Made by a program: the position numbers and the translations under genes. A stretch of 64,000 nucleotides of DNA. Origin: Myxococcaceae bacterium JPH2 (GTDB lineage Bacteria; Myxococcota; Myxococcia; Myxococcales; Myxococcaceae). The notes under the pieces were generated by a model, which saw nothing but the letters and a program-made list of their open reading frames with translations, did no database searches and had not been told where the DNA came from. The DNA lies in contig JAEMGR010000009.1 in assembly GCA_016458225.1 (NCBI GenBank), positions 124,001-188,000 on the forward strand, written 5' to 3'. Each line of letters starts with the position of its first letter. The first letter of the stretch is position 1. Positions 1-64,000 of this stretch are shown here, in pieces.

Positions 1-27
1 GCGCCGCGGGCGCGTGAGGCGGGAACC

Positions 28-1581
28 ATGCGCTATGGTTCTCCGGCGGCCTTCCTCCTGCCCTCGCTGCCCTCCATGCCCCAGCCCACGGATGTGACGC
101 AGGTCCTGCTTCCCTTCGGCGGACTCGTGGGGCGCGAGGTGGACCTCGACGCGTTCCTCCAGAACCTGGTGGATCGCGTCGCCACCACGATGCAGGCGGA
201 CCGCGGGACGCTCTGGCTGTTGGACGCGTCACGCAACGAGCTGTTCAGCCGCGCGGCCCACCTGCCCGAGCTGGCGCAGATCCGCGTGAAGCTGGGCCAG
301 GGTGTGGCGGGCACCGTCGCGCAAGCGGGCGAGGCCATCAACGTGCCGGATCCGCGCGGCGAGCGCCGCTTCTTCGCGGACATCGACCGGATGACGGGCT
401 ACCGCACGACGAGCCTCCTGGCCGTGCCGCTGCTCGACGCGGACGGCGCCGTGTACGGCGTGCTCCAGGTGCTCAACCGCTTGGGCGGTGGACGCTTCAC
501 CTCCGACGACACCGAGCGACTGACGAGCATCACCGCCCAGGTGAGCACCGCGCTGCAGCGCACCAGCCTGTACTCGGAGCTCCAGCGCGCGAAGGATCAA
601 CCCCAGGCCCCCGTGGCCTACTTCTTCAATCACATCATCGGCGAGGCGCCGCCCCTCAAGACGCTCTACCGCCTGGTGCAGAAGGCAGCGCCCACGGACG
701 CCACGGTGCTGCTGCGCGGAGAGAGCGGCAGCGGAAAGGAGCTGTTCGCGCGCGCGGTGCACGTCAACGGCCCGCGCCGCGATCGGCCCTTCGTGAAGGT
801 GGACTGCGCCGCGCTGCCCGCGTCGCTCATCGAGAACGAGCTGTTCGGTCACGAGAAGGGCGCCTTCACCGGCGCGGACCACCGCATGCCCGGCAAGTTC
901 GAGGCGGCGGATGGCGGCACGGTGTTCATCGACGAGATTGGCGAGCTGCCGCTGCCCGTGCAGGGCAAGCTCCTGCGCGTGCTTCAAGACCGCGAGTTCG
1001 AGCGCGTGGGAGGCACGCAAGCCGTCCGAGTGGACGTGCGCATCGTCGCGGCGACGCATCGCGACCTCGCGGCCATGGTCGCGGACGGACGCTTCCGCGA
1101 GGACCTCTACTACCGCATCAAGGTCGTGGAGCTGGTGCTCCCGCCCCTGCGCGAGCGCGGCGGCGAGGACATCGAGCGACTCGCGCGGCACTTCGTCGCC
1201 ACGGTGGCGCGGCGTCACCGACTGCCGCCTCCCAAGCTGAGCGCGGCGGCGCTGGATCGCCTCAAGCGCTACCGCTGGCCCGGCAACGTGCGCGAGCTGG
1301 AGAACTGCATCGAGAGCGCCGTGGTGCTCTGCGAGGGGGAGATCCTCGAGGAGCACCTGCCCCTGCCCAACCTGGACCGTGCTCCGACCAGCGCCCCCAG
1401 CCCGGCGCGAGCGAGCGAGGAGCCGGCCCTGCTGCCCCTGGCCGAGGTGGAGCGGCGCCACATCCTGCGCGCGCTGGAGGCCGTGAAGGGCAACCGCACC
1501 GCCGCCGCGAAGGCGCTGGAGATCGGCCGCAACACGCTCGCGCGCAAGCTCAAGGAGTACGGCTTGGGCGACGAAGGCTGA
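28..1581 (+). CDS. GAF-domain sigma-54-dependent transcriptional activator (NtrC/Fis family)
   Basis: A bacterial enhancer-binding protein of 517 residues that activates sigma-54 promoters. A GAF sensor (about residues 42-178) takes the place of a receiver domain, so the signal is probably a small ligand or redox state rather than a histidine kinase. The AAA+ domain (about 200-430) has Walker A GESGSGKE at 231-238, the sigma-54 contact loop GAFTGA at 278-283 and Walker B acids D302/E303. A Fis-type helix-turn-helix lies at about 480-517. The first ATG has a GA-rich stretch (gaggcggg) in front of it; a second ATG at 76 would also fit. It stands alone, ending 10 bp from a convergent gene, so its targets cannot be read from context. 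Confidence 0.95.
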
Positions 1582-1590
1582 GCCCGCGAC

Positions 1591-1938
1591 TCAGTCGCCG
1601 TAAGGGTCGGCGCGCCCCGAGCGCTCCATCGCCAGCACCACCATGGCCATGGGCAGGCCGAGCATCCCCGCGCCCAGCAGGATCGCCACCTCCAGGCCCA
1701 GGTCGCCGAGGGACTTCACGGTCCAGGCCGCCAGGCCCGCCACCGTCGCGAGCCCCAGCCCATAGCGCGCGACATCATTGTGCCGGCCGAGCAGCGCCAT
1801 CCCCGCTCCTGCCACGGCAATCACGATCGGCAGCGCCCACGGGTACTTCCCCGGCACGGGCCACAGGGCCAGGGACAGCTCGAAGGCCAGCACCAGCAAC
1901 GCCACCGCCGTGAGCACGGACATGCCCGAGAGCTTCAT
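1591..1938 (-). CDS. Small four-helix membrane protein, unknown function
   Basis: About 115 residues with four likely transmembrane segments (roughly 8-27, 36-54, 59-79 and 85-106) and a short charged tail. The frame stays open 29 codons upstream, but those residues are Arg/Gly-rich and overlap the preceding gene, so the ATG beginning MKLSGMSV was chosen. It lies 37 bp after the spermidine-synthase-like gene on the same strand and may be the last gene of that transcription unit. I do not recognise a family. Confidence 0.65.
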   Translation of the reverse strand: MKLSGMSVLTAVALLVLAFELSLALWPVPGKYPWALPIVIAVAGAGMALLGRHNDVARYGLGLATVAGLAAWTVKSLGDLGLEVAILLGAGMLGLPMAMVVLAMERSGRADPYGD

Positions 1939-1975
1939 GTCGCTCCGCACCAGGCTCGGCGTCCGGGCGGGCGCA

Positions 1976-2644
1976 TCACGCGCGCCGCCCCACGAACAAC
2001 GTGTGCCGCGTGCCCTTGGAGCCATGCGCGGCGGGGTTCAGGACCTGGGTGGTGAAGCCCGCCATGCCCAGCCGCTTCTCGAAGCCCGGCGCCGGTCCCG
2101 CGCTCCACACCACCAACCGGCCCTGAGGACGCAGCGCCCGAGCCGCGCGGGCCAACCCACCCAGGCCATACAGCGCATGGTTGTCCGGGTGCGTGAGGGC
2201 CACGGGCCCGTTGTCCACGTCCAGCAGGATGGCGTCGAAGACTCCGGAGTGCCGAGCCATCAGCGCCCCCACGTCTCCCTCCACCACCGTCACGCGAGGG
2301 TCCTCCAGCGGGGCCCTCGCCAGCGGCGCGAGCGGGCCCCGGTTCCACACCACCACCGCGGGCAGCAGCTCCGCCACCGTCACGTGGCCCTCGGGCCCCA
2401 GGCGATTGAGCGCGGCCCGCACCGTGTAGCCAAAGCCCAGGCCGCCCACGAGCACCCGCCCACCGCCCTTGCCTGACAGATGCGCGCAGCCCGCTTCGGC
2501 CAGCGCCTCCTCGGAGCCATGCTGTCGGCTCGACATGAGGATCTGCCCACGCACGCGCAGGACGTACTCGTCCGAGCGCCGGGCCAGGATGACTTCGCCC
2601 ACGTCTGGGACTTGGGCGCTGTCGAGGGTCTCCCACGGTTTCAT
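1976..2644 (-). CDS. Spermidine-synthase-like (class I SAM-fold) protein
   Basis: A 222-residue Rossmann-fold protein of the spermine/spermidine synthase-like family. The nucleotide-binding glycine loop reads VGGLGFGYT (about 66-74), followed by an acidic strand end (VAELLPAV), a second acidic loop (VVEGDVGAL) and the post-motif strand AILLDVDNGP. The N-terminal beta domain of true polyamine synthases is very short here, so this may be one of the many methyltransferase-like relatives and not a polyamine enzyme. It is 60 bp downstream of the DUF2071 gene on the same strand and 37 bp upstream of a small membrane protein. Substrate unknown. Confidence 0.8.
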   Translation of the reverse strand: MKPWETLDSAQVPDVGEVILARRSDEYVLRVRGQILMSSRQHGSEEALAEAGCAHLSGKGGGRVLVGGLGFGYTVRAALNRLGPEGHVTVAELLPAVVVWNRGPLAPLARAPLEDPRVTVVEGDVGALMARHSGVFDAILLDVDNGPVALTHPDNHALYGLGGLARAARALRPQGRLVVWSAGPAPGFEKRLGMAGFTTQVLNPAAHGSKGTRHTLFVGRRA

Positions 2645-2704
2645 GCGCCCGGCTCTTCCCCCGGACGCGCGCGAGGGTCAAGCGCTCCCCGCCCCTTTCG
2701 TCCG

Positions 2705-3724
2705 TCATGCCCCGTGTCGCTCGCGCCGGAGTGGCCGCCAGCGATAGGCGCATTCGGTGAGGTGCAGCACGGAGTCCAGCCGAGCCCCCTCGGCCAGAGG
2801 GCCCTCCTGGAGGTACTCGCAATACAGTTGCACCGGGGTGACGAAGCGTGCGTTCCACGGCGCCCGGTCGATGGTCAGCACGTACACGTACCCGTCCGCC
2901 ACGCCCAGCGCGTCGTAGCACTCGACGAGCGGCTCCTGCAGCGCCTCCAGCCCCTCCCACACGCTGCCCTCGGGCGGTCGAGTGCTCGGCCGCGTGTCGA
3001 ACACGCCCACCAGGCGCCCGCCTGGGGATGAGGGCTCGGGATCCACCGCGGTCGTCAGCAGGTCTCCCTCGCGCGCCATCAGCATCTCCGCCTCGCCGAA
3101 CGCGTGGAACTTGAACTCGGTGAGGGCGTTGCCCACGCGCCGCATGACCGGATCATTGGTCTCGCTGCGCACGAAGTAGCCGCCGCGTCGCCAGTCTCCG
3201 CGCGCGTTGCGATAGCGGACCGCCGCGCGATAGCTCACCTGGTAGAAGCAGACGCCCAGCACCGGCGCCACGCCCACCGGGCGCATGTCCCTTAGCGACG
3301 ACATCAACACCTGGACCCAGGCCGTGCCGTGGAAGATCTCGGGCTCCAGCGGCGCGGGCAGCAGGCGCGCGAGCCGCTCGGGAGACACCGCGTAGTTGAT
3401 GGACACGGCCTCCACCCAGTGCGTCTGCACCTGCGTGAGCCAGGGCACGGACGGGCACGTCTCCATCCCCGGGGTGCTCGGGCTCGCATCCTGCGCGAGG
3501 GCCAGCGCGGCGTGGGCCTCTCGCAGCGCCTCGTGTCCCCGCGCCGTGAGCAACCAGTGACCACGTGACGCCACGCGCGCATGACCCGCCTCCGCGAGCC
3601 CACGCAAAGCCGCGTCCGCGTCAGTCACGCCCGCCTCCCGCAGCCGTCGAGCGGCCTCCTCGCGCAGCGGGCCACTCGGCTCGAGCGCCAGCGCGACGAG
3701 GGCCGCGAGCGACTCGGGCCTCAT
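2705..3724 (-). CDS. Winged-helix plus DUF2071 (YqjF/acetoacetate-decarboxylase-like) protein
   Basis: A 339-residue two-domain protein. Residues 1 to about 75 look like a winged-helix DNA-binding domain (several short helices, then a strand pair ending WLLTARG). From about residue 95 the sequence is typical of the DUF2071/YqjF family, which has the acetoacetate-decarboxylase-like fold (TAWVQVLMSSLRDMRPVG; later GYFVRSETND). The start chosen is the ATG that overlaps the upstream gene by 4 bp (ATGA), implying translational coupling. The open frame upstream of this ATG is antisense-like and lacks family features. No function is established for the family; the fused DNA-binding domain suggests a regulatory role, which is inference. 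Confidence 0.85.
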   Translation of the reverse strand: MRPESLAALVALALEPSGPLREEAARRLREAGVTDADAALRGLAEAGHARVASRGHWLLTARGHEALREAHAALALAQDASPSTPGMETCPSVPWLTQVQTHWVEAVSINYAVSPERLARLLPAPLEPEIFHGTAWVQVLMSSLRDMRPVGVAPVLGVCFYQVSYRAAVRYRNARGDWRRGGYFVRSETNDPVMRRVGNALTEFKFHAFGEAEMLMAREGDLLTTAVDPEPSSPGGRLVGVFDTRPSTRPPEGSVWEGLEALQEPLVECYDALGVADGYVYVLTIDRAPWNARFVTPVQLYCEYLQEGPLAEGARLDSVLHLTECAYRWRPLRRERHGA

Positions 3725-4335
3725 ACCAGCCGCGGTCCCAGGCCCTCGGCCGCGACCCTTCGGATGCGCGCACGATGCAGCGCCACGCCCGAACAGAACT
3801 GCACGAGGAACCACAACCCGCCCAGCACGCCGAAGGCATGCTCCGGCACGCGCGCAAGGCCCAGCGAGACGAGCCCGAACAGCGCCGCCATCGCATACCA
3901 GCCCCGCCCCATCAGCGCGCCCATGCCACAGAAAGCCATGGCGAACAGGACGCACGCCACCGACGGGAAGAACAGGCGATCCAACCCCAGCAACAGGTTG
4001 AGGACGGCCACCAACACCATGCAGCCGATGAAGCTGGTCCAGATGGCCCAGATCTGCCGCTCGATGAACGAGCGGACCCCGGCCGACTGGCCGCGCTTCA
4101 TGAAGAAGATGCTCGCGAAGTTGAACACGAGCAACACGCCCCATACCCCCATGTAGGGGCCGGGCTCGCGCACCCCGCGCGCCCACAACGCGTCCGTGGC
4201 GAGGAAGCCACCGCCGTTGAGGAACGCGTGCACCATCCAGATGAGGCCCCAGTTCTGCAACGCCGTGTCGTCGCGCGCCTGGGTGACGACTCGCCGCAAC
4301 AGCTCCAGTGCCTGGGTGGCCTCCTCGCGGTTCAT
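3721..4335 (-). CDS. Multi-pass membrane protein, operon partner of the DUF2071 protein
   Basis: A 204-residue protein with a short soluble N-terminal helix (MNREEATQALELLRR) and five or so hydrophobic helices; the C-terminus is basic. Both ends overlap neighbours by 4 bp (ATGA): the MHS symporter gene upstream and the wHTH-DUF2071 gene downstream. This tight packing is the main reason for the start choice. A membrane protein directly before a winged-helix protein suggests a membrane-linked regulator pair, but no family is recognised and the role is open. Confidence 0.8.
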   Translation of the reverse strand: MNREEATQALELLRRVVTQARDDTALQNWGLIWMVHAFLNGGGFLATDALWARGVREPGPYMGVWGVLLVFNFASIFFMKRGQSAGVRSFIERQIWAIWTSFIGCMVLVAVLNLLLGLDRLFFPSVACVLFAMAFCGMGALMGRGWYAMAALFGLVSLGLARVPEHAFGVLGGLWFLVQFCSGVALHRARIRRVAAEGLGPRLV

Positions 4336-5660
4336 CGCTCGGCCTCGGAGCGCAGTGCCATCGGGTGGCTCACCCCGCCACTCGCCACGAGGTAGAGCGA
4401 GACGCCCACGCCCAGGGCACACAGCGCCGCGACGTAGTGCGCGGGCGCGCGGGGATCCGCCTTCATCAGCAGCGTCACCACCAGCGGGGTCAACCCGCCG
4501 AAGATGGCGTAGGCCACGTTGTACGAGAACGACAGGCCAGAGAAGCGAACCTCGGCTGGGAACGCCCGCACCATCACCGTCGGAACCACGCCCACCACGC
4601 CCACGCAGAAGCCCACCAGCGCATAGAGCGGGACGATGCGCTCCGGCTGCGAGGCCACGCCCAGATAGAAGGCATACGTCGTCACGAGCAGGGCCAGACA
4701 CCCGACGCCCAGGGCTCGCCCCGCGCCAAAGCGATCCGCCATCAGCCCGAAGCAGATGCACCCCACGGTGAGCGCCGCGGTGGCCACGCTGCCCGCGCCG
4801 AGCGCCACGGCCGAGGGAATCTTGAACAAGGTCTGCACCAGCGTGGGCGTCATGAGGATGACGACGACGATGGCCGCCGTGAGCACCCAGGTCAGCAGCA
4901 TGGACACCACCACCGCACGCCCATGCCCTCGCAGCACCGTCTTGAGCGGCAGCTCCTTCACGAGCGCGTGCCGACGGCGCATCTCCTCGAACACCGGCGT
5001 CTCCGCCAGCCAGCGCCGCAGGAACACGGCGAGAAAGCCAAACACGCCGCCCACCAGGAACGGGATGCGCCAGCCGAAGTCACGCACCTGCTCGGGGACG
5101 AAGAGCGTGTTGATCGCCGTCGCCACCAGCGAGCCCAGGAGGATGCCCAGCGTGAGCCCCGAGGTCAGCGTGCCGCAGGCGAAGCCCACGCGCCGCTCTG
5201 GCACGTGCTCCGAGACGAAGACCCACGCGCCCGGCACCTCGCCGCCCACCGCCGCGCCCTGGAAGATGCGCAGGATGAGCAAGGCCAGCGGCGCGAAGTG
5301 TCCCGCCGTCGCGTACGTCGGCAGCAAGCCAATGAGCAGCGTGGGGACGGCCATCATGAACACGCTCAACGTGAACATGCGCTTGCGTCCACCGCGGTCA
5401 CCGAAGTGGGCCATCACGATGCCGCCCAGCGGTCGCGCCAGATAGCCCGCCGCGAACACACCGAAGGACTGCAACTGACGCAGCCAGTCCGGCGTGTCCG
5501 GTGGGAAGAAGAGCGCGCCGATGACCTGGGTGAAGAACACGAAGATGATGAAGTCGTAGAACTCCAGCGCGCCCCCGAGGGCCGCCAACCCGAGGGTCTT
5601 GGCGTCCTGAGCGGTCAGCGGGCGCTGCGCGTGCGTCTCAGCGAGGGATGGGGTCGACAT
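4332..5660 (-). CDS. MHS-family (MFS) metabolite:H+ symporter
   Basis: A 442-residue major facilitator of the metabolite:H+ symporter branch (the ProP/KgtP/ShiA type). The family pattern is clear: ALEFYDFIIFVFF in helix 1, a GYLARPLGGIVMAHFGDR-type loop between helices 2 and 3, and RIFQGAAVGGE in helix 4. About twelve membrane segments are visible. Substrate cannot be read from sequence; relatives carry organic acids, osmolytes or shikimate. It is the first gene of a minus-strand unit (overlapping the next by 4 bp) and starts only 47 bp from a divergent transporter of the same superfamily. Confidence 0.92.
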   Translation of the reverse strand: MSTPSLAETHAQRPLTAQDAKTLGLAALGGALEFYDFIIFVFFTQVIGALFFPPDTPDWLRQLQSFGVFAAGYLARPLGGIVMAHFGDRGGRKRMFTLSVFMMAVPTLLIGLLPTYATAGHFAPLALLILRIFQGAAVGGEVPGAWVFVSEHVPERRVGFACGTLTSGLTLGILLGSLVATAINTLFVPEQVRDFGWRIPFLVGGVFGFLAVFLRRWLAETPVFEEMRRRHALVKELPLKTVLRGHGRAVVVSMLLTWVLTAAIVVVILMTPTLVQTLFKIPSAVALGAGSVATAALTVGCICFGLMADRFGAGRALGVGCLALLVTTYAFYLGVASQPERIVPLYALVGFCVGVVGVVPTVMVRAFPAEVRFSGLSFSYNVAYAIFGGLTPLVVTLLMKADPRAPAHYVAALCALGVGVSLYLVASGGVSHPMALRSEAER

Positions 5661-5707
5661 GCGAGTGGAGCGGCAGCATAGGCCGAAGCTGGGATAGAAG
5701 GCGCGAC

Positions 5708-7048
5708 ATGCGCCAGCGCCTGCTCTCGATTCTCGGTGGCTCGGTCGGCAACCTCATCGAGTGGTACGACTTCTACGTGTACAGCGCCTTCTCGCTGTAC
5801 TTCGCCAAGGCGTTCTTCCCCTCGGCGGATCCAGTCGTCGAGCAGCTCAACTCCGCGGGCGTCTTCGCGCTCGGCTTCCTGATCCGCCCGGTAGGTGGAT
5901 GGCTGATGGGACTCCACGCGGATCGCCATGGACGCCGCGCCGCGTTGAGCCTCTCCGTCGCGCTCATGTGCCTGGGCTCGCTCGTCATCGCGCTGTGCCC
6001 CACCTATGAGCGCATTGGCGTGTGGGCCCCCGCGGTGCTCCTCCTCGCCCGGCTGCTGCAAGGGCTGTCATTGGGCGGCGAGTACGGCACCAGCGCGACC
6101 TACCTGAGCGAGGTCGCCACGTCGCGGCACCGCGGCTTCTTCAGCTCGTTCCAATACGTCACCCTCATCATGGGCCAGTTGCTCGCCACGCTGACGCTGC
6201 TCGTGCTCCAGCAGGCGGTGCTCACCGAGGCGCAGCTCCAGGCCTGGGGCTGGCGCATCCCCTTCCTCCTGGGCGCGCTGCTCGCGGTGGTGGGCTTCGC
6301 CGTGCGGCGCGACATGGTGGAGACCCAGGCGTTCCAGCAAGAGGTGCGGACGCAGGCCCGAGCCCACCCGCTGCGAGAGCTGCTGCGCCACCCGAAGGAG
6401 ATCGCCACCGTGGTCGGCCTCACGATGGGCGGCACGCTCGCGTTCTACACATACACGGTCTACATGCAGAAGTTCCTGGTGAACTCCGTGGGGCTGACGC
6501 GTGAGCAGTCCACGCGCGTCTCGGTCTCCAGCCTGTTCGTGTACATGCTGCTGCAGCCCGTGTTCGGCCTGCTCTCGGACAAGGTGGGCCGCCGTCCGGT
6601 GCTGATGGGCTTCGGAATCCTGGGCACGCTGTGCACCGTTCCCCTGCTGACCGCCCTCACCCAGACGCGCGATGCCTTCACCGCGTTCCTCCTCGTCATG
6701 GCGGCGCTCTGCATCCTCTCGGGCTACACGTCCATCAACGCCGTGGTGAAGGCCGAGCTGTTCCCCGCTCGCATCCGCGCCCTGGGCGTGGGCCTACCCT
6801 ATGCGCTCACGGTGTCTGTCTTTGGCGGCAGCGCCGAATACGTGGCCACGCGGCTGAAGCTGGCGGGACATGAGTCCTGGTTCTTCTGGTACGTCACCGC
6901 CGCCATCGCCTGCTCGCTGGCCGTCTACGTGTTCATGCGCGATACACGCGACACCAGCCGCATCACCGCCGAGACAGCCTCCACGGCCGGCACGCACGAC
7001 CTCGCGCCGGAGCGGACGGAGGACACGGGCCGGGCCATCTCGGGATGA
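5708..7048 (+). CDS. KgtP-like MHS-family dicarboxylate/alpha-ketoglutarate symporter
   Basis: A 446-residue MHS transporter. The N-terminus (GGSVGNLIEWYDFYVYSAF) and the loop GFLIRPVGGWLMGLHADRHG closely follow the alpha-ketoglutarate permease KgtP pattern, as does RLLQGLSLGGEYG in helix 4; about twelve helices and a hydrophilic tail follow. The ATG at 5708 is preceded by gaagg at a good distance, so it is preferred over the longer open frame, whose first 20 residues are not transporter-like. It is divergent from the MHS gene at 4332-5660 but clearly a different paralog. KgtP specificity is inferred from similarity only. Confidence 0.9.
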   Translation: MRQRLLSILGGSVGNLIEWYDFYVYSAFSLYFAKAFFPSADPVVEQLNSAGVFALGFLIRPVGGWLMGLHADRHGRRAALSLSVALMCLGSLVIALCPTYERIGVWAPAVLLLARLLQGLSLGGEYGTSATYLSEVATSRHRGFFSSFQYVTLIMGQLLATLTLLVLQQAVLTEAQLQAWGWRIPFLLGALLAVVGFAVRRDMVETQAFQQEVRTQARAHPLRELLRHPKEIATVVGLTMGGTLAFYTYTVYMQKFLVNSVGLTREQSTRVSVSSLFVYMLLQPVFGLLSDKVGRRPVLMGFGILGTLCTVPLLTALTQTRDAFTAFLLVMAALCILSGYTSINAVVKAELFPARIRALGVGLPYALTVSVFGGSAEYVATRLKLAGHESWFFWYVTAAIACSLAVYVFMRDTRDTSRITAETASTAGTHDLAPERTEDTGRAISG

Positions 7049-7139
7049 ATGGATGGCCGCGCCGAGTGTGAGGGTGCAGGAGTGGAACCCACCTCGATCG
7101 CGCCCACGTGAACAAGTCTGATACCCCTGCTCGCGCGTT

Positions 7140-7176
7140 CAACATCCGTCTGCCCCTGGGGATGTTGAGGTTGACA
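7140..7176 (+). promoter_or_regulatory. Inverted repeat and -35-like element before the fibro-slime lipoprotein gene
   Basis: An 8-bp inverted repeat, CAACATCC (7140-7147) and GGATGTTG (7160-7167), is followed at once by TTGACA (7171-7176). A weak -10-like CACGAT lies at 7195-7200, about 18 bp on, which would put transcription almost at the start codon at 7210. The layout suggests an operator abutting a promoter, but the -10 is poor and the regulator unknown. Confidence 0.35.
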
Positions 7177-7209
7177 CCCCGTCCTCGGCCCTCCCACGAT
7201 CGACGGCCT

Positions 7210-8967
7210 ATGGTGACCTCCTCGACCCGCCCCTTGCTTTTGAGGGTGTTGTTGACCTCCCTCATGCTCACCCTCGCCGCTTGCGGGGATTCATCTCCTG
7301 GCAAGGATCCGGACGGTGGCACGGATTCCAGCGACGCGGGCGACGGCGGCCCCAAGCCGACGGTCGCCATCTGCGGCGACAACATCAAGCACGACACCGA
7401 GGCGTGTGACGACGGCAACACCCTCTCGGGTGATGGGTGCTCAGCCAAGTGTGACACCGTCGAGTCGGGCTTCACGTGTCCGGAGGCGGGCAAGCCCTGT
7501 TACCGCATCCCCACCTGCGGCAACGGCGTGGTGGAGACCGGTGAGAGCTGCGACGACCGAAACACCACCTCCGGAGATGGCTGCACGTCGAGCTGCAAGG
7601 AGGAGGCGGGCTGGAACTGCCCCAAGAGCGGTGGCCGCTGCGTGGCCAAGCAGTGCGGCGACAGCATCATCGCGGGCGATGAGGACTGCGACGACGGCAA
7701 CAACAAGCCGGGCGACGGCTGCAGCGCCACCTGCCGCGTCGAGGACAACTTCAAGTGCCCCACGGCCGGCGCCGCGTGCGTGACCATCCGCTGCGGCGAC
7801 GGCGTGGCCGAGGGCAACGAGCAGTGCGACGACGGCAACAACGACATGGGCGACGGCTGCTCGCCCTTGTGCCGCAACGAGCCCAAGTGCCCCAACGGCA
7901 TCTGCCAGGAGGTCTGCGGCGACGGCGTGATGCTCCCCGGCACCACGATCGAGGAGTGCGATGACGGCAACACCCGCGACAACGACGGCTGTTCGCACAC
8001 GTGCAAGAAGGAGCCGGGCTTCACCTGCACCTTCGCCGACACGACCCTGCCGGACGCAGTGAACCTCACCGTCGTCTACCGAGACTTCCGCGGCGCCGAC
8101 CTGCCCGCCGACGGCGTCCTGCCCGCTGGCCACCTCGACTTCGAGAACGAGAACAACACCGAGACGGGCATCCTGGGGGCGCTCTACTCACCGCTGGATC
8201 CCACGACGCACAAGCCGGTGTACGCCAAGGGCGACGGCACGGGCTCCGCGACCACCCACGGCAAGACGGCCTTCGACCAGTGGTACAAGGACACCAAGAA
8301 CGTGAACATTCCGTACGTGTCCACCATGAAGCTGGCCCGCAACACCGCGGGCGGACCCACCTCCGCCATCTACGTCTTCGACGAGCCGAACTTCTTCCCG
8401 CTGGATGACAAGGGTTGGGTGGCGCTGGGCAAGGAGCCCAAGCGCACGAACAATCACAACTTCAGCTTCACCAGCGAGGTCCGCTACTGGTTCGAGTTCA
8501 AGGGCACCGAGGTGCTCGACTTCCGCGGTGACGACGACGTCTGGGTCTACATCAACGGCAAGCTCGCGCTGGATCTGGGCGGCGTGCACGGAGCGCTGAC
8601 CGGCTCGGTCGACCTCACCAAGGCCGCGCCGGTGAGCAGCCTGGGACTCCAGAAGGGCCGCATCTACGAGGTCGTCGTGCTCCAGGCCGAGCGCCACACG
8701 ACCGCGTCCTCGTACAAGCTGACCCTGAGCAACTTCACCACCAGGACGACCTCGTGCACCTCGACCTGCGGCAACGGCACGGTCGAAGCCGGTGAGGAGT
8801 GCGACAACAAGAATGGCAACCTCGGCGGCTACAACCAGTGCTCCCCGGGCTGCGTGTGGGGCCCTCGCTGCGGTGACAAGCACATCGACTCGGACTACGG
8901 CGAGGAGTGCGACGACGGCGGCCCGACGCGCACGTGCAGCGCCGTCTGCAAGTCCATCATCGGCTGA
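7210..8967 (+). CDS. DUF4215 Cys-rich repeat / fibro-slime domain lipoprotein
   Basis: A 585-residue exported lipoprotein. The signal peptide ends in the lipobox LAAC, followed by a short Ser/Asp/Gly linker. Five Cys-rich DUF4215-type repeats (pattern CGD/CGN ... E.CDDGN ... DGC) span about 54-275. A fibro-slime domain (about 289-512), with the typical DFRGDDDVWVYINGKLALDLGG segment split across its core, follows, and two more Cys-rich units close the protein. Fibro-slime domains occur in extracellular matrix and cell-surface proteins of slime moulds and myxobacteria; an adhesive or matrix role is the natural inference. The start gives a complete signal peptide; the 34 codons upstream do not fit. 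Confidence 0.9.
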   Translation: MVTSSTRPLLLRVLLTSLMLTLAACGDSSPGKDPDGGTDSSDAGDGGPKPTVAICGDNIKHDTEACDDGNTLSGDGCSAKCDTVESGFTCPEAGKPCYRIPTCGNGVVETGESCDDRNTTSGDGCTSSCKEEAGWNCPKSGGRCVAKQCGDSIIAGDEDCDDGNNKPGDGCSATCRVEDNFKCPTAGAACVTIRCGDGVAEGNEQCDDGNNDMGDGCSPLCRNEPKCPNGICQEVCGDGVMLPGTTIEECDDGNTRDNDGCSHTCKKEPGFTCTFADTTLPDAVNLTVVYRDFRGADLPADGVLPAGHLDFENENNTETGILGALYSPLDPTTHKPVYAKGDGTGSATTHGKTAFDQWYKDTKNVNIPYVSTMKLARNTAGGPTSAIYVFDEPNFFPLDDKGWVALGKEPKRTNNHNFSFTSEVRYWFEFKGTEVLDFRGDDDVWVYINGKLALDLGGVHGALTGSVDLTKAAPVSSLGLQKGRIYEVVVLQAERHTTASSYKLTLSNFTTRTTSCTSTCGNGTVEAGEECDNKNGNLGGYNQCSPGCVWGPRCGDKHIDSDYGEECDDGGPTRTCSAVCKSIIG

Positions 8968-8984
8968 GTCGCGCTGAGATGTCC

Positions 8985-9022
8985 GAGGGCCGCTGACGGA
9001 GACCTCTCCGACAGCGGCCCTC
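8985..9022. terminator. Strong bidirectional hairpin terminator
   Basis: An 11-bp perfect stem, GAGGGCCGCTG (8985-8995) with CAGCGGCCCTC (9012-9022), continues past one A-A mismatch into five further pairs (CGGAG with CTCCG) and a 4-base loop. It is followed by the T-rich ttcgtttc. It sits between the lipoprotein gene and the convergent permease remnant, so it can serve both strands. Confidence 0.85.
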
Positions 9023-9035
9023 TTCGTTTCAAGCG

Positions 9036-10158
9036 CTACCCGTCGCGCCGCAGCGCCTCGCCCGGGGACACGCGCAACGCCCGACGCGTGGGCAGCCAGC
9101 TCGCCAGCAGCGCCACTGTCGCCAACACGCCGGGCACCGCCACGAATGTCAGCGGATCCAACGGCGCGACCCCGTGGACCATCCCCTCGAGGCTCCGCGC
9201 CAACATCGCGGCCCCCGCGAGCCCCAGCGCCACCCCCAGCGCGGTGAGCCGCAGCCCCTGCCCCACCACCAGCCACACCAGGTGCTCGCGCGAGGCGCCC
9301 AGCGCGCTCCGGATGCCCAGCTCACGCGTCCGCATGCTCGCGGCGTAGGACAGGACACCGTAGAGGCCCACGCCCGCGATCCCCAGCCCGAGCACCGCCA
9401 GGGCGGCCAAGAGGGAGGCCAACACCCGCGTGCCACCCAGGCTCGCATCCACCACGTCATCCATCGAGCGGAGGTGCACCAGCGGCACGCTGGGGTCCAC
9501 GGCCCGGAGCTGCTCGCGCAGCGCGGGCCCGAGCCAGACAGCATCGCCCCGCGTCCGCACGGTCAGCAGCATGCGCAGCGCGGAGAACTGCCCCAATGGC
9601 AGGTACACCTCCAAGGACGGAGGCTCCCACGGTCCCCCGTGCCGCACGTCCCCCACCACCCCCACCACCCCCACCACCTCCCGCAGGGGCTCGTCGTCGA
9701 ACGCGAGCCGGGCGTGCTGGCCCACGGCGCTGCGGCCCGGGAAATAGCGCTGCGCGAACGCCTCGCTCACGACCATCACCGGAGCCGCGCCGGAGCGATC
9801 CGAGGCCGCGAGGCGACGGCCCTCCTTGAGCACGAACCCCAAGGTGGCGAAGTAGTCCCCACCCACCGTGCGAAAATGGATGGGCTCGCGCGACTCCGCG
9901 ACGGCCGCGGCCTCACCCGGAAGCACCACCGGCACCAACCCATCGCGGTCCCAGCGCGGCACCGTGCTCGCGAGCCCCACGGACTCCACGCCCGGCAGCC
10001 CGCGCATCCGCTCCACCAGCGACTCCGTAGACAGCGCTGAACACGGCCGTGGTCGCGCCCATCGCCAGCGCGAGCGTGGCCACGACCACGAGGGTGAAGC
10101 CTGGCTCGCGGCGCATTCGCCGCAGCGCGAGGCGGAGATCCAACACGAACTCGGACAT
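9036..10158 (-). pseudogene. Remnant of a duplicated-type MacB/FtsX ABC permease (deletion plus frameshift)
   Basis: The start (from the ATG at 10158) encodes about 46 residues typical of the N-terminus of acidobacterial-type duplicated orphan permeases (RMRREPGFTLVVVATLALAMG). Near 10020-10035 the homology jumps, in a different reading frame, to the second half of the same kind of protein: ESLVERMRGLPGVESVGL, a MacB periplasmic-type domain, then a three-helix FtsX domain ending RRALRVSPGEALRRDG. Full-length family members have about 800 residues in two MacB-FtsX halves. Here roughly 400 residues, including the first FtsX domain, are missing, and the junction is out of frame. A sequencing error could explain the frameshift but not the missing half. 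Confidence 0.8.
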
Positions 10159-10315
10159 GGGGCTCCCGGAGGCCCCCGAGCATATGGCCTCTCGTCGAGG
10201 GCGATACGCCGCCTTTCATGGAATTCGAGTGCAGCTTGCCGGACGCGCGATGACAGCATACGACCAAGGCCTCGGCGCCCGCGGTGGCGCTGACACACCC
10301 CTGGGGGGTTCCCAC

Positions 10316-12652
10316 ATGGCGGACACGCTGAACCGACTGCTGGACAAGATTCCGGACGCACTCGCTCAGAAGATTCCGGACGTGAACCTGGGCGCGCAGG
10401 ACATCGACGTGTCCGTGGCCCAAGGGACCTTCACGCGAGAGAACATCCTCCCGCCCATCCTCGACCTGAAGGACTTCGCCCTCTCGTTCGAGGCCGCGGG
10501 CGACGGCACCATCCGCAACTTCAACTCGGCTGGGGACAAGGACGACAACGGCATCGTGGGGGATCCGCCGCAAACGTCCTCGAATGGCGTGGGCACGTCG
10601 CTCCAGCCCCAGCTCCTGCTGGATGGAACCCGGGGCTGGCTGCGCTACCAGGTGTCCGCGCGCATCAAGTCCGGCGCGACCGCGAAGGTCTTCTTCGCGA
10701 CTGCCTCGGGCCAGGGCGAGTTCGCGGCGACGCTGTCCGACTACCGGGCCCACGGCCTAAACGAGCGCATGCCCGCCGCCGTGAAGGCGGACCTCTCCGC
10801 GCCTCGGCTCGCGGTGCAGCAGACGGACCTGGCCAAGCTGGGCGTGGGCGATGCGCTGGGCTGGCAGACGCGCGGACAGCTCAAGACGTCCGTGGCGGTC
10901 AACTGGGCGGACCTGTTCACGGCGAACCTGGCGGCGCTCACCTTCGTGAAGGGCGGCGAGCTGCTCGGCATCAAGCTCGCCATGAGCGCCTCCGTGACGG
11001 CGTCCGTGTCCGTCACGGATGACTTCCAGGTGTCCTTCTCCCGCCCGCGCGCGGGGCGCATCGAACTCGCGGTGCGCAAGGCGAAGTCCCGAGAGACGGC
11101 GCTGGGCGCGGGGCTGAGCCTGTCCCTGGAGTTCGCGGACAAGGACGCGGTGAAGAACAAGCTCGCGGACCTCGTCACGGCCATCGCCGGCAAGCCCATG
11201 GCGGAGGTGGACGCGCTCGTGGAGAAGGCCGCCAACCTCCAGCTCTCGGACCTGGAGAAGAAGGCGCTCGCGTTCGTCCTGGAGCGCCTGGGGTTGGATC
11301 CGCAGCTCGCGGACCTGGCCACCGTCAAGACGAAGTGGGAGGAGCTGAAGGCCAACATCCAGTCCACCCTGGAGAAGGTGGCCCAGGCGCAGATCACCGC
11401 AGGCTTCCGCTACGAGTACCTGCGGATCCCCCAATCCTCTACGCTGTTGCAAGTGGAACTGGATGACGCCGTGGCCATGCGGTTCCATGGCGCGCTCATC
11501 CGCGGCAACCTGGAGGATCTGCTCGGCTGGCTGAGGGATCCCGCCAACGCCCAGGCCTTCACCCTCAAGAGCTTCCTGCGCCAGACGAGCCTCGCCGAGC
11601 GCCACAGCTATGGCTTCACGCTGGGACTCGGGGGCACCGAGGTGCTCACGTCGCGCACCACGCGCGAGCTGAGCTGGGTGACGCAGGAGAACGTGCAGGG
11701 CGCCCGCCGGATGGCCTTCCAGGGACAGCGCGGCTACGAGGACAAGCTGCTCGGCACCCGGGGCCAGTGGCTGGTGGACCTCAAGGCGGAGATGACGCAG
11801 TTCTCCCCCACCCCCGTGGCTTCGGACTTCTACTGCGGCCTGCACTTCATGCTGTCGGGCAGCAAGAAGAAGCTGTCGCGCGATGACCTCTCCACCGCGC
11901 TGGATGACGCGGTCGTCTGGGGCGCGCTGGATGAGAAGGACGTGCCCGGCATCCTGGACTCGCTGAAGGACGCGCTGAACTCGGAGGCGCTGGAGACGCG
12001 GCTCGACCTGAAGGTCGACAACGACACCTTCCGCGCCCTGCTCTCCGGACTCCAGGGCTTCGACGTCGCGCTGTTCGCGCGGGTGCTCGCGCGCGCCATG
12101 CCGTGGAGCACCAACACCGCTCGCGCTCGCGCGGACACCCGGCAGATTGTCTACGGCCCCATGTGGGACGCGTACCTGCGCGAGGTGCGGCAGAACGGCA
12201 GCGCCCGCGTGCAGGACCTCGCCCCCACCCGCGCCGCGCAGATCGCCGCCTGGGTCCTGAAGAACGACACCTCCGCCCACGCGCTGGGCCAGGACCTGAT
12301 GGCCATGGAGTCCATCTTCCGTCCGCCCGGTGGCGCGTTCTCCTTCGCGGAGGTGACGGACAAGAACCCACGCACGCTGGGCAAGTGCCTGGACTTCGTG
12401 GACGGCGTGACGCACCTGAACAACGCGTTCGCGCAGCGCTGGGGTCCGGAGTCCTTCCAGACGGTGTTCGGCAAGCTCGAGGGCATGTGGAACACCGGGT
12501 TCCACCTGCGCGCCACCGGCGCCCTGCTGCTGGAGCTGGCGAAGGGCACCTCGCAGGGGCTGGCCAGCGTGGAGCGCACGTTCACCATCAAGCGCGTGGA
12601 GAAGGATCAGCAGCTCGTCTTCACCACCGCGCGCGGCTCGGGCGCGAAGTAG
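10316..12652 (+). CDS. Large cytoplasmic protein of unknown function (778 aa)
   Basis: The ATG at 10316 follows a run of Gs (ctggggggtt) that can act as ribosome binding site; the open frame extends further upstream but overlaps the permease remnant and is not protein-like. No signal peptide or transmembrane segment is visible. The N-terminal half is rich in alternating hydrophobic residues and looks beta-rich (for example RGWLRYQVSARIKSG; LAMSASVTASVSVTDDFQVS). A helical, charged stretch lies at about 280-365 and an alpha/beta-looking region follows. I recognise no family or catalytic motif. It is monocistronic, with a convergent membrane-protein gene 3 bp after its stop. Confidence 0.75.
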   Translation: MADTLNRLLDKIPDALAQKIPDVNLGAQDIDVSVAQGTFTRENILPPILDLKDFALSFEAAGDGTIRNFNSAGDKDDNGIVGDPPQTSSNGVGTSLQPQLLLDGTRGWLRYQVSARIKSGATAKVFFATASGQGEFAATLSDYRAHGLNERMPAAVKADLSAPRLAVQQTDLAKLGVGDALGWQTRGQLKTSVAVNWADLFTANLAALTFVKGGELLGIKLAMSASVTASVSVTDDFQVSFSRPRAGRIELAVRKAKSRETALGAGLSLSLEFADKDAVKNKLADLVTAIAGKPMAEVDALVEKAANLQLSDLEKKALAFVLERLGLDPQLADLATVKTKWEELKANIQSTLEKVAQAQITAGFRYEYLRIPQSSTLLQVELDDAVAMRFHGALIRGNLEDLLGWLRDPANAQAFTLKSFLRQTSLAERHSYGFTLGLGGTEVLTSRTTRELSWVTQENVQGARRMAFQGQRGYEDKLLGTRGQWLVDLKAEMTQFSPTPVASDFYCGLHFMLSGSKKKLSRDDLSTALDDAVVWGALDEKDVPGILDSLKDALNSEALETRLDLKVDNDTFRALLSGLQGFDVALFARVLARAMPWSTNTARARADTRQIVYGPMWDAYLREVRQNGSARVQDLAPTRAAQIAAWVLKNDTSAHALGQDLMAMESIFRPPGGAFSFAEVTDKNPRTLGKCLDFVDGVTHLNNAFAQRWGPESFQTVFGKLEGMWNTGFHLRATGALLLELAKGTSQGLASVERTFTIKRVEKDQQLVFTTARGSGAK

Positions 12653-12655
12653 CGC

Positions 12656-13549
12656 TCACATCGCGCGAGACAGCACGAGCATCGCGGTGGCGGACAGCGC
12701 CCCCGCCACCGCGAAGTGCCCCCACGCCCGGCGCGCCAACACGGCGCCCGTGCTGGGGGCTTCGTCTCCCAGGATGATCAGCGCGGGGCGACCATCCCGC
12801 CCTCGCAGCTCGTACGAGCCTTCGGTCCTGCCCGGACGCAGCTCGCCCTCCACGAGGCACGCCTCGCCCGCCAGGCCCACGCGTTCCCAGGACAGCGCGT
12901 CCGCGGGCTCCCTGAGCGCCTCGGCCTGCGTGGAGACATTCCGGCACCGCCGCACCTCCAACGGCGCCCGCAGCGTCGACGGCGCGAAGCACACGGTGGC
13001 GCGCGAGGTGGTGCCCCGAAGCGACAGCACGGGCACGTAGGCCCGCTCGCGGGACAGCAGCGGCCCTCGGCGGCCCCGCGGCGCCACCGCGTGCACCGCC
13101 GCGTCGTAGAACGCGCACGTCACGCCCCCGGGCGACAGCAGCGAGTCCGTGGCATCCAGCACGCCGCGATAGACCGCGACGCCGGGAGGACGCCCCGCGC
13201 GCAGCTCCGCCACCGCCTCGTCGAGTGACAGCGGCGCACACGAGCGCAGCGCCACGGCCCGGATGCGCTCGCGAGAGCCGCTCACCGCGAGCGCTCCCGC
13301 CAGCACCAGGAGGCCGCTGGCCAGGGCGCGCCCCAGCGTGTCGAACGGATCCCCTTCCATCAGGGATTCATGCCGGAACTGCACGAGCACCAGCAGCGAG
13401 CCGACCGCGAGCAGCGTCAGCCACAAGAGGTGCACGCGCAGCGCGAGCGAGGGCCCCGGCTCGCGCCTTCCGAACGTGATGGCCGCGACCACCCACGCGG
13501 CCAGCGCCGCCGCGTAGAAGGGCGCCAGCAGGATGCGCCACGACTCCAT
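12656..13549 (-). CDS. Membrane-anchored protein, possibly GIDE-domain-like
   Basis: A 297-residue protein with three hydrophobic helices in the first 95 residues, a soluble region, and one C-terminal helix (HFAVAGALSATAMLVLS). The soluble part contains GVAVYRGVLDATDSLLSP and later GEACLVEGELRPGRT followed by a strand and ILGDEAPS. This arrangement (repeated short beta motifs between membrane helices) resembles the GIDE-type domain found in many bacterial membrane proteins, but the match is by eye and weak. Start: the ATG giving MESWRILL; upstream codons are Arg-rich and unlikely. Confidence 0.6.
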   Translation of the reverse strand: MESWRILLAPFYAAALAAWVVAAITFGRREPGPSLALRVHLLWLTLLAVGSLLVLVQFRHESLMEGDPFDTLGRALASGLLVLAGALAVSGSRERIRAVALRSCAPLSLDEAVAELRAGRPPGVAVYRGVLDATDSLLSPGGVTCAFYDAAVHAVAPRGRRGPLLSRERAYVPVLSLRGTTSRATVCFAPSTLRAPLEVRRCRNVSTQAEALREPADALSWERVGLAGEACLVEGELRPGRTEGSYELRGRDGRPALIILGDEAPSTGAVLARRAWGHFAVAGALSATAMLVLSRAM

Positions 13550-13684
13550 CCCGACCCCCCGCCGAGCTGTTCCACGCGCGCGTCCTCGGGAGGCGCGTCG
13601 CGCGGGACAAAGGGTTGGGCGCCAGGCCGCCCCGGACAAGACCACTCCCGGGGCAGTCGGCCGTCCTCCGTCCGACGATGGACG

Positions 13685-14221
13685 TCAGGCGGACGCGGGC
13701 ACGGCTTGGATATCCAGCTCGATGTCCACCTTCTCGCCCACCAGCCAGCCGCCGTTGTCGAGCGTCTTGTTCCAGCGGATGCCGAAGTCCGAGCGGTTCA
13801 GCGTGGTGCGCGCCGTGTAGATGAGGCGCATGTTGCCCCACAGGTCCTTCTGCGCCGCCAGGTGGCGCGCCTCGAGCAACACGGGCTTCGTCACCCCCCG
13901 CAGGGTCAGGTCCCCCAGGACGCGGAAGCCCGCGCCCACCACGGCCTCCTGCTGGATGCCCCGGAACGACAGCCGCGGCGACACCTCCACGTCCAAGAAC
14001 TCGGGCGAGCGCAGGTGCGCGTCGCGCTCAGGCGAGCCCGTGTAGATGCTCGCGGTCGCCACCTCGACATCGACCTCTCCCTGCGTGGGCTGCTGGGGGT
14101 CGACGCGAAGGGTCCCGGTGACGCGCTCGAAGCGTCCATGCACCTTCGCCACCACCATGTGGCGCGCGATGAAGAGGACGGAGGAGTGGGCAGGATCAAT
14201 GGTCCACGTGGAGAGAGGCAT
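13685..14221 (-). CDS. YceI family lipocalin-like protein
   Basis: A 178-residue YceI-domain protein. It begins directly with the family motif (WTIDPAHSSVLFIARHM), and has the middle motif FLDVEVSPRLSFRG, the strand GDLTLRGVTKPVLLEA and the C-terminal RSDFGIRWNKTLDNGG. YceI proteins form a lipocalin-like beta barrel that binds isoprenoid-type lipids or amphiphiles. No signal peptide is visible, unlike E. coli YceI, so this copy is probably cytoplasmic. The ATG at 14221 is the only one placing the domain at the usual position. The 214 bp between it and the kinase gene hold no further gene that I can see. Confidence 0.92.
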   Translation of the reverse strand: MPLSTWTIDPAHSSVLFIARHMVVAKVHGRFERVTGTLRVDPQQPTQGEVDVEVATASIYTGSPERDAHLRSPEFLDVEVSPRLSFRGIQQEAVVGAGFRVLGDLTLRGVTKPVLLEARHLAAQKDLWGNMRLIYTARTTLNRSDFGIRWNKTLDNGGWLVGEKVDIELDIQAVPASA

Positions 14222-14435
14222 GGCGAGAGGGGGCTCGCGGTGAGGGGACGAGGGGGGAAATCCAGTGCGAGCCGCTGCATTGCAGCAGAGGTGTCCGGGC
14301 GCGGAGAAGGCGCGCCGCGTGCGGCCCGACCCAGGGTGTAGAGCGACTTCGCGGGTTCGCACCCCGCGTCCACGGCGGGGCCGTCCGCTCCCACTCCGGC
14401 CTTCCTGGACGGACACGGCGCGACAGGCCGTGGCG

Positions 14436-16715
14436 CTACTCGATGCCCGAGGCCAGCTTGCGCGCGGGCCGAGCGCCGAGCAGGCCTCGCACCTTGAGGT
14501 CATCGAAGGTGCACGCGAGGTTGCGGCAGCCAAGCGCCACCTTGCCGACGCGGCCCTGGAAGCCGGGCAGCACCTTGCTCGCGAAGAGCTGGTTGTTGAG
14601 GAAGGCCTCCACCTTCACGGCGTCGCTCTTGAGGCGCCGGAGCTGGAGCCGCACGAGGAACGGGCCGTGCGTGGGCAGCGGCATCTCGTCCGCGACCATG
14701 TTGTCCAGGTCCTGCGCGCTGTTGCCGACGATCTCCTGCCCCGCGTCGGTGATGTAGCGCCAGGACAGCCGCATGCCCACCTCGGGGATGGCGAAGGCGG
14801 ACACCTGGAGGTCCTTGATGCGGAAGGCCAGCTCGCCGAAGTGCTGCGCGTCCGGCTCCTCGGGATAGGCCGGGCCCAGCGGCTTCACGTCCATGAGCAC
14901 CTCGGACGTGAAGTCGTCGCTCACGAAGTAGCGGTGGGCCACGTACGCGCGCGGCACCAGGCGATGTCCGTCCGTCTCCTTGCCGCCTTGGCGCGCCTGG
15001 AGCTGCCCGTCCATCATCTTCCACTCGCCGCTGTGGACGTTGAGCTCCTCTTCGCCCGCGTCGAAGCCGACCTCGAAGCGCGTGGTACCACCGGGGCCGT
15101 CCACCACGTTGGCCGAGGCGAACACCTCGCCCTCCGTGTTGGGAGGCCAGGGCAGCGTGCCCGGCCGGACCTTGAGGCCCTGGGTGCCGATGACGACCTT
15201 GTCATCCTGGCCCACGTGCAGGCTCACGGGCCCCACTGCCCATCGCACCGTGAGCCCGAGGAGCGCCAGCCCGCCCACCACGGACAGCCCCGCGCGCACG
15301 CGCCGCCAGCCCAGCCGGAGTCGCCGCGTCAGCTCGCTGCGCGCCCGATGCGGACCCGCCGGGAACACCCGCGCGGTGTCACCCAGCGACATCGCCGGCG
15401 CGGACGAGCTGGAGACCATCAACTCCAGCGCCGCGCACACCTCACCGGCGTTCGCGTACCGCGCGGCGGGCTCCGTCTCCAGCAGGCGCTCCACCACGGC
15501 GTCCACGCGCGGATCCAACCCGGGGACGCGCGCCGAAGGCAGCTTGAAGCGGCCCAGCGGCAGCTCGCCGGTGAGCGTCTCGTAGAGCATGACGCCGAGC
15601 GAGAAGAGGTCCGCGCGCCCGTCGACGTTCTTCGCGTCGCGGCGCTGCTCGGGGGCCATGTAGTTGAGCGTCCCCATGGCCACCGCGGTCGCGGTGAGCT
15701 GGAGGCGCGAGTCCGGCTCCCGAATACCCGCCAGCCCGAAGTCCGCGACCTTCACGTGGCCGCGCGCGTCCAGCAGGATGTTCTCCGGCTTGAGGTCGCG
15801 GTGGATGATGCCCTTGTCGTGCGCGCACTCGATGGCCCGCGACACCTGGAGCAGCAGCTTCAGGGCCTGCGGCGGCGTGAGGCCCTCGCCCGTGCTCATC
15901 GCCTCGCGCAGCGAGCGGCCCTCCACGTACTCCATGACGAAGTAGTAGTGCTCGCCCACCACGCCGCGGTCGATGATCTGCACGATGTGCGGGTGGCTCA
16001 GCGCCGCCAGCGCGGTGGCCTCCTTCTCGAAGCGGGTGACGAACTCGGGGTCCTTGGCGAGCCGAGGCGGCAAGAGCTTCACCGCCACCGTGCGCCCGAG
16101 CGACTGCTGCCGCGCGCGCCACACCTCGCCCATCCCGCCGCGCCCCAGCACCTCTTGCAGCTCGAAGCCCGGAAGCTCGGGCCGAGGCGTGGCCACGAAC
16201 GTCTCCGCGCCCCCCTCTGCCCCGCTCGCCACCGGAGTGACCGCGGACGACGCGGACACGGGCGTGGAGCCACGCACCATGGTCGCCGCGCCAGACCCCT
16301 CGGCGTCCTCCACGCTGGAAGTGGACGGCAGGGCGACGCCCGAGGGCTCTCGAGTCGCAGGGGCCCAAGCCCCTCCCACGGGGGCAGCTCCAGCCACTTC
16401 ACTTCCACCCGGTCGACCCGCGCGCGCGGGTTCGCTCGCGTCCATGGCGGGAGAAACACCCGAGCCGGCGGAAAGTGACACCGCGCCCTCGCTCGGCGCC
16501 TCGGCAGGCGCTTCCGCCGAGGGAGGAGCCACGGAGTGTGGAACGAGCGTGACCTGCCCGTCCTCCAGCCGCGCCGCGGGCCGGATGACGGACACGTCGT
16601 TGCGGCGGACCTCGAAGCGGATGCCGCAGCGGCAGGCCACCTTCTGGCCGCTCACGTACACGCGCGTGTCGTGCACCACGCCACAGTTGGGGCAGGCCTG
16701 CCGCGTCGTGCTCAT
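14436..16715 (-). CDS. Membrane Ser/Thr protein kinase with N-terminal zinc ribbon and C-terminal extracytoplasmic domain
   Basis: A 759-residue Hanks-type kinase. A small zinc ribbon opens the protein (Cys 8, 11, 28 and 30), followed by a long Ala/Pro/Ser-rich linker. The kinase domain (about 183-450) has the glycine loop LGRGGMGEVWRA, the catalytic HRDLKPEN near 302, DFG as VADFGLAG, and the APE box as YMAPEQ. One transmembrane helix (about 475-495) leads to a C-terminal domain of about 260 residues rich in strands, possibly concanavalin/LamG-like. The start overlaps the stop of the adenylate-cyclase gene by 4 bp (ATGA), so the two are translationally coupled and likely act in one pathway. 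The FHA domain of the cyclase is a plausible binding partner for the phosphorylated kinase; this is inference. Confidence 0.93.
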   Translation of the reverse strand: MSTTRQACPNCGVVHDTRVYVSGQKVACRCGIRFEVRRNDVSVIRPAARLEDGQVTLVPHSVAPPSAEAPAEAPSEGAVSLSAGSGVSPAMDASEPARAGRPGGSEVAGAAPVGGAWAPATREPSGVALPSTSSVEDAEGSGAATMVRGSTPVSASSAVTPVASGAEGGAETFVATPRPELPGFELQEVLGRGGMGEVWRARQQSLGRTVAVKLLPPRLAKDPEFVTRFEKEATALAALSHPHIVQIIDRGVVGEHYYFVMEYVEGRSLREAMSTGEGLTPPQALKLLLQVSRAIECAHDKGIIHRDLKPENILLDARGHVKVADFGLAGIREPDSRLQLTATAVAMGTLNYMAPEQRRDAKNVDGRADLFSLGVMLYETLTGELPLGRFKLPSARVPGLDPRVDAVVERLLETEPAARYANAGEVCAALELMVSSSSAPAMSLGDTARVFPAGPHRARSELTRRLRLGWRRVRAGLSVVGGLALLGLTVRWAVGPVSLHVGQDDKVVIGTQGLKVRPGTLPWPPNTEGEVFASANVVDGPGGTTRFEVGFDAGEEELNVHSGEWKMMDGQLQARQGGKETDGHRLVPRAYVAHRYFVSDDFTSEVLMDVKPLGPAYPEEPDAQHFGELAFRIKDLQVSAFAIPEVGMRLSWRYITDAGQEIVGNSAQDLDNMVADEMPLPTHGPFLVRLQLRRLKSDAVKVEAFLNNQLFASKVLPGFQGRVGKVALGCRNLACTFDDLKVRGLLGARPARKLASGIE

Positions 16716-18373
16716 GCGCGACGCGAGGTGGAGGTGGTCAGCTCGGCGCCGTGGACGCGGTACGTCTGGACGCCCTTCTCCTTGCCCTTCACCTGGACGA
16801 CCGGCAGCGCCTCCACGTCGAAGCCCGGGCCCGCCTTGCGCACGGTCATCTCCGAGGCCAGCACCTCGCCGCTCTTGGCCAGGCCGCACAGGCGCGAGGC
16901 GGTGTTCACGGTGTCGCCGATGGCGGTGAACTCGTGCCGCTCGGCGCTGCCCATGTAGCCGACAACCGCCTGGCCCGTGTTGATGCCGATGCCCACCTCG
17001 ATGGGGCGCTTGCCCGCGAGCACGCGCTGCCGGTTGAGCTCCGTCACCGCGTCCTGCATCTCCAGCGCGGCGCGCAGCGCTCGGCCGGGATCATCCGGGT
17101 GCGAGGACGGCGGGCCCCACACGGCCATCACGCAGTCCCCGATGAACTTGTCCAGGTTGCCCTCGTAGCGGAACACCACGTCCGCCATCGCCGTGAAGAA
17201 GGCGTTGAGCATGGACACCACCTCCTGCGGCGAGTCGTTCTCCGCCAGGGTGGTGAACCCCCGGATGTCCGCGAACAGGCAACTCACCTCCGCGAGCCGG
17301 CTCTGGCGCAGGTCCTCCGTCCCGCCGTTGATGACCGCGTCCGCCACCGCCTTGGACAGGAAGCGCGACAGCTCGGCGCGCGTCACCGCCTCGGCGCGGA
17401 TCTGCTCGGCCAGCGCCGCGTTCTCCAGCGCGATGCCGGCCTGCGCGGCGATGCCGGAGAGGATGGCCAGGTCCTTCTCGGAGAAGGCGTTGATCTGCTG
17501 CCGGCTGTCCAGGAACAGCACCGCCTGGAGCTTCTCGTTGACCATCAGCGGCACGGCCATGGCCGAGCGGATGCCCTGCGCGACGATGCTCTCCGCGGCG
17601 CTGAACCGCTCGTCGATGATGGCGTCCGCCGTCAGCACGGCCTTGCGCGTCTCCACCACGCGCTTGAGCACCGTGTCGGACAGCATCACGTTGGCCTGGC
17701 GGCCCTGCCGGTGCTGCACCGCCACCGGGATGAACTGGCCGTCCGCCACCTTGAGGATGACGCCGTGGTCCGCGGCCAAAAGCTGGAAGGCCACCTTCAG
17801 AATCTGATCGAACAGGTCCTGCTGCCGCCCCTGGACCGTCACCTGCCGGTGGAACTCGTGCGCGATGCGCAGCTTCTCGTAGTCCCGGCGCAGCGCCTCC
17901 GTGTCCGTCACCTGCTCGGCCGGCCGGAAGTTCTGCGGCACCGCGTCCATCTGCGCCAGGAACGCCGGCACGGAGACCGAGTGGGCAACCACCGTCACGC
18001 CCGGCATGGTGGGCGCCGTGTTGCTGGCAGCCGGCGGCTCGCCGCTGTGGAAGACGAGCCGGGAGGCGCCCAGGGCAATCTCGTCCCCGTCCCGCAGCTT
18101 CAGCTCCAGCACCTTGCGCCCGTTGACGAAGGTCCCGTTCGAGGACCCCAGGTCCTTCAGGACGAAGTCCCGGCCCACGCGCTCGATGATGGCGTGTTCC
18201 TTGGAGACCTCGCGGTCCACCAGCCGGAGCGTGTTGGAGGGGTGGCGGCCGAGCGACGTCTTCGGGCCGAGCGGAAACTCCCCAAGCGAGCCGTCCGCGA
18301 ACCGCCCTGTCAGGTGCGGTCCACGGAGCTGCGACCCGGGCTTGGGTGGGAATGGAGCGGGTGCCTGGCTCAC
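16712..18373 (-). CDS. FHA-GAF-class III adenylate cyclase
   Basis: A 553-residue soluble cyclase. The FHA domain (about 35-107) keeps the phosphothreonine-binding residues GR (42-43), S57..H60 and SSNG (77-80). A GAF domain covers about 188-322. The class III cyclase domain (about 360-545) has both metal aspartates, D369 (FADIRGFT) and D413 (IGDCVMAVWG), the transition-state pair N490/R494, and the purine-selecting pair K409 and D487. The Lys/Asp pair predicts ATP over GTP, so cAMP is the expected product. The gene is the first of a two-gene operon with the Ser/Thr kinase (4-bp overlap). Confidence 0.94.
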   Translation of the reverse strand: MSQAPAPFPPKPGSQLRGPHLTGRFADGSLGEFPLGPKTSLGRHPSNTLRLVDREVSKEHAIIERVGRDFVLKDLGSSNGTFVNGRKVLELKLRDGDEIALGASRLVFHSGEPPAASNTAPTMPGVTVVAHSVSVPAFLAQMDAVPQNFRPAEQVTDTEALRRDYEKLRIAHEFHRQVTVQGRQQDLFDQILKVAFQLLAADHGVILKVADGQFIPVAVQHRQGRQANVMLSDTVLKRVVETRKAVLTADAIIDERFSAAESIVAQGIRSAMAVPLMVNEKLQAVLFLDSRQQINAFSEKDLAILSGIAAQAGIALENAALAEQIRAEAVTRAELSRFLSKAVADAVINGGTEDLRQSRLAEVSCLFADIRGFTTLAENDSPQEVVSMLNAFFTAMADVVFRYEGNLDKFIGDCVMAVWGPPSSHPDDPGRALRAALEMQDAVTELNRQRVLAGKRPIEVGIGINTGQAVVGYMGSAERHEFTAIGDTVNTASRLCGLAKSGEVLASEMTVRKAGPGFDVEALPVVQVKGKEKGVQTYRVHGAELTTSTSRRA

Positions 18374-18524
18374 GCGCGGATCCTCAGAGCGCCGGACACT
18401 ACCAGAGCCACCAAGCCAGGGGGAACGTCCGGATACGCCTCCTGTACGGCCGGTCAGCGTCCGGGCCCCCTTTTCCTGGGGCTCGCCCTTCTAACCACGC
18501 CCCCGCGCTGGTAAGGGGGCTGGC

Positions 18525-20159
18525 GTGCGAATCAAGCAAAAGCCCGAGGACTTCTCGGTTAAAGAGTCCTACCGCTTCGACGAGGTCCCCACCGGTAAGC
18601 ACCGGGTGTACCTCATGGACAAGCAGAAGCTGTCCACCTTCGACGCGGTCGGACGTATCCGTGACGCCTTCGGCCTCAAGCCCGGCGCCATCAGTTACTG
18701 CGGCCTGAAGGACAAGCAGGGCCGGACCGAGCAGATCATCGCGGTGGACGGCTCCGACGTTGACATGCAGGACCCCGACCTGCGCCTGAAGTACCTGGGT
18801 CGGACCGACCGCCCCCTGTCCGCGGCCAACATCACCTCCAACCGCTTCTCCGTCACCGTGCGCGCCCTGGGCCCGGAGTCCCTCGGCCCGCTCAACATGG
18901 CCGCCGCCGAGGTCAACCGCCTCGGGGTCATCAACTACTTCGACAGCCAGCGCTTCGGCTCGCTCAAGCACGGCCAGGGCTTCATCGCCAAGGACCTCAT
19001 CCGGGGCGACTTCGAGGCCGCGCTGCACAACTTCTTCGCCAAGCCCTCGGAGCTGGACCGCACCGAGGACGCCAAGGTGAAGGCCTTCTGGCGCGACAAC
19101 TGGGGCCGCTGGGACGCGCGCGTCCCCTTCGAGGGCTCGCGCAAGTACCACCGCGTCCTGCGCTCGCTGCGCGACTACCCCAATGACTGGGTGCGCGCCT
19201 TCATGCAGATCGACTCGGACTACCGGGCGATGATGCTCTTCGAGTACCAGAGCTACCTCTGGAACGAGGGCGTGCGGCGCTACCTCCAGCTGCTCATGCC
19301 GCGCGAGCACCTGTTCCCCATGCGGTACCAGGCCGGCACGCTCCTGCACCACCGCGACGCCAGCCCGGAGGTGCTCCGCACCCTGCGCGACGCCACCTTC
19401 CCCCTGCTGGGCCCGAACACCACCATCACCAACCCGCAGATCGAGGAAGCGGTGAAGTGGGTGCTGGGCCGCGAGAAGCTGGCGCTCAAGGACCTGACCA
19501 TCGAGGAAGCCCCCCGGATGCTGTACTTCAAGTCCGAGGAGCGCCCGCTGTTGATGTTCCCGCACAAGCTCGTCGTGGGCCGCACGCAGAGCGACGAGGT
19601 GAACCGCGGCGACATCAAGGTCAACGTCGCCTTCACCCTGCCGCCGGGCGCCTACGCCACCCTCGTGGTCAAGCGCCTCTTCCACTTCGAGTACACCGAG
19701 GACTCGGCCGAGACCATCCGCGCCACCCAGCGTCCCGTGCGCACCGAGATGGAGGCCGCGGCGTCCCCCCGGACCGCCAGCCCCCGCGCCACCGGTGGCT
19801 CCCGCGCCCCGGGAGCCAAGGCCCCCGCGTCGGACACGGGGCCCTCGCGGCACCGGACCCTCGCCAGCCAGGCCGCCCCTGCCGGTCGCCCCGCCCGCCC
19901 CAGCAGCGCCCCCGCCTGGAGCGCCCGCCGGTCCAAGGCCGAGCCCCGCGACGAGGCGCCCCCCCGAGAGGACGCCCGCCCGTCCACGGGCCGCCCCCGC
20001 CGCGCCGCGCCCGAGCCGGAGGTCATCGCGCCCCCGCCGCCTCCCGAGCCCGCCGTCCCGCTCGGCTTCCGCGAGAAACAGCGCCAGCGCAAGCTCGTCA
20101 AGGCGCAGGCTCGCGCGGACAAGGCCGCCAAGGTCGCGAAATCACGAAAGAAGAAGTGA
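18525..20159 (+). CDS. truD: tRNA pseudouridine(13) synthase TruD with long basic C-terminal extension
   Basis: TruD converts U13 of tRNA(Glu) to pseudouridine. The family signatures are present: KQKPEDFSVKE at the N-terminus, the catalytic motif CGLKDKQG with Asp63, and NYFDSQRFG around 145. The fold accounts for roughly the first 390-400 residues. About 145 further residues, rich in Ala, Pro and Arg, follow and end in a Lys-rich tail (KVAKSRKKK); E. coli TruD (349 residues) has nothing comparable. The start is GTG at 18525, giving MRIKQKPEDF, which matches where the family begins. The tail may bind RNA, which is inference from its charge. Confidence 0.92.
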   Translation: MRIKQKPEDFSVKESYRFDEVPTGKHRVYLMDKQKLSTFDAVGRIRDAFGLKPGAISYCGLKDKQGRTEQIIAVDGSDVDMQDPDLRLKYLGRTDRPLSAANITSNRFSVTVRALGPESLGPLNMAAAEVNRLGVINYFDSQRFGSLKHGQGFIAKDLIRGDFEAALHNFFAKPSELDRTEDAKVKAFWRDNWGRWDARVPFEGSRKYHRVLRSLRDYPNDWVRAFMQIDSDYRAMMLFEYQSYLWNEGVRRYLQLLMPREHLFPMRYQAGTLLHHRDASPEVLRTLRDATFPLLGPNTTITNPQIEEAVKWVLGREKLALKDLTIEEAPRMLYFKSEERPLLMFPHKLVVGRTQSDEVNRGDIKVNVAFTLPPGAYATLVVKRLFHFEYTEDSAETIRATQRPVRTEMEAAASPRTASPRATGGSRAPGAKAPASDTGPSRHRTLASQAAPAGRPARPSSAPAWSARRSKAEPRDEAPPREDARPSTGRPRRAAPEPEVIAPPPPPEPAVPLGFREKQRQRKLVKAQARADKAAKVAKSRKKK

Positions 20160-20207
20160 TTGTGACGCGGGCTGCAATGGCTGGGCGGATTTCCCGTAGA
20201 CGAGGGC

Positions 20208-20828
20208 GTGAACTCACTCGCCCTCGACTCGCTGCCCATGGCCATCGGAATGTTGATGGCTGAGGAAGCCGCCCCCCTCCCCTGGACGGCGGACGTGCAG
20301 GCCGCCCGCCGGGGAGACCCCTCCGCCTTCGCGGCGCTCGTGCGCAGCGTCCAGCGGCCGGTGTACGGCCTGGCGCTGCGCCTGCTCCAAAGCGAGGCGG
20401 AGGCCGCCGAGGTCGCGCAGGAGGCCCTGCTCCGCGCCTACCAGAACCTCCACCGGTACGACGACTCGCGTCCGTTCGACCTGTGGGTGCTCGCCATCAC
20501 CCGGAACCTCTGCCTGGACCTGCTCCGGCGCCGCACGAAGGTGCGCACCGAGGAGCTGGAGCCCATGAAGGAGGTCCTCGCCAGCGGCGAAGCGTCGCAG
20601 GAGGAGGGGGCCATCGCCCGCGAGGAGCGGCAGTCCCTCGAGGCCGCGATGAACACCCTCTCGGTGGATGACCGCGAAGTGCTGGCGCTCTACTACGTCC
20701 AGAAGCGCACGACGAAGGAGATCGCCCAGATCCTCGGCTGCGCGCCGGGGACCATCATGGCGAGGCTGTTCCGCGCCCGCGAGAAGCTCCGCAAGAAGAT
20801 GACCCCCTCGGAGGAGGAGTCCGCATGA
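20208..20828 (+). CDS. ECF-type RNA polymerase sigma factor
   Basis: A sigma-70-family ECF factor of up to 206 residues. Region 2 is recognisable in AFAALVRSVQRPVYGLALRL through WVLAITRNLCLDLLRRR, and region 4 in TTKEIAQILGCAPGTIMARL followed by REKLRKKM. The longest frame starts at a GTG (20208); ATGs at 20238 and 20250 are also possible, since the conserved part begins only near residue 30. The stop overlaps the ATG of the next gene (ATGA), which encodes its likely anti-sigma factor. Such units are usually autoregulated; no promoter could be assigned. Confidence 0.93.
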   Translation: MNSLALDSLPMAIGMLMAEEAAPLPWTADVQAARRGDPSAFAALVRSVQRPVYGLALRLLQSEAEAAEVAQEALLRAYQNLHRYDDSRPFDLWVLAITRNLCLDLLRRRTKVRTEELEPMKEVLASGEASQEEGAIAREERQSLEAAMNTLSVDDREVLALYYVQKRTTKEIAQILGCAPGTIMARLFRAREKLRKKMTPSEEESA

Positions 20829-21328
20829 GCCCGCATCCCTGCCCGGACCTGGAGCAGCTCTTCACGGAGCTGGAGGCCGGCGAGGGTCCCGCGCTGGACC
20901 ACGCCGCCGAGTGCGCCGCCTGCGCTGGAGTCCTCGAGGAGCACCGACTGCTGGAGCAGGACCTGTATCGGCTGGCGGATCCACTCCCGCCGCCCACGCT
21001 GGTCGCCTCCGTCATGGCCCGGGTCGCGGAAGCGCCCGTGCCGCGTCAGCGTGAGGTCTGGTCCGGCCTCATCATCCTCGTCACGTCGATTTCCATGGGA
21101 CTGGGGTACCTGATCACCAACGACAGGGCCCTGGGCCGGCTGGGCACCACCGCGGCATCCACGGTGGTGAACGGACGGGTGTTCTTCGAAGGACTCCTCA
21201 GCGGCGCCCATGCGCTGTGGAGCACGGTGGGCGTGAGCATCGCGGGCATCCTGGCCCTCTTGCTGCTCACCTCATTGTTCGGACTCAAGCGGCTCGTCGG
21301 CGGTTCCCCCTCCCTCACCGAAGCCTGA
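20825..21328 (+). CDS. Zinc-binding membrane anti-sigma factor
   Basis: A 167-residue protein with the zinc anti-sigma signature H-x3-C-x2-C (HAAECAAC, about residues 26-33) in a cytosolic N-terminal helix bundle, then two hydrophobic helices (about 80-97 and 137-157). It overlaps the ECF sigma gene by 4 bp and would hold that sigma factor at the membrane. Seven bases separate it from the next gene, so the signal that releases sigma may concern the third protein of the operon. Confidence 0.88.
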   Translation: MSPHPCPDLEQLFTELEAGEGPALDHAAECAACAGVLEEHRLLEQDLYRLADPLPPPTLVASVMARVAEAPVPRQREVWSGLIILVTSISMGLGYLITNDRALGRLGTTAASTVVNGRVFFEGLLSGAHALWSTVGVSIAGILALLLLTSLFGLKRLVGGSPSLTEA

Positions 21329-21335
21329 GCGCCCC

Positions 21336-22847
21336 ATGAGAATCCCCTCGCGACTCGTCATCTCCGCCCTCCTGCTCGGTGCCCCCCTCGCCCTCGGCGC
21401 CGAGTCCCCCACTCCCGCCCCCGCGGTCGCTGCCGCCGCCGCGCCCACCATCGATGTGAGCTATCGCGGCACGCTGCGCGACGCGCTCAAGGCCATCGCC
21501 GAGAAGGGCGGCCTGAACATCGTCGTCACCGGTGGGCTGGACACGCCCGCCGAGGTGCGCCTGCGCGGCGTCACCGCCGAGCAGGCCCTGCGCACGGTGG
21601 CCCGCGCCTACTCGCTGCGCATCGACACCGATGGCTCCATCTTCACGCTGCGGCCCATGACGGCGCAGGAGCAGGCCGCGAACACCCCGGAAGACACCGC
21701 GCCGGTGGCCCCGCCCGCGCCTCCTGCTCCGCCCAAGCCGGCGGCCGCCGTCGCCGCGCAGGATGGCGCCAAGTCCGACGACACCGCGTCCGAGGGCGAG
21801 GACCTGGAAGAGATCCGCGAGCAGGTCCGCGAGGCAGTGCGCGAGAAGCTCCAGCAGACCCAGAACGAGGTCCGCAGTGGTCGCCGCGGCGCCAAGAACG
21901 TGGTGGCGCGCGGTCAGTCCCTGGAGGTCAAGGAGGGCGAGACGGTGGAGAGCGCCGTCGTCTACGGCGGCAACCTGGTGGTGAACGGCCACGTGGAGGA
22001 CGACGCGGTGGCCTTTGGCGGGACGCTGGAGATTCGCGGCCACGTGGAGGGTGACGCGCACGCCTTCGGCGGCAACGTCATCCTCGGTCCCGATGCCGTC
22101 GTCGAGGGCGATGTGTCCGCCTTCGGCGGCACCGTGCAGAAGTCCGACGGAGCCAAGGTGGACGGCAGCACCGAGTCCTTCGGCGGCGCGGGCATCGGCC
22201 GCGTCGTGGCCGGCGAACTCAAGGAGGGCCTGCGCGAGCTTCGCAATGGCCGCTACGCGAAGAGCCACGACACGGGCAAGCACTCGAATGACTCCGACAA
22301 CTCGAGCAGCGACGCCGACGAGGATGATGACAACGGCCGCTCCAGCGGGCTCGCGAGCTTCATCCTCCAGTTCGCGGTCCTCTTCGGCCTGGGCTTCCTG
22401 GGGCAGCTCTTCTTCCCCGCGCGCATGAAGGAGCTGGGCGAGGAGATCCGCACCCGCCCGCTGCAGAGCGGAATGGCGGGCTTCCTCGGAGCGCTCGCGC
22501 TCGTGCCGCTCACGCTGGTGCTCATCATCACGCTCATCGGCATCCCGGTGGCCGTGCTCCTCTGGGTCGTGGCGCCGCTCGCGGCGGCCCTGGGCTACGC
22601 GGCGGTGGCGAGTGAAGTGGGCACGCGGCTTCCGGTGATGCGCGGTCGCAAGACGCAGGCTGTGGTGCTGGCGCTCGGCCTGTCGATCCTCCTCGCGCTC
22701 GGCCATGTCCCGGTGCTCGGTTGGCTCGCCAACATCGCCGCCATCCTCGCCGCGTTCGGCGCCGTCATCCGCACCCGGTTCGGTCAGCGGCTGCGCGGCA
22801 TCCCCGAGCCCATCTTCCGCGACGAGAACACCGTCCAGCCCGGTTAG
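21336..22847 (+). CDS. Exported protein with STN-like domain, polymer-forming repeats and C-terminal membrane helices
   Basis: A 503-residue protein and third gene of the ECF operon. A signal peptide (about 1-22, ending LALGAES) is followed by an STN/secretin-N-like domain (about 38-105: DALKAIAEKGGLNIVVTGG). Then come a Pro/Ala linker, a short charged helix (EEIREQVREAVREKL), and a run of bactofilin-like polymer-forming repeats (about 190-285) in which GHVEDDAVAFGG and GHVEGDAHAFGG recur. An Asp/Ser-rich acidic linker leads to four or so membrane helices (from about 330). Bactofilin-type beta-helix repeats usually occur in cytoskeletal proteins, whereas here they follow an apparent signal peptide. 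A cell-envelope scaffold under sigma control is a reasonable inference. Confidence 0.82.
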   Translation: MRIPSRLVISALLLGAPLALGAESPTPAPAVAAAAAPTIDVSYRGTLRDALKAIAEKGGLNIVVTGGLDTPAEVRLRGVTAEQALRTVARAYSLRIDTDGSIFTLRPMTAQEQAANTPEDTAPVAPPAPPAPPKPAAAVAAQDGAKSDDTASEGEDLEEIREQVREAVREKLQQTQNEVRSGRRGAKNVVARGQSLEVKEGETVESAVVYGGNLVVNGHVEDDAVAFGGTLEIRGHVEGDAHAFGGNVILGPDAVVEGDVSAFGGTVQKSDGAKVDGSTESFGGAGIGRVVAGELKEGLRELRNGRYAKSHDTGKHSNDSDNSSSDADEDDDNGRSSGLASFILQFAVLFGLGFLGQLFFPARMKELGEEIRTRPLQSGMAGFLGALALVPLTLVLIITLIGIPVAVLLWVVAPLAAALGYAAVASEVGTRLPVMRGRKTQAVVLALGLSILLALGHVPVLGWLANIAAILAAFGAVIRTRFGQRLRGIPEPIFRDENTVQPG

Positions 22848-23085
22848 CTCAACGCGTCAAGCAACACCCTTCGGGGATCGCCACGGTGCCTCACGGCCCG
22901 TCGCGGTCCCCGAAATCGTTTGGGGCCCGAGCGAGGCAGCACACCGCGCCGCGCCATGGTGGTGCGTACAAGAGAACGTCGCGCGCTCCATCACGCGCAC
23001 TGTCGACTGCCCCGCGTGGGGGTGTGTGCGTGGGTCGCGACAGGCTTTGACCACCCGGTCCGGGTGCGCCATTTTGCGCCCACCC

Positions 23086-24432
23086 ATGCGACGCCTCCCC
23101 GATGTACCTCCGCGCGGCAGGGCCATCACCGTGGACCTCGAGGGCGAGAGCATTCCCGCCATCGAAGGTGAACCGGTGGCGTGCTCGCTCATCGCCGCGG
23201 GCGAGTCCGTGCTTGCCCGCTCCGTGAAGTACCACCGGCCTCGCGGCCCGTATTGCTTCGCCGCGGCCTGCTCGCACTGCCTCATGCGAGTGGATGGCCA
23301 GCCCAACGTCTACACGTGCCGCACGCCCGCGCAGGCCGGCATGAAGCTGGAGCGGCAGAACGCATACCCCTCCGCGAAGGTGGATGTGTTCGAAACCATC
23401 GACTGGTTCTTCCCCAAGGGCTTGGACCATCACGAGATGTTCGCGGGCGTGCCGGTGGCCGAGACGGTGATGGCCAAGGTGGCGCGTCAGCTCGCGGGCC
23501 TCGGCCTGTTGCCGCGCGATGCGGCGGAGCCCATCCCCCCCGCGCAGACGCTGCGCACCCGCGTGGCGGTGGTGGGCGCGGGCGCCGCGGGCCTGGAGGC
23601 CGCGCGCGTGCTGTCCTCCCGCGGCATCCCGTTCCGGATCCTGGAGCGCGACGACGTGCTCGGCGGCCGGCTGGCGCACGGCGCTCCCGAGGCGAACGCG
23701 CCGCTCATCCCCGAGCCCACCGCGTTCCCCGCCGGCAGCGTGATGACGCGCGCGACGGCGGTGGGGCTGTATGACGACGAGCATGGGCGCTACCTCGCCG
23801 TGGTGACGCGCGGAGAGGAAGGACCGCGGCTCATCAAGCTCTACGCCGAGCGATTCCTGCTCGCGGTGGGCGGTCATCCGCCCATCCATCCGTTCGAGAA
23901 CAATGATCTCCCGGGCGTCTACGCGGGCCGCGCGGCGAGCCTGCTCTTGCGGCGCTACGCGGTGGCTCCCGAGGTCGCGGCGCTGGTGGGCTGGGGACCG
24001 GAGCTGCACGCGCTGGCCCGGCTGCTGGACGAGCGCGGCGTGAAGGTGGCCGCGGTGGTGGACCTGCGCGGACCGCTGCCCTCGGACGCACACCCGACGG
24101 CGTGCCTGGGCGCGGAGCCCAAGGCCCACGGCCTGCGCGCGGTGGGCGCCCTGAGCTTCGACGTGCAGGGCAGCGGGCGGCGCAAGGTGGAGTGCGACGC
24201 GGTGCTCGTGTCCGTGCCGGTGTCGCCGGGCTTCGAGCTGGCGCGCCAGGGCGGCGCGAAGGTGACGTTCGACGCGCAAGCGGGAGCGTTCCAGGTGGAG
24301 GCGGACGCGGACGGGCGCACCGAGATGCCAGACGTGTTCGTCGCCGGAGACATCACCGGGGCTGGGACGGCGAAGGCCGCGTCGGCCGCTGGTCACCGCG
24401 CGGCCGAGGCGCTGGCCGGAGGGCTGTCATGA
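23086..24432 (+). CDS. [2Fe-2S]/FAD dehydrogenase subunit (HcnA-HcnB / sarcosine-oxidase-alpha-like fusion)
   Basis: A 448-residue subunit of a heteromeric amino-acid dehydrogenase. The N-terminal Fer2_4 ferredoxin domain has four cluster cysteines (C57, C62, C65, C78) in the spacing C-x4-C-x2-C-x12-C. A pyridine-nucleotide-disulfide-type FAD domain follows, with dinucleotide motif VVGAGAAGLEAARVL near 160 and a second FAD motif DVFVAGDITGAG near the end. In HcnABC these two parts are separate proteins (HcnA, HcnB); here they are fused as in the start of sarcosine oxidase alpha. The ATGA overlap with the next gene shows coupling. The 238 bp upstream hold no gene that I can see. Substrate unknown: glycine (HCN), hydroxyproline, sarcosine and opines are all used by relatives. 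Confidence 0.88.
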   Translation: MRRLPDVPPRGRAITVDLEGESIPAIEGEPVACSLIAAGESVLARSVKYHRPRGPYCFAAACSHCLMRVDGQPNVYTCRTPAQAGMKLERQNAYPSAKVDVFETIDWFFPKGLDHHEMFAGVPVAETVMAKVARQLAGLGLLPRDAAEPIPPAQTLRTRVAVVGAGAAGLEAARVLSSRGIPFRILERDDVLGGRLAHGAPEANAPLIPEPTAFPAGSVMTRATAVGLYDDEHGRYLAVVTRGEEGPRLIKLYAERFLLAVGGHPPIHPFENNDLPGVYAGRAASLLLRRYAVAPEVAALVGWGPELHALARLLDERGVKVAAVVDLRGPLPSDAHPTACLGAEPKAHGLRAVGALSFDVQGSGRRKVECDAVLVSVPVSPGFELARQGGAKVTFDAQAGAFQVEADADGRTEMPDVFVAGDITGAGTAKAASAAGHRAAEALAGGLS

Positions 24433-25916
24433 GCAAGGCGTTGGTCTGCTCCTGTGAGGACGTGACGGTCAGCGACGTGAAGCACGCGGTGTCCCGCGGC
24501 TTCTGCGATGTGGAGTCCGTCAAGCGCTACACCGGCTTCGGCACGGGCATCTGCCAGGGCAAGAACTGCCTGTCGGCGGTGGCCTCGTTGCTGGAGCGTG
24601 AGAAGGCGCTCAAGGCGGACGCGGTGGTGCCATTCACCCCGCGCCCACCGCTCTACCCCACCGAGCTGCGCGTGCTCGCCAGCGCCCCGGTGGACGAGTC
24701 CCAGCCGCCCGTGGGCGGCGTGCCGCAAGAGCTGGAGCACTTCGCCTCCGCGCTGCGGCCCGAGGGCTCCGTGCCCGCCAAGGCCAAGGTGGTGATCATC
24801 GGCGGCGGCATCATGGGCCTGGCGCTCGCGTACAACCTCGCGCTGCGCGGCGAGACGGACGTGGTGGTGCTGGAGCGCGGCTACCTGTGCGCCGGCGCGT
24901 CCGGCCGCAACGGCGGCGGCGTGCGCATGCAGTGGGGCACGCCCGCGCTGATCGAACTGGCCAAGCGCTCCATCGACCTGATGAAGGACTTCGCGCGCGA
25001 CCTGGGCGTCAACGTCTGGTTGCGCCAGGGCGGCTACATCTTCCTCGCCAAGCGCAAGGACGTGGCCGAGCGCCTGGAGCGCAACGCCGTGCTGCACAAC
25101 AAGTACGGCGTGCCCACGCGCATCATCACCCCGGACGCGGCGCGAGACATCGTCCCCGGCCTCACCATGAAGGACTGCCTGACGGCGGCCTACAATCCCG
25201 AGGACGGCGTCATCTTCCCGTGGGCCTTCCTCTGGGGTTACGCGCAGGGCTGTCAGAAGCGCGGCATCAAGGTCGAGACCTATACGCAGGTCACCGGCTT
25301 CGAGACGAGCAACGGACAGGTGCGCAAGGTGAAGACGGATCGCGGCGACATCGCCTGCGACACCGTGGTGCTCGCCGCCGGTGCGTGGAGCCCCGAGGTG
25401 GCCAAGCTCGTGGGCGTGCAGCTGCCCAACGAGCCGCACCGCCACGAGATCCTCAGCACCGAACCGCTCAAGCCCTTCCTCGCGCCGCTCGTGTCGGTGC
25501 TCGACACGGGCCTGTACTTCAGCCAGTCCATGCGCGGCGAGATCGTCGGCGGCATGGGGGATCCGCTGGAGCCCTCGGGCCTCAACATGGGCAGCACGCT
25601 GCGCTTCGTGAAGCGCTTCGCCGAGGCCCTCATCGAGCAGATGCCGCAGGTGGGCTCGGTCAAGGTCCTGCGCCAGTGGGCCGGCTGCTACGACGTCACG
25701 CCCGACAACAACCCGGTGCTCGGCCGCACGCCGGGCCTGGACAACCTGCTCCAGATGTCCGGCTTCGTCGGCCACGGATTCATGATGGCGCCCGCCGTCG
25801 CCGAGCGCATGGCCCAGTGGATGACTCGCAACGAGTCCGATGAGCTGTTCACCCGCTTCAACCTGCGCCGCTTCGCCGAGGGCAAGCTGGAGCGCGAGGA
25901 CATGATCATCGGCTGA
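24429..25916 (+). CDS. BFD-type [2Fe-2S] domain fused to DAO-family FAD oxidoreductase (HcnC-like)
   Basis: A 495-residue partner of the preceding gene. The N-terminus is a bacterioferritin-associated-ferredoxin (BFD) type [2Fe-2S] domain with C7, C9, C42 and C47 (CSC and CQGKNC). From about residue 118 a D-amino-acid-oxidase-fold FAD enzyme follows: dinucleotide motif VVIIGGGIMGLALAYNLA, then LERGYLCAGASGRNGGG and the C-terminal QMSGFVGHGFMMAPAV typical of sarcosine oxidase beta and HcnC. In HcnABC the BFD-like domain sits at the C-terminus of HcnB; here it has moved onto the catalytic subunit. Together the two genes encode all the parts of an HcnABC-type complex in two proteins. Confidence 0.9.
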   Translation: MSKALVCSCEDVTVSDVKHAVSRGFCDVESVKRYTGFGTGICQGKNCLSAVASLLEREKALKADAVVPFTPRPPLYPTELRVLASAPVDESQPPVGGVPQELEHFASALRPEGSVPAKAKVVIIGGGIMGLALAYNLALRGETDVVVLERGYLCAGASGRNGGGVRMQWGTPALIELAKRSIDLMKDFARDLGVNVWLRQGGYIFLAKRKDVAERLERNAVLHNKYGVPTRIITPDAARDIVPGLTMKDCLTAAYNPEDGVIFPWAFLWGYAQGCQKRGIKVETYTQVTGFETSNGQVRKVKTDRGDIACDTVVLAAGAWSPEVAKLVGVQLPNEPHRHEILSTEPLKPFLAPLVSVLDTGLYFSQSMRGEIVGGMGDPLEPSGLNMGSTLRFVKRFAEALIEQMPQVGSVKVLRQWAGCYDVTPDNNPVLGRTPGLDNLLQMSGFVGHGFMMAPAVAERMAQWMTRNESDELFTRFNLRRFAEGKLEREDMIIG

Positions 25917-26013
25917 TCCCCTCCCCTCGCGCGGAACCCTCAGAAACCATCTATTCAATTTAGGCAGGTTTCGCGAGGATGGCGGATGCGCAGTTCCGCG
26001 CGAGGAGGCTGGA

Positions 26014-26808
26014 ATGGACACGAGGAGCGTCGTTGGAGCGCTGTTGCTGGCAGGGCTGACCGGCTGCGGTTCCATGGGGCCACCGGACGTGCCGAACGGA
26101 GAGGCGCCGGAGCCGCTCCAGTCCGTGGAGTCCAACGTCATCGTGGGCTCGGTGAACTGGAGCAGCGCCACGACGCTGACGGGCACGCTGCGCACGCGCT
26201 CGCTGCCCGTGGGCTATCTGTCCATCCCCGCCAACGGTACGCGCTGCACGGCGTGGCTCGTGTCCGCGGACACGATCATCACCAACAACCACTGCATCGG
26301 CTCGTCGACGGAGGCGGTGGGCGCTCGGGTGTCGTTCAACTACGAGGATGGCGTCGCCTCGGCGGATCGCATCTGGTACCCGTGCGCCACGTTCGTGAAG
26401 ACGTGGTCCTCGGATGACATGACCGCGGTGAAGTGCGACGCCGTCAACGGCAGCCTCCCGGGCGCGGTGTATGGCTGGCTGACGGTCTCGGCCACCAACG
26501 CGGCCACCAACGCCAGCGTCTACGTCATCCACCAGAACTGCGACTACTACACGACGAGCGGCTGCTCCCCGACGAAGAAGTACTCGCCGGGCAAGGTGCT
26601 CAACGGCAGCTACAGCACCACCGACATCTCGTACGACGCGGACACGCTGGGTGGCTCGTCGGGCTCGCCGGTGTTCTCGGCCACCAGCAACGAGGTGGTC
26701 GCGCTGCACCACATCGGCCTGGGCGGCAACTCCTCGGGCCGTGGCACGGGCAACACCGGCGTGAAGGCCACGCGGGTGCGCGCGCGCTTGGCTGAAATCG
26801 GGCTGTAG
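26014..26808 (+). CDS. Lipoprotein trypsin/V8-like serine protease
   Basis: A 264-residue exported peptidase with a short signal peptide and lipobox (GLTGC at 14-18). The S1-type triad is visible: His93 in NNHC, Asp135 in SSDDMTAVK and Ser216 in GGSSGSPVF. Four further cysteines probably form disulfides. Size and motif spacing match V8/glutamyl-endopeptidase-like enzymes. The gene stands alone; an A/T-richer stretch (ctattcaattta) about 55 bp upstream may hold its promoter. It ends 7 bp from a convergent SDR gene. Confidence 0.9.
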   Translation: MDTRSVVGALLLAGLTGCGSMGPPDVPNGEAPEPLQSVESNVIVGSVNWSSATTLTGTLRTRSLPVGYLSIPANGTRCTAWLVSADTIITNNHCIGSSTEAVGARVSFNYEDGVASADRIWYPCATFVKTWSSDDMTAVKCDAVNGSLPGAVYGWLTVSATNAATNASVYVIHQNCDYYTTSGCSPTKKYSPGKVLNGSYSTTDISYDADTLGGSSGSPVFSATSNEVVALHHIGLGGNSSGRGTGNTGVKATRVRARLAEIGL

Positions 26809-26815
26809 AACGGAC

Positions 26816-27679
26816 TCAGGCGGGCTCCGGGCGGCTGGCCAGCAACATCGGCGGCCCGGGGCTCGTCATCCGAGTTGGAGGCGTCAGCAACATCCGCGCG
26901 CGCACGCCCCGCAGCGCCAGGCGCCCCACGCCGCGCTGAAGCCAACGCGGCAGCCGAGGCACGACTCGCATCACCCACCGATGCCCTGCGCCCGGATAGA
27001 CGAGGGCCGCGCCCCGCTCGAAGCCCGCGAGCGCCTCACGCGCGCCGCGCCGCGCGGAGAGATGAAAGAGCGGCGTGCACTCGTCCGGCAGCGGCGGCTC
27101 CCAGTCCAGCGGCCCGGGCGCTACCTGGGTGACGGTGACGCCCGTGCCTTCCAACTCCAGGCGAAGCGCCTCGGTGAAGCCATCCACGAAGCGCTGGGTG
27201 CCCGCGAAGACCGAGGCCCCTGGCAGCAACAGGTGACTCGCGCCCGAGCCCACGTTGAGGATGCCCCCGCGTCCGCGCGCGACCATGCCCGGCACCAGCC
27301 GATGCGCGATCAGCGCCGGCACCACGATGTTGGAGCGCAACGTCTGGCGCAGCCGCTCCCACTGCTCCTGCGCGAAGAGTCCGGGGGCGCCCATGTCGGC
27401 GATGTTGATCAGCACATCCACCCGAACGATGCGCTGCTCCAGGTAACCCAGGAGCGCATCCACGTCCGCCGCATCGCAGAAGTTGCAGGTGCGCAGCAGT
27501 ACGCCGAGCGTGGGGTTGGCGGCCCGAAGCTCGGTGCGCAGCGGCTCCAAGCGTGAAATCCTCGAGGCCACCAACACCAGGGTGCGAACCCGTCGAGCCA
27601 GCAGCCGTGCGAGCTCCGGCCCCAGGCCGTCGGCGGCGCCGACAATGAGCACGGTACTGTTGTCGATGGGGGGACGCAT
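26816..27679 (-). CDS. Short-chain dehydrogenase/reductase-like protein lacking the YxxxK pair
   Basis: A 287-residue classical-SDR-sized protein. The cofactor loop is kept (VGAADGLGPELA, GxxxGxG), as are the NNAG-like position (NIADMG) and the serine strand (LNVGSGAS). At the active site, where YxxxK is expected just before the helix, the sequence is VFAGTQRFVDG: Phe for Tyr and Gln for Lys. The downstream helix and GPLDW-type segment align normally, so this is not a simple shift. Oxidoreductase activity is therefore doubtful. The start ATG (27679) is chosen because the Rossmann strand begins 9 residues later. Confidence 0.85.
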   Translation of the reverse strand: MRPPIDNSTVLIVGAADGLGPELARLLARRVRTLVLVASRISRLEPLRTELRAANPTLGVLLRTCNFCDAADVDALLGYLEQRIVRVDVLINIADMGAPGLFAQEQWERLRQTLRSNIVVPALIAHRLVPGMVARGRGGILNVGSGASHLLLPGASVFAGTQRFVDGFTEALRLELEGTGVTVTQVAPGPLDWEPPLPDECTPLFHLSARRGAREALAGFERGAALVYPGAGHRWVMRVVPRLPRWLQRGVGRLALRGVRARMLLTPPTRMTSPGPPMLLASRPEPA

Positions 27680-27817
27680 GAGGCGCTGTCTCGACCACAA
27701 ACCTGCCCATGCCGCGCGAGCGCCGCGCCCCACAACCACGGCCCTCGGACGCCTGGGCGCTGCCCGGACACGCGGGCCAGCGGACGACGCCGCGCTCCCC
27801 TCACCTGGAGGCCTGTC

Positions 27818-28279
27818 ATGACCGCACCCTCTCACATCCTCGTGCCCGTGGACCTGACGGAGGGCTCGGCGGCAGTGGTGGACTACGCCCTCCAGATTGC
27901 ACGGCCCTTCGGCGCCTCGGTGGACATCGTCCACGCGTGGGAGCCGCCGCAGTACGTGGCGCCGGATCTCCTGGTGGCGTCACCGGGCTGGAGCTCCCAG
28001 ACGCTGGAGACCGTGGCCGTGGACACGGCGAAGCAGGACCTCGACACGCTCGTGAAGGACCTTGAGCACCCGGAGGTCTCCGTCCAACATCGCGTGCTGG
28101 TGGGTGAACCCGGCGCGACCATCCTGGATGAGATTCAACGGGGGAAGTTCGACCTCGTCGTCATGGGCACGCATGGGCGGCGCGGCCTGTCGCGACTGCT
28201 CCTGGGCAGCGTGGCGCAGAAGGTCGTGTCGCGCGCCACGAGCCCCGTTCTGACGCTGCACCTGCAACCCGCGCAGTAG
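27818..28279 (+). CDS. Universal stress protein (UspA family)
   Basis: A single-domain Usp of 153 residues. It starts with HILVPVDLTEGS and carries the ATP-binding signature G-x2-G-x9-GS in MGTHGRRGLSRLLLGSVA near residue 110-130, so it belongs to the nucleotide-binding branch. The family dimerises and supports stress survival; the exact trigger is not visible. The gene is alone on its strand between a divergent SDR-like gene and a convergent membrane-protein gene 6 bp downstream. Confidence 0.95.
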   Translation: MTAPSHILVPVDLTEGSAAVVDYALQIARPFGASVDIVHAWEPPQYVAPDLLVASPGWSSQTLETVAVDTAKQDLDTLVKDLEHPEVSVQHRVLVGEPGATILDEIQRGKFDLVVMGTHGRRGLSRLLLGSVAQKVVSRATSPVLTLHLQPAQ

Positions 28280-28285
28280 GCGTGC

Positions 28286-29236
28286 TCAGCGCCCAGCCGC
28301 GGGCACGGCGCGCGCGATCCGCCGAGCCGCCAGCACCGTGGGCACGGCCAGCACGAGCATGGCCGCGACGAGGAGTCCTGCGCCAAACAGCTCGGTCGCA
28401 TCCGCGCCCGGCACGCCCAGCCACATCGCCATGGCCGCCGAGGCCACCACGCCCGCGAGCACGCTGGAGGCCCGGTTCACCGGCACGGAGAAGGAGTTCT
28501 CGCGACCATCCAGCAGGATGAGTCCGCCGAAGATGCCCGTGCCCTGGGACAGCACGCCCACCGCCACCTCGGCCAGCATGTGCCCTCGCGCGAAGAACTC
28601 GGTGAAGCCCGCGCGGATGTCTCCGAGGACGCCATCGCCGCCCACCAGCGCCAACGTGCTCAACACGAGCACCAGCGCGGGAGTCGCCACCATCTGCTCC
28701 TCCACGAAGTAGCGCCGCGCCACCGCGGGATCGCCAGACTTCGCCAGGTGGCTCATGGCGAACAAGCGAATGAAGTACGCCAGGAGATAGACCGAGATGT
28801 CGAACACGGCCACGGCCGTGAGCTCCAGGCTCACCCCAGGCCCCGTCGCCGCCGCGAGCGCGCCCAGGCTCAGCGCCAGCGCCACCCACGAGGGCCACCG
28901 GACCTTGCGCCCAATCCACAGGTCCACCAGCGGCGCGAGCGCCAGCACACCGCCGCGCATCAGCAGCATCATGAAGACGATGGACGCGCCCGGCAGCGTG
29001 TACGCGAGCGTCGTCGTCCCGATGATGGCCGCCGAGCACAGGCCCGACACGAACGTCCACCGCCCCGGCACGGGGACGCTCCGACCGAGCACCACGCGAT
29101 GGCCGGCGTCCTTCCACCAGCCCTTCCACGTGAGGAAGATGAACATCCCCACCAGGGACGCGGAGGCGCTCGCCGGCAGCAACGAGAAGCCGGAGATGCC
29201 ATGCGACATCCCGCCCAGCATCCCGCTCGACAGCAT
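28286..29236 (-). CDS. Multi-pass membrane protein; true start probably upstream and non-canonical
   Basis: From the first ATG, 316 residues with about nine hydrophobic helices; no family recognised. The same frame is open for about 70 codons before this ATG (to a stop near 29446), and its last 22 or so codons encode what looks like a genuine first helix, WLYALGYFAAYAPYSALTK, running into MLSSGMLGGM. Yet that stretch contains no ATG, GTG or TTG in frame. Either a rare start codon (ATC, ATT or CTG) is used, a frameshift has cut off the beginning, or the protein has lost its first helix. The coordinates given are therefore a minimum. Confidence 0.7.
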   Translation of the reverse strand: MLSSGMLGGMSHGISGFSLLPASASASLVGMFIFLTWKGWWKDAGHRVVLGRSVPVPGRWTFVSGLCSAAIIGTTTLAYTLPGASIVFMMLLMRGGVLALAPLVDLWIGRKVRWPSWVALALSLGALAAATGPGVSLELTAVAVFDISVYLLAYFIRLFAMSHLAKSGDPAVARRYFVEEQMVATPALVLVLSTLALVGGDGVLGDIRAGFTEFFARGHMLAEVAVGVLSQGTGIFGGLILLDGRENSFSVPVNRASSVLAGVVASAAMAMWLGVPGADATELFGAGLLVAAMLVLAVPTVLAARRIARAVPAAGR

Positions 29237-29402
29237 CTTCGTCAGCGCGCTGTAGGGCGCATAGGCCGCGAAGTAGCCCAGCGCGTACAGCCAGATGGAG
29301 AGGTCGGAGTGGGAAGCGTCGTGCGACGATGTCGTGGTGATGGCGGGCCTCGGGAATGCGATGCCCCCATTGTGCAGCAGCGACGGGCGCGGCGCTCGCC
29401 TC

Positions 29403-30083
29403 TCAGGGCTCCGACCACTGCCGCAGGAGGTTGTGGTACACGCCCGTCAGCATCACCAGCGCCGGACTCTTCGGCACCTCCTTGTTGAGCTGGATGATGG
29501 AGGTATCCAGGTCGAAGAGCAGCGCGCGCTGCGAGACATCTCGCACCATGCTCTGGACCCAGAAGAACGACGCCAGGCGCACACCGCGGGTGACCGGCGT
29601 GACGTGATGCAGGCTGCTGGACGGGTAGATGATGAGGTCGCCTGCCGGCAGCTTCACGGAGTGGTCGCCGTAGGTGTCCTCGACCACCAGCTCGCCGCCG
29701 TCATACGACTCCGGCTCCGAGAGAAAGAGCGTGGCGGACACGTCCGTGCGCACGCGATGCGGCGTGCCCGGCACGGGGCGGATGGCGTTGTCCACGTGCG
29801 AGCCAAAGGTCATCCCTGGCCCGTAGCGGTTGAACAGCGGAGGGAAGACTCGCTGCGGCAGCACCGCCGAGATGAACAGCGGGCTGCGCTCGAGGCCCGC
29901 GAGCACCAGGTCGCCCAGCTCGCGCGCCTCACGGCTCCCCTCGGGGAGTTGCTCGTTGCGCTTCACCTGGGCGGACTGGTGGCCCGCGGTGCTGCGGCCA
30001 TCCTCCCAGGTCGCCGCGTCGAACACGGCGCGACAGCGGGCCACCTGCTCGGCGGTGAGGACCTGGGGGATGTGCAGCATCAT
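29403..30083 (-). CDS. piuC: PKHD-type Fe(II)/2-oxoglutarate hydroxylase PiuC/YbiX
   Basis: A 226-residue dioxygenase, near-identical in length to E. coli YbiX (225). Start MMLHIPQVL matches MMYHIPGVL of the family, which decides between the two adjacent ATGs. The iron site is H-x-D...H: GSHVDNA and SSLHHVTPV, with the 2-oxoglutarate arginine in [10 protein letters not shown]. The [13 protein letters not shown] and [15 protein letters not shown] segments are diagnostic. It lies 28 bp after the TonB-dependent receptor gene, as in the fiu-ybiX and piuA-piuC pairs of proteobacteria, and is linked there to catecholate siderophore use. Confidence 0.95.
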
Positions 30084-30111
30084 GGAGGTGTCTCCTGGCG
30101 AGCGAGCGCGC

Positions 30112-32376
30112 CTAGAACCGGACCCGACCGGACAAGAGCGCCGAGCGACCCTTCGCCGGCACGGCCTGCCCGGCATAGTACTGCTCGTAATAGAGCGCGT
30201 CGGTGAGGTTGTTCACGTTGAGCTGGATGTCGTACCGGCTGACCGCGTAGCTGGCGAACGCGTCGAAGCGCCAGTAGTTGGGCACCTTGTTGAGCACGTC
30301 GGTGTCCTTGGCCGGGTTGTTCACCGTCGCCACGTCCTGGTAGACGGCGCCGCCGCCCACGGTGAGCGCGTCGGTGATGCCGTACGTCGTCCAGAGCGAG
30401 CCGCTGTGCTTCGGCGTGCTCGGCATGCGCTGGCCCACGATGAACGCGTTGGTGTGCTTGAGTATCTCCGAGTCCAGGAACGTGTAGTTGAGGAACACGT
30501 TCCAGCGGCGCAGCGGCGTGCCGGCGAGGCCCACGTTGATGCCCTGCGAGCGCTGCTCACCATCCAGCACCGTGGGGGGACCCGCAGGATCCGCGTTCGC
30601 CACGCGCGCGTTCTTCTTGTCGATGCGGAAGGCCGCCGCGTTCACGCTCAGACGCTCCGAGATGACGTCCGCCTTCGCGCCCACCTCGACCGTCTCGTTC
30701 TTCTCCGGGTCCAACGTGTCCTGGCCCGTGCTGATGGTGCCCACCTCGGCCGACGGGTTGGAGGACGTGCCGTACATCGCGTAGACGCTGGTGGCCTCCA
30801 TCGGGTGCACGACCACGCCCGCGCGCCAGTTGAGGTACTTGTTCTTGTTCTCCAGGCGCGTGGTGACGTTCGTCGCGTTCACCGTCGCGTAGTCGGTGCG
30901 GAAGATGTCGTAGCGCAGCGAGCCCAGCAGCTCCACGTACTTGCCGATGGCGATCTGATCCGCCGCGTACGCCGCCACGGACCACTGCGTCGTCCCGCTC
31001 GACGAGCCGAACGTCCGGTCCACCGCGGACAGGTCCGGCTTGGGCTCCGGGTCGTACAGGTCCGCGGGGATGTTGGGCCCCGTGGGCAGCCCCACCGCGC
31101 GCAGGTTGTAGCGGCGCTGCTCACGCCACTCGCGCGAGTACTCCAGGCCCACGTTGGCCGCGTGCTTCAGGATGCCCGTCTGGAACACGCCCCGCAGATC
31201 GAGCTGCTCCGCCAGGTACATGTTGTCCGTCGCCGTCTCGTACCGCTCGCGGCCAATGGTCGTCGGATCCACGGCCGGCGTGAGCCCGCGCGGAGACGTG
31301 GGCCGCGAGAAGCGATCCACGCCGCCCAGGCGCACCGTGTTGGTGAGCTGCGTGCCACCGCCCAGGTCCACGAGCAGCCGGCCCGTCCCGATGTGGACGT
31401 TGACCTTCTCCGTGTCCGAGCCCTCCACGCCGTAGAACGCGTCGCGGCGCACGTCGAGGCTCGTGGAGACGGGATACCCCTGGTAGTACGGGTGGCCGTA
31501 GTCCGGGACGCTGTCCTCGCGCTGGTAGAAGTAGTCCAGGTCCAGCGTGACGTGCTTGCCGAGCGCCAGCCGCGCCGAGGGCGCGATGCCCGCGCGGTTC
31601 TCCTGGGCGATGTCGCGGCTCGCCACATCCGAGAGCTGCCCCATCGCGCTGATGCGCATCTGGAACGACTCGGAGATGACCTCGTTGAGATCGGCCTCGA
31701 AGCGGCCAGACGGCGACGTGCCCGCGGTGAGCCGCAGGTCCTGGAAGGACGTCTTCTTGGGCTTCTTCGTCACCATGTTGATGGCGCCGCCCGTGGAGCC
31801 GCGACCGAACAGCACCGACGACGGACCGAAGTAGACCTCCACGCCCTCCACGTTGAACGTGTCGCGCGTGAACCAGCCCAGGTCGCGCACGCCGTCGCGC
31901 ATCACGTCCGTCTGCGCGGAGAAGCCGCGCAGGTTGAACGTGTCACCCTGACGGCCCCCCTCGCCCGCGGCCACGGTGATGCCAGACACGTTGCGCAGCG
32001 CATCGCGCAGCGTCGTCGCCTGTTGCTCCTCCATCACCTTCTCGGGGACCACGACCACGGTCTGCGGCGTATCCACCAGCGGGCGCGGCAGCTTCGTCAG
32101 GCGGCTCTCCTCGGTGTGGTAGCCCTGCTCGGCCTCGGCCTCCACCTGCACGGTGGGCAGCACGTACTGCTCCTCGGTCGCCTCGGTCTTCGGAGCCTCC
32201 TGTGCCGCCGCGCCGCTCGCCGCCAGCGCGGACGCCAACCCCACCGCCGCCGGGCCCCACGGCCTCAGCGCGGCCCGCAGGCCTCCCGTGTTTCCCTGTG
32301 CGGAGCGGATCCCAGACCTATCGAGCTTCGATGCAGACACGTGCACTCCCTCTGGCGCGCCGCGAACCGGGCGCAT
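30112..32376 (-). CDS. Fiu-like TonB-dependent catecholate siderophore receptor
   Basis: A 754-residue outer-membrane receptor. A signal peptide region ([10 protein letters not shown]) is followed by the TonB box zone, a plug ([56 protein letters not shown]) and a 22-strand barrel ending in the classic aromatic terminus (GRVRF). The plug wording follows the Fiu/FhuE branch. The ATG at 32376 was chosen because a longer version (to 32418) would translate through a Fur box. The downstream gene is piuC; both probably form one Fur-repressed transcript. Confidence 0.93.
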
Positions 32377-32397
32377 CGCGCAGTGAATCTTGATTTG

Positions 32398-32418
32398 GAG
32401 AATGATTCTCAACTTCAA
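32398..32418 (-). promoter_or_regulatory. Fur box and -35-like element before the siderophore receptor gene
   Basis: A perfect 6-1-6 palindrome GAGAATGATTCTC (32398-32410), the classic Fur operator layout, lies 22 bp upstream of the receptor start. On the minus strand a -35-like TTGAAG (32413-32418) precedes it and a poor -10 candidate follows after about 17 bp, so Fur would sit inside the promoter and repress when iron is plentiful. Confidence 0.85.
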
Positions 32419-32473
32419 ATGAAAGACAGACGTTCACCGATGACTTCGCGCGCGGGACACTCAGGCCTCGGCG

Positions 32474-33766
32474 TCAGGCTGATTCGGAGCGAGGCGTGGC
32501 GGACTCGGGCGACAGCGGCGCGGAGGCCACCTCGGTCGAGGCGGGGGCACGGCGGCGCTTGGGGAAGAAGCGGCGCCACGCCAGCGCGTAGCCGGTCCAC
32601 ACGAGGAAGAGCGTGCCGAACGAGGCGATGGCCGCGATGAGCTGTCCCATCCAGCCCAGCGCCTCACCGGTGTGAAGGAAGCGCAACCACGTGCGCACGC
32701 GACGACCGGCGCTCGCATCCGCGAAGGTGTCGCGTCGCAGCGACTGCGCGGTGAAGGGATCCACCGCGACCTGCACGGAGGCGAACGGCGGCCACGCACC
32801 GTGCGCCTTGATGTTGAAGTTCGTCGCGGATGGGCCGCGCTTGTCGGCATCACCGCGAGGAGCCGCGCCCGGACCACCCTTGCCCGCCTCAGGTCGCGGC
32901 GCACCGCCCTGTCCACCGGGTCCGCCCATGCGCAGCGTGGCGCTCTCCCATCCGGAGACTTGAGCCATCGCCGCCGCGAACTGCGCATCCAGCTCACGCG
33001 GCTGCGCTCCCGGAGGCGGAGCAGGCACCTTGACTGGAGGTGCCGAGGCCGGCCCCTGCGCGGTGGGCGGCGCCTCACCCGCGGCCTTGTACACGAGATC
33101 CGAGGCCCACTTGTACGAGATGACCATGCCGGACGCCGTGAGGACGATCAGCACGGGCAAGGTCCAGAACCCGATGACGTTGTGCCAGTTGAAGTCGCGC
33201 GCCTTGCCGCGCAGTCCCCCGCGGAACCAGAGCGTCGGACGAATGGCGCGCATGTTCCACTTGCGCGGCCACCACAGGTAGAGCCCGGTGATGGCCATGA
33301 GCAGGAACGCGGCGTTGCAGATGCCCGTGGCGCCCTTGCCCAGGGCTCGCTGCTCACCTTCCGTGCCGAGCCAGCGGTGCCAGTCCTCCATCGTGTGGAA
33401 GAACGCGCGCCAGCCCGCGGCGCCCTGCTCCCGCACCTCGCCCGTGTAGGGGTTGACGTAGACGCCACCCGAGCGACCGGTGCTCACGAGCACCACGGAG
33501 TCCGGCGCGGAGTAGACCGTGATGCCGGAGACCTGCGCCTCGGGCCGTGCTTCGCGCACGCGCGCCACCATCGCATCGACGGAGAGGCGCGAGGCGTCCG
33601 CACCAGGCACCTGCACGTGGCGCGCGTCGCGGTCGGCCCAGTCGACCACCTGGGACTCGAACGCCAGCGCCACACCCGTGAAGGCCATGATGGCGACGAC
33701 GAGACCGGCGACGACGCCAGCCACGAGGTGGACCCAGAAGAGGACGGAGCGAAGACGGCTGAACAT
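32474..33766 (-). CDS. PepSY-domain iron-regulated inner-membrane protein
   Basis: A 430-residue PepSY-associated TM protein. The N-terminal helix (LFWVHLVAGVVAGLVVAIMA) with its conserved His, the middle helix pair around FNWHNVIGFWTLPVLI, and the C-terminal RFLHTGEALGWMGQL segment match the PiuB/iron-regulated membrane-protein family; relatives are proposed to act in periplasmic siderophore iron reduction. A Gly/Pro/Ala-rich loop (about 290-345) separates the halves. Start is the ATG at 33766. It follows tonB by 59 bp on the same strand, so both are probably transcribed from the Fur-controlled promoter at 34.75 kb. Confidence 0.92.
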   Translation of the reverse strand: MFSRLRSVLFWVHLVAGVVAGLVVAIMAFTGVALAFESQVVDWADRDARHVQVPGADASRLSVDAMVARVREARPEAQVSGITVYSAPDSVVLVSTGRSGGVYVNPYTGEVREQGAAGWRAFFHTMEDWHRWLGTEGEQRALGKGATGICNAAFLLMAITGLYLWWPRKWNMRAIRPTLWFRGGLRGKARDFNWHNVIGFWTLPVLIVLTASGMVISYKWASDLVYKAAGEAPPTAQGPASAPPVKVPAPPPGAQPRELDAQFAAAMAQVSGWESATLRMGGPGGQGGAPRPEAGKGGPGAAPRGDADKRGPSATNFNIKAHGAWPPFASVQVAVDPFTAQSLRRDTFADASAGRRVRTWLRFLHTGEALGWMGQLIAAIASFGTLFLVWTGYALAWRRFFPKRRRAPASTEVASAPLSPESATPRSESA

Positions 33767-33825
33767 GGAAGTCTCTCGCGCGCGGGCACGCGCCAACGGG
33801 AGGTGGGCGGCCAGCGCCCACCCAT

Positions 33826-34734
33826 TCACTTCAGGGTGAAATTCATCGGGATGTCGACGATGACGCGAACCGGACGGCCCTCGCGTCCAAGCGCCGGAGA
33901 GAAGCGCCACTGCGAGACAGCGGCCACCGCGGCCTCGTCCAGCCCGGCCACCGAGCGCATCACGCGCGTGTGCTCCGGCTCGACCTTCCCATCCGTTCCG
34001 ATGATGACGCGCACGAGCACCAGCCCGGTGACGCGCTCTTCCTTCGCGCGACGCGGATACTGCGGAGCCACCTGCGTCAGCACCACGGGCGGACGCGACA
34101 CCTGCTTGAGCGTGAGGGCATCCCCACCCACAGCCCCCAGCGCGCCACCCTCGCGGCCCTCGACCGCGCCACCCACCACGCCCCCGACCACACCGCCCAC
34201 GACTCCCGCCACGGCCCCCGTGCTCGCGGAGGTGTCCGCCGTGGCAGCCACCGGCGCTGACTCCGGCTCGGGCTCCGGCGCGCTGTCCACTGGCGTCGGC
34301 TCCACCTTCTCCACCGGAGCCTCCACCGGCGTCGGCGTCGGCGCCTTCAGCCGAGGCGTCTGCACCGGGGCCTTGCGCTGCACCTGAGTCACCGGCGCGC
34401 TCCGAGCCTCGGTCGGCACACCCGCGGCGGCACGAGGCGGCGCCGCGTACGCCAGCAACACCAGCTCCGGCTCAGGCTCCGCGACCGGAAGCACGCGAGG
34501 GTTCGCGCCCGCGCTGGCAATCCCTCCCGCCAAGAGCCCGACATGCACGATGCCGGCGATCAGACACGCGCGGCTCCACCGGCCCCGCCCCTGCTCTCCC
34601 GGCGCGGGTGCTCCCATCCGAAACAGCCCAGGCGGCGGCTCCACGCGCTGCCGCACCGCGTCCACGGTCCGCGGCTCGACGCCGACCGGGCCACCCACCA
34701 CCAAGGCATCCTCGAAATTGAGAACAGTTCTCAT
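33826..34734 (-). CDS. tonB: Energy transducer TonB
   Basis: A TonB protein of about 302 residues: a basic N-terminal cytoplasmic part, one membrane helix (about 56-74, ACLIAGIVHVGLLAGGIA), a Pro/Glu/Val-rich periplasmic spacer with PxP repeats, a Gly/Val repeat (VAGVVGGVVGGVVGG) and the C-terminal TonB fold (PQYPRRAKEERVTGLVLVRV, ending VDIPMNFTLK). It supplies proton-motive energy to the adjacent receptor. The start is uncertain: GTG 34740, ATG 34734 and, with a better ribosome site (gagga), TTG/GTG at 34704/34701 are possible. The Fur palindrome covers the first codons of the longer versions, which favours the downstream start. Confidence 0.9.
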   Translation of the reverse strand: MRTVLNFEDALVVGGPVGVEPRTVDAVRQRVEPPPGLFRMGAPAPGEQGRGRWSRACLIAGIVHVGLLAGGIASAGANPRVLPVAEPEPELVLLAYAAPPRAAAGVPTEARSAPVTQVQRKAPVQTPRLKAPTPTPVEAPVEKVEPTPVDSAPEPEPESAPVAATADTSASTGAVAGVVGGVVGGVVGGAVEGREGGALGAVGGDALTLKQVSRPPVVLTQVAPQYPRRAKEERVTGLVLVRVIIGTDGKVEPEHTRVMRSVAGLDEAAVAAVSQWRFSPALGREGRPVRVIVDIPMNFTLK

Positions 34735-34777
34735 TTTCACTGCTGCCAGAGATACATGCTGTCGGCCGGAGCGTCAA
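34720..34777 (-). promoter_or_regulatory. tonB promoter with Fur box
   Basis: Read on the minus strand: -35 TTGACG (34772-34777), a 17-bp spacer, -10 TATCTC (34749-34754), then a perfect 6-1-6 palindrome GAGAACTGTTCTC (34720-34732) at roughly +10 to +22. The spacing is ideal for a housekeeping promoter, and the palindrome has the same build as the one before the receptor gene, so both units should respond to Fur together. Confidence 0.8.
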
Positions 34778-34969
34778 TCCGCTCGAACATGACTCAAGCG
34801 CCAAATTTCAGGCCAAAGCGGAACTCCCGGGTGCCAAGGGCCAGGATTCGCGGGCCACCCCGTCACGGAGGCCCGAACGAACCGGGACAAAGTGACCCGG
34901 GACATCACGGCCCTCAAGGGAGGACTGGCGCCCCACGGGCTGGCCCGAGCCTTGCGATGGCCCTTGGCC

Positions 34970-35557
34970 ATGACCGTGACCGATGCACCCGCGACCCCAG
35001 CGCCCAGCTTGAGGAAGGCACATCCCGCGCTCTTGGGTCCTATGACACGTGACGCACTGGAGGGCGTGGCCTGGGGCGCGGTGTGGAGCCTGTTGCCGCT
35101 GGGGGTGCTGATGATGCTGTTGCCCGCGGGCTGTCTGGGCTTCTTCATCCGCCTGCTCGTGCGCACCTCCTCACGGCGATACGGATTGATGGCCATGGTG
35201 GCCACCACCCTCGTCACGGCGGCGTTGGCGCCAGCGGTTCCGCTGACGCGAGGCATGGCCCGGCCGCTGCGCGCGCCGCTGTCTGAGCGGGTCCTGCCCT
35301 TGCCGATGCTGCTCGAGGAGCTGCGAGCCCAAGGACTGTCATCGTCTGCGAAGCTGCGGCGCGAGGCCCGCGACATCGCGGTGACCCTGCCCTCGCATCG
35401 CCCCACCTACGCGGAGCTGGATGCCGCGCTGCGAAGCCAGGCCGGGCTCAGGCTCGATGACTTCGCGAGTGAGCTGGAGGCGTCGCTGCTGTGGGGTGTA
35501 CGGCCCGAGCGCTTCACCATCGTGGAGCACGCGGCTTCACGCGCGCGTCGTCATTGA
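34970..35557 (+). CDS. Membrane-anchored protein of unknown function
   Basis: A protein of about 195 residues with two hydrophobic helices (about 37-62 and 73-95) and a soluble C-terminal part with an alternating helix pattern (YAELDAALRSQAGLRLDDFAS). The frame opens earlier (34892), but ATG 34970 or ATG 35042, immediately before the helices, are better starts. No family recognised. It is divergent from tonB, about 230 bp away; that gap holds the tonB promoter and nothing else I can identify. Confidence 0.55.
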   Translation: MTVTDAPATPAPSLRKAHPALLGPMTRDALEGVAWGAVWSLLPLGVLMMLLPAGCLGFFIRLLVRTSSRRYGLMAMVATTLVTAALAPAVPLTRGMARPLRAPLSERVLPLPMLLEELRAQGLSSSAKLRREARDIAVTLPSHRPTYAELDAALRSQAGLRLDDFASELEASLLWGVRPERFTIVEHAASRARRH

Positions 35558-35591
35558 GGAGCCACCAGGCGGACCCGCGGCGACAAGGAAG

Positions 35592-35651
35592 GACCGCGCC
35601 TGGCCGCCTGCACGTGAAGCACGATTCGCCCATCTTCACGGGTGCGCGGTC
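35592..35651. repeat. Nested inverted repeat with potential RNA structure
   Basis: Outer arms GACCGCGC (35592-35599) and GCGCGGTC (35644-35651) enclose a second pair, GTGAAG and CTTCAC, flanked by CAC/GTG. The result is a two-step stem with a 14-base loop, in a 190-bp gap between two small plus-strand genes. It could be a transcription terminator without a U tract, or a leader structure for the gene at 35750. Confidence 0.4.
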
Positions 35652-35749
35652 CGCGGTCGTGGTGTACAGGAAGAAAGGGGCGGGACCGATGGCACGTGCC
35701 GTCCCCGGCGGGCGGCCAGCGGGGCGCCCTGTCGCCCGCTCCCAGTCCC

Positions 35750-36217
35750 ATGACCCAGGCACTTCGTCCAGCAGGGCATCAGGCCCCTCGCGAACGATGG
35801 ACTCCCATCGCGCTGCTGGCGTGCGCCCTGACCTTCGCTGCGTGGCTGGCCCATGCGCCAGCCGTCGCGCCCTCCGCGAGTCCTGCGTCCGAGCCGGCCC
35901 AGGCCGCTCGCGTGGCGGACGCGCGCGAGGACTCGTGCGGAGCGTGGAGCCTCGCGGGTCTTCATGACCCACGCGACGGCGCGGTCGATCCATCACCCGC
36001 GGGGCGGTTCGATGCCCCCCGGCCCAGCGCCCATCCGGCGCCGTTTCCCAAGCGCGCGGAGTCCTCGCGCGCGGCCCTGGCCACGCGGCTCGATGCGGCC
36101 ATCGTGGCCCTCACTCAGCGCATCCGCGCCTGTGCCCTGCCCCCGCGCCATGTCCCGGTGGGGGATCGCCCGCGGACCGTGAACTGTCCCGCGCAGGGCC
36201 CACCGCGCGCGGCGTGA
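35750..36217 (+). CDS. Small exported or membrane-anchored protein, unknown function
   Basis: About 155 residues from the ATG at 35750. One N-terminal hydrophobic segment (TPIALLACALTFAAWLAHAPA) looks like a signal anchor or signal peptide. The rest is Pro/Ala/Arg-rich with three cysteines and no recognisable motif. Codon use is high-GC, but high-GC DNA easily yields such frames, so the gene is only moderately supported. A poorly supported earlier start at 35642 exists. Confidence 0.4.
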   Translation: MTQALRPAGHQAPRERWTPIALLACALTFAAWLAHAPAVAPSASPASEPAQAARVADAREDSCGAWSLAGLHDPRDGAVDPSPAGRFDAPRPSAHPAPFPKRAESSRAALATRLDAAIVALTQRIRACALPPRHVPVGDRPRTVNCPAQGPPRAA

Positions 36218-36381
36218 CGCGGACCGCTTCTCTTCCCTCACCCATTCCCGTCGTCTGACCGGCCCCACGTCCGTCGTGCGCCCGCGCGATGCCGTCGCGC
36301 GCACGGCCGTGGTGCCGGAATCGGACGCGTCATCCCTTCATGTCGCGCGCCGCGAGCCTCGCGGGCGCGAGAGGTCCCTTC

Positions 36382-36555
36382 ATGTCCCAGCAGAGTGTCC
36401 AGCCGAAGCCGGCGACTTCGTCCACCGCTCAACCCGCGACCCAGGCCGCGGCTCCCTCCGAGCACGTCCACTGGCAGTGGGCGCGTCTGGTGTTGAGCAT
36501 CCTGGTGTGCGTGCTCATCATTGGCGCGGCCGTCGTGTTCGATAAATGCGGCTGA
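36382..36555 (+). CDS. Small single-helix membrane protein (57 aa)
   Basis: A 57-residue protein: a hydrophilic Ser/Gln/Pro/Ala N-terminus and one clear C-terminal helix (LVLSILVCVLIIGAAVVF). The ATG is preceded by gagaggtccc, an acceptable ribosome site. It precedes the Kef-type antiporter gene by 86 bp on the same strand. No family recognised. Confidence 0.5.
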   Translation: MSQQSVQPKPATSSTAQPATQAAAPSEHVHWQWARLVLSILVCVLIIGAAVVFDKCG

Positions 36556-36641
36556 GAGCGCAGGCATGACCTTCCGGGCCTCGACTCCGCGCGACGCGGG
36601 GCCGAGGCCCCCTTCCCCACCTCCCTTCCCGCAGGCGCCCC

Positions 36642-38723
36642 ATGCACGACGCCCACGCCTTCCTCCAAGCTCTCGCCATCGTCCTCTGCGTCGCGGCGGT
36701 CACCACCGTCGTGTTCCAGCGACTGCGCCAACCCGTCGTGCTGGGCTACATCATCGCGGGCCTCATCATCGGGCCCCACGTCCCCATCCCACTCGTCGCG
36801 GACGCGGGCATCGTCCAGACGCTGTCCGAGCTGGGCGTCATCCTCCTGATGTTCTCGCTCGGGCTCGAGTTCAGCCTGCGCAAGCTCATCCAGGTGGGCC
36901 CCACCGCGGGCATCACCGCCGTCATCCAATGCAGCGTGATGATGTGGCTGGGCTTCATCACGGGCCGCGCGTTCGGGTGGTCGCGGCTCGAGTGCCTGTT
37001 CGCGGGCGCGGCCATCGCCATCTCCAGCACCACCATCATCGCCAAGGCCTTCGACGAGCAGAACATCCGTGGCAACCTGCGCAAGCTCGTCATCGGCATC
37101 CTCGTCGTCGAGGACATCATCGCCATCCTGCTGATGGCCACGCTCACCGCGGTGTCCTCCGGCGCGGGCCTGTCCGCGGGCGCGCTGGCCGCCACCGTGG
37201 GCAAGCTGGTGGCCTTCCTCGTCGCGCTCGTCGTGGTGGGCTTGCTCGTGGTGCCTCGGGCCGTGCGCGCCATCATCAAGCTCAACCGCCCGGAGACGAC
37301 GCTCGTCGCGAGCGTGGGCATCTGCTTCGCCGTCGCGCTGCTCGCCCAGACGCTCGGCTACTCCGTGGCGCTGGGCGCGTTCCTCGCGGGCTCGCTCGTG
37401 TCCGAGTCCGGTGAGGGCAAGACCATCGAGCACCTGGTGCAGCCCGTGCGCGACATCTTCGCCGCCATCTTCTTCGTGTCCGTGGGCATGCTGTTGGATC
37501 CGGCCCTCGTGGCGCAGCACTGGGGCGCGGTGGTGGTGCTGACCCTGGTGGTCATCTTCGGAAAGATTCTCAGCGTCACCACGGGCGCCTTCCTCACGGG
37601 CAACGGCCTACGCACGTCGGTGCAGGCGGGCATGAGCCTGGCGCAGATTGGCGAGTTCTCCTTCATCATCGCGGGGCTCGGCCTGTCGCTGAAGGCCACC
37701 GGCTCGTTCCTCTACCCGGTCGCGGTGGCCGTCTCCGTGGTGACGACGCTCGTCACCCCGTGGCTCATCAAGGCCTCGGGGCCGTTCGCCAGCCTGTTGG
37801 ACCGGAAGCTCCCGCAACCCCTGCAGACCTTCGTCACGCTCTACGGGAGCTGGGTGGAGCGCCTGGGCAACCTGCCCCGACGCGAGACGGTGGGCGCGCG
37901 CGCACGCCGCAGCATCCTGCTCCTCTTGCTGGACGCGGCGCTGCTCGTGGCCATCGTCATCGGCGCCTCCATCGGCTCGGCTCGCGTGGTGAACTTCCTC
38001 GTGCGCGAGGTGGGCCTGCTCGAGTCCGTCGCGCGGACGATCTTCATCGTGGCGTCCGTCGTGCTGTGCGTGCCCTTCGCCGTGGGCATCGTGCGCGTGG
38101 CGCGTCGCCTGGGCGGGACGCTGGCGGAGGCCGCGCTGCCCGCGGCCCCCGACGGCAAGGTGGACCTGGCGGCGGCGCCCCGCCGCATGCTCGTCGTCAC
38201 GCTCCAACTCGGCATCGTCGTCATCGTGGGCGTCCCTGTCATGGCGTTCACGCAGCCGTTCCTCCCGGGCATGCCGGGCGCCACCCTGCTGTTGATCATG
38301 ATCGCCGTGCTGGGCTTCAGCTTCTGGCGCAGCGCCACCAACCTTCAGGGGCACATGCGCGCGGGGGCGCAGGTCATCGTCGCGGCGCTCGCCTCGCAGT
38401 CCCACGCCACGGGCGACAACGAGCACGCCGAGGAGAAGAAGGACTCGCTCGCGGACATCCGCGCGCTGCTGCCCGGCATGGGCGACCCCGAGTCCATCTC
38501 ACTCCTCCAGACGAGCCCCGCGGTGGGTCGCACGCTCGCGGAGCTCGACCTGCGCGGCATGACGGGCGCCACGGTCCTCGCCATCCGGCGCGGGGACGCG
38601 GACGTGCTCGTGCCGTCCGCGAAGGAGGTGCTCCGCGCTGGAGATGTCCTCGCATTGGCCGGCACGCACGAGGCGATCGACGCCGCCCGTGCCGTGCTCG
38701 AAAGCGGCGGCCAACCGGACTGA
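36642..38723 (+). CDS. Kef-type (CPA2) cation:proton antiporter with TrkA_C-like tail
   Basis: A 693-residue transporter. Residues 1 to about 390 form the CPA2 Na+/H+-exchanger domain (VVLGYIIAGLIIGPHVPIP, LLMFSLGLEFSLRKL, AIAISSTTIIAKAFDE, SLAQIGEFSFIIAGLGLSL). Four or so additional helices (about 425-570) follow, and the C-terminal 70 residues (TLAELDLRGMTGATVLAIRR, VLRAGDVLALAGTHEAI) are a TrkA_C/RCK_C ligand domain. There is no Rossmann RCK_N domain, unlike E. coli KefB/KefC, so glutathione/NAD gating is not expected. Likely role: K+ or Na+ exchange for protons. Confidence 0.92.
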   Translation: MHDAHAFLQALAIVLCVAAVTTVVFQRLRQPVVLGYIIAGLIIGPHVPIPLVADAGIVQTLSELGVILLMFSLGLEFSLRKLIQVGPTAGITAVIQCSVMMWLGFITGRAFGWSRLECLFAGAAIAISSTTIIAKAFDEQNIRGNLRKLVIGILVVEDIIAILLMATLTAVSSGAGLSAGALAATVGKLVAFLVALVVVGLLVVPRAVRAIIKLNRPETTLVASVGICFAVALLAQTLGYSVALGAFLAGSLVSESGEGKTIEHLVQPVRDIFAAIFFVSVGMLLDPALVAQHWGAVVVLTLVVIFGKILSVTTGAFLTGNGLRTSVQAGMSLAQIGEFSFIIAGLGLSLKATGSFLYPVAVAVSVVTTLVTPWLIKASGPFASLLDRKLPQPLQTFVTLYGSWVERLGNLPRRETVGARARRSILLLLLDAALLVAIVIGASIGSARVVNFLVREVGLLESVARTIFIVASVVLCVPFAVGIVRVARRLGGTLAEAALPAAPDGKVDLAAAPRRMLVVTLQLGIVVIVGVPVMAFTQPFLPGMPGATLLLIMIAVLGFSFWRSATNLQGHMRAGAQVIVAALASQSHATGDNEHAEEKKDSLADIRALLPGMGDPESISLLQTSPAVGRTLAELDLRGMTGATVLAIRRGDADVLVPSAKEVLRAGDVLALAGTHEAIDAARAVLESGGQPD

Positions 38724-38733
38724 GGAAGCAGGC

Positions 38734-39789
38734 TCAGTGAACGCTGGCGCCCGGCCCGACTTCGGCTTCACCCGAGGGTCGGGTCGGGATGGCGGGCTGC
38801 CCGCTGCGCAGCCCCGCGCCCAGCACGCTCACCAACGTCACGCAGGCCTGGATGACGGCCGCGCGCGCCGCGGGCGTACTGGCCAGCGCATCCAGCACCA
38901 CGAAGTCATGCGGGACGCCCAGGTAGCGCGTGGGCGTGACAGTCACCCCCACGTCAATGAGCCGATGGGCATACGCCTCGCCCTCGTCGCGCACCACGTC
39001 GCACTCGCCGGTGATGATGAGCGCGGGAGGCAGCCCCTTCAGCTTCGCGGCCGGAGCCCGCAGCGGCGACACGAGCGGCAGGGAGCGCGCCGAGGCGTCA
39101 GGCACATAGCAGTCCCAGAACCACGCCATCGACTGGCGCGTGAGGAAGTAGCCCTCCGCGTACCGCTCATACGAGGCCGTGTCGAAGCGTGCGTCCGTGA
39201 CGGGATGGAACAGCACCTGCTGCGCGATGCGCGGCCCTCCCCTCTCGCGCGCCAGCATCGTGAGCGCGATGGCCAGGTTGCCGCCCGTGCCGTCCCCCAC
39301 CACCGCGATGCGACCACTGTCGAGGCCCACCACGCCCCCGTGGTTCGCCACCCACTGGAGCACCGCATAGGCCTGCTCGATCTGCACGGGGTAGCGAGCC
39401 TCGGGCGCGGGCGAGAACTGGATGAACACCACGGCCGCCCGCGTGCCGAAGGCCAGCTCGCGAATCAGTCGGTCATGCGTGTCGCCGTCGCCCAGCACCC
39501 ATCCGCCGCCATGGCAGTACACCAAGACAGGCAGCGGGCCAGACGCTCCGGGCGGACGGACGATGCGAACGTGCACCTGCCCGCTCGGCCCCCCGGGGAT
39601 GACACGGTCCTCCACGGCGGCCGGCATCCGCGCGACATCGCCGGACTGGAGGTCGCGCAACACCTCCCGCGCCGCCTGGGGTGAGAGCGTGGACAGCGGG
39701 GGCCCACCCCGGGCCTCCAGCATGGCCAGGAAGGCACGGGCCTGGGGGTCAACCCCCGCGTAGCGGTCCTCGGGTCCAGTGACGGGCAT
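38734..39789 (-). CDS. HSL-family alpha/beta hydrolase-like protein with Gly at the nucleophile position
   Basis: A 351-residue protein of the hormone-sensitive-lipase family. The oxyanion motif HGGGW is at 93-97, the Asp region is GECDVVRDEG and the His region GVPHDFVVLD. At the nucleophile elbow, where the family has GDSAGG, the sequence is GDGTGG (165-170), so residue 167 is Gly (codon GGC) in place of Ser. The protein is otherwise intact, which argues for a non-catalytic or altered role. Start: ATG 39789 (MPVTGPEDR), since upstream residues are basic and non-homologous. Convergent with the antiporter gene, 10 bp apart. Confidence 0.88.
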   Translation of the reverse strand: MPVTGPEDRYAGVDPQARAFLAMLEARGGPPLSTLSPQAAREVLRDLQSGDVARMPAAVEDRVIPGGPSGQVHVRIVRPPGASGPLPVLVYCHGGGWVLGDGDTHDRLIRELAFGTRAAVVFIQFSPAPEARYPVQIEQAYAVLQWVANHGGVVGLDSGRIAVVGDGTGGNLAIALTMLARERGGPRIAQQVLFHPVTDARFDTASYERYAEGYFLTRQSMAWFWDCYVPDASARSLPLVSPLRAPAAKLKGLPPALIITGECDVVRDEGEAYAHRLIDVGVTVTPTRYLGVPHDFVVLDALASTPAARAAVIQACVTLVSVLGAGLRSGQPAIPTRPSGEAEVGPGASVH

Positions 39790-39928
39790 GGTGGTGGCTC
39801 CTTGCCGCAAGGGTGCCCACGGAGAATTCCGCCGCAAAGTCCCGGCCTCCCCAGCCCAGGGGCATGCAATGGCTCGGCAGGATGTCCGTAGGAGCCCATG
39901 TCACGGAGTCCTCGCCAGGAGCCCTCCC

Positions 39929-40450
39929 ATGCGCGCACCGTTCCTCACCACCCTCGCCGTCTGCTCGATGCTGGCCACTCCCTCGCTCGCGGCGGACACC
40001 GCGAAGAAGGCCTCGGGCTCGCCGCGCATCGTCTGCATGAACTCCACGAAGGACGGCAGCCGCGCGGTGCAGGGCACCGACCTCATCATCGAGGCCGGGG
40101 AGAAGGTGAAGGACGTGGTCGCGGTGGACGGCAACGTCATCGTCCGCAAGGGCGCCGTGGTGGAGGACGCCGTCGCCGTGCGCGGGCGCGTCATCGTCGA
40201 GGCGGGCGGGCGTGTCACCGGCTCGGCCGTGTCCATTGGCGGTGACGTCCGGGTCCGCTCCGGCGCGCACGTGGACGGCAGCGCCGTGGCCCTCGGCGGG
40301 CGCCTCACCGTGGACACGGAGTCGGACGTGAAGGGAGACCGCGTGGGCCTCTCCTTCGAGCTGGGCGGCGAGGACCTCATCCGCGGCGTCATCAACGACG
40401 CGCTCGACAAGGACCTGCGCTGCCACATCCTCGACGACAAGGAGGTCTGA
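39929..40450 (+). CDS. Secreted polymer-forming (bactofilin-like repeat) protein
   Basis: A 173-residue protein: signal peptide (about 1-22, ending SLAADT), then short repeats of beta-helix type (VKDVVAVDGNVIVRKGAV, VEDAVAVRGRVIVEAGGRV, TGSAVSIGGDVRVRSGAHV, DGSAVALGGRLTV). These follow the same pattern as the repeat block of the ECF-operon protein at 21336-22847. Two cysteines (near residues 36 and 166) flank the repeats and might bond. The gene is alone; function unknown, probably a periplasmic or surface scaffold. Confidence 0.8.
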   Translation: MRAPFLTTLAVCSMLATPSLAADTAKKASGSPRIVCMNSTKDGSRAVQGTDLIIEAGEKVKDVVAVDGNVIVRKGAVVEDAVAVRGRVIVEAGGRVTGSAVSIGGDVRVRSGAHVDGSAVALGGRLTVDTESDVKGDRVGLSFELGGEDLIRGVINDALDKDLRCHILDDKEV

Positions 40451-40473
40451 GGACCTCCGCTCCGTCGTGAGGA

Positions 40474-41244
40474 CTACGAGGCGACCGGGCGCGCCTCGGC
40501 GGGCTCGACCCGCGTGAGCGGCGCCAGGGACGCGCGCAGCGACTCAATCTGCGCCCGCGCCATGTCCTTCAGGCGCTCCAGGTCGGCCACCGTCATGCCG
40601 CGGGTGGAGATGGGCGTGCCCACCGTCACCAGCCCGCGCGAGGTGTTGAAGCGCCACGAGTGCTTCGGCAGCGCGCGCCGCGTCCCGCTCACCGCCAGGG
40701 GCAGCACGTCCGCCTGCGCCTCGATGGCCAGGCGGAACGCGCCGTCTTTGAAGGGCAACAGCTCGTCCGTCTTCGAGCGCGTCCCCTCGGGGAAGATCAT
40801 CACCGGCATGCCCTTGGCCAACCACTTCTTGCACTTGCCCATGGCGCCCGTGGCCGAGTCGCGATCGCCCCGCTCCACCGGCACGTCGCCCGCGAACCAC
40901 ATCATCCAGCCCACCACGGGAATCTTGAAGAGGCTCGCCTTGCCCAGCCACTTCATCTCCCAGGGCAGGTGCGAGATGAGGAACGGATCCGCGTTGGACT
41001 CGTGGTTGCTCACCACCACCGTGTTCGGCGCCACCGTGCGGGGGATGTCGCCGTGCACGCCGAAGCGCCAGTAGGGCGTCAGCTTCGCGGCCATCCAGCC
41101 CACGCGCCGGAACGTCCTCCCAGGGATGTGGCGCCGCCGATCGAACGGCCAGGTGAAGAACACCAGGACGATCTGGACGCAGAAGCCCACCAACGCCACC
41201 AGCGCAATCTCCAACCACGTCCAGATGGACAGCAGTGCATTCAT
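40474..41244 (-). CDS. 1-acyl-sn-glycerol-3-phosphate acyltransferase (PlsC family)
   Basis: A 256-residue lysophosphatidate acyltransferase that makes phosphatidic acid at the inner membrane. The H-x4-D catalytic box is H81-D86 (NHESNADP), and the glycerophosphate-binding motif is FPEGTRS (151-157). One or two N-terminal hydrophobic helices anchor it. Length is normal for PlsC. The upstream exonuclease gene on the same strand ends 22 bp before the start, so the two may be cotranscribed. Whether this is the essential housekeeping copy cannot be told. Confidence 0.9.
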   Translation of the reverse strand: MNALLSIWTWLEIALVALVGFCVQIVLVFFTWPFDRRRHIPGRTFRRVGWMAAKLTPYWRFGVHGDIPRTVAPNTVVVSNHESNADPFLISHLPWEMKWLGKASLFKIPVVGWMMWFAGDVPVERGDRDSATGAMGKCKKWLAKGMPVMIFPEGTRSKTDELLPFKDGAFRLAIEAQADVLPLAVSGTRRALPKHSWRFNTSRGLVTVGTPISTRGMTVADLERLKDMARAQIESLRASLAPLTRVEPAEARPVAS

Positions 41245-41266
41245 AGAGGCATCTCGTTGAAGGGAT

Positions 41267-42052
41267 TCACCGGACGACCTCCGGTGCCAGGTCCACGCTC
41301 ACAGGACAGTGGTCCGAGCCGAGCACGTGCGCGTGGATGTCCGCGCGCCGCACGTACCGCATGGCCGCGGGCGTCGCCAGGACGTAGTCGATGCGCCACC
41401 CGATGTTCTTCTCGCGCACCCCGACGCGCTGGCTCCACCACGAGTAGTGGCCGCCTTCGGGCTGGAAGTGCCGGAAGCTGTCCACCCAACCCGAGCGGAT
41501 CCACCGGTCGAACTCCTCGCGCTCCTCGGGGCGAAAGCCGCTCGTCTCGCGATTCTCGCGGGGACGGGCCAGGTCCAGATCCTGGTGCGCGGTGTTGAAG
41601 TCGCCCACCACCAGCACGCGCTCGCCATCGCGCAGCGCCTTCTCCAGCCGCTGATAGAGCTTGCGATAGAAGGCGAGCTTGAAGGGGATGCGGCTGAGGT
41701 CCCGCTCCTTCCCATTGCCGTTGGGGAAGTAGCCGTTCACCACGGTGAGCTTGCCGAAGCGGGCGAACTGCAAGCGCCCCTCGCAGTCCATCTCCCGCAC
41801 ACCCAGCTTCGTCTCCAGGTCATCGGGCGTGGCGCGGCTGTACAGCCCCACCCCGCTGTAGCCCGCGCGCTCCGCCGAGGAGAAGTGCGTCCGCCACCGC
41901 GCGGGGGCGCGCACCTCTTCGGGAAGCTGCTCCTCGGTGGCCCGGACCTCTTGCAAGGCCACCACCTGCGCCCGCGCTCCCGCGAGCCACGGGAGGAATC
42001 CCTTGCGATGCACCGAGCGCAGACCGTTGACGTTCCAAGAGACGACTCGCAC
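41267..42052 (-). CDS. xth: Exodeoxyribonuclease III (ExoA/XthA family AP endonuclease)
   Basis: A 261-residue AP endonuclease/3'-5' exonuclease of base-excision repair. The exonuclease-endonuclease-phosphatase fold motifs are complete: SWNVNGLRS at the start, ALQEVRA with the metal-binding Glu, NGYFPNGNG, GDFNTAHQDLDLA with the catalytic Asp/Asn, and SDHCPVSVDL with the terminal Asp-His. Closest in layout to the ExoA type of Gram-positive and delta-group bacteria. It precedes the plsC-like gene by 22 bp. Confidence 0.95.
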   Translation of the reverse strand: MRVVSWNVNGLRSVHRKGFLPWLAGARAQVVALQEVRATEEQLPEEVRAPARWRTHFSSAERAGYSGVGLYSRATPDDLETKLGVREMDCEGRLQFARFGKLTVVNGYFPNGNGKERDLSRIPFKLAFYRKLYQRLEKALRDGERVLVVGDFNTAHQDLDLARPRENRETSGFRPEEREEFDRWIRSGWVDSFRHFQPEGGHYSWWSQRVGVREKNIGWRIDYVLATPAAMRYVRRADIHAHVLGSDHCPVSVDLAPEVVR

Positions 42053-42161
42053 GCCCCTGCTTATGGCCTGGGCGCGCGGGGTTTTCCAGCCCTGTCCGCT
42101 CGGAAGCCGGGCAAGGCCCCCGCTCCAGTGCTCCGGACGGGGGCCTCCGCCGCCACTTCTG

Positions 42162-45100
42162 TTACGGCTCGGTAGGACTGGTGCGGTTCTGCGGGCCGCG
42201 CGTGGTGCGCAGCACGAAGTCCACCGCGTTGTTGTTCGAGTCGAACCCGTTGCCCAGGTTCACGTCCGCGCCGCTCTCCATGGACGCCGCCGTGGAGCTG
42301 TCGGACGCCTTGCGCTCGAAGCTCCCCGCCACGCCAGGCAGCGAGGGCACGGGCTGGGTCTCGGGGGTGACCGCCGGACCGTAGCCGACGGTGTCCACCA
42401 CCAGAGGGTCCGCGTTGGTGACGCCCAACCCCGCGGAACCGAGGCGCACGTGGCCGCCCTTGGCCGCCGCGGCGGACATGGCGATCGCCGTGCCCCAGTT
42501 CGCGTCGCCCGAGACGGTGCCCTTATACGAGCCGGAGACCACCAGGTAGAAGCCGTGCGGCGCGATGCGCGCGCCCGAGGGCAGCGCATAGCCCACGCCG
42601 TAGTCGCCGGTGGCAGTGCCCGCCTTGTACTGGACCTTCCAGCCGCTCAGGTCCACCTCCTGGTTCGTCGGGTTGTACAGCTCGATGAACTCGTCATCCG
42701 CGCCACCCGTGCCCTGCGGCGCGAACTCGCTGATGACCACGTGGTCCATGGACGGCAGCGGCTTGCCCGTCACGTCGACGGTCGCCGAGACCGTGTGGCC
42801 GCCGACCGTCGCGTACACCGCGCCGCTCCCGCTGTAAGCCCCCGCGATGAAGGTGAACGACACGCGGTCCTTGTTGGCCGGGATGGTGACCGTGGTCGGC
42901 GCCGAGCCCGCGGCGGTCGGAACCACCTCGATGGTCATCGGCGTGTCCTGGAACGTGGGCGGATCCACCAGCACGGTGAAGGTGACCGCCTGACCCGAGG
43001 TCAGGTCCACGGCGGTCGGCGTCATCGAGGACGCGTACGCCGGCTGGTTCGCGGCCAGGACCCAGAGGCGGGACGTGAGGGACACCGCGTCCAGCGTGGC
43101 CGTCATCTGCACGTCCTCCTGGCCCGGCTGCGTCTGCTCAGTCGCCGTGACGATGACCTGCGCGGAGGTGGCTCCGGCTGGCACCACCACCTTGCCCTCG
43201 TTCGCCACCGTGAGGATGGGACTGGACGACGTCACCGTCACCACCGTGTTCACCGGCGCCGGCGCGCTGAGCGTGACGGTCAGCGGCTCCGGGATGGTGG
43301 GGCCCGTGGTGCCCGAGTGCGCGTAGGTGAACGCGGGGGTCATGGCGCTGAGCGTGACAGGCGCGCTCGGCGTCGTGACCAGATCCGTGGCGGAGCGCGG
43401 CTCGATCTTCGAGTTGCTGTTGCGCAGCTCCAACACTCCGGTGATGGACTGGAACACCGTCCCCACGGTGGGCATGGTCGCCTTGAACAGGTAGTCGTTG
43501 ATGCGCAGCACGCCCGCCACCTCGAACTCATTGGTGGGCGCCGTGTCGCCATTGACGGGCGGCAGGGACACCGCCGTCACCGTCACCGGAGCCACGCGCA
43601 CGAGCACGCTCTCCAGCGCGGTGGCGCGCGAGCCACCCGTCGCGACCTCCGAGGCCAACACGGTCTGCGCCGGGGGCGCCGAGCTGCCGTGACTGGTCAC
43701 GGTGAACACGGGGTTGGTGAGCTCCACCTGGCCGAAGTAGGTGGCCACGGACGCCGACGAGATGTTCACGCGGTCGCCCATGCTCACCGTCGCGCTCGGG
43801 TCGGTGCTCGTGAAGACGAACAGGCCCGAGTAGTCCGCGCCCTCGTAGCCGTTGTCCATCGGGTGCGTCTGCACGAAGTAGCCGTTGCGACCCACGCCGG
43901 TGACGAGCGCCTGGTTCAGCGCGACCACCTTGCCCACCCACGGCGAGTTGCCCGCCGCGTTCGGGCGCTTCACGGAGTAGATGCTCAGGAGGCACGCCTC
44001 GCCGTTGCCGTTGGGCGTGGGGCACAGGTCGCACGCATCACCCATTCCGTCGCCGTCCGAGTCCTCCTGACCCGGGTTGGGCGTGGTGGGGCAGTTGTCG
44101 ATGCTGTTGCCCACGCCATCCCCATCCGAGTCGTTGGGGTTGGGCGCCGTGCACTGCACGGAGTACGCCTGGAGCGGGCACACGTCGCAGGCATCGCCCA
44201 CGCCGTCGCCGTCCACGTCACCCTGGACGCCCTGGTCCATCGGGCGCACCGGGTTGAAGACCGCCGGGCAGTTGTCCTGCGTGTCCGGGATGCCGTCGCC
44301 GTCGATGTCCGTCCCCGTGGGATCGCCGCTGTAGCGCGTGGAGCTGCTCACCGAGCCGGGCCACCGCGAGTCGGTGGAGGACCGCTGAGGCTCGCAAGCG
44401 GGCTCGTTCGGAGGCGTCTCCGTACAAGCGAACAGGCCGTAGGGGTTGGAGACCTGCGACGCCAGCGTCGTGTACGACTTGTTCAGCTCGGACTGGAGGC
44501 ACACCGCGTGGGGCGTGCCGCACACGTCCACCGTGTCACAGCCGGTGGACAGCGCGTTGACGAGCGCCTGCTCGCCGTAGAGCACCTTGCCGCCACGCAG
44601 CGTCAGCGCCACGTCGGCCGGCATCGCGGAGATGACCGCGCGGTGCGGCGAGTCTCCGTGCGTCCCCAGCCGGAAGATGGCCACGTCCGCCACCTTGCCC
44701 ACCGCCAGCGCGCCGATGCGGTTCGCCTTCAGCGCGTTCGCCGCGTTGCCCGTCACGGTCGCCCACAGGTCCGCGTCGCTCAGCGCGAAGTTGTAATAGG
44801 TCGCGTTCAGGTTGTCCGCGCACCGCAGCTCGCGCAGCAGGTTCATGGAGCCGGTGGGCAGCCAGTCCGTGCCCAGCGCGACGTTCACGCCGAGCCGCTT
44901 GTAGAGCGGGATGTCCGCCGTGTCGCCGTAGAGCGCCACGTTCGAGCGCGGCGACCAGATGAGGCTGCTGCCCTGCGTGCTCATGAGGGCGACGTCCGAC
45001 ACGCGCAGGCCAATGCCGTGGATGATCGCCGTGCGAGCGCCGATCAGGTTCTGGCCGCCCGTGGCCTGGCCGGAGAGGCACAGGAACTCGTTGTTGGCGG

Positions 45101-46919
45101 ACTTCTCGATGCCCTCGGAGACGTGCGGGAGGTAGGCCGCGTCCTGCGGGATATCGCTGGGCTTGTCGATGCTCGGGTAGCCGCAGCCGCTCGTGAGCTC
45201 CGTGCCCGTGGCGCCGTCGCCCAGCGGGAACGTCTGGTAGTTCACGCCGCTGCTGCTCGCATTGAGGCCCTCCTGGTTGCCGCCGCTGCTGCTCGTGTTC
45301 GCCCTGTCCAGGTTGCGCAGCAGGCCGTTCTGTCCGCCAGAGCCCGCGATGGACGTGGTGCCCGCCATCACCTGCCGCAGCTCGGCCCACTCGATGCCCG
45401 CCGAGCTCGTGGTCCCCCCCGAGGGGATCATCGTGTGCCCGTTGTTGCCCTTGCGCCAGTCGTGGCGGTGCTCGTAGCGCTGATCATTGAACGTGTAGGG
45501 CTTGCCCTGGAACGTGATGTGGTCGTGCGAGTTGATGAGACCCGGCGACACGACGCCCTGCGGGCAGACCACCTGCGTCGCCGTCGCAGCGCCGGCCGCC
45601 GCGCTGCAATCGCAGCTCACGCACTGGATGACGCCGGCCGAGTCGAACAGCACCTGACCGCCCGCGTACACCTTGTCCGGAGCCAGGATGACACCGGTGA
45701 TCAACTTGCTCGTCCCCGTGCCCGGGGTCACCTGGCACGTGCCGCTCGTCGGAGGCGGCAGCGACGCCGCGGGGCACATCACCACCGTGCCCGGTCCACC
45801 CGTACCTGCATCCGTGGACGTCCCGGCGTCGGTCTGCATTCCTGCATCCGTGGACGTCCCGGCGTCGGTCTGCGTGCCCGCGTCGGTGGTCGTGCCAGCG
45901 TCGGTCTGCGTGCCGGCATCATCGTTGGAGCCGGCGTCCGTGGACGTACCCGCATCGGTCTGCGTCCCCGCATCCGTCTGCGTTCCCGCGTCCGTAGTGG
46001 TACCCGCGTCGGTCTGCGTGCCGGCATCATCGTTGGAACCGGCATCCGTGGACGTACCCGCATCGGTCTGCGTCCCGGCATCCGTCTGCGTTCCCGCGTC
46101 CGTAGAGGTACCCGCGTCGGTCTGCGTGCCCGCGTCCGTAGAGGTACCCGCATCCGTCGACGTACCGGCATCCGTGGAGGTACCCGCGTCGGTCTGCGTT
46201 CCCGCATCCGTCGACGTACCGGCGTCCGTGGACGTCCCGGCGTCGGTCTGCGTTCCCGCCTCCGTCGACGTACCGGCGTCCGTGGACGTCCCGGCGTCGG
46301 TCTGCGTTCCCGCCTCCGTCGACGTACCGGCGTCCGTGGACGTCCCGGCGTCGGTCTGCGTTCCCGCATCCGTCGACGTACCGGCGTCCGTGGACGTCCC
46401 GGCGTCGGTCTGCGTTCCCGCATCCGTCGACGTGCCGGCGTCCGTGGTCGTGCCCGCGTCGGTCTGCGTTCCCGCATCCGTCGACGTGCCGGCATCCGTG
46501 GTCGTGCCCGCGTCGGTCTGCGTGCCAGCATCCTCATTCGTGCCGGCGTCGGTGTGCGTCCCGGCATCATCCGAGCCCGCGTCCGTCTGCGTCCCCGCGT
46601 CGTCGCCCGCGTCCGGCTTCGGATTCACCGGCGTGACGGTGCACGTGTTCTCGCACCCATCCCCGTTGACTCGGTTGCCGTCGTCACAGGCCTCGCCCGT
46701 CTCGACCTTCCCGTTGCCGCAGACCGGCGAGCCGCTCCCCGGCTTCGCCGGCTGGCACGTGTGACTGCAGGAATCCCCATCCGCGACGTTGCCGTCGTCG
46801 CAGGCTTCGCCCTTCTCGACGATGCCGTTTCCACAGACAGGATCGTTGTCACCACACGCGGATAGCAGCACGGTCACCGCACAAAGCGGCACCAGCAGCC
46901 ATCGGGACGACCAAGACAT
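42162..46919 (-). CDS. Mosaic lipoprotein: DUF4215, TDAGTS repeats, amidohydrolase, thrombospondin-3 repeats, lamin-tail domain
   Basis: A 1585-residue surface lipoprotein. Signal peptide with lipobox LLSAC; two DUF4215 Cys-rich repeats (about 27-95); a low-complexity stalk of six-residue units ([12 protein letters not shown], about 104-375). An amidohydrolase domain (about 400-797) has the metal motif [10 protein letters not shown] and [11 protein letters not shown]. Then come Ca2+-binding thrombospondin type-3 repeats (about 864-977; [15 protein letters not shown]), an OB/ExeM-type beta region, Ig-like segments, and a lamin-tail domain ([19 protein letters not shown], about 1387-1450). Amidohydrolases are usually cytoplasmic; here one is placed on a stalk outside the cell. 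Start ATG 46919 gives a complete signal peptide. Confidence 0.9.
45910..46125. repeat. 108-bp direct repeat, two copies, in the lipoprotein stalk
   Basis: Units 45910-46017 and 46018-46125 are nearly identical over 108 bp, differing at a handful of positions. Each encodes 36 residues of the TDAGT-type stalk including the variant SNDDAG. The length is a multiple of both 3 and 18, so copy changes keep the frame. Confidence 0.9.
46201..46524. repeat. 54-bp direct repeat, six copies, in the lipoprotein stalk
   Basis: Six back-to-back 54-bp units (starting at 46201, 46255, 46309, 46363, 46417 and 46471) are almost identical; units 2 and 3 match exactly by eye. Each is built from three 18-bp units encoding TDAGTS-like hexapeptides. 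The low divergence points to recent slippage or recombination, so length polymorphism among strains is likely. Confidence 0.95.
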
Positions 46920-47175
46920 GAAGAACTCCGGAGTGACCGATACGGGGCCTCCTCCAAAGCACACCTGTTGACCACCAGGCAAACGCCCCTGTGGCAAAAC
47001 TTCGCCACGAACAGAAGACCCATGGGGACGGACGTGACCCAGCGAAAGCCCGGCCGAGCGCTGAGTCTCGCTCCGAATCAGCCCGAAGCGCTCGCCCTAC
47101 ACGCTCCGGGCGAGGCGACCCGCGCCCAGAGCGTGTTCGAGGCGGCCCACGGCCCAGTGCCCCGGACGGGGGGGA

Positions 47176-47279
47176 GCCCAGACGCGCCAGAATCTGCATC
47201 ACATTGGGCTGATGAGTGAAGTTGAAGGTGCCGGACATCAGAAACATCGCCGCCAGCAAGCCGGTCGGTATCCAGTACA
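47176..47279 (-). pseudogene. DoxX-family membrane protein fragment
   Basis: On the minus strand this stretch encodes LYWIPTGLLAAMFLMSGTFN followed by FTHQPNVMQILARLG, the usual N-terminal helix and loop of a DoxX-like protein. A stop codon lies three codons upstream in frame (TGA near 47285), and homology stops after LARLG, continuing into a Pro/Arg-rich sequence. Both ends are therefore missing. The flanks (46920-47175 and 47280-47443) hold no gene that I can see. DoxX genes are often found beside MFS/LysR pairs such as the one next to it. Confidence 0.7.
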
Positions 47280-47443
47280 GGTGTCACGCGTGCGAAAGAC
47301 CCGCAACGGCGCTGAACGGGTCAGCATGCGACCCCGTACGGCCAGCTCAGCGCATGCAACGCTCGGCGCGCCGCCAGTCCATTCCTGCACCAGGCAACCG
47401 CAGGCAGGCCACCTGAAGCCTCTCACGAATCACGAAGCTCGGT

Positions 47444-48628
47444 TTAGCAGCGCGCCGGGAGCGTCGCGACCACGCGGGCCTCGCGGCGAACCAGCAACAA
47501 GACCAGGATGAGACCCGCTCCCGCCATCGCCGCCCCGGCCAAGGCCACGGCGGGATAGCCGAGGTTGAGGCCAATGACTGCCCCACCGAGGGCCGCACCG
47601 AGGGCGTTGCCCAAGTTGAAGGCCCCGATGTTCATGGCCGATGCCAGGTTCGGTGCGTCGCTGGCGGCGAGCATCACGCGCATCTGCAGCGGCGGCACCA
47701 GCGCGAAGCTCGCCACGCCCCAGAGGAAGATCACCACGGCGGAGGGCACCTGCCACGGCATGACCCCGGCAAATGCGACCAGCAGGGAGGCAAGGCCTGC
47801 CAGGGTGGTAATCAAAGTACGGTCCACCGACCTGTCGGCGAAGCGGCCCCCCAGCCAGTTTCCGATCGTCAGCCCCAGTCCATAGGTCACCAGCATGGCG
47901 GTGACGAAGCCCGTCGAGGCCACGGTCTGCTCCTTCAAGATTGGAGCGATGTAGGTGAAGACGGTGAACATGGCGCTCGAGCCGATAACGGTCAGGCCGA
48001 GGGCAATCAAAACAGGGCCGCGTCGGAGCACCGCCACTTCGGCCTTCATGACGCCGCTGTCGGCGGAGGGCTCGACCCGGCCGTGCGGTAGGGTCAAGCG
48101 AAGCGCGACCATCGCCAGGGCGCCCAGCCCCGCGATGCCCCAGAAGGAGGCGCGCCAGCCCAAGCACTCGCCCGCCCAGGAGGCAAGGGGAACGCCGGTG
48201 ACGTTGGCGATCGTCAAGCCCATGAACATGGCCGCGACAGCACCCGCCCGCCTGTTCGGCGCGACCACGCTGGCCGCGACAATGGCTCCCACACCAAAGA
48301 AGGCGCCATGGTTGAACGACGTCACCACCCGGGCCGCCATCAAGGTCCAGTATTCCGGCGCGAGCGCCGACAGCAGATTGCCCAGGGTGAAGATGCCCAT
48401 CAGGCCGACCAGCAGGGTCCGGCGCGGCACGCGGGCGGTCGCCAAGGTCATCACCGGCGCGCCGATCAGCACCCCGAATGCATAGGCGCTCACCAGCAGG
48501 CCGGCCGCCGGTATGGAGACGCCGAGGTCACCGGCGATCACAGGCAGCATGCCCATCGGCGCGAACTCGGTGACGCCGATGCCGAAGGCTCCGACCGCCA
48601 GGGCGATAAGAGGAGGGTTGGGCTTCAT
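47444..48628 (-). CDS. MFS efflux transporter (AraJ/NepI-like, 12 TM)
   Basis: A 394-residue drug:H+ antiporter-1-type major facilitator. The N-terminal pattern PPLIALAVGAFGIGVTEFAP and the loop following helix 2 (LIGAPVMTLATARVPRRTLL) are those of the AraJ/YdhP/NepI group, which export sugars, purine nucleosides or drugs. Twelve helices are visible. Start: ATG 48628; the 44 codons before it are Arg-rich and read into the intergenic region. Divergent from a LysR gene, its likely regulator. Codon choice looks less G/C-extreme than in neighbouring myxobacterial genes, suggesting transfer. Confidence 0.92.
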   Translation of the reverse strand: MKPNPPLIALAVGAFGIGVTEFAPMGMLPVIAGDLGVSIPAAGLLVSAYAFGVLIGAPVMTLATARVPRRTLLVGLMGIFTLGNLLSALAPEYWTLMAARVVTSFNHGAFFGVGAIVAASVVAPNRRAGAVAAMFMGLTIANVTGVPLASWAGECLGWRASFWGIAGLGALAMVALRLTLPHGRVEPSADSGVMKAEVAVLRRGPVLIALGLTVIGSSAMFTVFTYIAPILKEQTVASTGFVTAMLVTYGLGLTIGNWLGGRFADRSVDRTLITTLAGLASLLVAFAGVMPWQVPSAVVIFLWGVASFALVPPLQMRVMLAASDAPNLASAMNIGAFNLGNALGAALGGAVIGLNLGYPAVALAGAAMAGAGLILVLLLVRREARVVATLPARC

Positions 48629-48647
48629 CAGCAGGAACCTTTCTCTG

Positions 48648-48675
48648 CCCCGCCGTGACCGTTCACGACGGGGCG
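48648..48675. promoter_or_regulatory. Inverted repeat between MFS and LysR genes (probable operator)
   Basis: Arms of 12 bp (48648-48659, 48664-48675; GCCCCGCCGTGA with TCACGACGGGGC, one mismatch) around a 4-base spacer lie 20 bp before the MFS start and 76 bp before the LysR start. A LysR protein bound here could control both divergent genes. A simple hairpin in the MFS leader is the alternative. Confidence 0.55.
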
Positions 48676-48750
48676 CATTGTTCTGACCGAGCAAAGATGG
48701 CTGGGCCGTCGCCGCTGCGTTAGAGCCCTTCAAAGCCAAGGATTCTTGAG

Positions 48751-49688
48751 ATGAACGCAAAGGTGCAGCCGGGCGGCGCGGATCGGGCGCGTGAGATGGC
48801 CGTCTTTTCGGCGGTGGCGGCGACTGGCAGCTTCTCGGCGGCCGGGCGTGATCTGCACCTGACCCCCTCGGCCGTCAGCCGGACCATCGACCGCATCGAG
48901 GCACGTCTGGGGGTACGCCTGATGCTGCGCACGACCCGGGCCCTGACCCTGACGCCCGAGGGGCAAGCCTATCTAAGCGCTGCGCGGCGCATCCTGACGG
49001 AGCTGGACGACGCGGAGCAGGCCATCGCCGACCGGGGAGCGCCGCGCGGTCGGCTGAGAGTGAGCGCCTCGCACTCTCATGGGCGACTGTGCGTGGTCCC
49101 TCTGCTGGGCGACTTCGCAGCGCGATACCCACATATCCTGGTGGACATCAACTTGACGGACAGGGTGGTCGACATTGCTGCGGGAGAGGCGGACGTCGGC
49201 ATTCGCTTCGGCCCGCTGGCGGACAGCGGTTTGACCGCGCGCAAGCTCGGCGAGAATCGGCGCGTGATTGTGGCTTCGCCCGACTATTTGGTCCGGCGCG
49301 GGACGCCGACAGTTCCAGAAGACCTGCACCACCACAACTGCCTGAACTTCAATTTTCGCCGAGCCGAAGCAGTCTGGCCCTTCGTGCGCGACGGGCACGA
49401 ATACAGCCTGTCCGTGAAGGGCAGTATCGAAGCCAATAACGGAGAGACCCTGGGCCAGTTGGCCGCGGCCGGCGTGGGGGTGACGCGGGTCGGCGCCTTC
49501 AGCGTCGCGGAAGAGATTCGCTCGGGCCGCCTGGTTCCTCTGTTGGAGCGCTACAATCCAGGCGACGTGGAGAACGTCCACGCTGTCTTTGTCGGCGGTG
49601 CCAACTTGCCCGCGCGGGTCAGGGTGTTCGTCGACTATCTGGCCGACGCCCTTTCCGAGGGGCGCTCGGCTCCCTATAGGCTCGTCCC

Positions 49689-49692
<4 letters not shown>
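48751..49692 (+). CDS. LysR-family transcriptional regulator
   Basis: A 313-residue LTTR. The N-terminal winged helix (MAVFSAVAATGSFSAAGRDL, then PSAVSRTIDRIEARLGVRL) is followed by the linker helix and the periplasmic-binding-protein-like effector domain (LRVSASHSHGRLCVVPLLGD, IAAGEADVGIRFGPL). It is divergent from the MFS efflux gene and is probably its activator. More A/T-ending codons than the flanking housekeeping genes. Its stop codon overlaps the ATG of the next gene by 4 bp. Confidence 0.95.
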
Positions 49693-50589
<897 letters not shown>

Positions 50590-50671
50590 AGCACACACGA
50601 GCGGCGCCCGTTCGGCGCGGCCGATGCGCGCGTGGCGCACGCCATGGAGGGCGCGCCACGCCGCGTCGGGG

Positions 50672-51103
50672 CTATGCCTTGGCAGGCCTTTCGCTGAGCC
50701 GCTGGGCTCGCTCCTCGGCCTCGCCCGGCACGTCGAACTCCGCCGGGTCGAACAGCGGCCGGAGGTCGACCTCTACCTCTTGGCCCTCCTGCAAGAGGAC
50801 GCCGAACGGCGCGCGCTTGGCCCACGCGATGGCCTCGGCGAACGTCTTGACCTCGATCAGGCTGTAGCCGGCGATCAGCTCCTTGGACTCAGCGAACGGG
50901 CCATCCATCACCTTGCACTGGCGCTTGCTGAACCGCAGACGCGCGCCACGGTTCATCGGCGTGAGGCCGCCGAGATCGAGCAGCACGCCGGCCTTCCGCA
51001 TCTCCTCGTTGAAGTTGTGCATCGCGACCAACGCCTCTTCGCTCGGAGGTTGCTGGCCCGCGTCGCCCTGGGGGGTCGTCTTCACCATCAACATGACCTT
51101 CAT
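50672..51103 (-). CDS. YciI/YCII-related (DGPF domain) protein
   Basis: A 143-residue protein of the YCII-related family: MKVMLMVKTTPQG at the start, then NEEMRKAGVLLDLGGLTP and the signature DGPFAESKELIAGYSLIEV. Members have a ferredoxin-like fold and often sit beside ECF sigma factors or small NTF2-like proteins; an NTF2-like remnant lies just upstream here. Biochemical function is not established. Confidence 0.92.
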   Translation of the reverse strand: MKVMLMVKTTPQGDAGQQPPSEEALVAMHNFNEEMRKAGVLLDLGGLTPMNRGARLRFSKRQCKVMDGPFAESKELIAGYSLIEVKTFAEAIAWAKRAPFGVLLQEGQEVEVDLRPLFDPAEFDVPGEAEERAQRLSERPAKA

Positions 51104-51262
51104 CGCGCATCTCCTTGAAACTCGGTGGATTAATCCGAGGCAAAAAGGCGTCGATCCGTGCGCCGAGGGATCGACAACCGCGATGCGGATTCCGGCGGCG
51201 AGAGAAGACGCACCGCGTGAATTCCACCCTGGCGAGAATCCTTGGGCGCCGCGCTCGGATGC

Positions 51263-51537
51263 CTACTCGATGCGCAGCCCGTGCATGCGCAGGAAGGAGA
51301 GCTTGTCCCAATAGCCGCGCTGGAAGCGGATCAACCCGTCCTCCACTTGGACTCGGCTGCCGCGAACTCCCGCTGGAACATCTCCCGGATTCGAGCCCGA
51401 CCTTCGACGGGCGCGTTCGCGACCTGAGGATTCACCGCGTCCTCACAATAGAGGGCGGCGAGCCCTTCGACATCCGCGGCGGTGAAGCGGTCCACCCACC
51501 GTTCCACCCCTTCACGGGGCCGAGGGCCCGAACCTCC
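51263..51537 (-). pseudogene. NTF2/SnoaL-like protein with internal deletion and frameshift
   Basis: The first part encodes GVERWVDRFTAADVEGLAAL, YCEDAVNPQVANAPVEGRA and MFQREFAAAE, the N-terminal half of a nuclear-transport-factor-2-like protein. The last part, in another frame, reads VQVEDGLIRFQRGYWDKLSF and ends at a TAG (51263-51265). The connecting region of about 25 residues, normally an EWRDPLGLRG-like hairpin, is missing, and the join near 51355 is out of frame. No convincing start codon precedes the N-terminal part. Confidence 0.72.
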
Positions 51538-51649
51538 GTGTCTGTCTCCCAGGTCGCGCGACCCTACCCCGTCGCCTCTCCAACGCAATGAAGTCCGGCG
51601 CGCAGAGCTCCCGCGACCTCGCGGGAACGCGCTCACGTGGCTGTCTTCA

Positions 51650-52453
51650 TCAGGCCTTGGACTGTTGCACCAACTGCGCGATGGCGCGCGCGCTGGCCTC
51701 GTTCGTGGGTGAGAGCACGAGCATCGAGAGGCCGTCGCCACCCTCGAGATGGAACACCGACGACTCGAGGACGATCTCGCCCACGTCAGGACGGACCATC
51801 CGCTTCTGGAACCCACCTTGCGACCGGATCTCGCCTTCCGCCCACAGGCGACGAAAGTCGGGGCTCAACTCCATCAGCTCGTCGATCAGCGCCGTCGCCT
51901 CGTGAGACGGGCCGGCCCGCGCGATGTCGACGCGAAACGAGGCAAGGCAGGTCCGGCGAACGTCTTCAACGTGGTGCACCTTGGCTTCCGCGCCCGGTTG
52001 GAAGATCCGGCGCAGCAAGTTGCGGTCGCGCTCCGGGAGCGCCCCATAGTCGCCCAGCACGGCGACCGCCGCGCGATTCCACGCGACGATCTGGAACGTC
52101 GGCGTCTTCACGAATGCGGGGACGGAGAGGTTGTCGAGCACGCACTGAAGTGACGGCGTCACCGCAGCGGGCCGAGCGAGCTTGCGAGGCGGCGGACGAT
52201 CGTGCGCGAGCAGGAACAGCATCTCGCGATTCGCGTCATCGAGTTCGAGCGCAAGCGCGAGGCGCTCGAGAACCTCGCCCGACGGCACGCCGCCGCGCCC
52301 CTGTTCGAGCCACGTGTACCAGGTGACGCTCACACCGGCTCGGGCGGCGACCTCCTCGCGGCGCAATCCGGATGTCCGTCGGCGAGCGGTGGTCGCGGGC
52401 CGGATGCGCGCGCGACGGTCGCGCAGGAACGTGGGGAGAGTGGTAGTCGCCAT
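51650..52453 (-). CDS. XRE-family transcriptional regulator with MmyB-like ligand domain
   Basis: A 267-residue regulator. The HTH is RREEVAARAGVSVTWYTWLE (about 30-50), followed by GRGGVPSGEVLERLALALEL. A C-terminal MmyB-like domain (about 100-265) carries NLSVPAFVKTPTFQIVAWN and DELMELSPDFRRLWAEGEI, typical of actinobacterial and myxobacterial MmyB proteins that bind fatty-acid-like ligands. The ATG at 52453 is the natural start. It is divergent from an SDR gene 255 bp away, its probable target; I see no clear operator between them. Confidence 0.93.
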   Translation of the reverse strand: MATTTLPTFLRDRRARIRPATTARRRTSGLRREEVAARAGVSVTWYTWLEQGRGGVPSGEVLERLALALELDDANREMLFLLAHDRPPPRKLARPAAVTPSLQCVLDNLSVPAFVKTPTFQIVAWNRAAVAVLGDYGALPERDRNLLRRIFQPGAEAKVHHVEDVRRTCLASFRVDIARAGPSHEATALIDELMELSPDFRRLWAEGEIRSQGGFQKRMVRPDVGEIVLESSVFHLEGGDGLSMLVLSPTNEASARAIAQLVQQSKA

Positions 52454-52708
52454 TTCAGTCTCTGTGCGCGCCTTCTTCGACAGACACTCCAAGACCCTGG
52501 TCCTCGCACGACGAAGACGCGGCGAGCATAACATCCTGGAGTCCTGGTTCGCCGCGTGGCGAGGGCTGCAGGCGTGCGACTGGGGAACCTGCTCGCATGG
52601 CTTCTCGAACAGGTACCGGCCGCTCGGGGACGTCGGGAGGGGGGTAGTGGCAGTACCCGTATGAGGGCTCATCTTTTCAGGCGAGCACGCGGTGCGTACG
52701 GTGCGCGC

Positions 52709-53611
52709 ATGACCAAGGCAATGCGAGTGTTCGTCACGGGCGCGACAGGCTGGATTGGCACAGCGGTGCTGAAGGAGCTGCGTGGGGCCGGCCACTCTGT
52801 CCTGGGCATGGCACACAACGATGCAGGCGCGGAGAAGTTGCGGGCACAGGGCGTGGAAGTCTATCGCGGCGACCTCCGGGAGCCGACCTCCCTCGTCGAG
52901 GGCGTCCGCGCAACCGATGCGACGATCCACCTGGCCTTCCACATGGACTTCGCTGACTTTCCGAAGATGAACCAGATGGATCGCGACGCGATCCACGCGA
53001 TGCTCGATGCCATGGCGGGCACGGACAAGGCGTTCGTCGGCACGAGCGGAACGCTGCTGGTCGCGGCTCCCGGCAAGGTCGCGGTCGAGACGGATACGTC
53101 ACCCGAGACCTCGCCGCTCATGATCCGAGCGCGGGCCGAGCGCATCGTGGTCGATGCCGCGAAGCGCGGGGTGCGTGCCAGCGTCATCCGGCTGGCTCCC
53201 ACGGTGCACGGCGCGGGCGACAAGGGCTTCATCCCCATGCTGATCAACATCGCCCGGGAGAAGAAGAGCGCTGGATACATCGATGATGGCAGTCAGCACT
53301 GGCCCGCGGTGCACCGCGACGATGCGGCACGGCTGTACCGGCTCGCCGCCGAGAGCGCACCGCCAGGAACCGTGCTGCACGGCACCGCGGAGGCAGGCAT
53401 CACGATGCGCGCGGTCGCGGAGACCATCAGCCAAGGCACGGGGGTTCCGCTCCAGCGCGTGCCGGCCAGCGAAGCGGGTGCTCACTTCGGATGGATGTCG
53501 ATGGTCGTCGGCGTCGACAACCCGGTGTCGAGTCAGGCGACGCGCGCGCTCCTCGGCTGGAAGCCGGAGCGAGCGGGTCTGCTCGATGACATGCGCGCGC
53601 ACTACTTCTGA
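52709..53611 (+). CDS. NAD(P)-dependent extended/atypical SDR (epimerase-like)
   Basis: A 300-residue Rossmann protein. The cofactor motif is VTGATGWIGTAVLKEL (GxxGxxG), followed by VYRGDLREP and IHLAFH. The usual YxxxK is replaced by a PLMIRARAERIV segment, which is common in atypical SDR families acting as NADPH-dependent reductases or as regulators. The C-terminal half (HWPAVHRDDAARLYRLA, then VVGVDNPVSSQATRALLGW) is characteristic. Start at ATG 52709. Probably regulated by the divergent XRE/MmyB gene. Confidence 0.9.
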   Translation: MTKAMRVFVTGATGWIGTAVLKELRGAGHSVLGMAHNDAGAEKLRAQGVEVYRGDLREPTSLVEGVRATDATIHLAFHMDFADFPKMNQMDRDAIHAMLDAMAGTDKAFVGTSGTLLVAAPGKVAVETDTSPETSPLMIRARAERIVVDAAKRGVRASVIRLAPTVHGAGDKGFIPMLINIAREKKSAGYIDDGSQHWPAVHRDDAARLYRLAAESAPPGTVLHGTAEAGITMRAVAETISQGTGVPLQRVPASEAGAHFGWMSMVVGVDNPVSSQATRALLGWKPERAGLLDDMRAHYF

Positions 53612-53683
53612 GCACCGCCAATGCCTCGCCGTCAGGCCAGCGCGCTGCGGTGGACTGGGACCGAGTGCTGACACGACACGGGC

Positions 53684-54298
53684 TCAGCGCAGGCCCAGTC
53701 GGTCCACGAAGCGCACCAGCTCCGCCACGGAGTCCACGTCGAGCTTTCGGATGACGCGGGCGCGGTGCACCTTGATGGTCTTTTCGGTGGTGCCCAGCCG
53801 CTGGGCGATTTCCTTGTTCGTCAGCCCCTGTGCCACCAGCGCGCATACCTCGCGCTCGCGCGAAGTGAGGGCCGCATGGCGCGCATGCAGCGCGGCGGTC
53901 TCCATGCGGCCAGCGCGCGCCGCCGCGTCCTTGAGCAAGGCCTGCGAGAGGGCGCCCAGCAGCTGCTCCTCGTCAAAGGGTTTGACGAGGAAGTCCACCG
54001 CGCCGGCCTTCATGGCCCTGACGCTTGCCGGAACATCCCCGTGGCCGGAGATGAAGATGACGGGCAGGTGGCAACCCTTGGATTCCATCGCCTGCTGCAG
54101 CTCCAGCCCATTCAGCCCCGGCATCCGCAGATCCAACACGGCGCAGCCCGGCGTGTCCCCCGACAGCTGCGCGAGGAACTCGGCGGGCGAGGCGAAGGGC
54201 TTCGTGTCATGGCCCGCGGCCCTCAGCAGCCGCCCCAGCCCCCGCAACACGGACTCATCGTCGTCCACGAGGAAGATGGTGGCGGGGGCTTGCGTCAT
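53684..54298 (-). CDS. FixJ/NarL-type response regulator
   Basis: A 204-residue two-component regulator: receiver domain (about 7-122) with phospho-acceptor Asp56 in CAVLDLRMPG, acidic pocket VDDDE (11-15) and Lys in FLVKPFDEE. A LuxR-type HTH follows (LTSREREVCALVAQGLTNKE, then TTEKTIKVHRARVIRKL). The start codon lies inside the end of the kinase gene (44-bp overlap), so the pair is cotranscribed and probably translationally coupled. Target genes are not evident. Confidence 0.95.
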   Translation of the reverse strand: MTQAPATIFLVDDDESVLRGLGRLLRAAGHDTKPFASPAEFLAQLSGDTPGCAVLDLRMPGLNGLELQQAMESKGCHLPVIFISGHGDVPASVRAMKAGAVDFLVKPFDEEQLLGALSQALLKDAAARAGRMETAALHARHAALTSREREVCALVAQGLTNKEIAQRLGTTEKTIKVHRARVIRKLDVDSVAELVRFVDRLGLR

Positions 54299-56204
54299 GC
54301 GCGGACTCCGTATGCACGGTCGGAAATACGCACCGTAACAGAGCCCCCTGGCCGGGAGGGCTCTCTGCTTCCAGGCGACCTCCGTGGGCCTCGACGATGG
54401 AGCGACTGATGGACAGCCCCATGCCGAGCCCGTTCTCCTTCGTCGAGTAGAACGGCTCGAAGATGAGGGCCAGCCGCGACGGCTCGATGCCCCCGCCCGA
54501 GTCCTGCACGCTCAGCTCCACCTGCCCCGGCCTCGGCTCGGCCGTGCGGACTCGCAGGTGGCGCTGGCCCGTGGGGACATCGGCCATGGCATCCATGGCG
54601 TTGACGAGCAGATTGAGCACCACCTGTTGAAGCTGGATTCCATCCCCCTGGACAGCGGGCAGCGACGGGGCCAGGGCCAGTTGCAACGTCGCGCCGCGCA
54701 GGTGGATGTCATTGGCCAACAGGCGCGCCACCTCGCCCACCAGGTCATTGAGCGAGTGAAGCTCCTGGCGCGGCTCGCCCCGCTTGAGCAGCGCGCGCAT
54801 GCGGTGGATGACTTCGCCCGCGCGCTGGTCGTCGGAGATGATGTCCCCCAGGGCCTCGCGCACCTCGCCCAGCGCCGCGGGGGTGGCGTTCAGCAGGCGG
54901 CGTGCGGCCTGGGCGTTGCTGAGGATCGCAGCCAGGGGCTGGTTGAGTTCATGCGCCAGCGAGGCGGTCAGCTCCCCCAAGGCAGCCACCCGGCTCACGT
55001 GGGCCAATTGGTCCAAGGCGCGACGTGCCTCCAGTTCAGCCAGCTTCTCCAGGCGTTGACGTTCCAGACTCTCGGCCTGGGCACGCATGCGCCGGCGACG
55101 CTCCACCACGAGCCCCCCAGCCACCAGCGCCTGCAGGCCGCTGATCGTCAGGGCCCCTAGCCCCCACCACCGATAGCGCTCCCAGAGCGTGGGCGCGTCG
55201 AAGGCGAGCAGCACCCCAGGAGGCACCCGTGCGCGGGGGATGTCCCAGCGCCGCAGTGCGCGGGCGTCGATCGTCAGCGTATCCACGGGAGCGGGCTTGA
55301 GTGGCGCGAGAAACTCCTCCTGCGCCCCACGCAATACTCGGGCTGTGAGCATGCCCAGGTGTTGGCCCACGGCCGCGTAGCTGACGAGTGCGCCGCCGAC
55401 GAACCCCAAGCCCAGGAGGGTGTCGTGCAGGGCGAAACAGGGCCGGTTGCTGGCGGAAAGCAACATGCGCGCGATCTCGCGCCCTACGAAAGGCCTCCCG
55501 CTGGGATCGGTCAGATAGGTGAACGTGAGGACCGCGGTGTCGTCCGGCAAGGTCCTCGCGCGCTCGAGCAGCTCAGCCAGAGGAAGGTTGCTCAAATCGA
55601 TGAGCGACAGCCCCCGCTGCGCGAGCAACGGTTGCAGCTCGCGCACCAGGTACTCCTGTTGCGCGCGCTCCCATGAACTGGATCCGTTGACGAGCGCCAA
55701 CCGACGTGTGCCGGGCAACAACTGCAAGGCCAGTTCCGCGGTGGCCCGCATGTCATAACGCAGCCAGATGCCAGCCACCCGCGCTGGACGCGGCTGTTTC
55801 TCCCAAAGCTGCGCATCCTCGGAGAGGACAACCATCGGGACATCCGGCCACAGCTCCCGGCGAAGCTGCAGGGCCACCTCGATGACATCGGAGCGAAAGG
55901 CAATGAGGGCATCTGGCCGACGCTCCCGGTACTTGGCCAGATACCAGGTGCGCAGGGCCTGTGCGTAGGCAGGCCCGCGAGCCCAACCCAGATCCAGGCT
56001 CTCCACATCCAGAGTGACCGGGCCACCCTGGGCCTCCCACAAAGACGAGCGGAGACTGGCGACGAGCGTCGCCATGGCGGGCAGCGCCGTGTCCTCGGGA
56101 ATGAACAGGAGCACGGACTTTTCGGCCGGACGTGCCTCCTGCGCCAGCGCCGAGGGGGACCACCCCGCGAGGAGGCCGCAGACCAAGACCATGCGCAAGG
56201 ACAT
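54255..56204 (-). CDS. Sensor histidine kinase with periplasmic ABC-substrate-binding-like sensor
   Basis: A 649-residue kinase. A signal peptide (about 1-22, SPSALAQ) precedes a periplasmic region of about 320 residues (LLFIPEDTALPAMATLVASL, VGREIARMLLSASNRPCFAL), which resembles the ABC-type sugar/TRAP-independent substrate-binding fold seen in some two-component sensors. One helix (about 345-366) leads to a coiled region and a HisKA domain with His418 (SLAHELNQPLAAIL), then a HATPase_c with N-box (VLNLLVNAMDAM) and G boxes (DSGGGI, GLGMGLSISRSI). It overlaps the response-regulator gene by 44 bp. The ligand is unknown. Confidence 0.92.
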   Translation of the reverse strand: MSLRMVLVCGLLAGWSPSALAQEARPAEKSVLLFIPEDTALPAMATLVASLRSSLWEAQGGPVTLDVESLDLGWARGPAYAQALRTWYLAKYRERRPDALIAFRSDVIEVALQLRRELWPDVPMVVLSEDAQLWEKQPRPARVAGIWLRYDMRATAELALQLLPGTRRLALVNGSSSWERAQQEYLVRELQPLLAQRGLSLIDLSNLPLAELLERARTLPDDTAVLTFTYLTDPSGRPFVGREIARMLLSASNRPCFALHDTLLGLGFVGGALVSYAAVGQHLGMLTARVLRGAQEEFLAPLKPAPVDTLTIDARALRRWDIPRARVPPGVLLAFDAPTLWERYRWWGLGALTISGLQALVAGGLVVERRRRMRAQAESLERQRLEKLAELEARRALDQLAHVSRVAALGELTASLAHELNQPLAAILSNAQAARRLLNATPAALGEVREALGDIISDDQRAGEVIHRMRALLKRGEPRQELHSLNDLVGEVARLLANDIHLRGATLQLALAPSLPAVQGDGIQLQQVVLNLLVNAMDAMADVPTGQRHLRVRTAEPRPGQVELSVQDSGGGIEPSRLALIFEPFYSTKENGLGMGLSISRSIVEAHGGRLEAESPPGQGALLRCVFPTVHTESAHDASPRHHLPRGRR

Positions 56205-56392
56205 GGTGGACACTTTGAAATTCAGAATCGCCGTGCCCCCATCGAGCGCGCAGTGGACAGGCCTGTCTACTCCCAATCCGGTCGCGGCGTCATCCGGGCG
56301 TCCATGCCACGTTAAGCAGTGCGCCAATGCCCGTGAGCGAGACGCGCGCGCGGTCGTCTGCCTCACCTGGACGCCTCATTCATGATGTTGCA

Positions 56393-57277
56393 TCAATCCG
56401 CGGTGGGGAGAGACCTCGCGAGGAACTCCGTGAGCATGGGGGCCACGACCTCGGGGCGCTCGTAGTGCGGCAGGTGCCCGGCGTCGTCGATGACCTGAAA
56501 TTGCGAATGAGGAAGGGCCGCGCGGACCTCTTCGGCGATGGGGAGTGGCGTGATTCGGTCGTCGCGTCCCCACAACAGCAGCGTGGGGACGCGGAGTCCG
56601 GCCACGCGGTGAAACGTCGGCGCCGCGGTGTGGATGGCCATGTGCCTCAATGTCGAGAGCAGCGCGTGGCCGAATCCCGCGATGCGCGTGGAGGGCAGGA
56701 AGCGAGCCTCGAGTTCTGAAACCAGCTCGGGGCGACGTGAATAGCCCGGCAGCCGGGCTCTCAGTTGCCGCTCGCCCATCACCGCGAAGAGGGCTTCCCC
56801 CAACACGGGCACATGCATGAGCCGAACCCCGAGCGACAGCTTCGTCCCAAAGCCATCCGGCGCGATGAGGCACAGGCTCCGGACGCGCTCGGGATTCCGA
56901 TCCACATACTGCACGGCCAGCAGTCCACCGAAGGCGAGTCCCACCAGATGCACCGGCGCGTGGAGCCCCAGCGCGGCCAGCAGCTCCGTGAGCTGCCGTT
57001 CATACAGCTCCGGGCCGTACTTCAGCTTCGGTCGGTCCGAGTGCCCTCGGCCCAACAGGTCGTAGCGCAGCACCTGGTGGCCCGCGCGCACGAGCGGCTC
57101 GACCAGGGGCTCCCAGACGAACAGCGGCAGGGTCGCCCCCGGAATCAACACCACCACGGTGCCGCCTTCAGGGCCGTCCAGCAGGTAGTGCGTGTTTCCA
57201 TCGCTGAGGGCAATGAATTGCCCCGGGGCCGTCGCTCGGAGATGCGCGTCGAGAGGAACTGACGAAGCGGTTCGCAT
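56393..57277 (-). CDS. Alpha/beta hydrolase-like protein with Ala at the nucleophile position
   Basis: A 294-residue alpha/beta hydrolase. The oxyanion strand VVVLIPGATLPLFVWEPLV, the motif YDLLGRGHSDRP, the acid LWGRDDRITP and the histidine DDAGHLPHYERP are all intact. The nucleophile elbow reads GLAFGG (113-118) where the family has G-x-S-x-G, so residue 115 is Ala. The codon is GCC, one base from TCC. As it stands the protein should not hydrolyse esters by the normal mechanism. Divergent from an AraC-type regulator 132 bp away. Confidence 0.88.
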   Translation of the reverse strand: MRTASSVPLDAHLRATAPGQFIALSDGNTHYLLDGPEGGTVVVLIPGATLPLFVWEPLVEPLVRAGHQVLRYDLLGRGHSDRPKLKYGPELYERQLTELLAALGLHAPVHLVGLAFGGLLAVQYVDRNPERVRSLCLIAPDGFGTKLSLGVRLMHVPVLGEALFAVMGERQLRARLPGYSRRPELVSELEARFLPSTRIAGFGHALLSTLRHMAIHTAAPTFHRVAGLRVPTLLLWGRDDRITPLPIAEEVRAALPHSQFQVIDDAGHLPHYERPEVVAPMLTEFLARSLPTAD

Positions 57278-57409
57278 GGCGAGTGAGTAGCGTCGGGGCC
57301 CATGCGGAGGAAGGGACCGCTCGCGACGAAGAAGGGACTTCTCGCGACACCTCGCGCGCTTGAGCCGAACCCGTGTTGTGCGTAGCGTCCGAGAGACGAG
57401 GGCATCGCC

Positions 57410-58426
57410 ATGGCCACCCCCACTGTCTCCACGACATTGCCCCGGCTCATCCTCGACGCGATCGCGGCGAAGGGCGTGAACGCCGATGCCCTGGCTCGCG
57501 ATGCTGGAGTGGATCGAGCACAACTGACGGACGCGCACGCGCGAGTCACCCTGCCCCGTGGCCACCTGCTCTGGGAGAAGGCGGCCGCGGCTGTCGGCGA
57601 CCCGCACTTCGGACTGCATCTGGCCAGGACATTCCAACCTGGCCAGTTCGACCTCTTCGATTATCTGTGTCGGACCGCCGAGACCCTCGGAGCGGGGCTC
57701 AGCCTCGCGAGCCGTCACTTGCGGTTGCTGCACGATGGCGCCGACCTCCAGCTCACCTTGACGGCGAGCCGCGCGACGCTCCGCTACCGCTGTCCGAATC
57801 GCCCTGCCGGGCCTGGGCGGCACGAGGCGGAGTTCACGCTCGCGCGGGTGCTGACGTTCGCGCGCGAGGCCACGGGCCAGCCGTTGAGCCCCTTCCAGGT
57901 GGGCTTCACCCACGCGGCCCCGCGCGGACAGGATGTCCTCGCCGAGGCCTTCGGCACGACGCGCCTGGCCTTCCGTCAGGAGTCCTGCACGCTCACGCTG
58001 CCCCGAGACCTCCTCTCCCTCCCCTTGCGCCATGCGGAGAGCGGACTGCACGCCCTCCTCCTGCGTCACGTGGACCTGCTGACGCGCGAGGCAACGCGCC
58101 CCGTGGGCTGGCGTGAGCAGCTCCAGGCCCACGTCGAAGAAGCCATGGAGCATGGGGAGCCGTTGCTCGCCCGCGTCTGCGCGCGCCTGGGAATGAGCCC
58201 GCGCGGACTCCAGCGCCGACTCAAGTCCGAGGGGCGGACCTTCCGCGAAGTGACCGAGGATGCCCGCCTGGAGAAGGCCCGCCGCCTGCTGGCTGACGAC
58301 TCGCTCAACGTTGAAGGGATCGCGCAACGGGTGGGCTACTCGGATGCACGGGCCCTGCGCCGCGCCTTCGAGCGCCGGACTGGGATGACCCCGGGGCGCT
58401 ACCGCCGGAGCACCTCCACCGCGTGA
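57410..58426 (+). CDS. AraC-family regulator with arabinose-binding-like N-terminal domain (OruR/ArgR type)
   Basis: A 338-residue regulator. Residues about 20-215 form the PF12625-type N-terminal domain found in OruR, GbdR-like and AphR-like regulators (LFDYLCRTAETLGAGLSLAS; VGFTHAAPRGQDVLAEAFG). The AraC HTH pair is at about 235-335 (VCARLGMSPRGLQRRLKSEG; LNVEGIAQRVGYSDARALRR; FERRTGMTPGRYRR). It is divergent from the hydrolase-like gene at 56393-57277, the most likely target. A hairpin follows 30 bp after the stop. Confidence 0.94.
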   Translation: MATPTVSTTLPRLILDAIAAKGVNADALARDAGVDRAQLTDAHARVTLPRGHLLWEKAAAAVGDPHFGLHLARTFQPGQFDLFDYLCRTAETLGAGLSLASRHLRLLHDGADLQLTLTASRATLRYRCPNRPAGPGRHEAEFTLARVLTFAREATGQPLSPFQVGFTHAAPRGQDVLAEAFGTTRLAFRQESCTLTLPRDLLSLPLRHAESGLHALLLRHVDLLTREATRPVGWREQLQAHVEEAMEHGEPLLARVCARLGMSPRGLQRRLKSEGRTFREVTEDARLEKARRLLADDSLNVEGIAQRVGYSDARALRRAFERRTGMTPGRYRRSTSTA

Positions 58427-58455
58427 GGCGGGGGCGGTACGGGCGCACTGTCACG

Positions 58456-58473
58456 AGGGAGTAGCGACTCCCT
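58456..58473 (+). terminator. Hairpin after the AraC-type gene
   Basis: A 7-bp perfect stem AGGGAGT/ACTCCCT around loop AGCG, 30 bp after the stop codon of the regulator gene. There is no clear T run, as is common in this GC-rich genome, so it is a probable but unproven terminator. Confidence 0.55.
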
Positions 58474-58523
58474 ATCGCCGTGCTCCTGGTGCTAGACCGG
58501 CACGGCTCACACCCTGGAACTCC

Positions 58524-59684
58524 ATGCCCCACGCCTCCTGTCATCACCTGTCGCCGTCCCTGACGGCTCGTGCCGTGCCCACTTTCCTGGGTGCGTACGC
58601 GCGCTTGATTTCCGCCGCCGTCTGCGCGGCGCTCCTCTCTGCCTGCGGAGGCGGAAGCAACTCCAATCCTGAGCCCGACCCGGGTGGCGCCTCTGGCGCA
58701 GCGGTGGTCACCACCTTGGCCGGCAGCACCACCGCAGGCAGCGCCAACGGCACGGGCGCGGCGGCCAGCTTCAAGGGCCCCATGGGCATCGCCACGGACA
58801 GCCAGGGCAACGTCTATGTGGCCGAGTTCAACAACCACCTCATCCGCAAGATCACCCCGGCGGGTGTTGTCACCACGCTGGCCGGCAGCGGCAGCAGCGG
58901 CAGCTCGAATGGGATGGGCACCGCCGCCAGCTTCAATTCCCCCAGTGGAGTGGCCGTCGACGCCTCGGGCAACGTCTATGTGGCCGACTCGTTCAACGGG
59001 ATGATCCGCAAGATCACCCCGGCGGGAATGGTCAGCACCATGGCCGGCAGCACCACCCCGGGCAACACCAACGCCACCGGCACGGCCGCCAGTTTCCGAG
59101 GCCCCCTCGGGGTGGCCGTGGACGCATCAGGCAACGTCTACGTGGCTGACTCCGGCAACAAGTTGATTCGCAAGATCACCCCGGCCGGCGTGGTCAGCAC
59201 CCTGGCCGGCAGCGGCGAATATGGCAGCACCAATGGCACCGGCACAGCCGCCAGCTTCTCGGGCCCCCGAGCGGTCGCCGTGGACTCCTCCGGCAACGTC
59301 TATGTGGCCGAGCCCTCCAGCAACCTGATCCGCAAGGTCACGGCGGCCGGAGTGGTCAGCACCCTGGTCGGCACTGGCGCCGTCGGCAGCGCGGACGGCA
59401 CCGGGACCGCCGCCAGCTTCGCGGATCCGATGGGCGTGACGGTGGATGCCTCGGGGAATGTCTTTGTCTCCAGCATCGCGGACAACCTGATCCGCAAGGT
59501 CACCTCCGCGGGCGTGGTCACGACCCTCGCGGGCAAGGCCGGAGTCGGCAGCAACGGCAGCGCGGATGGCACGGGCGCGGAGGCGCGCTTCAATCTGCCC
59601 CAAGCCGTGACCGTGGATGCCTCCGGAAATCTCTACGTGGCGGACTACGGCAACAACATGATCCGCAAGCTCCGTCTGCCCTGA
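58524..59684 (+). CDS. NHL-repeat beta-propeller lipoprotein
   Basis: A 386-residue exported protein with a long N-region, lipobox LLSAC (near residues 37-41) and a short Gly/Ser/Pro linker. Six NHL repeats of about 52-57 residues follow. Each has a blade of the form FxxPxGVAVDASGNVYVADS, then NLIRKITPAGVVSTLAGS, and together they would close a six-bladed propeller. The repeats are strongly alike, suggesting recent internal duplication. NHL propellers bind proteins, RNA or carbohydrates, and no catalytic signature is seen. Confidence 0.9.
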   Translation: MPHASCHHLSPSLTARAVPTFLGAYARLISAAVCAALLSACGGGSNSNPEPDPGGASGAAVVTTLAGSTTAGSANGTGAAASFKGPMGIATDSQGNVYVAEFNNHLIRKITPAGVVTTLAGSGSSGSSNGMGTAASFNSPSGVAVDASGNVYVADSFNGMIRKITPAGMVSTMAGSTTPGNTNATGTAASFRGPLGVAVDASGNVYVADSGNKLIRKITPAGVVSTLAGSGEYGSTNGTGTAASFSGPRAVAVDSSGNVYVAEPSSNLIRKVTAAGVVSTLVGTGAVGSADGTGTAASFADPMGVTVDASGNVFVSSIADNLIRKVTSAGVVTTLAGKAGVGSNGSADGTGAEARFNLPQAVTVDASGNLYVADYGNNMIRKLRLP

Positions 59685-59723
59685 AGCCATCGCCCATGCG
59701 CGGGCGCAGACAGCGGAAACAGG

Positions 59724-59750
59724 AGGACAGCTGCGGCGCGCAGCTGTCCT
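59724..59750 (+). terminator. Terminator hairpin after the NHL-repeat gene
   Basis: A perfect 12-bp stem, AGGACAGCTGCG (59724-59735) with CGCAGCTGTCCT (59739-59750), and a 3-base loop, 40 bp after the stop codon of the propeller gene. It is followed by aaacg without a T run. The stem strength makes a termination role likely. Confidence 0.75.
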
Positions 59751-60254
59751 AAACGACGGGTCGTGAATCTCGATCGGCTCGGAGGGTCAGCAGGCACAAG
59801 GCGAGCGGAGAAGTGGCAGGAACCCGCGCCGTTCAGCCTTGTGTGCGCAAGAACCAGAAGAAAGCAAACGAGCCCTGCCGCAAGGAGCGAAACAGCTGGG
59901 CCTGCGCAGTCGTGACCGCAGGGGGGCTCATTCGCTGGGGGAGAGGACTGACTGCCCGCTCACCGCGCGACGAGGCCTGGCGGTGCCCAAGGGTGCCGGG
60001 GCCCAGTCGCGCACGCAGGCCGCGCCCTGGCCCGAGCGCCAGCAGCCCCCTGGGGCGAGGGCACCCGGCCTTGAGCAGTCCTGAGCCGGCGAGAGCGCAT
60101 CGACGCGCAATGACAAACACGGGCCCGCCTGCGCCGCCATCAGGACCCCCACCTGGTGCTGGACGGCATCTGCTGGGTGCTCCGTACGCGTGTGCCTTGG
60201 CCCCCATTCGACCAACCATGGAAGTCAATACTACAGCGCTGAAGGTGAAAGGGT
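59751..60254. other. Intergenic region without recognisable gene
   Basis: About 500 bp between the propeller terminator and the F-box-like gene. Open frames on both strands are Pro/Arg/Gly-rich, lack ribosome sites and resemble no family. No tRNA fold, repeat array or strong promoter could be identified; the region probably holds the promoter of the gene at 60255, with gtgaaaggg just before its ATG. Confidence 0.6.
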
Positions 60255-62138
60255 ATGATGCAGGCCCTTCCCCGGACTCCCATGTTCGACCTCATCCTCA
60301 AGCTGCCATACGAAGTCCAGCAGCTCATCCTCTCCTATCTGGCTCCTCGAGAACACGCGGCCCTCGCCATCGCCATCGAGGGCACACAGGACGAGGACAA
60401 CGAGCAGCGGATTGAAGCCTTCCTCCACCCTGGTCCCGCGCGTCGGATCCGAGCCCCGCAGCGGATGGACGGGGCCTTCATCAACTTCCTGCTGGGAGGG
60501 CTGAGCACCGGCTTCATGAACCTGAAGGACTTTCCGGAGCTTCGGCAGGCACTCCGACTGCTCACGGGCGATGCCCACATGGCCTTCTCGGGCTTCTACC
60601 GACTCTGCGTGGACCGGCAGGCGGAACTCGAGCGGGGCGGGGCCTTGCCCTTCTCGACGGCTGTCGCCCGGTGGCTGCCTCGCAGGGAGATGCACCGGAA
60701 GCTGTCGGGCACGGTGACGCGCTCCTTCCAGACCACGGGCGGCGGCGGCGACCGACCGGCGTTTCGCGGGGGCAACGCGCTGGAGCGGTTGTTCGTCGAG
60801 CACGGGGACCTCACCAGTTGGGTGGATGCCCTCATCCTCCTGACGCAGTACCGCAAGCGCATGTTCTGGACCAACCTGCAGGAGAACGCGGGCCTCTCCC
60901 ACGCGAACCGGGATGGAACCAGCTACCACACGTTCACCCAGCTCTTCCTAGCCAAGCCGGACCGCACGATCCCCAGCTGCGTGTGGTTCCACAATGACAA
61001 GTCCAGTGACGGAGGAGGCGCCACGCGCGTGGTGAGCTTCTACGACACCCAAAAAGGGACCCTGCTTGTCACGACGCCGAAGTTCATCGCCGGCCACCTC
61101 GACGCCATGGAGATCCTGGATGCTTCCTACGAGGAGGTCTACCAGATGCTGCGGCTCATGCGCCGCCTGCCCCCCTTCTGCAACGGCGACCCAGACGTCC
61201 TGCTCGCGACCTACCTGCTCTCCTTCCTCAATGGCAATGTGGGCACGGTCCTGCGCAGACAGCCCGGGCTCGATGGCACCCTTTGTCTGCGCAGAGCGAA
61301 GGTCAAGAAGCTGCTCAACACGCGCTCCTTCCGGATCGCGGACGTCACACTCACCATCGATCAGGCCTGCCTGACCGCGCTGTCCATCCTGTTCCTGACC
61401 GAGCCCCGGCACGCCATGCCGCTGTGGACGTCCAACTACGATGCGCTGTGCTGCATCGCGGAGGGGACGCTGACCTTCGACGACATCTTCGGGTGTCCGA
61501 TGATTTTCGACGCCTCCAGCGGAGTGCTGATGCTCCAGCACGATGACGAGGGCTCCATCGGGCGTCTGCTCTCGTCGAACAACACCGCGGCGACTTATAC
61601 GGACCCGAGCGTCCGGCATACGCGCAAGCTCAAGGAGCTGATCATGCCGGTGACCGAGCTCTTCATCAAACACGGCATGTTCGACGTCATCGCCCAGCTC
61701 ACGCCCCTGCTCGTCGACGAGATGACCGAGTATCGACGGGTGAATGAGATTGGCTCGGTCCTGCCCCCCTCGCTTCCCTGGTACGACCCCATCTCCGACG
61801 CGACCCAGGATCTGTCGTATGAGCAAGAGCAGCCCTGGAGCGGAAAGGGAAGGAAGCCCAAGCCACTCAAGGTGGTCCCACTCGGCTGGGACGGTGTGCT
61901 ACCGAACAAGGACACGCGAAAGAAGTCCAACGCCGTGGTGAGGTCCATGGGTAGCACGCTGGACTCCTGGGGCCGGAAGAACCACGTCGCAATGCGCCAG
62001 CAGGAGCGATTCTCCCAGGCGCGACAGCTCACCGTCCTCGCGCCGGTGTTGAAGATCCTCCTCTTGCGGCTGCTGCGCGGGCGCAACGCGCCCCTGCTGG
62101 AGAAGCTCCTCATGCTCGCGCAGCAGCTGTCCGAATAG
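60255..62138 (+). CDS. Large protein with F-box-like N-terminus, unknown function
   Basis: A 627-residue soluble protein with no signal peptide or membrane helix. Residues 10-41 (LPYEVQQLILSYLAPREH at the core) match the eukaryotic F-box pattern LPxEhhxxILxYLxxxxh, an unusual domain in bacteria. The remaining sequence has no motif I recognise. It includes a Gly-rich loop (TTGGGGDRP), several Cys near DALCCIAEG, and a Lys/Arg-rich C-terminal third that ends in hydrophobic heptad-like helices (VLKILLLRLLRGRNAPLLEK). The start ATGATG has gtgaaaggg upstream. The next gene, on the same strand 155 bp later, encodes a glutamine-amidotransferase-like protein; the two may work together, which is inference. 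Confidence 0.75.
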   Translation: MMQALPRTPMFDLILKLPYEVQQLILSYLAPREHAALAIAIEGTQDEDNEQRIEAFLHPGPARRIRAPQRMDGAFINFLLGGLSTGFMNLKDFPELRQALRLLTGDAHMAFSGFYRLCVDRQAELERGGALPFSTAVARWLPRREMHRKLSGTVTRSFQTTGGGGDRPAFRGGNALERLFVEHGDLTSWVDALILLTQYRKRMFWTNLQENAGLSHANRDGTSYHTFTQLFLAKPDRTIPSCVWFHNDKSSDGGGATRVVSFYDTQKGTLLVTTPKFIAGHLDAMEILDASYEEVYQMLRLMRRLPPFCNGDPDVLLATYLLSFLNGNVGTVLRRQPGLDGTLCLRRAKVKKLLNTRSFRIADVTLTIDQACLTALSILFLTEPRHAMPLWTSNYDALCCIAEGTLTFDDIFGCPMIFDASSGVLMLQHDDEGSIGRLLSSNNTAATYTDPSVRHTRKLKELIMPVTELFIKHGMFDVIAQLTPLLVDEMTEYRRVNEIGSVLPPSLPWYDPISDATQDLSYEQEQPWSGKGRKPKPLKVVPLGWDGVLPNKDTRKKSNAVVRSMGSTLDSWGRKNHVAMRQQERFSQARQLTVLAPVLKILLLRLLRGRNAPLLEKLLMLAQQLSE

Positions 62139-62223
62139 GTCCGCGCCCTGCCCTTCCGCGGGCCCAGGGCGGCGCGCGGTGAAGGGCGCTCCTGGCGCAC
62201 GCATACAATCGCTCCCGACAGGC

Positions 62224-62241
62224 ACGCAGGACCTCCTGCGT
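62224..62241 (+). terminator. Hairpin between the F-box-like and amidotransferase-like genes
   Basis: ACGCAGG/CCTGCGT, a 7-bp stem with loop ACCT, followed by cctttc. It lies 86 bp after the F-box-like stop and 52 bp before the next ATG. It may terminate the first transcript or attenuate read-through into the second gene. Confidence 0.5.
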
Positions 62242-62293
62242 CCTTTCATGAGCCCACGGCAGAGCAGAGATTCCCCCTCAGGAGACGAGGCAC

Positions 62294-63487
62294 ATGCCCC
62301 AAGCAAGGGTGCTGATTTCGCGAGGCTCCGCCGACGGCGGATGGGCGACGGACGTCGCGCAAGCGCTGGTGGACACGGATGGACAGGTCACCGTGGACAT
62401 CCTCTCCACCAACGAGTTCAACACCACCGAAGGCAGTCCTCGGGGACAGATCATCCGCATGTCCCAGGTTGCCCAGATCGGTCAAACCTTCGCGCCCACT
62501 CCCCAGGCCACGGCCCCACTGCTCGCGAGCTTCGCGGGCATCCTCGCGAACAACCAAGCCGTGGATGGCTCCCTGGCCGTGGCGTACAGCGCCTGCACCC
62601 GGCTGCTGGCCGACTACACCCACGTGGCGGTGCCACCCACGGGCGCGGGAACGATTCCCATGGCGATGCATGACTATGCCATCGCGCCCATCAGGAGGCT
62701 CAGGCACGCGCTCCGGCGCTTCCCCAACCTCCAGCCCAATCCTGACCTCCACCAGGTGAACCTGGGCGCGCCTGGCGAGCAGTTCCTCTCCCCCTGGTTG
62801 CAATTCGACGTCGGGCAGTATGGCCGTTCGCTGCTGATCGAGATGTGCCTGATCACCGCGGCCTACCGGAGAGGGATGCCTATCTACGCCACCTGTCATG
62901 GAGCCCAGTTGATGTGGTTCATGCTCGGCGGACGGCTGCACCGGATCCCCACCTCGATGCAAAACCGGGGGTGGAGGGCGGGAGGGACCTCGGTCTCCAT
63001 CTCGGGCGGGATGATGCGCGTGCGAACGCTGAACCCCAACAACAGCAAGCAGCACTACTTCCGCAACCCCACCGGGCCCAACCTTGGCCGCACCCGGAGG
63101 AATGCTCATGAATGGGTGGAGGGTGAGAGCAGCCCCCAGGCGCCCATGACCTTGCCCGAAGTGCAGTCTCGGGGCCGGATGCGCCAGCTGATGAAGAACA
63201 TCCGCCAGTTCGACTTCCAGCATGCGTCGTACATGGTTGGCGACCTTCCCGAGGTCCAGGCGGAGTTGGAGCCGCACCCCCTCGTGCGGTGTCCGCCCCC
63301 AGGCGGAATGAACGCGGTAGGGCTGCTCCCCACGGACCTGCCCGGCATCGTGGGGGCGTATCAGATCAAGTCGGTCTACGCGTTCCAGCACCATCCTCAC
63401 AAGGTCGCGCAAGTGGACCCGGAGGCCCGCGCCTTCCTGCGCGGATGGCTGGGCCTCCAGGCAAGCTTCAGCATTCCCTGGATCTAA
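62294..63487 (+). CDS. Class I glutamine-amidotransferase-like (peptidase C26-like) protein
   Basis: A 397-residue protein. The central nucleophile elbow is PIYATCHGAQLMWFMLGG with Cys201, as in class I glutamine amidotransferases and gamma-glutamyl hydrolases such as PuuD. The C-terminal catalytic-His region is VYAFQHHPHKVAQVDPEA (His366/His367), but the usual HPE glutamate is replaced by His, so the third triad member is uncertain. The first 130 residues and a region at about 215-300 are longer than in PuuD (254 residues). No signal peptide. It follows the F-box-like gene on the same strand; a shared gamma-glutamyl or amide substrate is speculative. Confidence 0.75.
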   Translation: MPQARVLISRGSADGGWATDVAQALVDTDGQVTVDILSTNEFNTTEGSPRGQIIRMSQVAQIGQTFAPTPQATAPLLASFAGILANNQAVDGSLAVAYSACTRLLADYTHVAVPPTGAGTIPMAMHDYAIAPIRRLRHALRRFPNLQPNPDLHQVNLGAPGEQFLSPWLQFDVGQYGRSLLIEMCLITAAYRRGMPIYATCHGAQLMWFMLGGRLHRIPTSMQNRGWRAGGTSVSISGGMMRVRTLNPNNSKQHYFRNPTGPNLGRTRRNAHEWVEGESSPQAPMTLPEVQSRGRMRQLMKNIRQFDFQHASYMVGDLPEVQAELEPHPLVRCPPPGGMNAVGLLPTDLPGIVGAYQIKSVYAFQHHPHKVAQVDPEARAFLRGWLGLQASFSIPWI

Positions 63488-64000
63488 AGCCGGTGGGCGG
63501 TAGTTTCGCAGGGCTAACTCCCACTTGGAGAGGCAGCGGATCTTGCCGGCGTCGATTCCGCATGAGATCGAATCGTCGGAGACCACGGACGTGAAGTGAC
63601 CCGGCACTCGCTCTTCGATTCGAGAGAAGTCGCTGCCGATCTCGCTTTGAACCGCCTCCCCGTCCGACGTCACAGTCCAGGAAAAGCCATGAAGGTCAAC
63701 AGCAGAGAACGAACCCGAGGCGCGAATCAACTGACGGTTGGGTTTGGGATTGCCGTCGAGGGCCTCCATGCAGAAGAGCGCGCCGCCCTGGCTGATCGCG
63801 CAGGCCCTCCAGTCACTGACCGCCACCTTCTCACCGGTGAGCTTGGTGGCGAAGGCGTGAAGGTTTCGGCGTTCTCCCCGGCACACGAGGCGAGCTGAGG
63901 TCCCCCGGTCATCGACCCTGGGCTCCTCGGAAGAATCACGTGCCACCGGGGCCGAGCCAAGCGCTGGGCTCGGATTGCGCGCCGAGGTCGTGCCCTGTCC
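63488..64000 (-). CDS. RCC1-like repeat protein, partial (runs off the window; 3' end abnormal)
   Basis: The minus-strand frame is open from the window edge and encodes short Cys-containing RCC1-like units: DWRACAISQGGALFCME, then FSWTVTSDGEAVQSEI and DSISCGIDAGKIRCLSKWEL. Such repeats form seven-bladed propellers in secreted myxobacterial proteins. No start is visible, since the gene begins beyond 64000. The frame has no stop where homology fades (about 63490); it continues antisense through the amidotransferase-like gene to 62246. A TAG exists one base out of frame at 63485-63488, so the end may be frameshifted or truncated. Confidence 0.55.

Follow-up and report, generated by a model that had tools for sequence, protein, structure and literature searches.

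A putative extracellular deaminase-type amidohydrolase on a modular lipoprotein conserved in Myxococcota

A gene on the minus strand of the window (the whole 64,000-nucleotide stretch of DNA from Myxococcaceae bacterium JPH2 that was analyzed), positions 42162-46919, raises the question of where an amidohydrolase-type enzyme embedded in a long, modular lipoprotein might act, and on what. The reading frame encodes 1585 residues from an ATG at 46919; its TTG-extended form reaching to 46997 is unnecessary, since a lipoprotein signal is recognizable, by eye, in [23 protein letters not shown]. The 1642-aa open reading frame on the opposite strand (41937-46865) is presumably an antisense artefact of the kind common in GC-rich DNA. 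Because every folded part of the protein is under purifying selection (dN/dS 0.20-0.37 versus Citreicoccus inhibens), a chance frame is excluded. The modules follow each other in the order lipobox, two DUF4215 repeats, TDAGTS linker, amidohydrolase, thrombospondin type-3 (TSP3) repeats, OB module, two Ig-like domains, and lamin-tail domain (LTD). A preliminary description had counted six module types in this lipoprotein; all of them are real, but the number is seven, as OB and Ig-like parts are distinct. The domain search of the full protein recommended there recovered DUF4215, TSP_3, and LTD, but the amidohydrolase only when residues 395-815 were searched alone, and the OB and Ig-like parts had no Pfam match. 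The N-terminal features are as follows:

46854-46919, minus strand: signal peptide and lipobox LSAC, Cys22 being +1 (from the sequence)
46746-46838, minus strand: DUF4215/Cys-rich acidic repeat 1, residues ~28-58 (Pfam PF13948; NCBIfam TIGR02232)
46635-46727, minus strand: DUF4215/Cys-rich acidic repeat 2, residues ~65-95 (Pfam PF13948; NCBIfam TIGR02232)
45786-46631, minus strand: [12 protein letters not shown] low-complexity linker, residues ~97-378 (tandem repeats)

The lipobox reads LSAC-G, with Gly at +2 and Val at +7. In lipoproteins of M. xanthus, Lys at +2 is reported to mark the inner membrane and Ala at +7 the extracellular matrix (PMC3222651). As neither is present, the outer membrane would be the default destination, and a lipobox lacking the inner-membrane Lys is what the sequence of an outer-membrane lipoprotein is predicted to contain. 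Among 73 relatives with a complete N-terminus, 50 contained a lipobox by a simple pattern, none of these with Lys at +2, and the 11 Cys positions conserved in 78-80 of 80 sequences also suggest export. DUF4215 was detected in two stretches by Pfam (E 1.1e-9) and by TIGR02232 (E 7.7e-19; 67.2 bits versus a cut-off of 20.8). The DNA array encoding the stalk, which was detected by Tandem Repeats Finder, corresponds to the most variable part of the protein: just 187 of its 282 residues could be aligned with C. inhibens and, by eye, relatives carry other low-complexity linkers instead. The TDAGTS stalk highlighted initially is, thus, present but is a variable linker swapped in other members.

In M. 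xanthus AM003, the family gene is followed by genes for a TetR protein, a metallophosphoesterase, and an RCC1-repeat lipoprotein. The table of PMC4158809 that includes MXAN_0886 names MXAN_0889 an "RCC1 repeat domain protein", so gene order very probably identifies the relative as MXAN_0886, which is reported there as enriched more than 65-fold in outer membrane vesicles (OMVs) over the outer membrane. PMC4158809 was also the only item in the open-access literature searched that names MXAN_0886. It is described as a metal-dependent amidohydrolase of OMVs and very probably belongs to the same family as the window protein; in the tree, the AM003 gene groups with a second paralogue of the window genome (C5), to which it is nearer than to the window gene, and its linker, unlike that of the window protein, lacks TDAGTS. 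A second M. xanthus amidohydrolase, MXAN0075, is listed as an extracellular matrix protein in PMC3222651. OMV enrichment is no proof of surface exposure. Still, the lipobox, the conserved cysteines, the absence of +2 Lys in 50 relatives, and the OMV-enriched probable homologue speak for the export part of the earlier proposal that the enzyme acts outside the cell, and the window protein probably sits on the outer surface, anchored by lipid.

Whether the exported domain is likely to be an active enzyme was assessed from its profile matches, predicted fold, and conserved residues:

44475-45737, minus strand: amidohydrolase domain, residues 395-815, subtype-III deaminase-like (PF01979; AF2; VIA)
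45519-45527, minus strand: HxH metal ligands His465 and His467, following strand 1, 80 of 80 aligned
45114-45125, minus strand: His599 (beta-5 ligand) and Glu602 (HxxE), 80 of 80 each
45018-45020, minus strand: His634 (beta-6 His), 79 of 80 in alignment A3
44865-44867, minus strand: Asp685 (GTDW, beta-8 ligand), 80 of 80

PF01979, missed in the full-length scan, matched residues 395-815 alone with E 7e-14 and 52.2 bits (gathering threshold 25), which places the domain in the amidohydrolase superfamily and extends it beyond the 400-797 assigned initially to ~395-815. The AF2 model of the domain (pLDDT 90.3, pTM 0.92) was most similar by VIA to 4gbd, a zinc-dependent adenosine/MTA deaminase (Z 35.0, rmsd 2.7, 352 aligned), and the 50 matches listed were deaminases, triazine hydrolases, and related enzymes with Z 27-35. 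In domain numbering, H71, H73, H205, E208, and D291 are conserved in 80 of 80 sequences; H71/H73 (His465/His467), H205, H240, and D291 all come after modeled strands, the HxH pair after strand 67-69. A HutF-like protein encoded in the same genome aligns at the beta-5, beta-6, and beta-8 residues, with its HVAE opposite His599/Glu602. The beta-6 His is replaced by Gln in one sequence of A3 (L087) and in two of 29 in A2 (L022 and L023; kept in 27). L087 is the representative of Archangium in the clade to which the window gene belongs. A3 omits L086 and L099, in which the profile split the domain; L086 was restored for the tree.

Subtype-III amidohydrolases combine HxH, a beta-5 His, and a beta-8 Asp, and do not use a carboxylated Lys on beta-4. 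The family alignment contains no invariant or near-invariant Lys; together with ligands conserved in 80 of 80, their modeled strand positions, and Z 35, this matches the predicted profile of a subtype-III deaminase-type enzyme. The best reading of alignment and model is, hence, a catalytically complete, mononuclear-metal subtype-III amidohydrolase of deaminase type. A subtype-I (prolidase/PTE-like, carboxy-lysine) enzyme is unlikely given that no Lys is conserved, and so is a pseudo-enzyme, given conserved ligands and low dN/dS. The SHDHI motif, from which activity had originally been proposed, belongs to a metal site that proved complete once the alignment was compared with the predicted fold, and no loss of the metal ligands was found.

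None of the NCBIfam equivalog cut-offs of named deaminases was reached (8-oxoguanine, 51.8 versus 532 bits; 5'-deoxyadenosine, 47 versus 522; guanine, 46 versus 375.4). As profile positions 82-193 (beta-1 to beta-5), a part that helps to shape the pocket, were in no best stretch of 18 PDB profile matches, substrate specificity is not transferable from these. When profiles were compared with L188, another secreted amidohydrolase, the C-terminal half alone aligned. Deaminase-type enzymes act on small N-heterocycles, which leaves prey lysis, one of the functions initially considered, unsupported.

The substrate may, instead, be indicated by the C-terminal tail, which comprises the following:

44022-44309, minus strand: thrombospondin type-3 calcium-binding repeats, residues 871-966 (PF02412; COMP 3fby)
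43356-43982, minus strand: putative OB module, ExeM/NucH type, residues 980-1188 (NF033681 in relatives)
42765-43355, minus strand: two Ig-like (Big-type) domains, residues ~1189-1385 (AF2; VIA)
42378-42746, minus strand: lamin-tail domain, residues 1392-1514 (PF00932)

TSP_3 was found in three stretches (Pfam, E 1.3e-10; phmmer to COMP 3fby, E 1.6e-24), and the lamin-tail domain matched PF00932 well above its cut-off (E 5e-17; 62.7 versus 34.3 bits). The Ig-like domains, placed at ~1186-1385 by the structure model and VIA, resembled SbsC, Big_2-CBM56, intimin, and LigA (VIA, Z 9.8-10.8); Foldseek with the whole tail returned mostly Ig-type chains (TM by query length ≤0.18 among the 50 matches listed). 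The OB region of the window protein itself had no significant match in the library (PRK07218 alone, E 0.098), so the module is assigned by sequence through its relatives: the OB region matched NF033681 in 27 of 29 family members, in the four printed matches over model positions 4-118 of 546 with 30-44 bits. Pfam returned six families for this part, each in one of 29 members (best E 0.0012), and phmmer against the PDB with the single region returned two viral envelope chains only (E >0.5). The OB profile weakly matched ssDNA-binding SSBs (E 0.005) and, in relatives, also found proteins combining OB with an endonuclease/exonuclease/phosphatase domain (L222 and L223; PF03372 above cut-off); in the further matches L221 and L226-L231, no nuclease was recognized by eye. 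OB and Ig folds frequently bind proteins or sugars. The extracellular nuclease ExeM carries OB and lamin-tail domains, and its OB region is reported to be crucial for nuclease activity (PMC6085458).

Because OB and LTD are accessories of ExeM-type nucleases and the fold is that of purine/nucleoside and related deaminases, nucleic-acid breakdown products are the most likely substrates. We therefore favor, at about even confidence, an outer-membrane and probable OMV lipoprotein with an extracellular deaminase, most likely for nucleobases, nucleosides, and related N-heterocycles. The N-terminal lipid would anchor the protein, the disordered linker would keep the enzyme clear of the membrane, and TSP3 calcium loops, Ig-like, OB, and lamin-tail domains would form a tail holding it near substrate or matrix; hydrolytic deamination of bases, nucleosides, or N-heterocycles derived from prey or matrix nucleic acids could then feed nitrogen and base salvage. 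That the enzyme deaminates bases within nucleic acid or within oligonucleotides bound to its OB/LTD tail, in place of the ExeM nuclease, is highly improbable, even though the modeled barrel is poor in helices from strand 1 to strand 5 and its site might be open to a larger substrate. The tail could also make the protein an adhesive cohesion or matrix fiber with the enzyme secondary, given that the TSP3 region resembles the cell-cell cohesion protein MtsC (63 bits versus 350) and the tails come in two narrow length classes; yet a pure scaffold would not need catalytic residues conserved in 80 of 80, and the enzyme is retained in two members (L153 and L156) whose tails are shorter than 400 residues, possibly through frameshift or assembly error, so this role appears rather doubtful.

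The architecture is not peculiar to one protein, as had been supposed, but common across the phylum. The enzyme domain occurs in 118 of 195 Myxococcota genomes, the window genome included, and Pfam found amidohydrolase, TSP3, and LTD (the latter at E 0.001) each in 33 of 35 full-length proteins. Set A5 comprised 34 relatives of 67 complete reading frames (37 picked, L146, L157, and L163 dropped), and A6 comprised 29 of 45 rows; A4 combined the window protein's tail with the 44 of 68 tails no longer than 830 residues. Of the 390 loci in the search bearing on occurrence outside Myxococcota, the best 80 were retained. In the tree (a quick search with SH-aLRT only and a long-branch warning in the outgroup), the window clade of seven has a support of 90 and is drawn open inside. 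DUF4215, TSP3, LTD, and TDAG linkers also occur on several other proteins of the window genome, and a secreted amidohydrolase might simply have acquired generic surface modules of myxobacteria that have nothing particular to do with nucleic acid; as free shuffling should produce variation, whereas the set of amidohydrolase, TSP3, OB, Ig, and LTD is retained phylum-wide, we regard this as somewhat unlikely.

Upstream of the window gene lie genes for an MFS transporter and a LysR regulator, which would suit a surface enzyme that silences a diffusible heterocycle (a pterin, purine-type signal, or antibiotic) by deamination or hydrolysis rather than for feeding. Triazine, guanine, isocytosine, and nucleoside enzymes also have this fold, the OMV placement of the homologue would fit detoxification, and the protein is conserved throughout a phylum rich in secondary metabolites, many of which Myxococcota both make and meet. 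However, neither MFS nor LysR was matched in 83 compared loci (15 neighbor genes tested); window-type genes adjoin xth and plsC there, the other paralogue a kinase and an ATP-grasp gene, and quenching of this kind is accordingly judged improbable. Exonuclease III adjoins the family gene in five related loci and, being an ordinary repair enzyme, lends little support to the nucleic-acid reading. No pathway was indicated by the neighborhood in these 83 loci, and the open-access literature searched contained no functional study of the family.

The family is a conserved, apparently intact exported myxobacterial enzyme, and its probable counterpart in M. xanthus ranks with the most OMV-enriched proteins of PMC4158809. 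If nucleobase or pterin deamination holds true, it would give a direct handle on the predators' use of prey nucleic acids or on the silencing of extracellular signals, and the OB and lamin-tail module would serve extracellular enzymes beyond nucleases.

Compared with known systems, the domain is alike in predicted fold to the P. aeruginosa adenosine/MTA deaminase (4gbd/4dyk; Z 34-35), with which it has HxH, the beta-5 His with HxxE, the beta-6 His, and the beta-8 Asp in common. From TRZ/ATZ-type (COG0402-like) subtype-III deaminases, it differs by an identity of ~23%, by being Cys-rich and probably exported and lipid-anchored, and by an EHRHDWRxGxxGHT loop and a WSPRSN motif of its own; it also scores far below what the listed NCBIfam models of amidohydrolase type require. 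With MtsC and other myxobacterial TSP3 cohesion proteins the window protein has the TSP3 repeats in common, the MtsC model NF047638 matching residues 864-965 only (E 2.6e-17; 63 bits versus a cut-off of 350). It does not qualify as an ExeM/NucH nuclease (NF033681 above 300 bits plus a nuclease domain), and the Pfam tables contained no EEP family. OB module, lamin-tail domain, and a probable extracellular location are common to both, whereas the window protein has a deaminase-type enzyme in the nuclease's place, together with TSP3 and Ig-like domains.

The open reading frame at 42162-46919 on the minus strand encodes a protein of 1585 residues, for which domain searches and predicted structures bore out the module list of the preliminary description.

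Modules of the window protein, from N- to C-terminus (residues; gene on the minus strand)
N-terminus: lipoprotein signal, lipobox LSAC followed by G
Between lipoprotein signal and linker: two DUF4215/Cys-rich acidic repeats
Between DUF4215 repeats and amidohydrolase: linker of ~280 residues, [12 protein letters not shown]
395-815: amidohydrolase
871-966: TSP3 repeats
980-1188: OB module
~1189-1385: two Ig-like domains
1392-1514: lamin-tail domain (LTD)

The amidohydrolase scores above the curated Pfam score as an isolated domain, and is missed by a Pfam scan of the full-length protein. Its AlphaFold2 model, built with 80 aligned family members (pLDDT 90.3, pTM 0.92), is structurally closest (VIA-align) to Zn adenosine/MTA deaminase homologues (4gbd; Z 35.0, rmsd 2.7, 352 aligned), followed by isocytosine, aminofutalosine and guanine deaminases and triazine hydrolases. 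Across 80 aligned domains (the window protein, the second copy of its genome, and 78 of the best 80 of 390 relatives retained from a named-genome scan), domain positions His71, His73, His205, Glu208 and Asp291 (His465, His467, His599, Glu602 and Asp685 of the protein) are invariant. His240 (His634) is kept in 79 of these 80 and in 27 of the 29 sequences of a second alignment; Gln replaces this beta-6 His in L087, from the window gene's own clade, and in L022 and L023, respectively, where it may mark altered chemistry. The ligand His and Asp residues come after model strands 67-69, 201-204, 236-239 and 285-288, and the last three ligand sites align with a HutF-like protein (named by eye) of the same genome (hhalign probability 61, E 8e-5). 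By alignment and strand position, the metal ligands are complete, and the metal site proposed beforehand stands without the loss of any. No invariant or near-invariant lysine was found in the family alignment, which makes a subtype-I carbamate centre unlikely for the window enzyme. From strand 1 to strand 5 the sequence is peculiar to the family (E89, R91, W94 and R95 are invariant in the alignment), and profile positions 82-193 are not covered by the best stretch of any of 18 PDB profile matches; the substrate can therefore not be named by homology. Among the NCBIfam matches listed (25 of 27), every amidohydrolase-type model scored far under its cut-off.

In the lipobox of the window protein, position +2 is Gly and position +7 is Val. 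Among the findings on M. xanthus lipoproteins in PMC3222651, Lys at +2 goes with the inner membrane (8 of 12) and Ala at +7 with the extracellular matrix (7 of 10); going by these two residues, the outer membrane would be the default location. A simple pattern recognized a lipobox in 50 of the 73 relatives with complete N-ends, Lys occupying +2 in none of the 50 and Ala +7 in three; the 23 missed include M. xanthus L124, whose HAGC lies outside the pattern. The enzyme domains contain 8-12 cysteines (mean 10.98, n = 80), conserved at 11 positions in 78-80 of 80 sequences, which is as expected if the protein resides in an oxidizing extracellular setting. The only relative that lacks an obvious signal, L014, has three cysteines in its matched part, and five tailless lipoprotein relatives span 5 to 12, so that Cys count alone fails to separate the groups. 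A separate group (L074, L076, L077, L078 and L079) consists of amidohydrolase lipoproteins of ~500-600 residues (signal recognized by eye) that lack the TSP3-OB-Ig-LTD tail.

When the OB regions of 29 members were scanned one by one, 27 gave a match to the ExeM/NucH extracellular-nuclease model (best E 1.1e-12); that of the window protein stayed below significance when scanned alone. Model positions, available for four of the five matches tried, are 4-118 of 546, ahead of the nuclease. A search with the family OB profile retrieved two proteins of related genomes (L222, L223) in which OB is followed by an endonuclease/exonuclease/phosphatase domain (PF03372; 52.7 and 53.6 bits, cut-off 24.5), and a copy of the window-type tail including the LTD (L218); in seven weaker matches (L221, L226-L231) no nuclease was recognized. 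The open frame of L218 begins inside the OB module, in a genome (G006) without an enzyme-domain match at 1e-20, and may be a copy that is broken or cut off by a contig end. Against the PDB, the OB profile gave weak matches to ssDNA-binding SSBs (E 0.005). Among the results reported for S. oneidensis ExeM (PMC6085458), nuclease activity depends crucially on the OB-containing region, and full activity requires the LTD.

Modules, site, predicted fold and conservation are the established part of the mechanism. Beyond these, the lipid anchor would sit in the outer membrane with the enzyme facing outward, and the tail would keep it at nucleic acid or matrix. By analogy with enzymes of this type, Glu602 and Asp685 would serve as acid/base in a hydrolytic deamination at one divalent metal; likely substrates would be nucleobases, nucleosides or heterocycles like them that stem from prey or matrix. 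That the protein is an extracellular deaminase for this nucleic-acid-related substrate class appears to us an evenly balanced proposition. Its rivals, overlapping in part with one another, are that the enzyme quenches a signal or antibiotic, that the protein has a cohesion role, and that the architecture reflects generic module shuffling. The putative extracellular deaminase is a real, conserved protein, predicted to be probably active outside the cell.

The window protein is no curiosity but a member of a phylum-wide family, the parts of which are already known. At E 1e-20, and with its own genome included, the enzyme domain occurs in 32 of 60 genomes, and in 118 of 195 genomes (50 of 90 genera) of the phylum. 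The best 80 of the 390 relatives are labelled Myxococcota or delta-proteobacterial bins, except for one Comamonas record; the gene of this record (L130, BNCN01000015.1; named Comamonas sp. KCTC 72670) falls among those of Myxococcus in the tree, and the label may be wrong. Among 35 full-length members surveyed with Pfam (the window protein and 34 chosen relatives; E 0.001), LTD, amidohydrolase and TSP3 were each detected in 33, and DUF4215 in 25. Tails (72 scored) comprise 700-840 residues in 45, 950-1030 in 23 and <400 in four. The N-terminal linker (median 96 residues, range 35-279, 50 scored relatives), with GGGST, GGSTA, SSTGST or TDAG repeats (by eye), is, judging from the sequences, free to vary across the family. 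Compared with C. inhibens, dN/dS of the folded parts is 0.20-0.37; the ratio of 0.085 for the linker is unreliable because just 187 of 282 residues align.

In the tree, the window gene belongs to a minor-paralogue clade of seven (two Citreicoccus, four Myxococcus and Archangium violaceum; support 90). Five of the six other members have xth immediately downstream, at a distance of about 85-110 bases, and at the Archangium locus it follows ~4.3 kb downstream; plsC is present in five. The second full-length paralogue of the genome (L013, contig C5, 4177-9063, minus strand), which lacks the TDAGTS stalk, clusters with M. xanthus L124 in a clade of 24 (support 100). In M. xanthus AM003, L124 is followed by TetR and metallophosphoesterase genes (both minus) and, owing to these two, only at number +3 by an RCC1-repeat lipoprotein gene (names by eye). 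This parallels the entries of Berleman et al. 2014 (PMC4158809) for MXAN_0886 ('metal dependent amidohydrolase') and MXAN_0889 ('RCC1 repeat domain protein'), so that the M. xanthus homologue is very probably MXAN_0886, going by gene order in AM003 rather than by the DK1622 record. Among the data of that study, MXAN_0886 is in >65-fold excess in outer-membrane vesicles compared with the outer membrane. Just upstream of the window-gene orthologue of C. inhibens, pieces of a second amidohydrolase copy, interrupted by stops (L046, G001:C46:162440-162893), are perhaps the remnant of a tandem duplicate.

On contig C3 of the same genome, a lipoprotein-like protein (L015, 1003-2772, minus strand) carries a TDAGTS-type linker and then an endonuclease/exonuclease/phosphatase domain (PF03372; 32.3 bits versus 24.5); this linker type is thus common to different enzymes. 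Within the window, a 162-base tandem repeat of about five copies (58704-59535) lies mostly inside a plus-strand ORF (58524-59684), and 7108-8967 (plus strand) encodes a protein that combines five DUF4215 stretches with a PA14 domain. Both domain types also occur, in reversed order, in the myxobacterial cell-cell recognition protein TraA.
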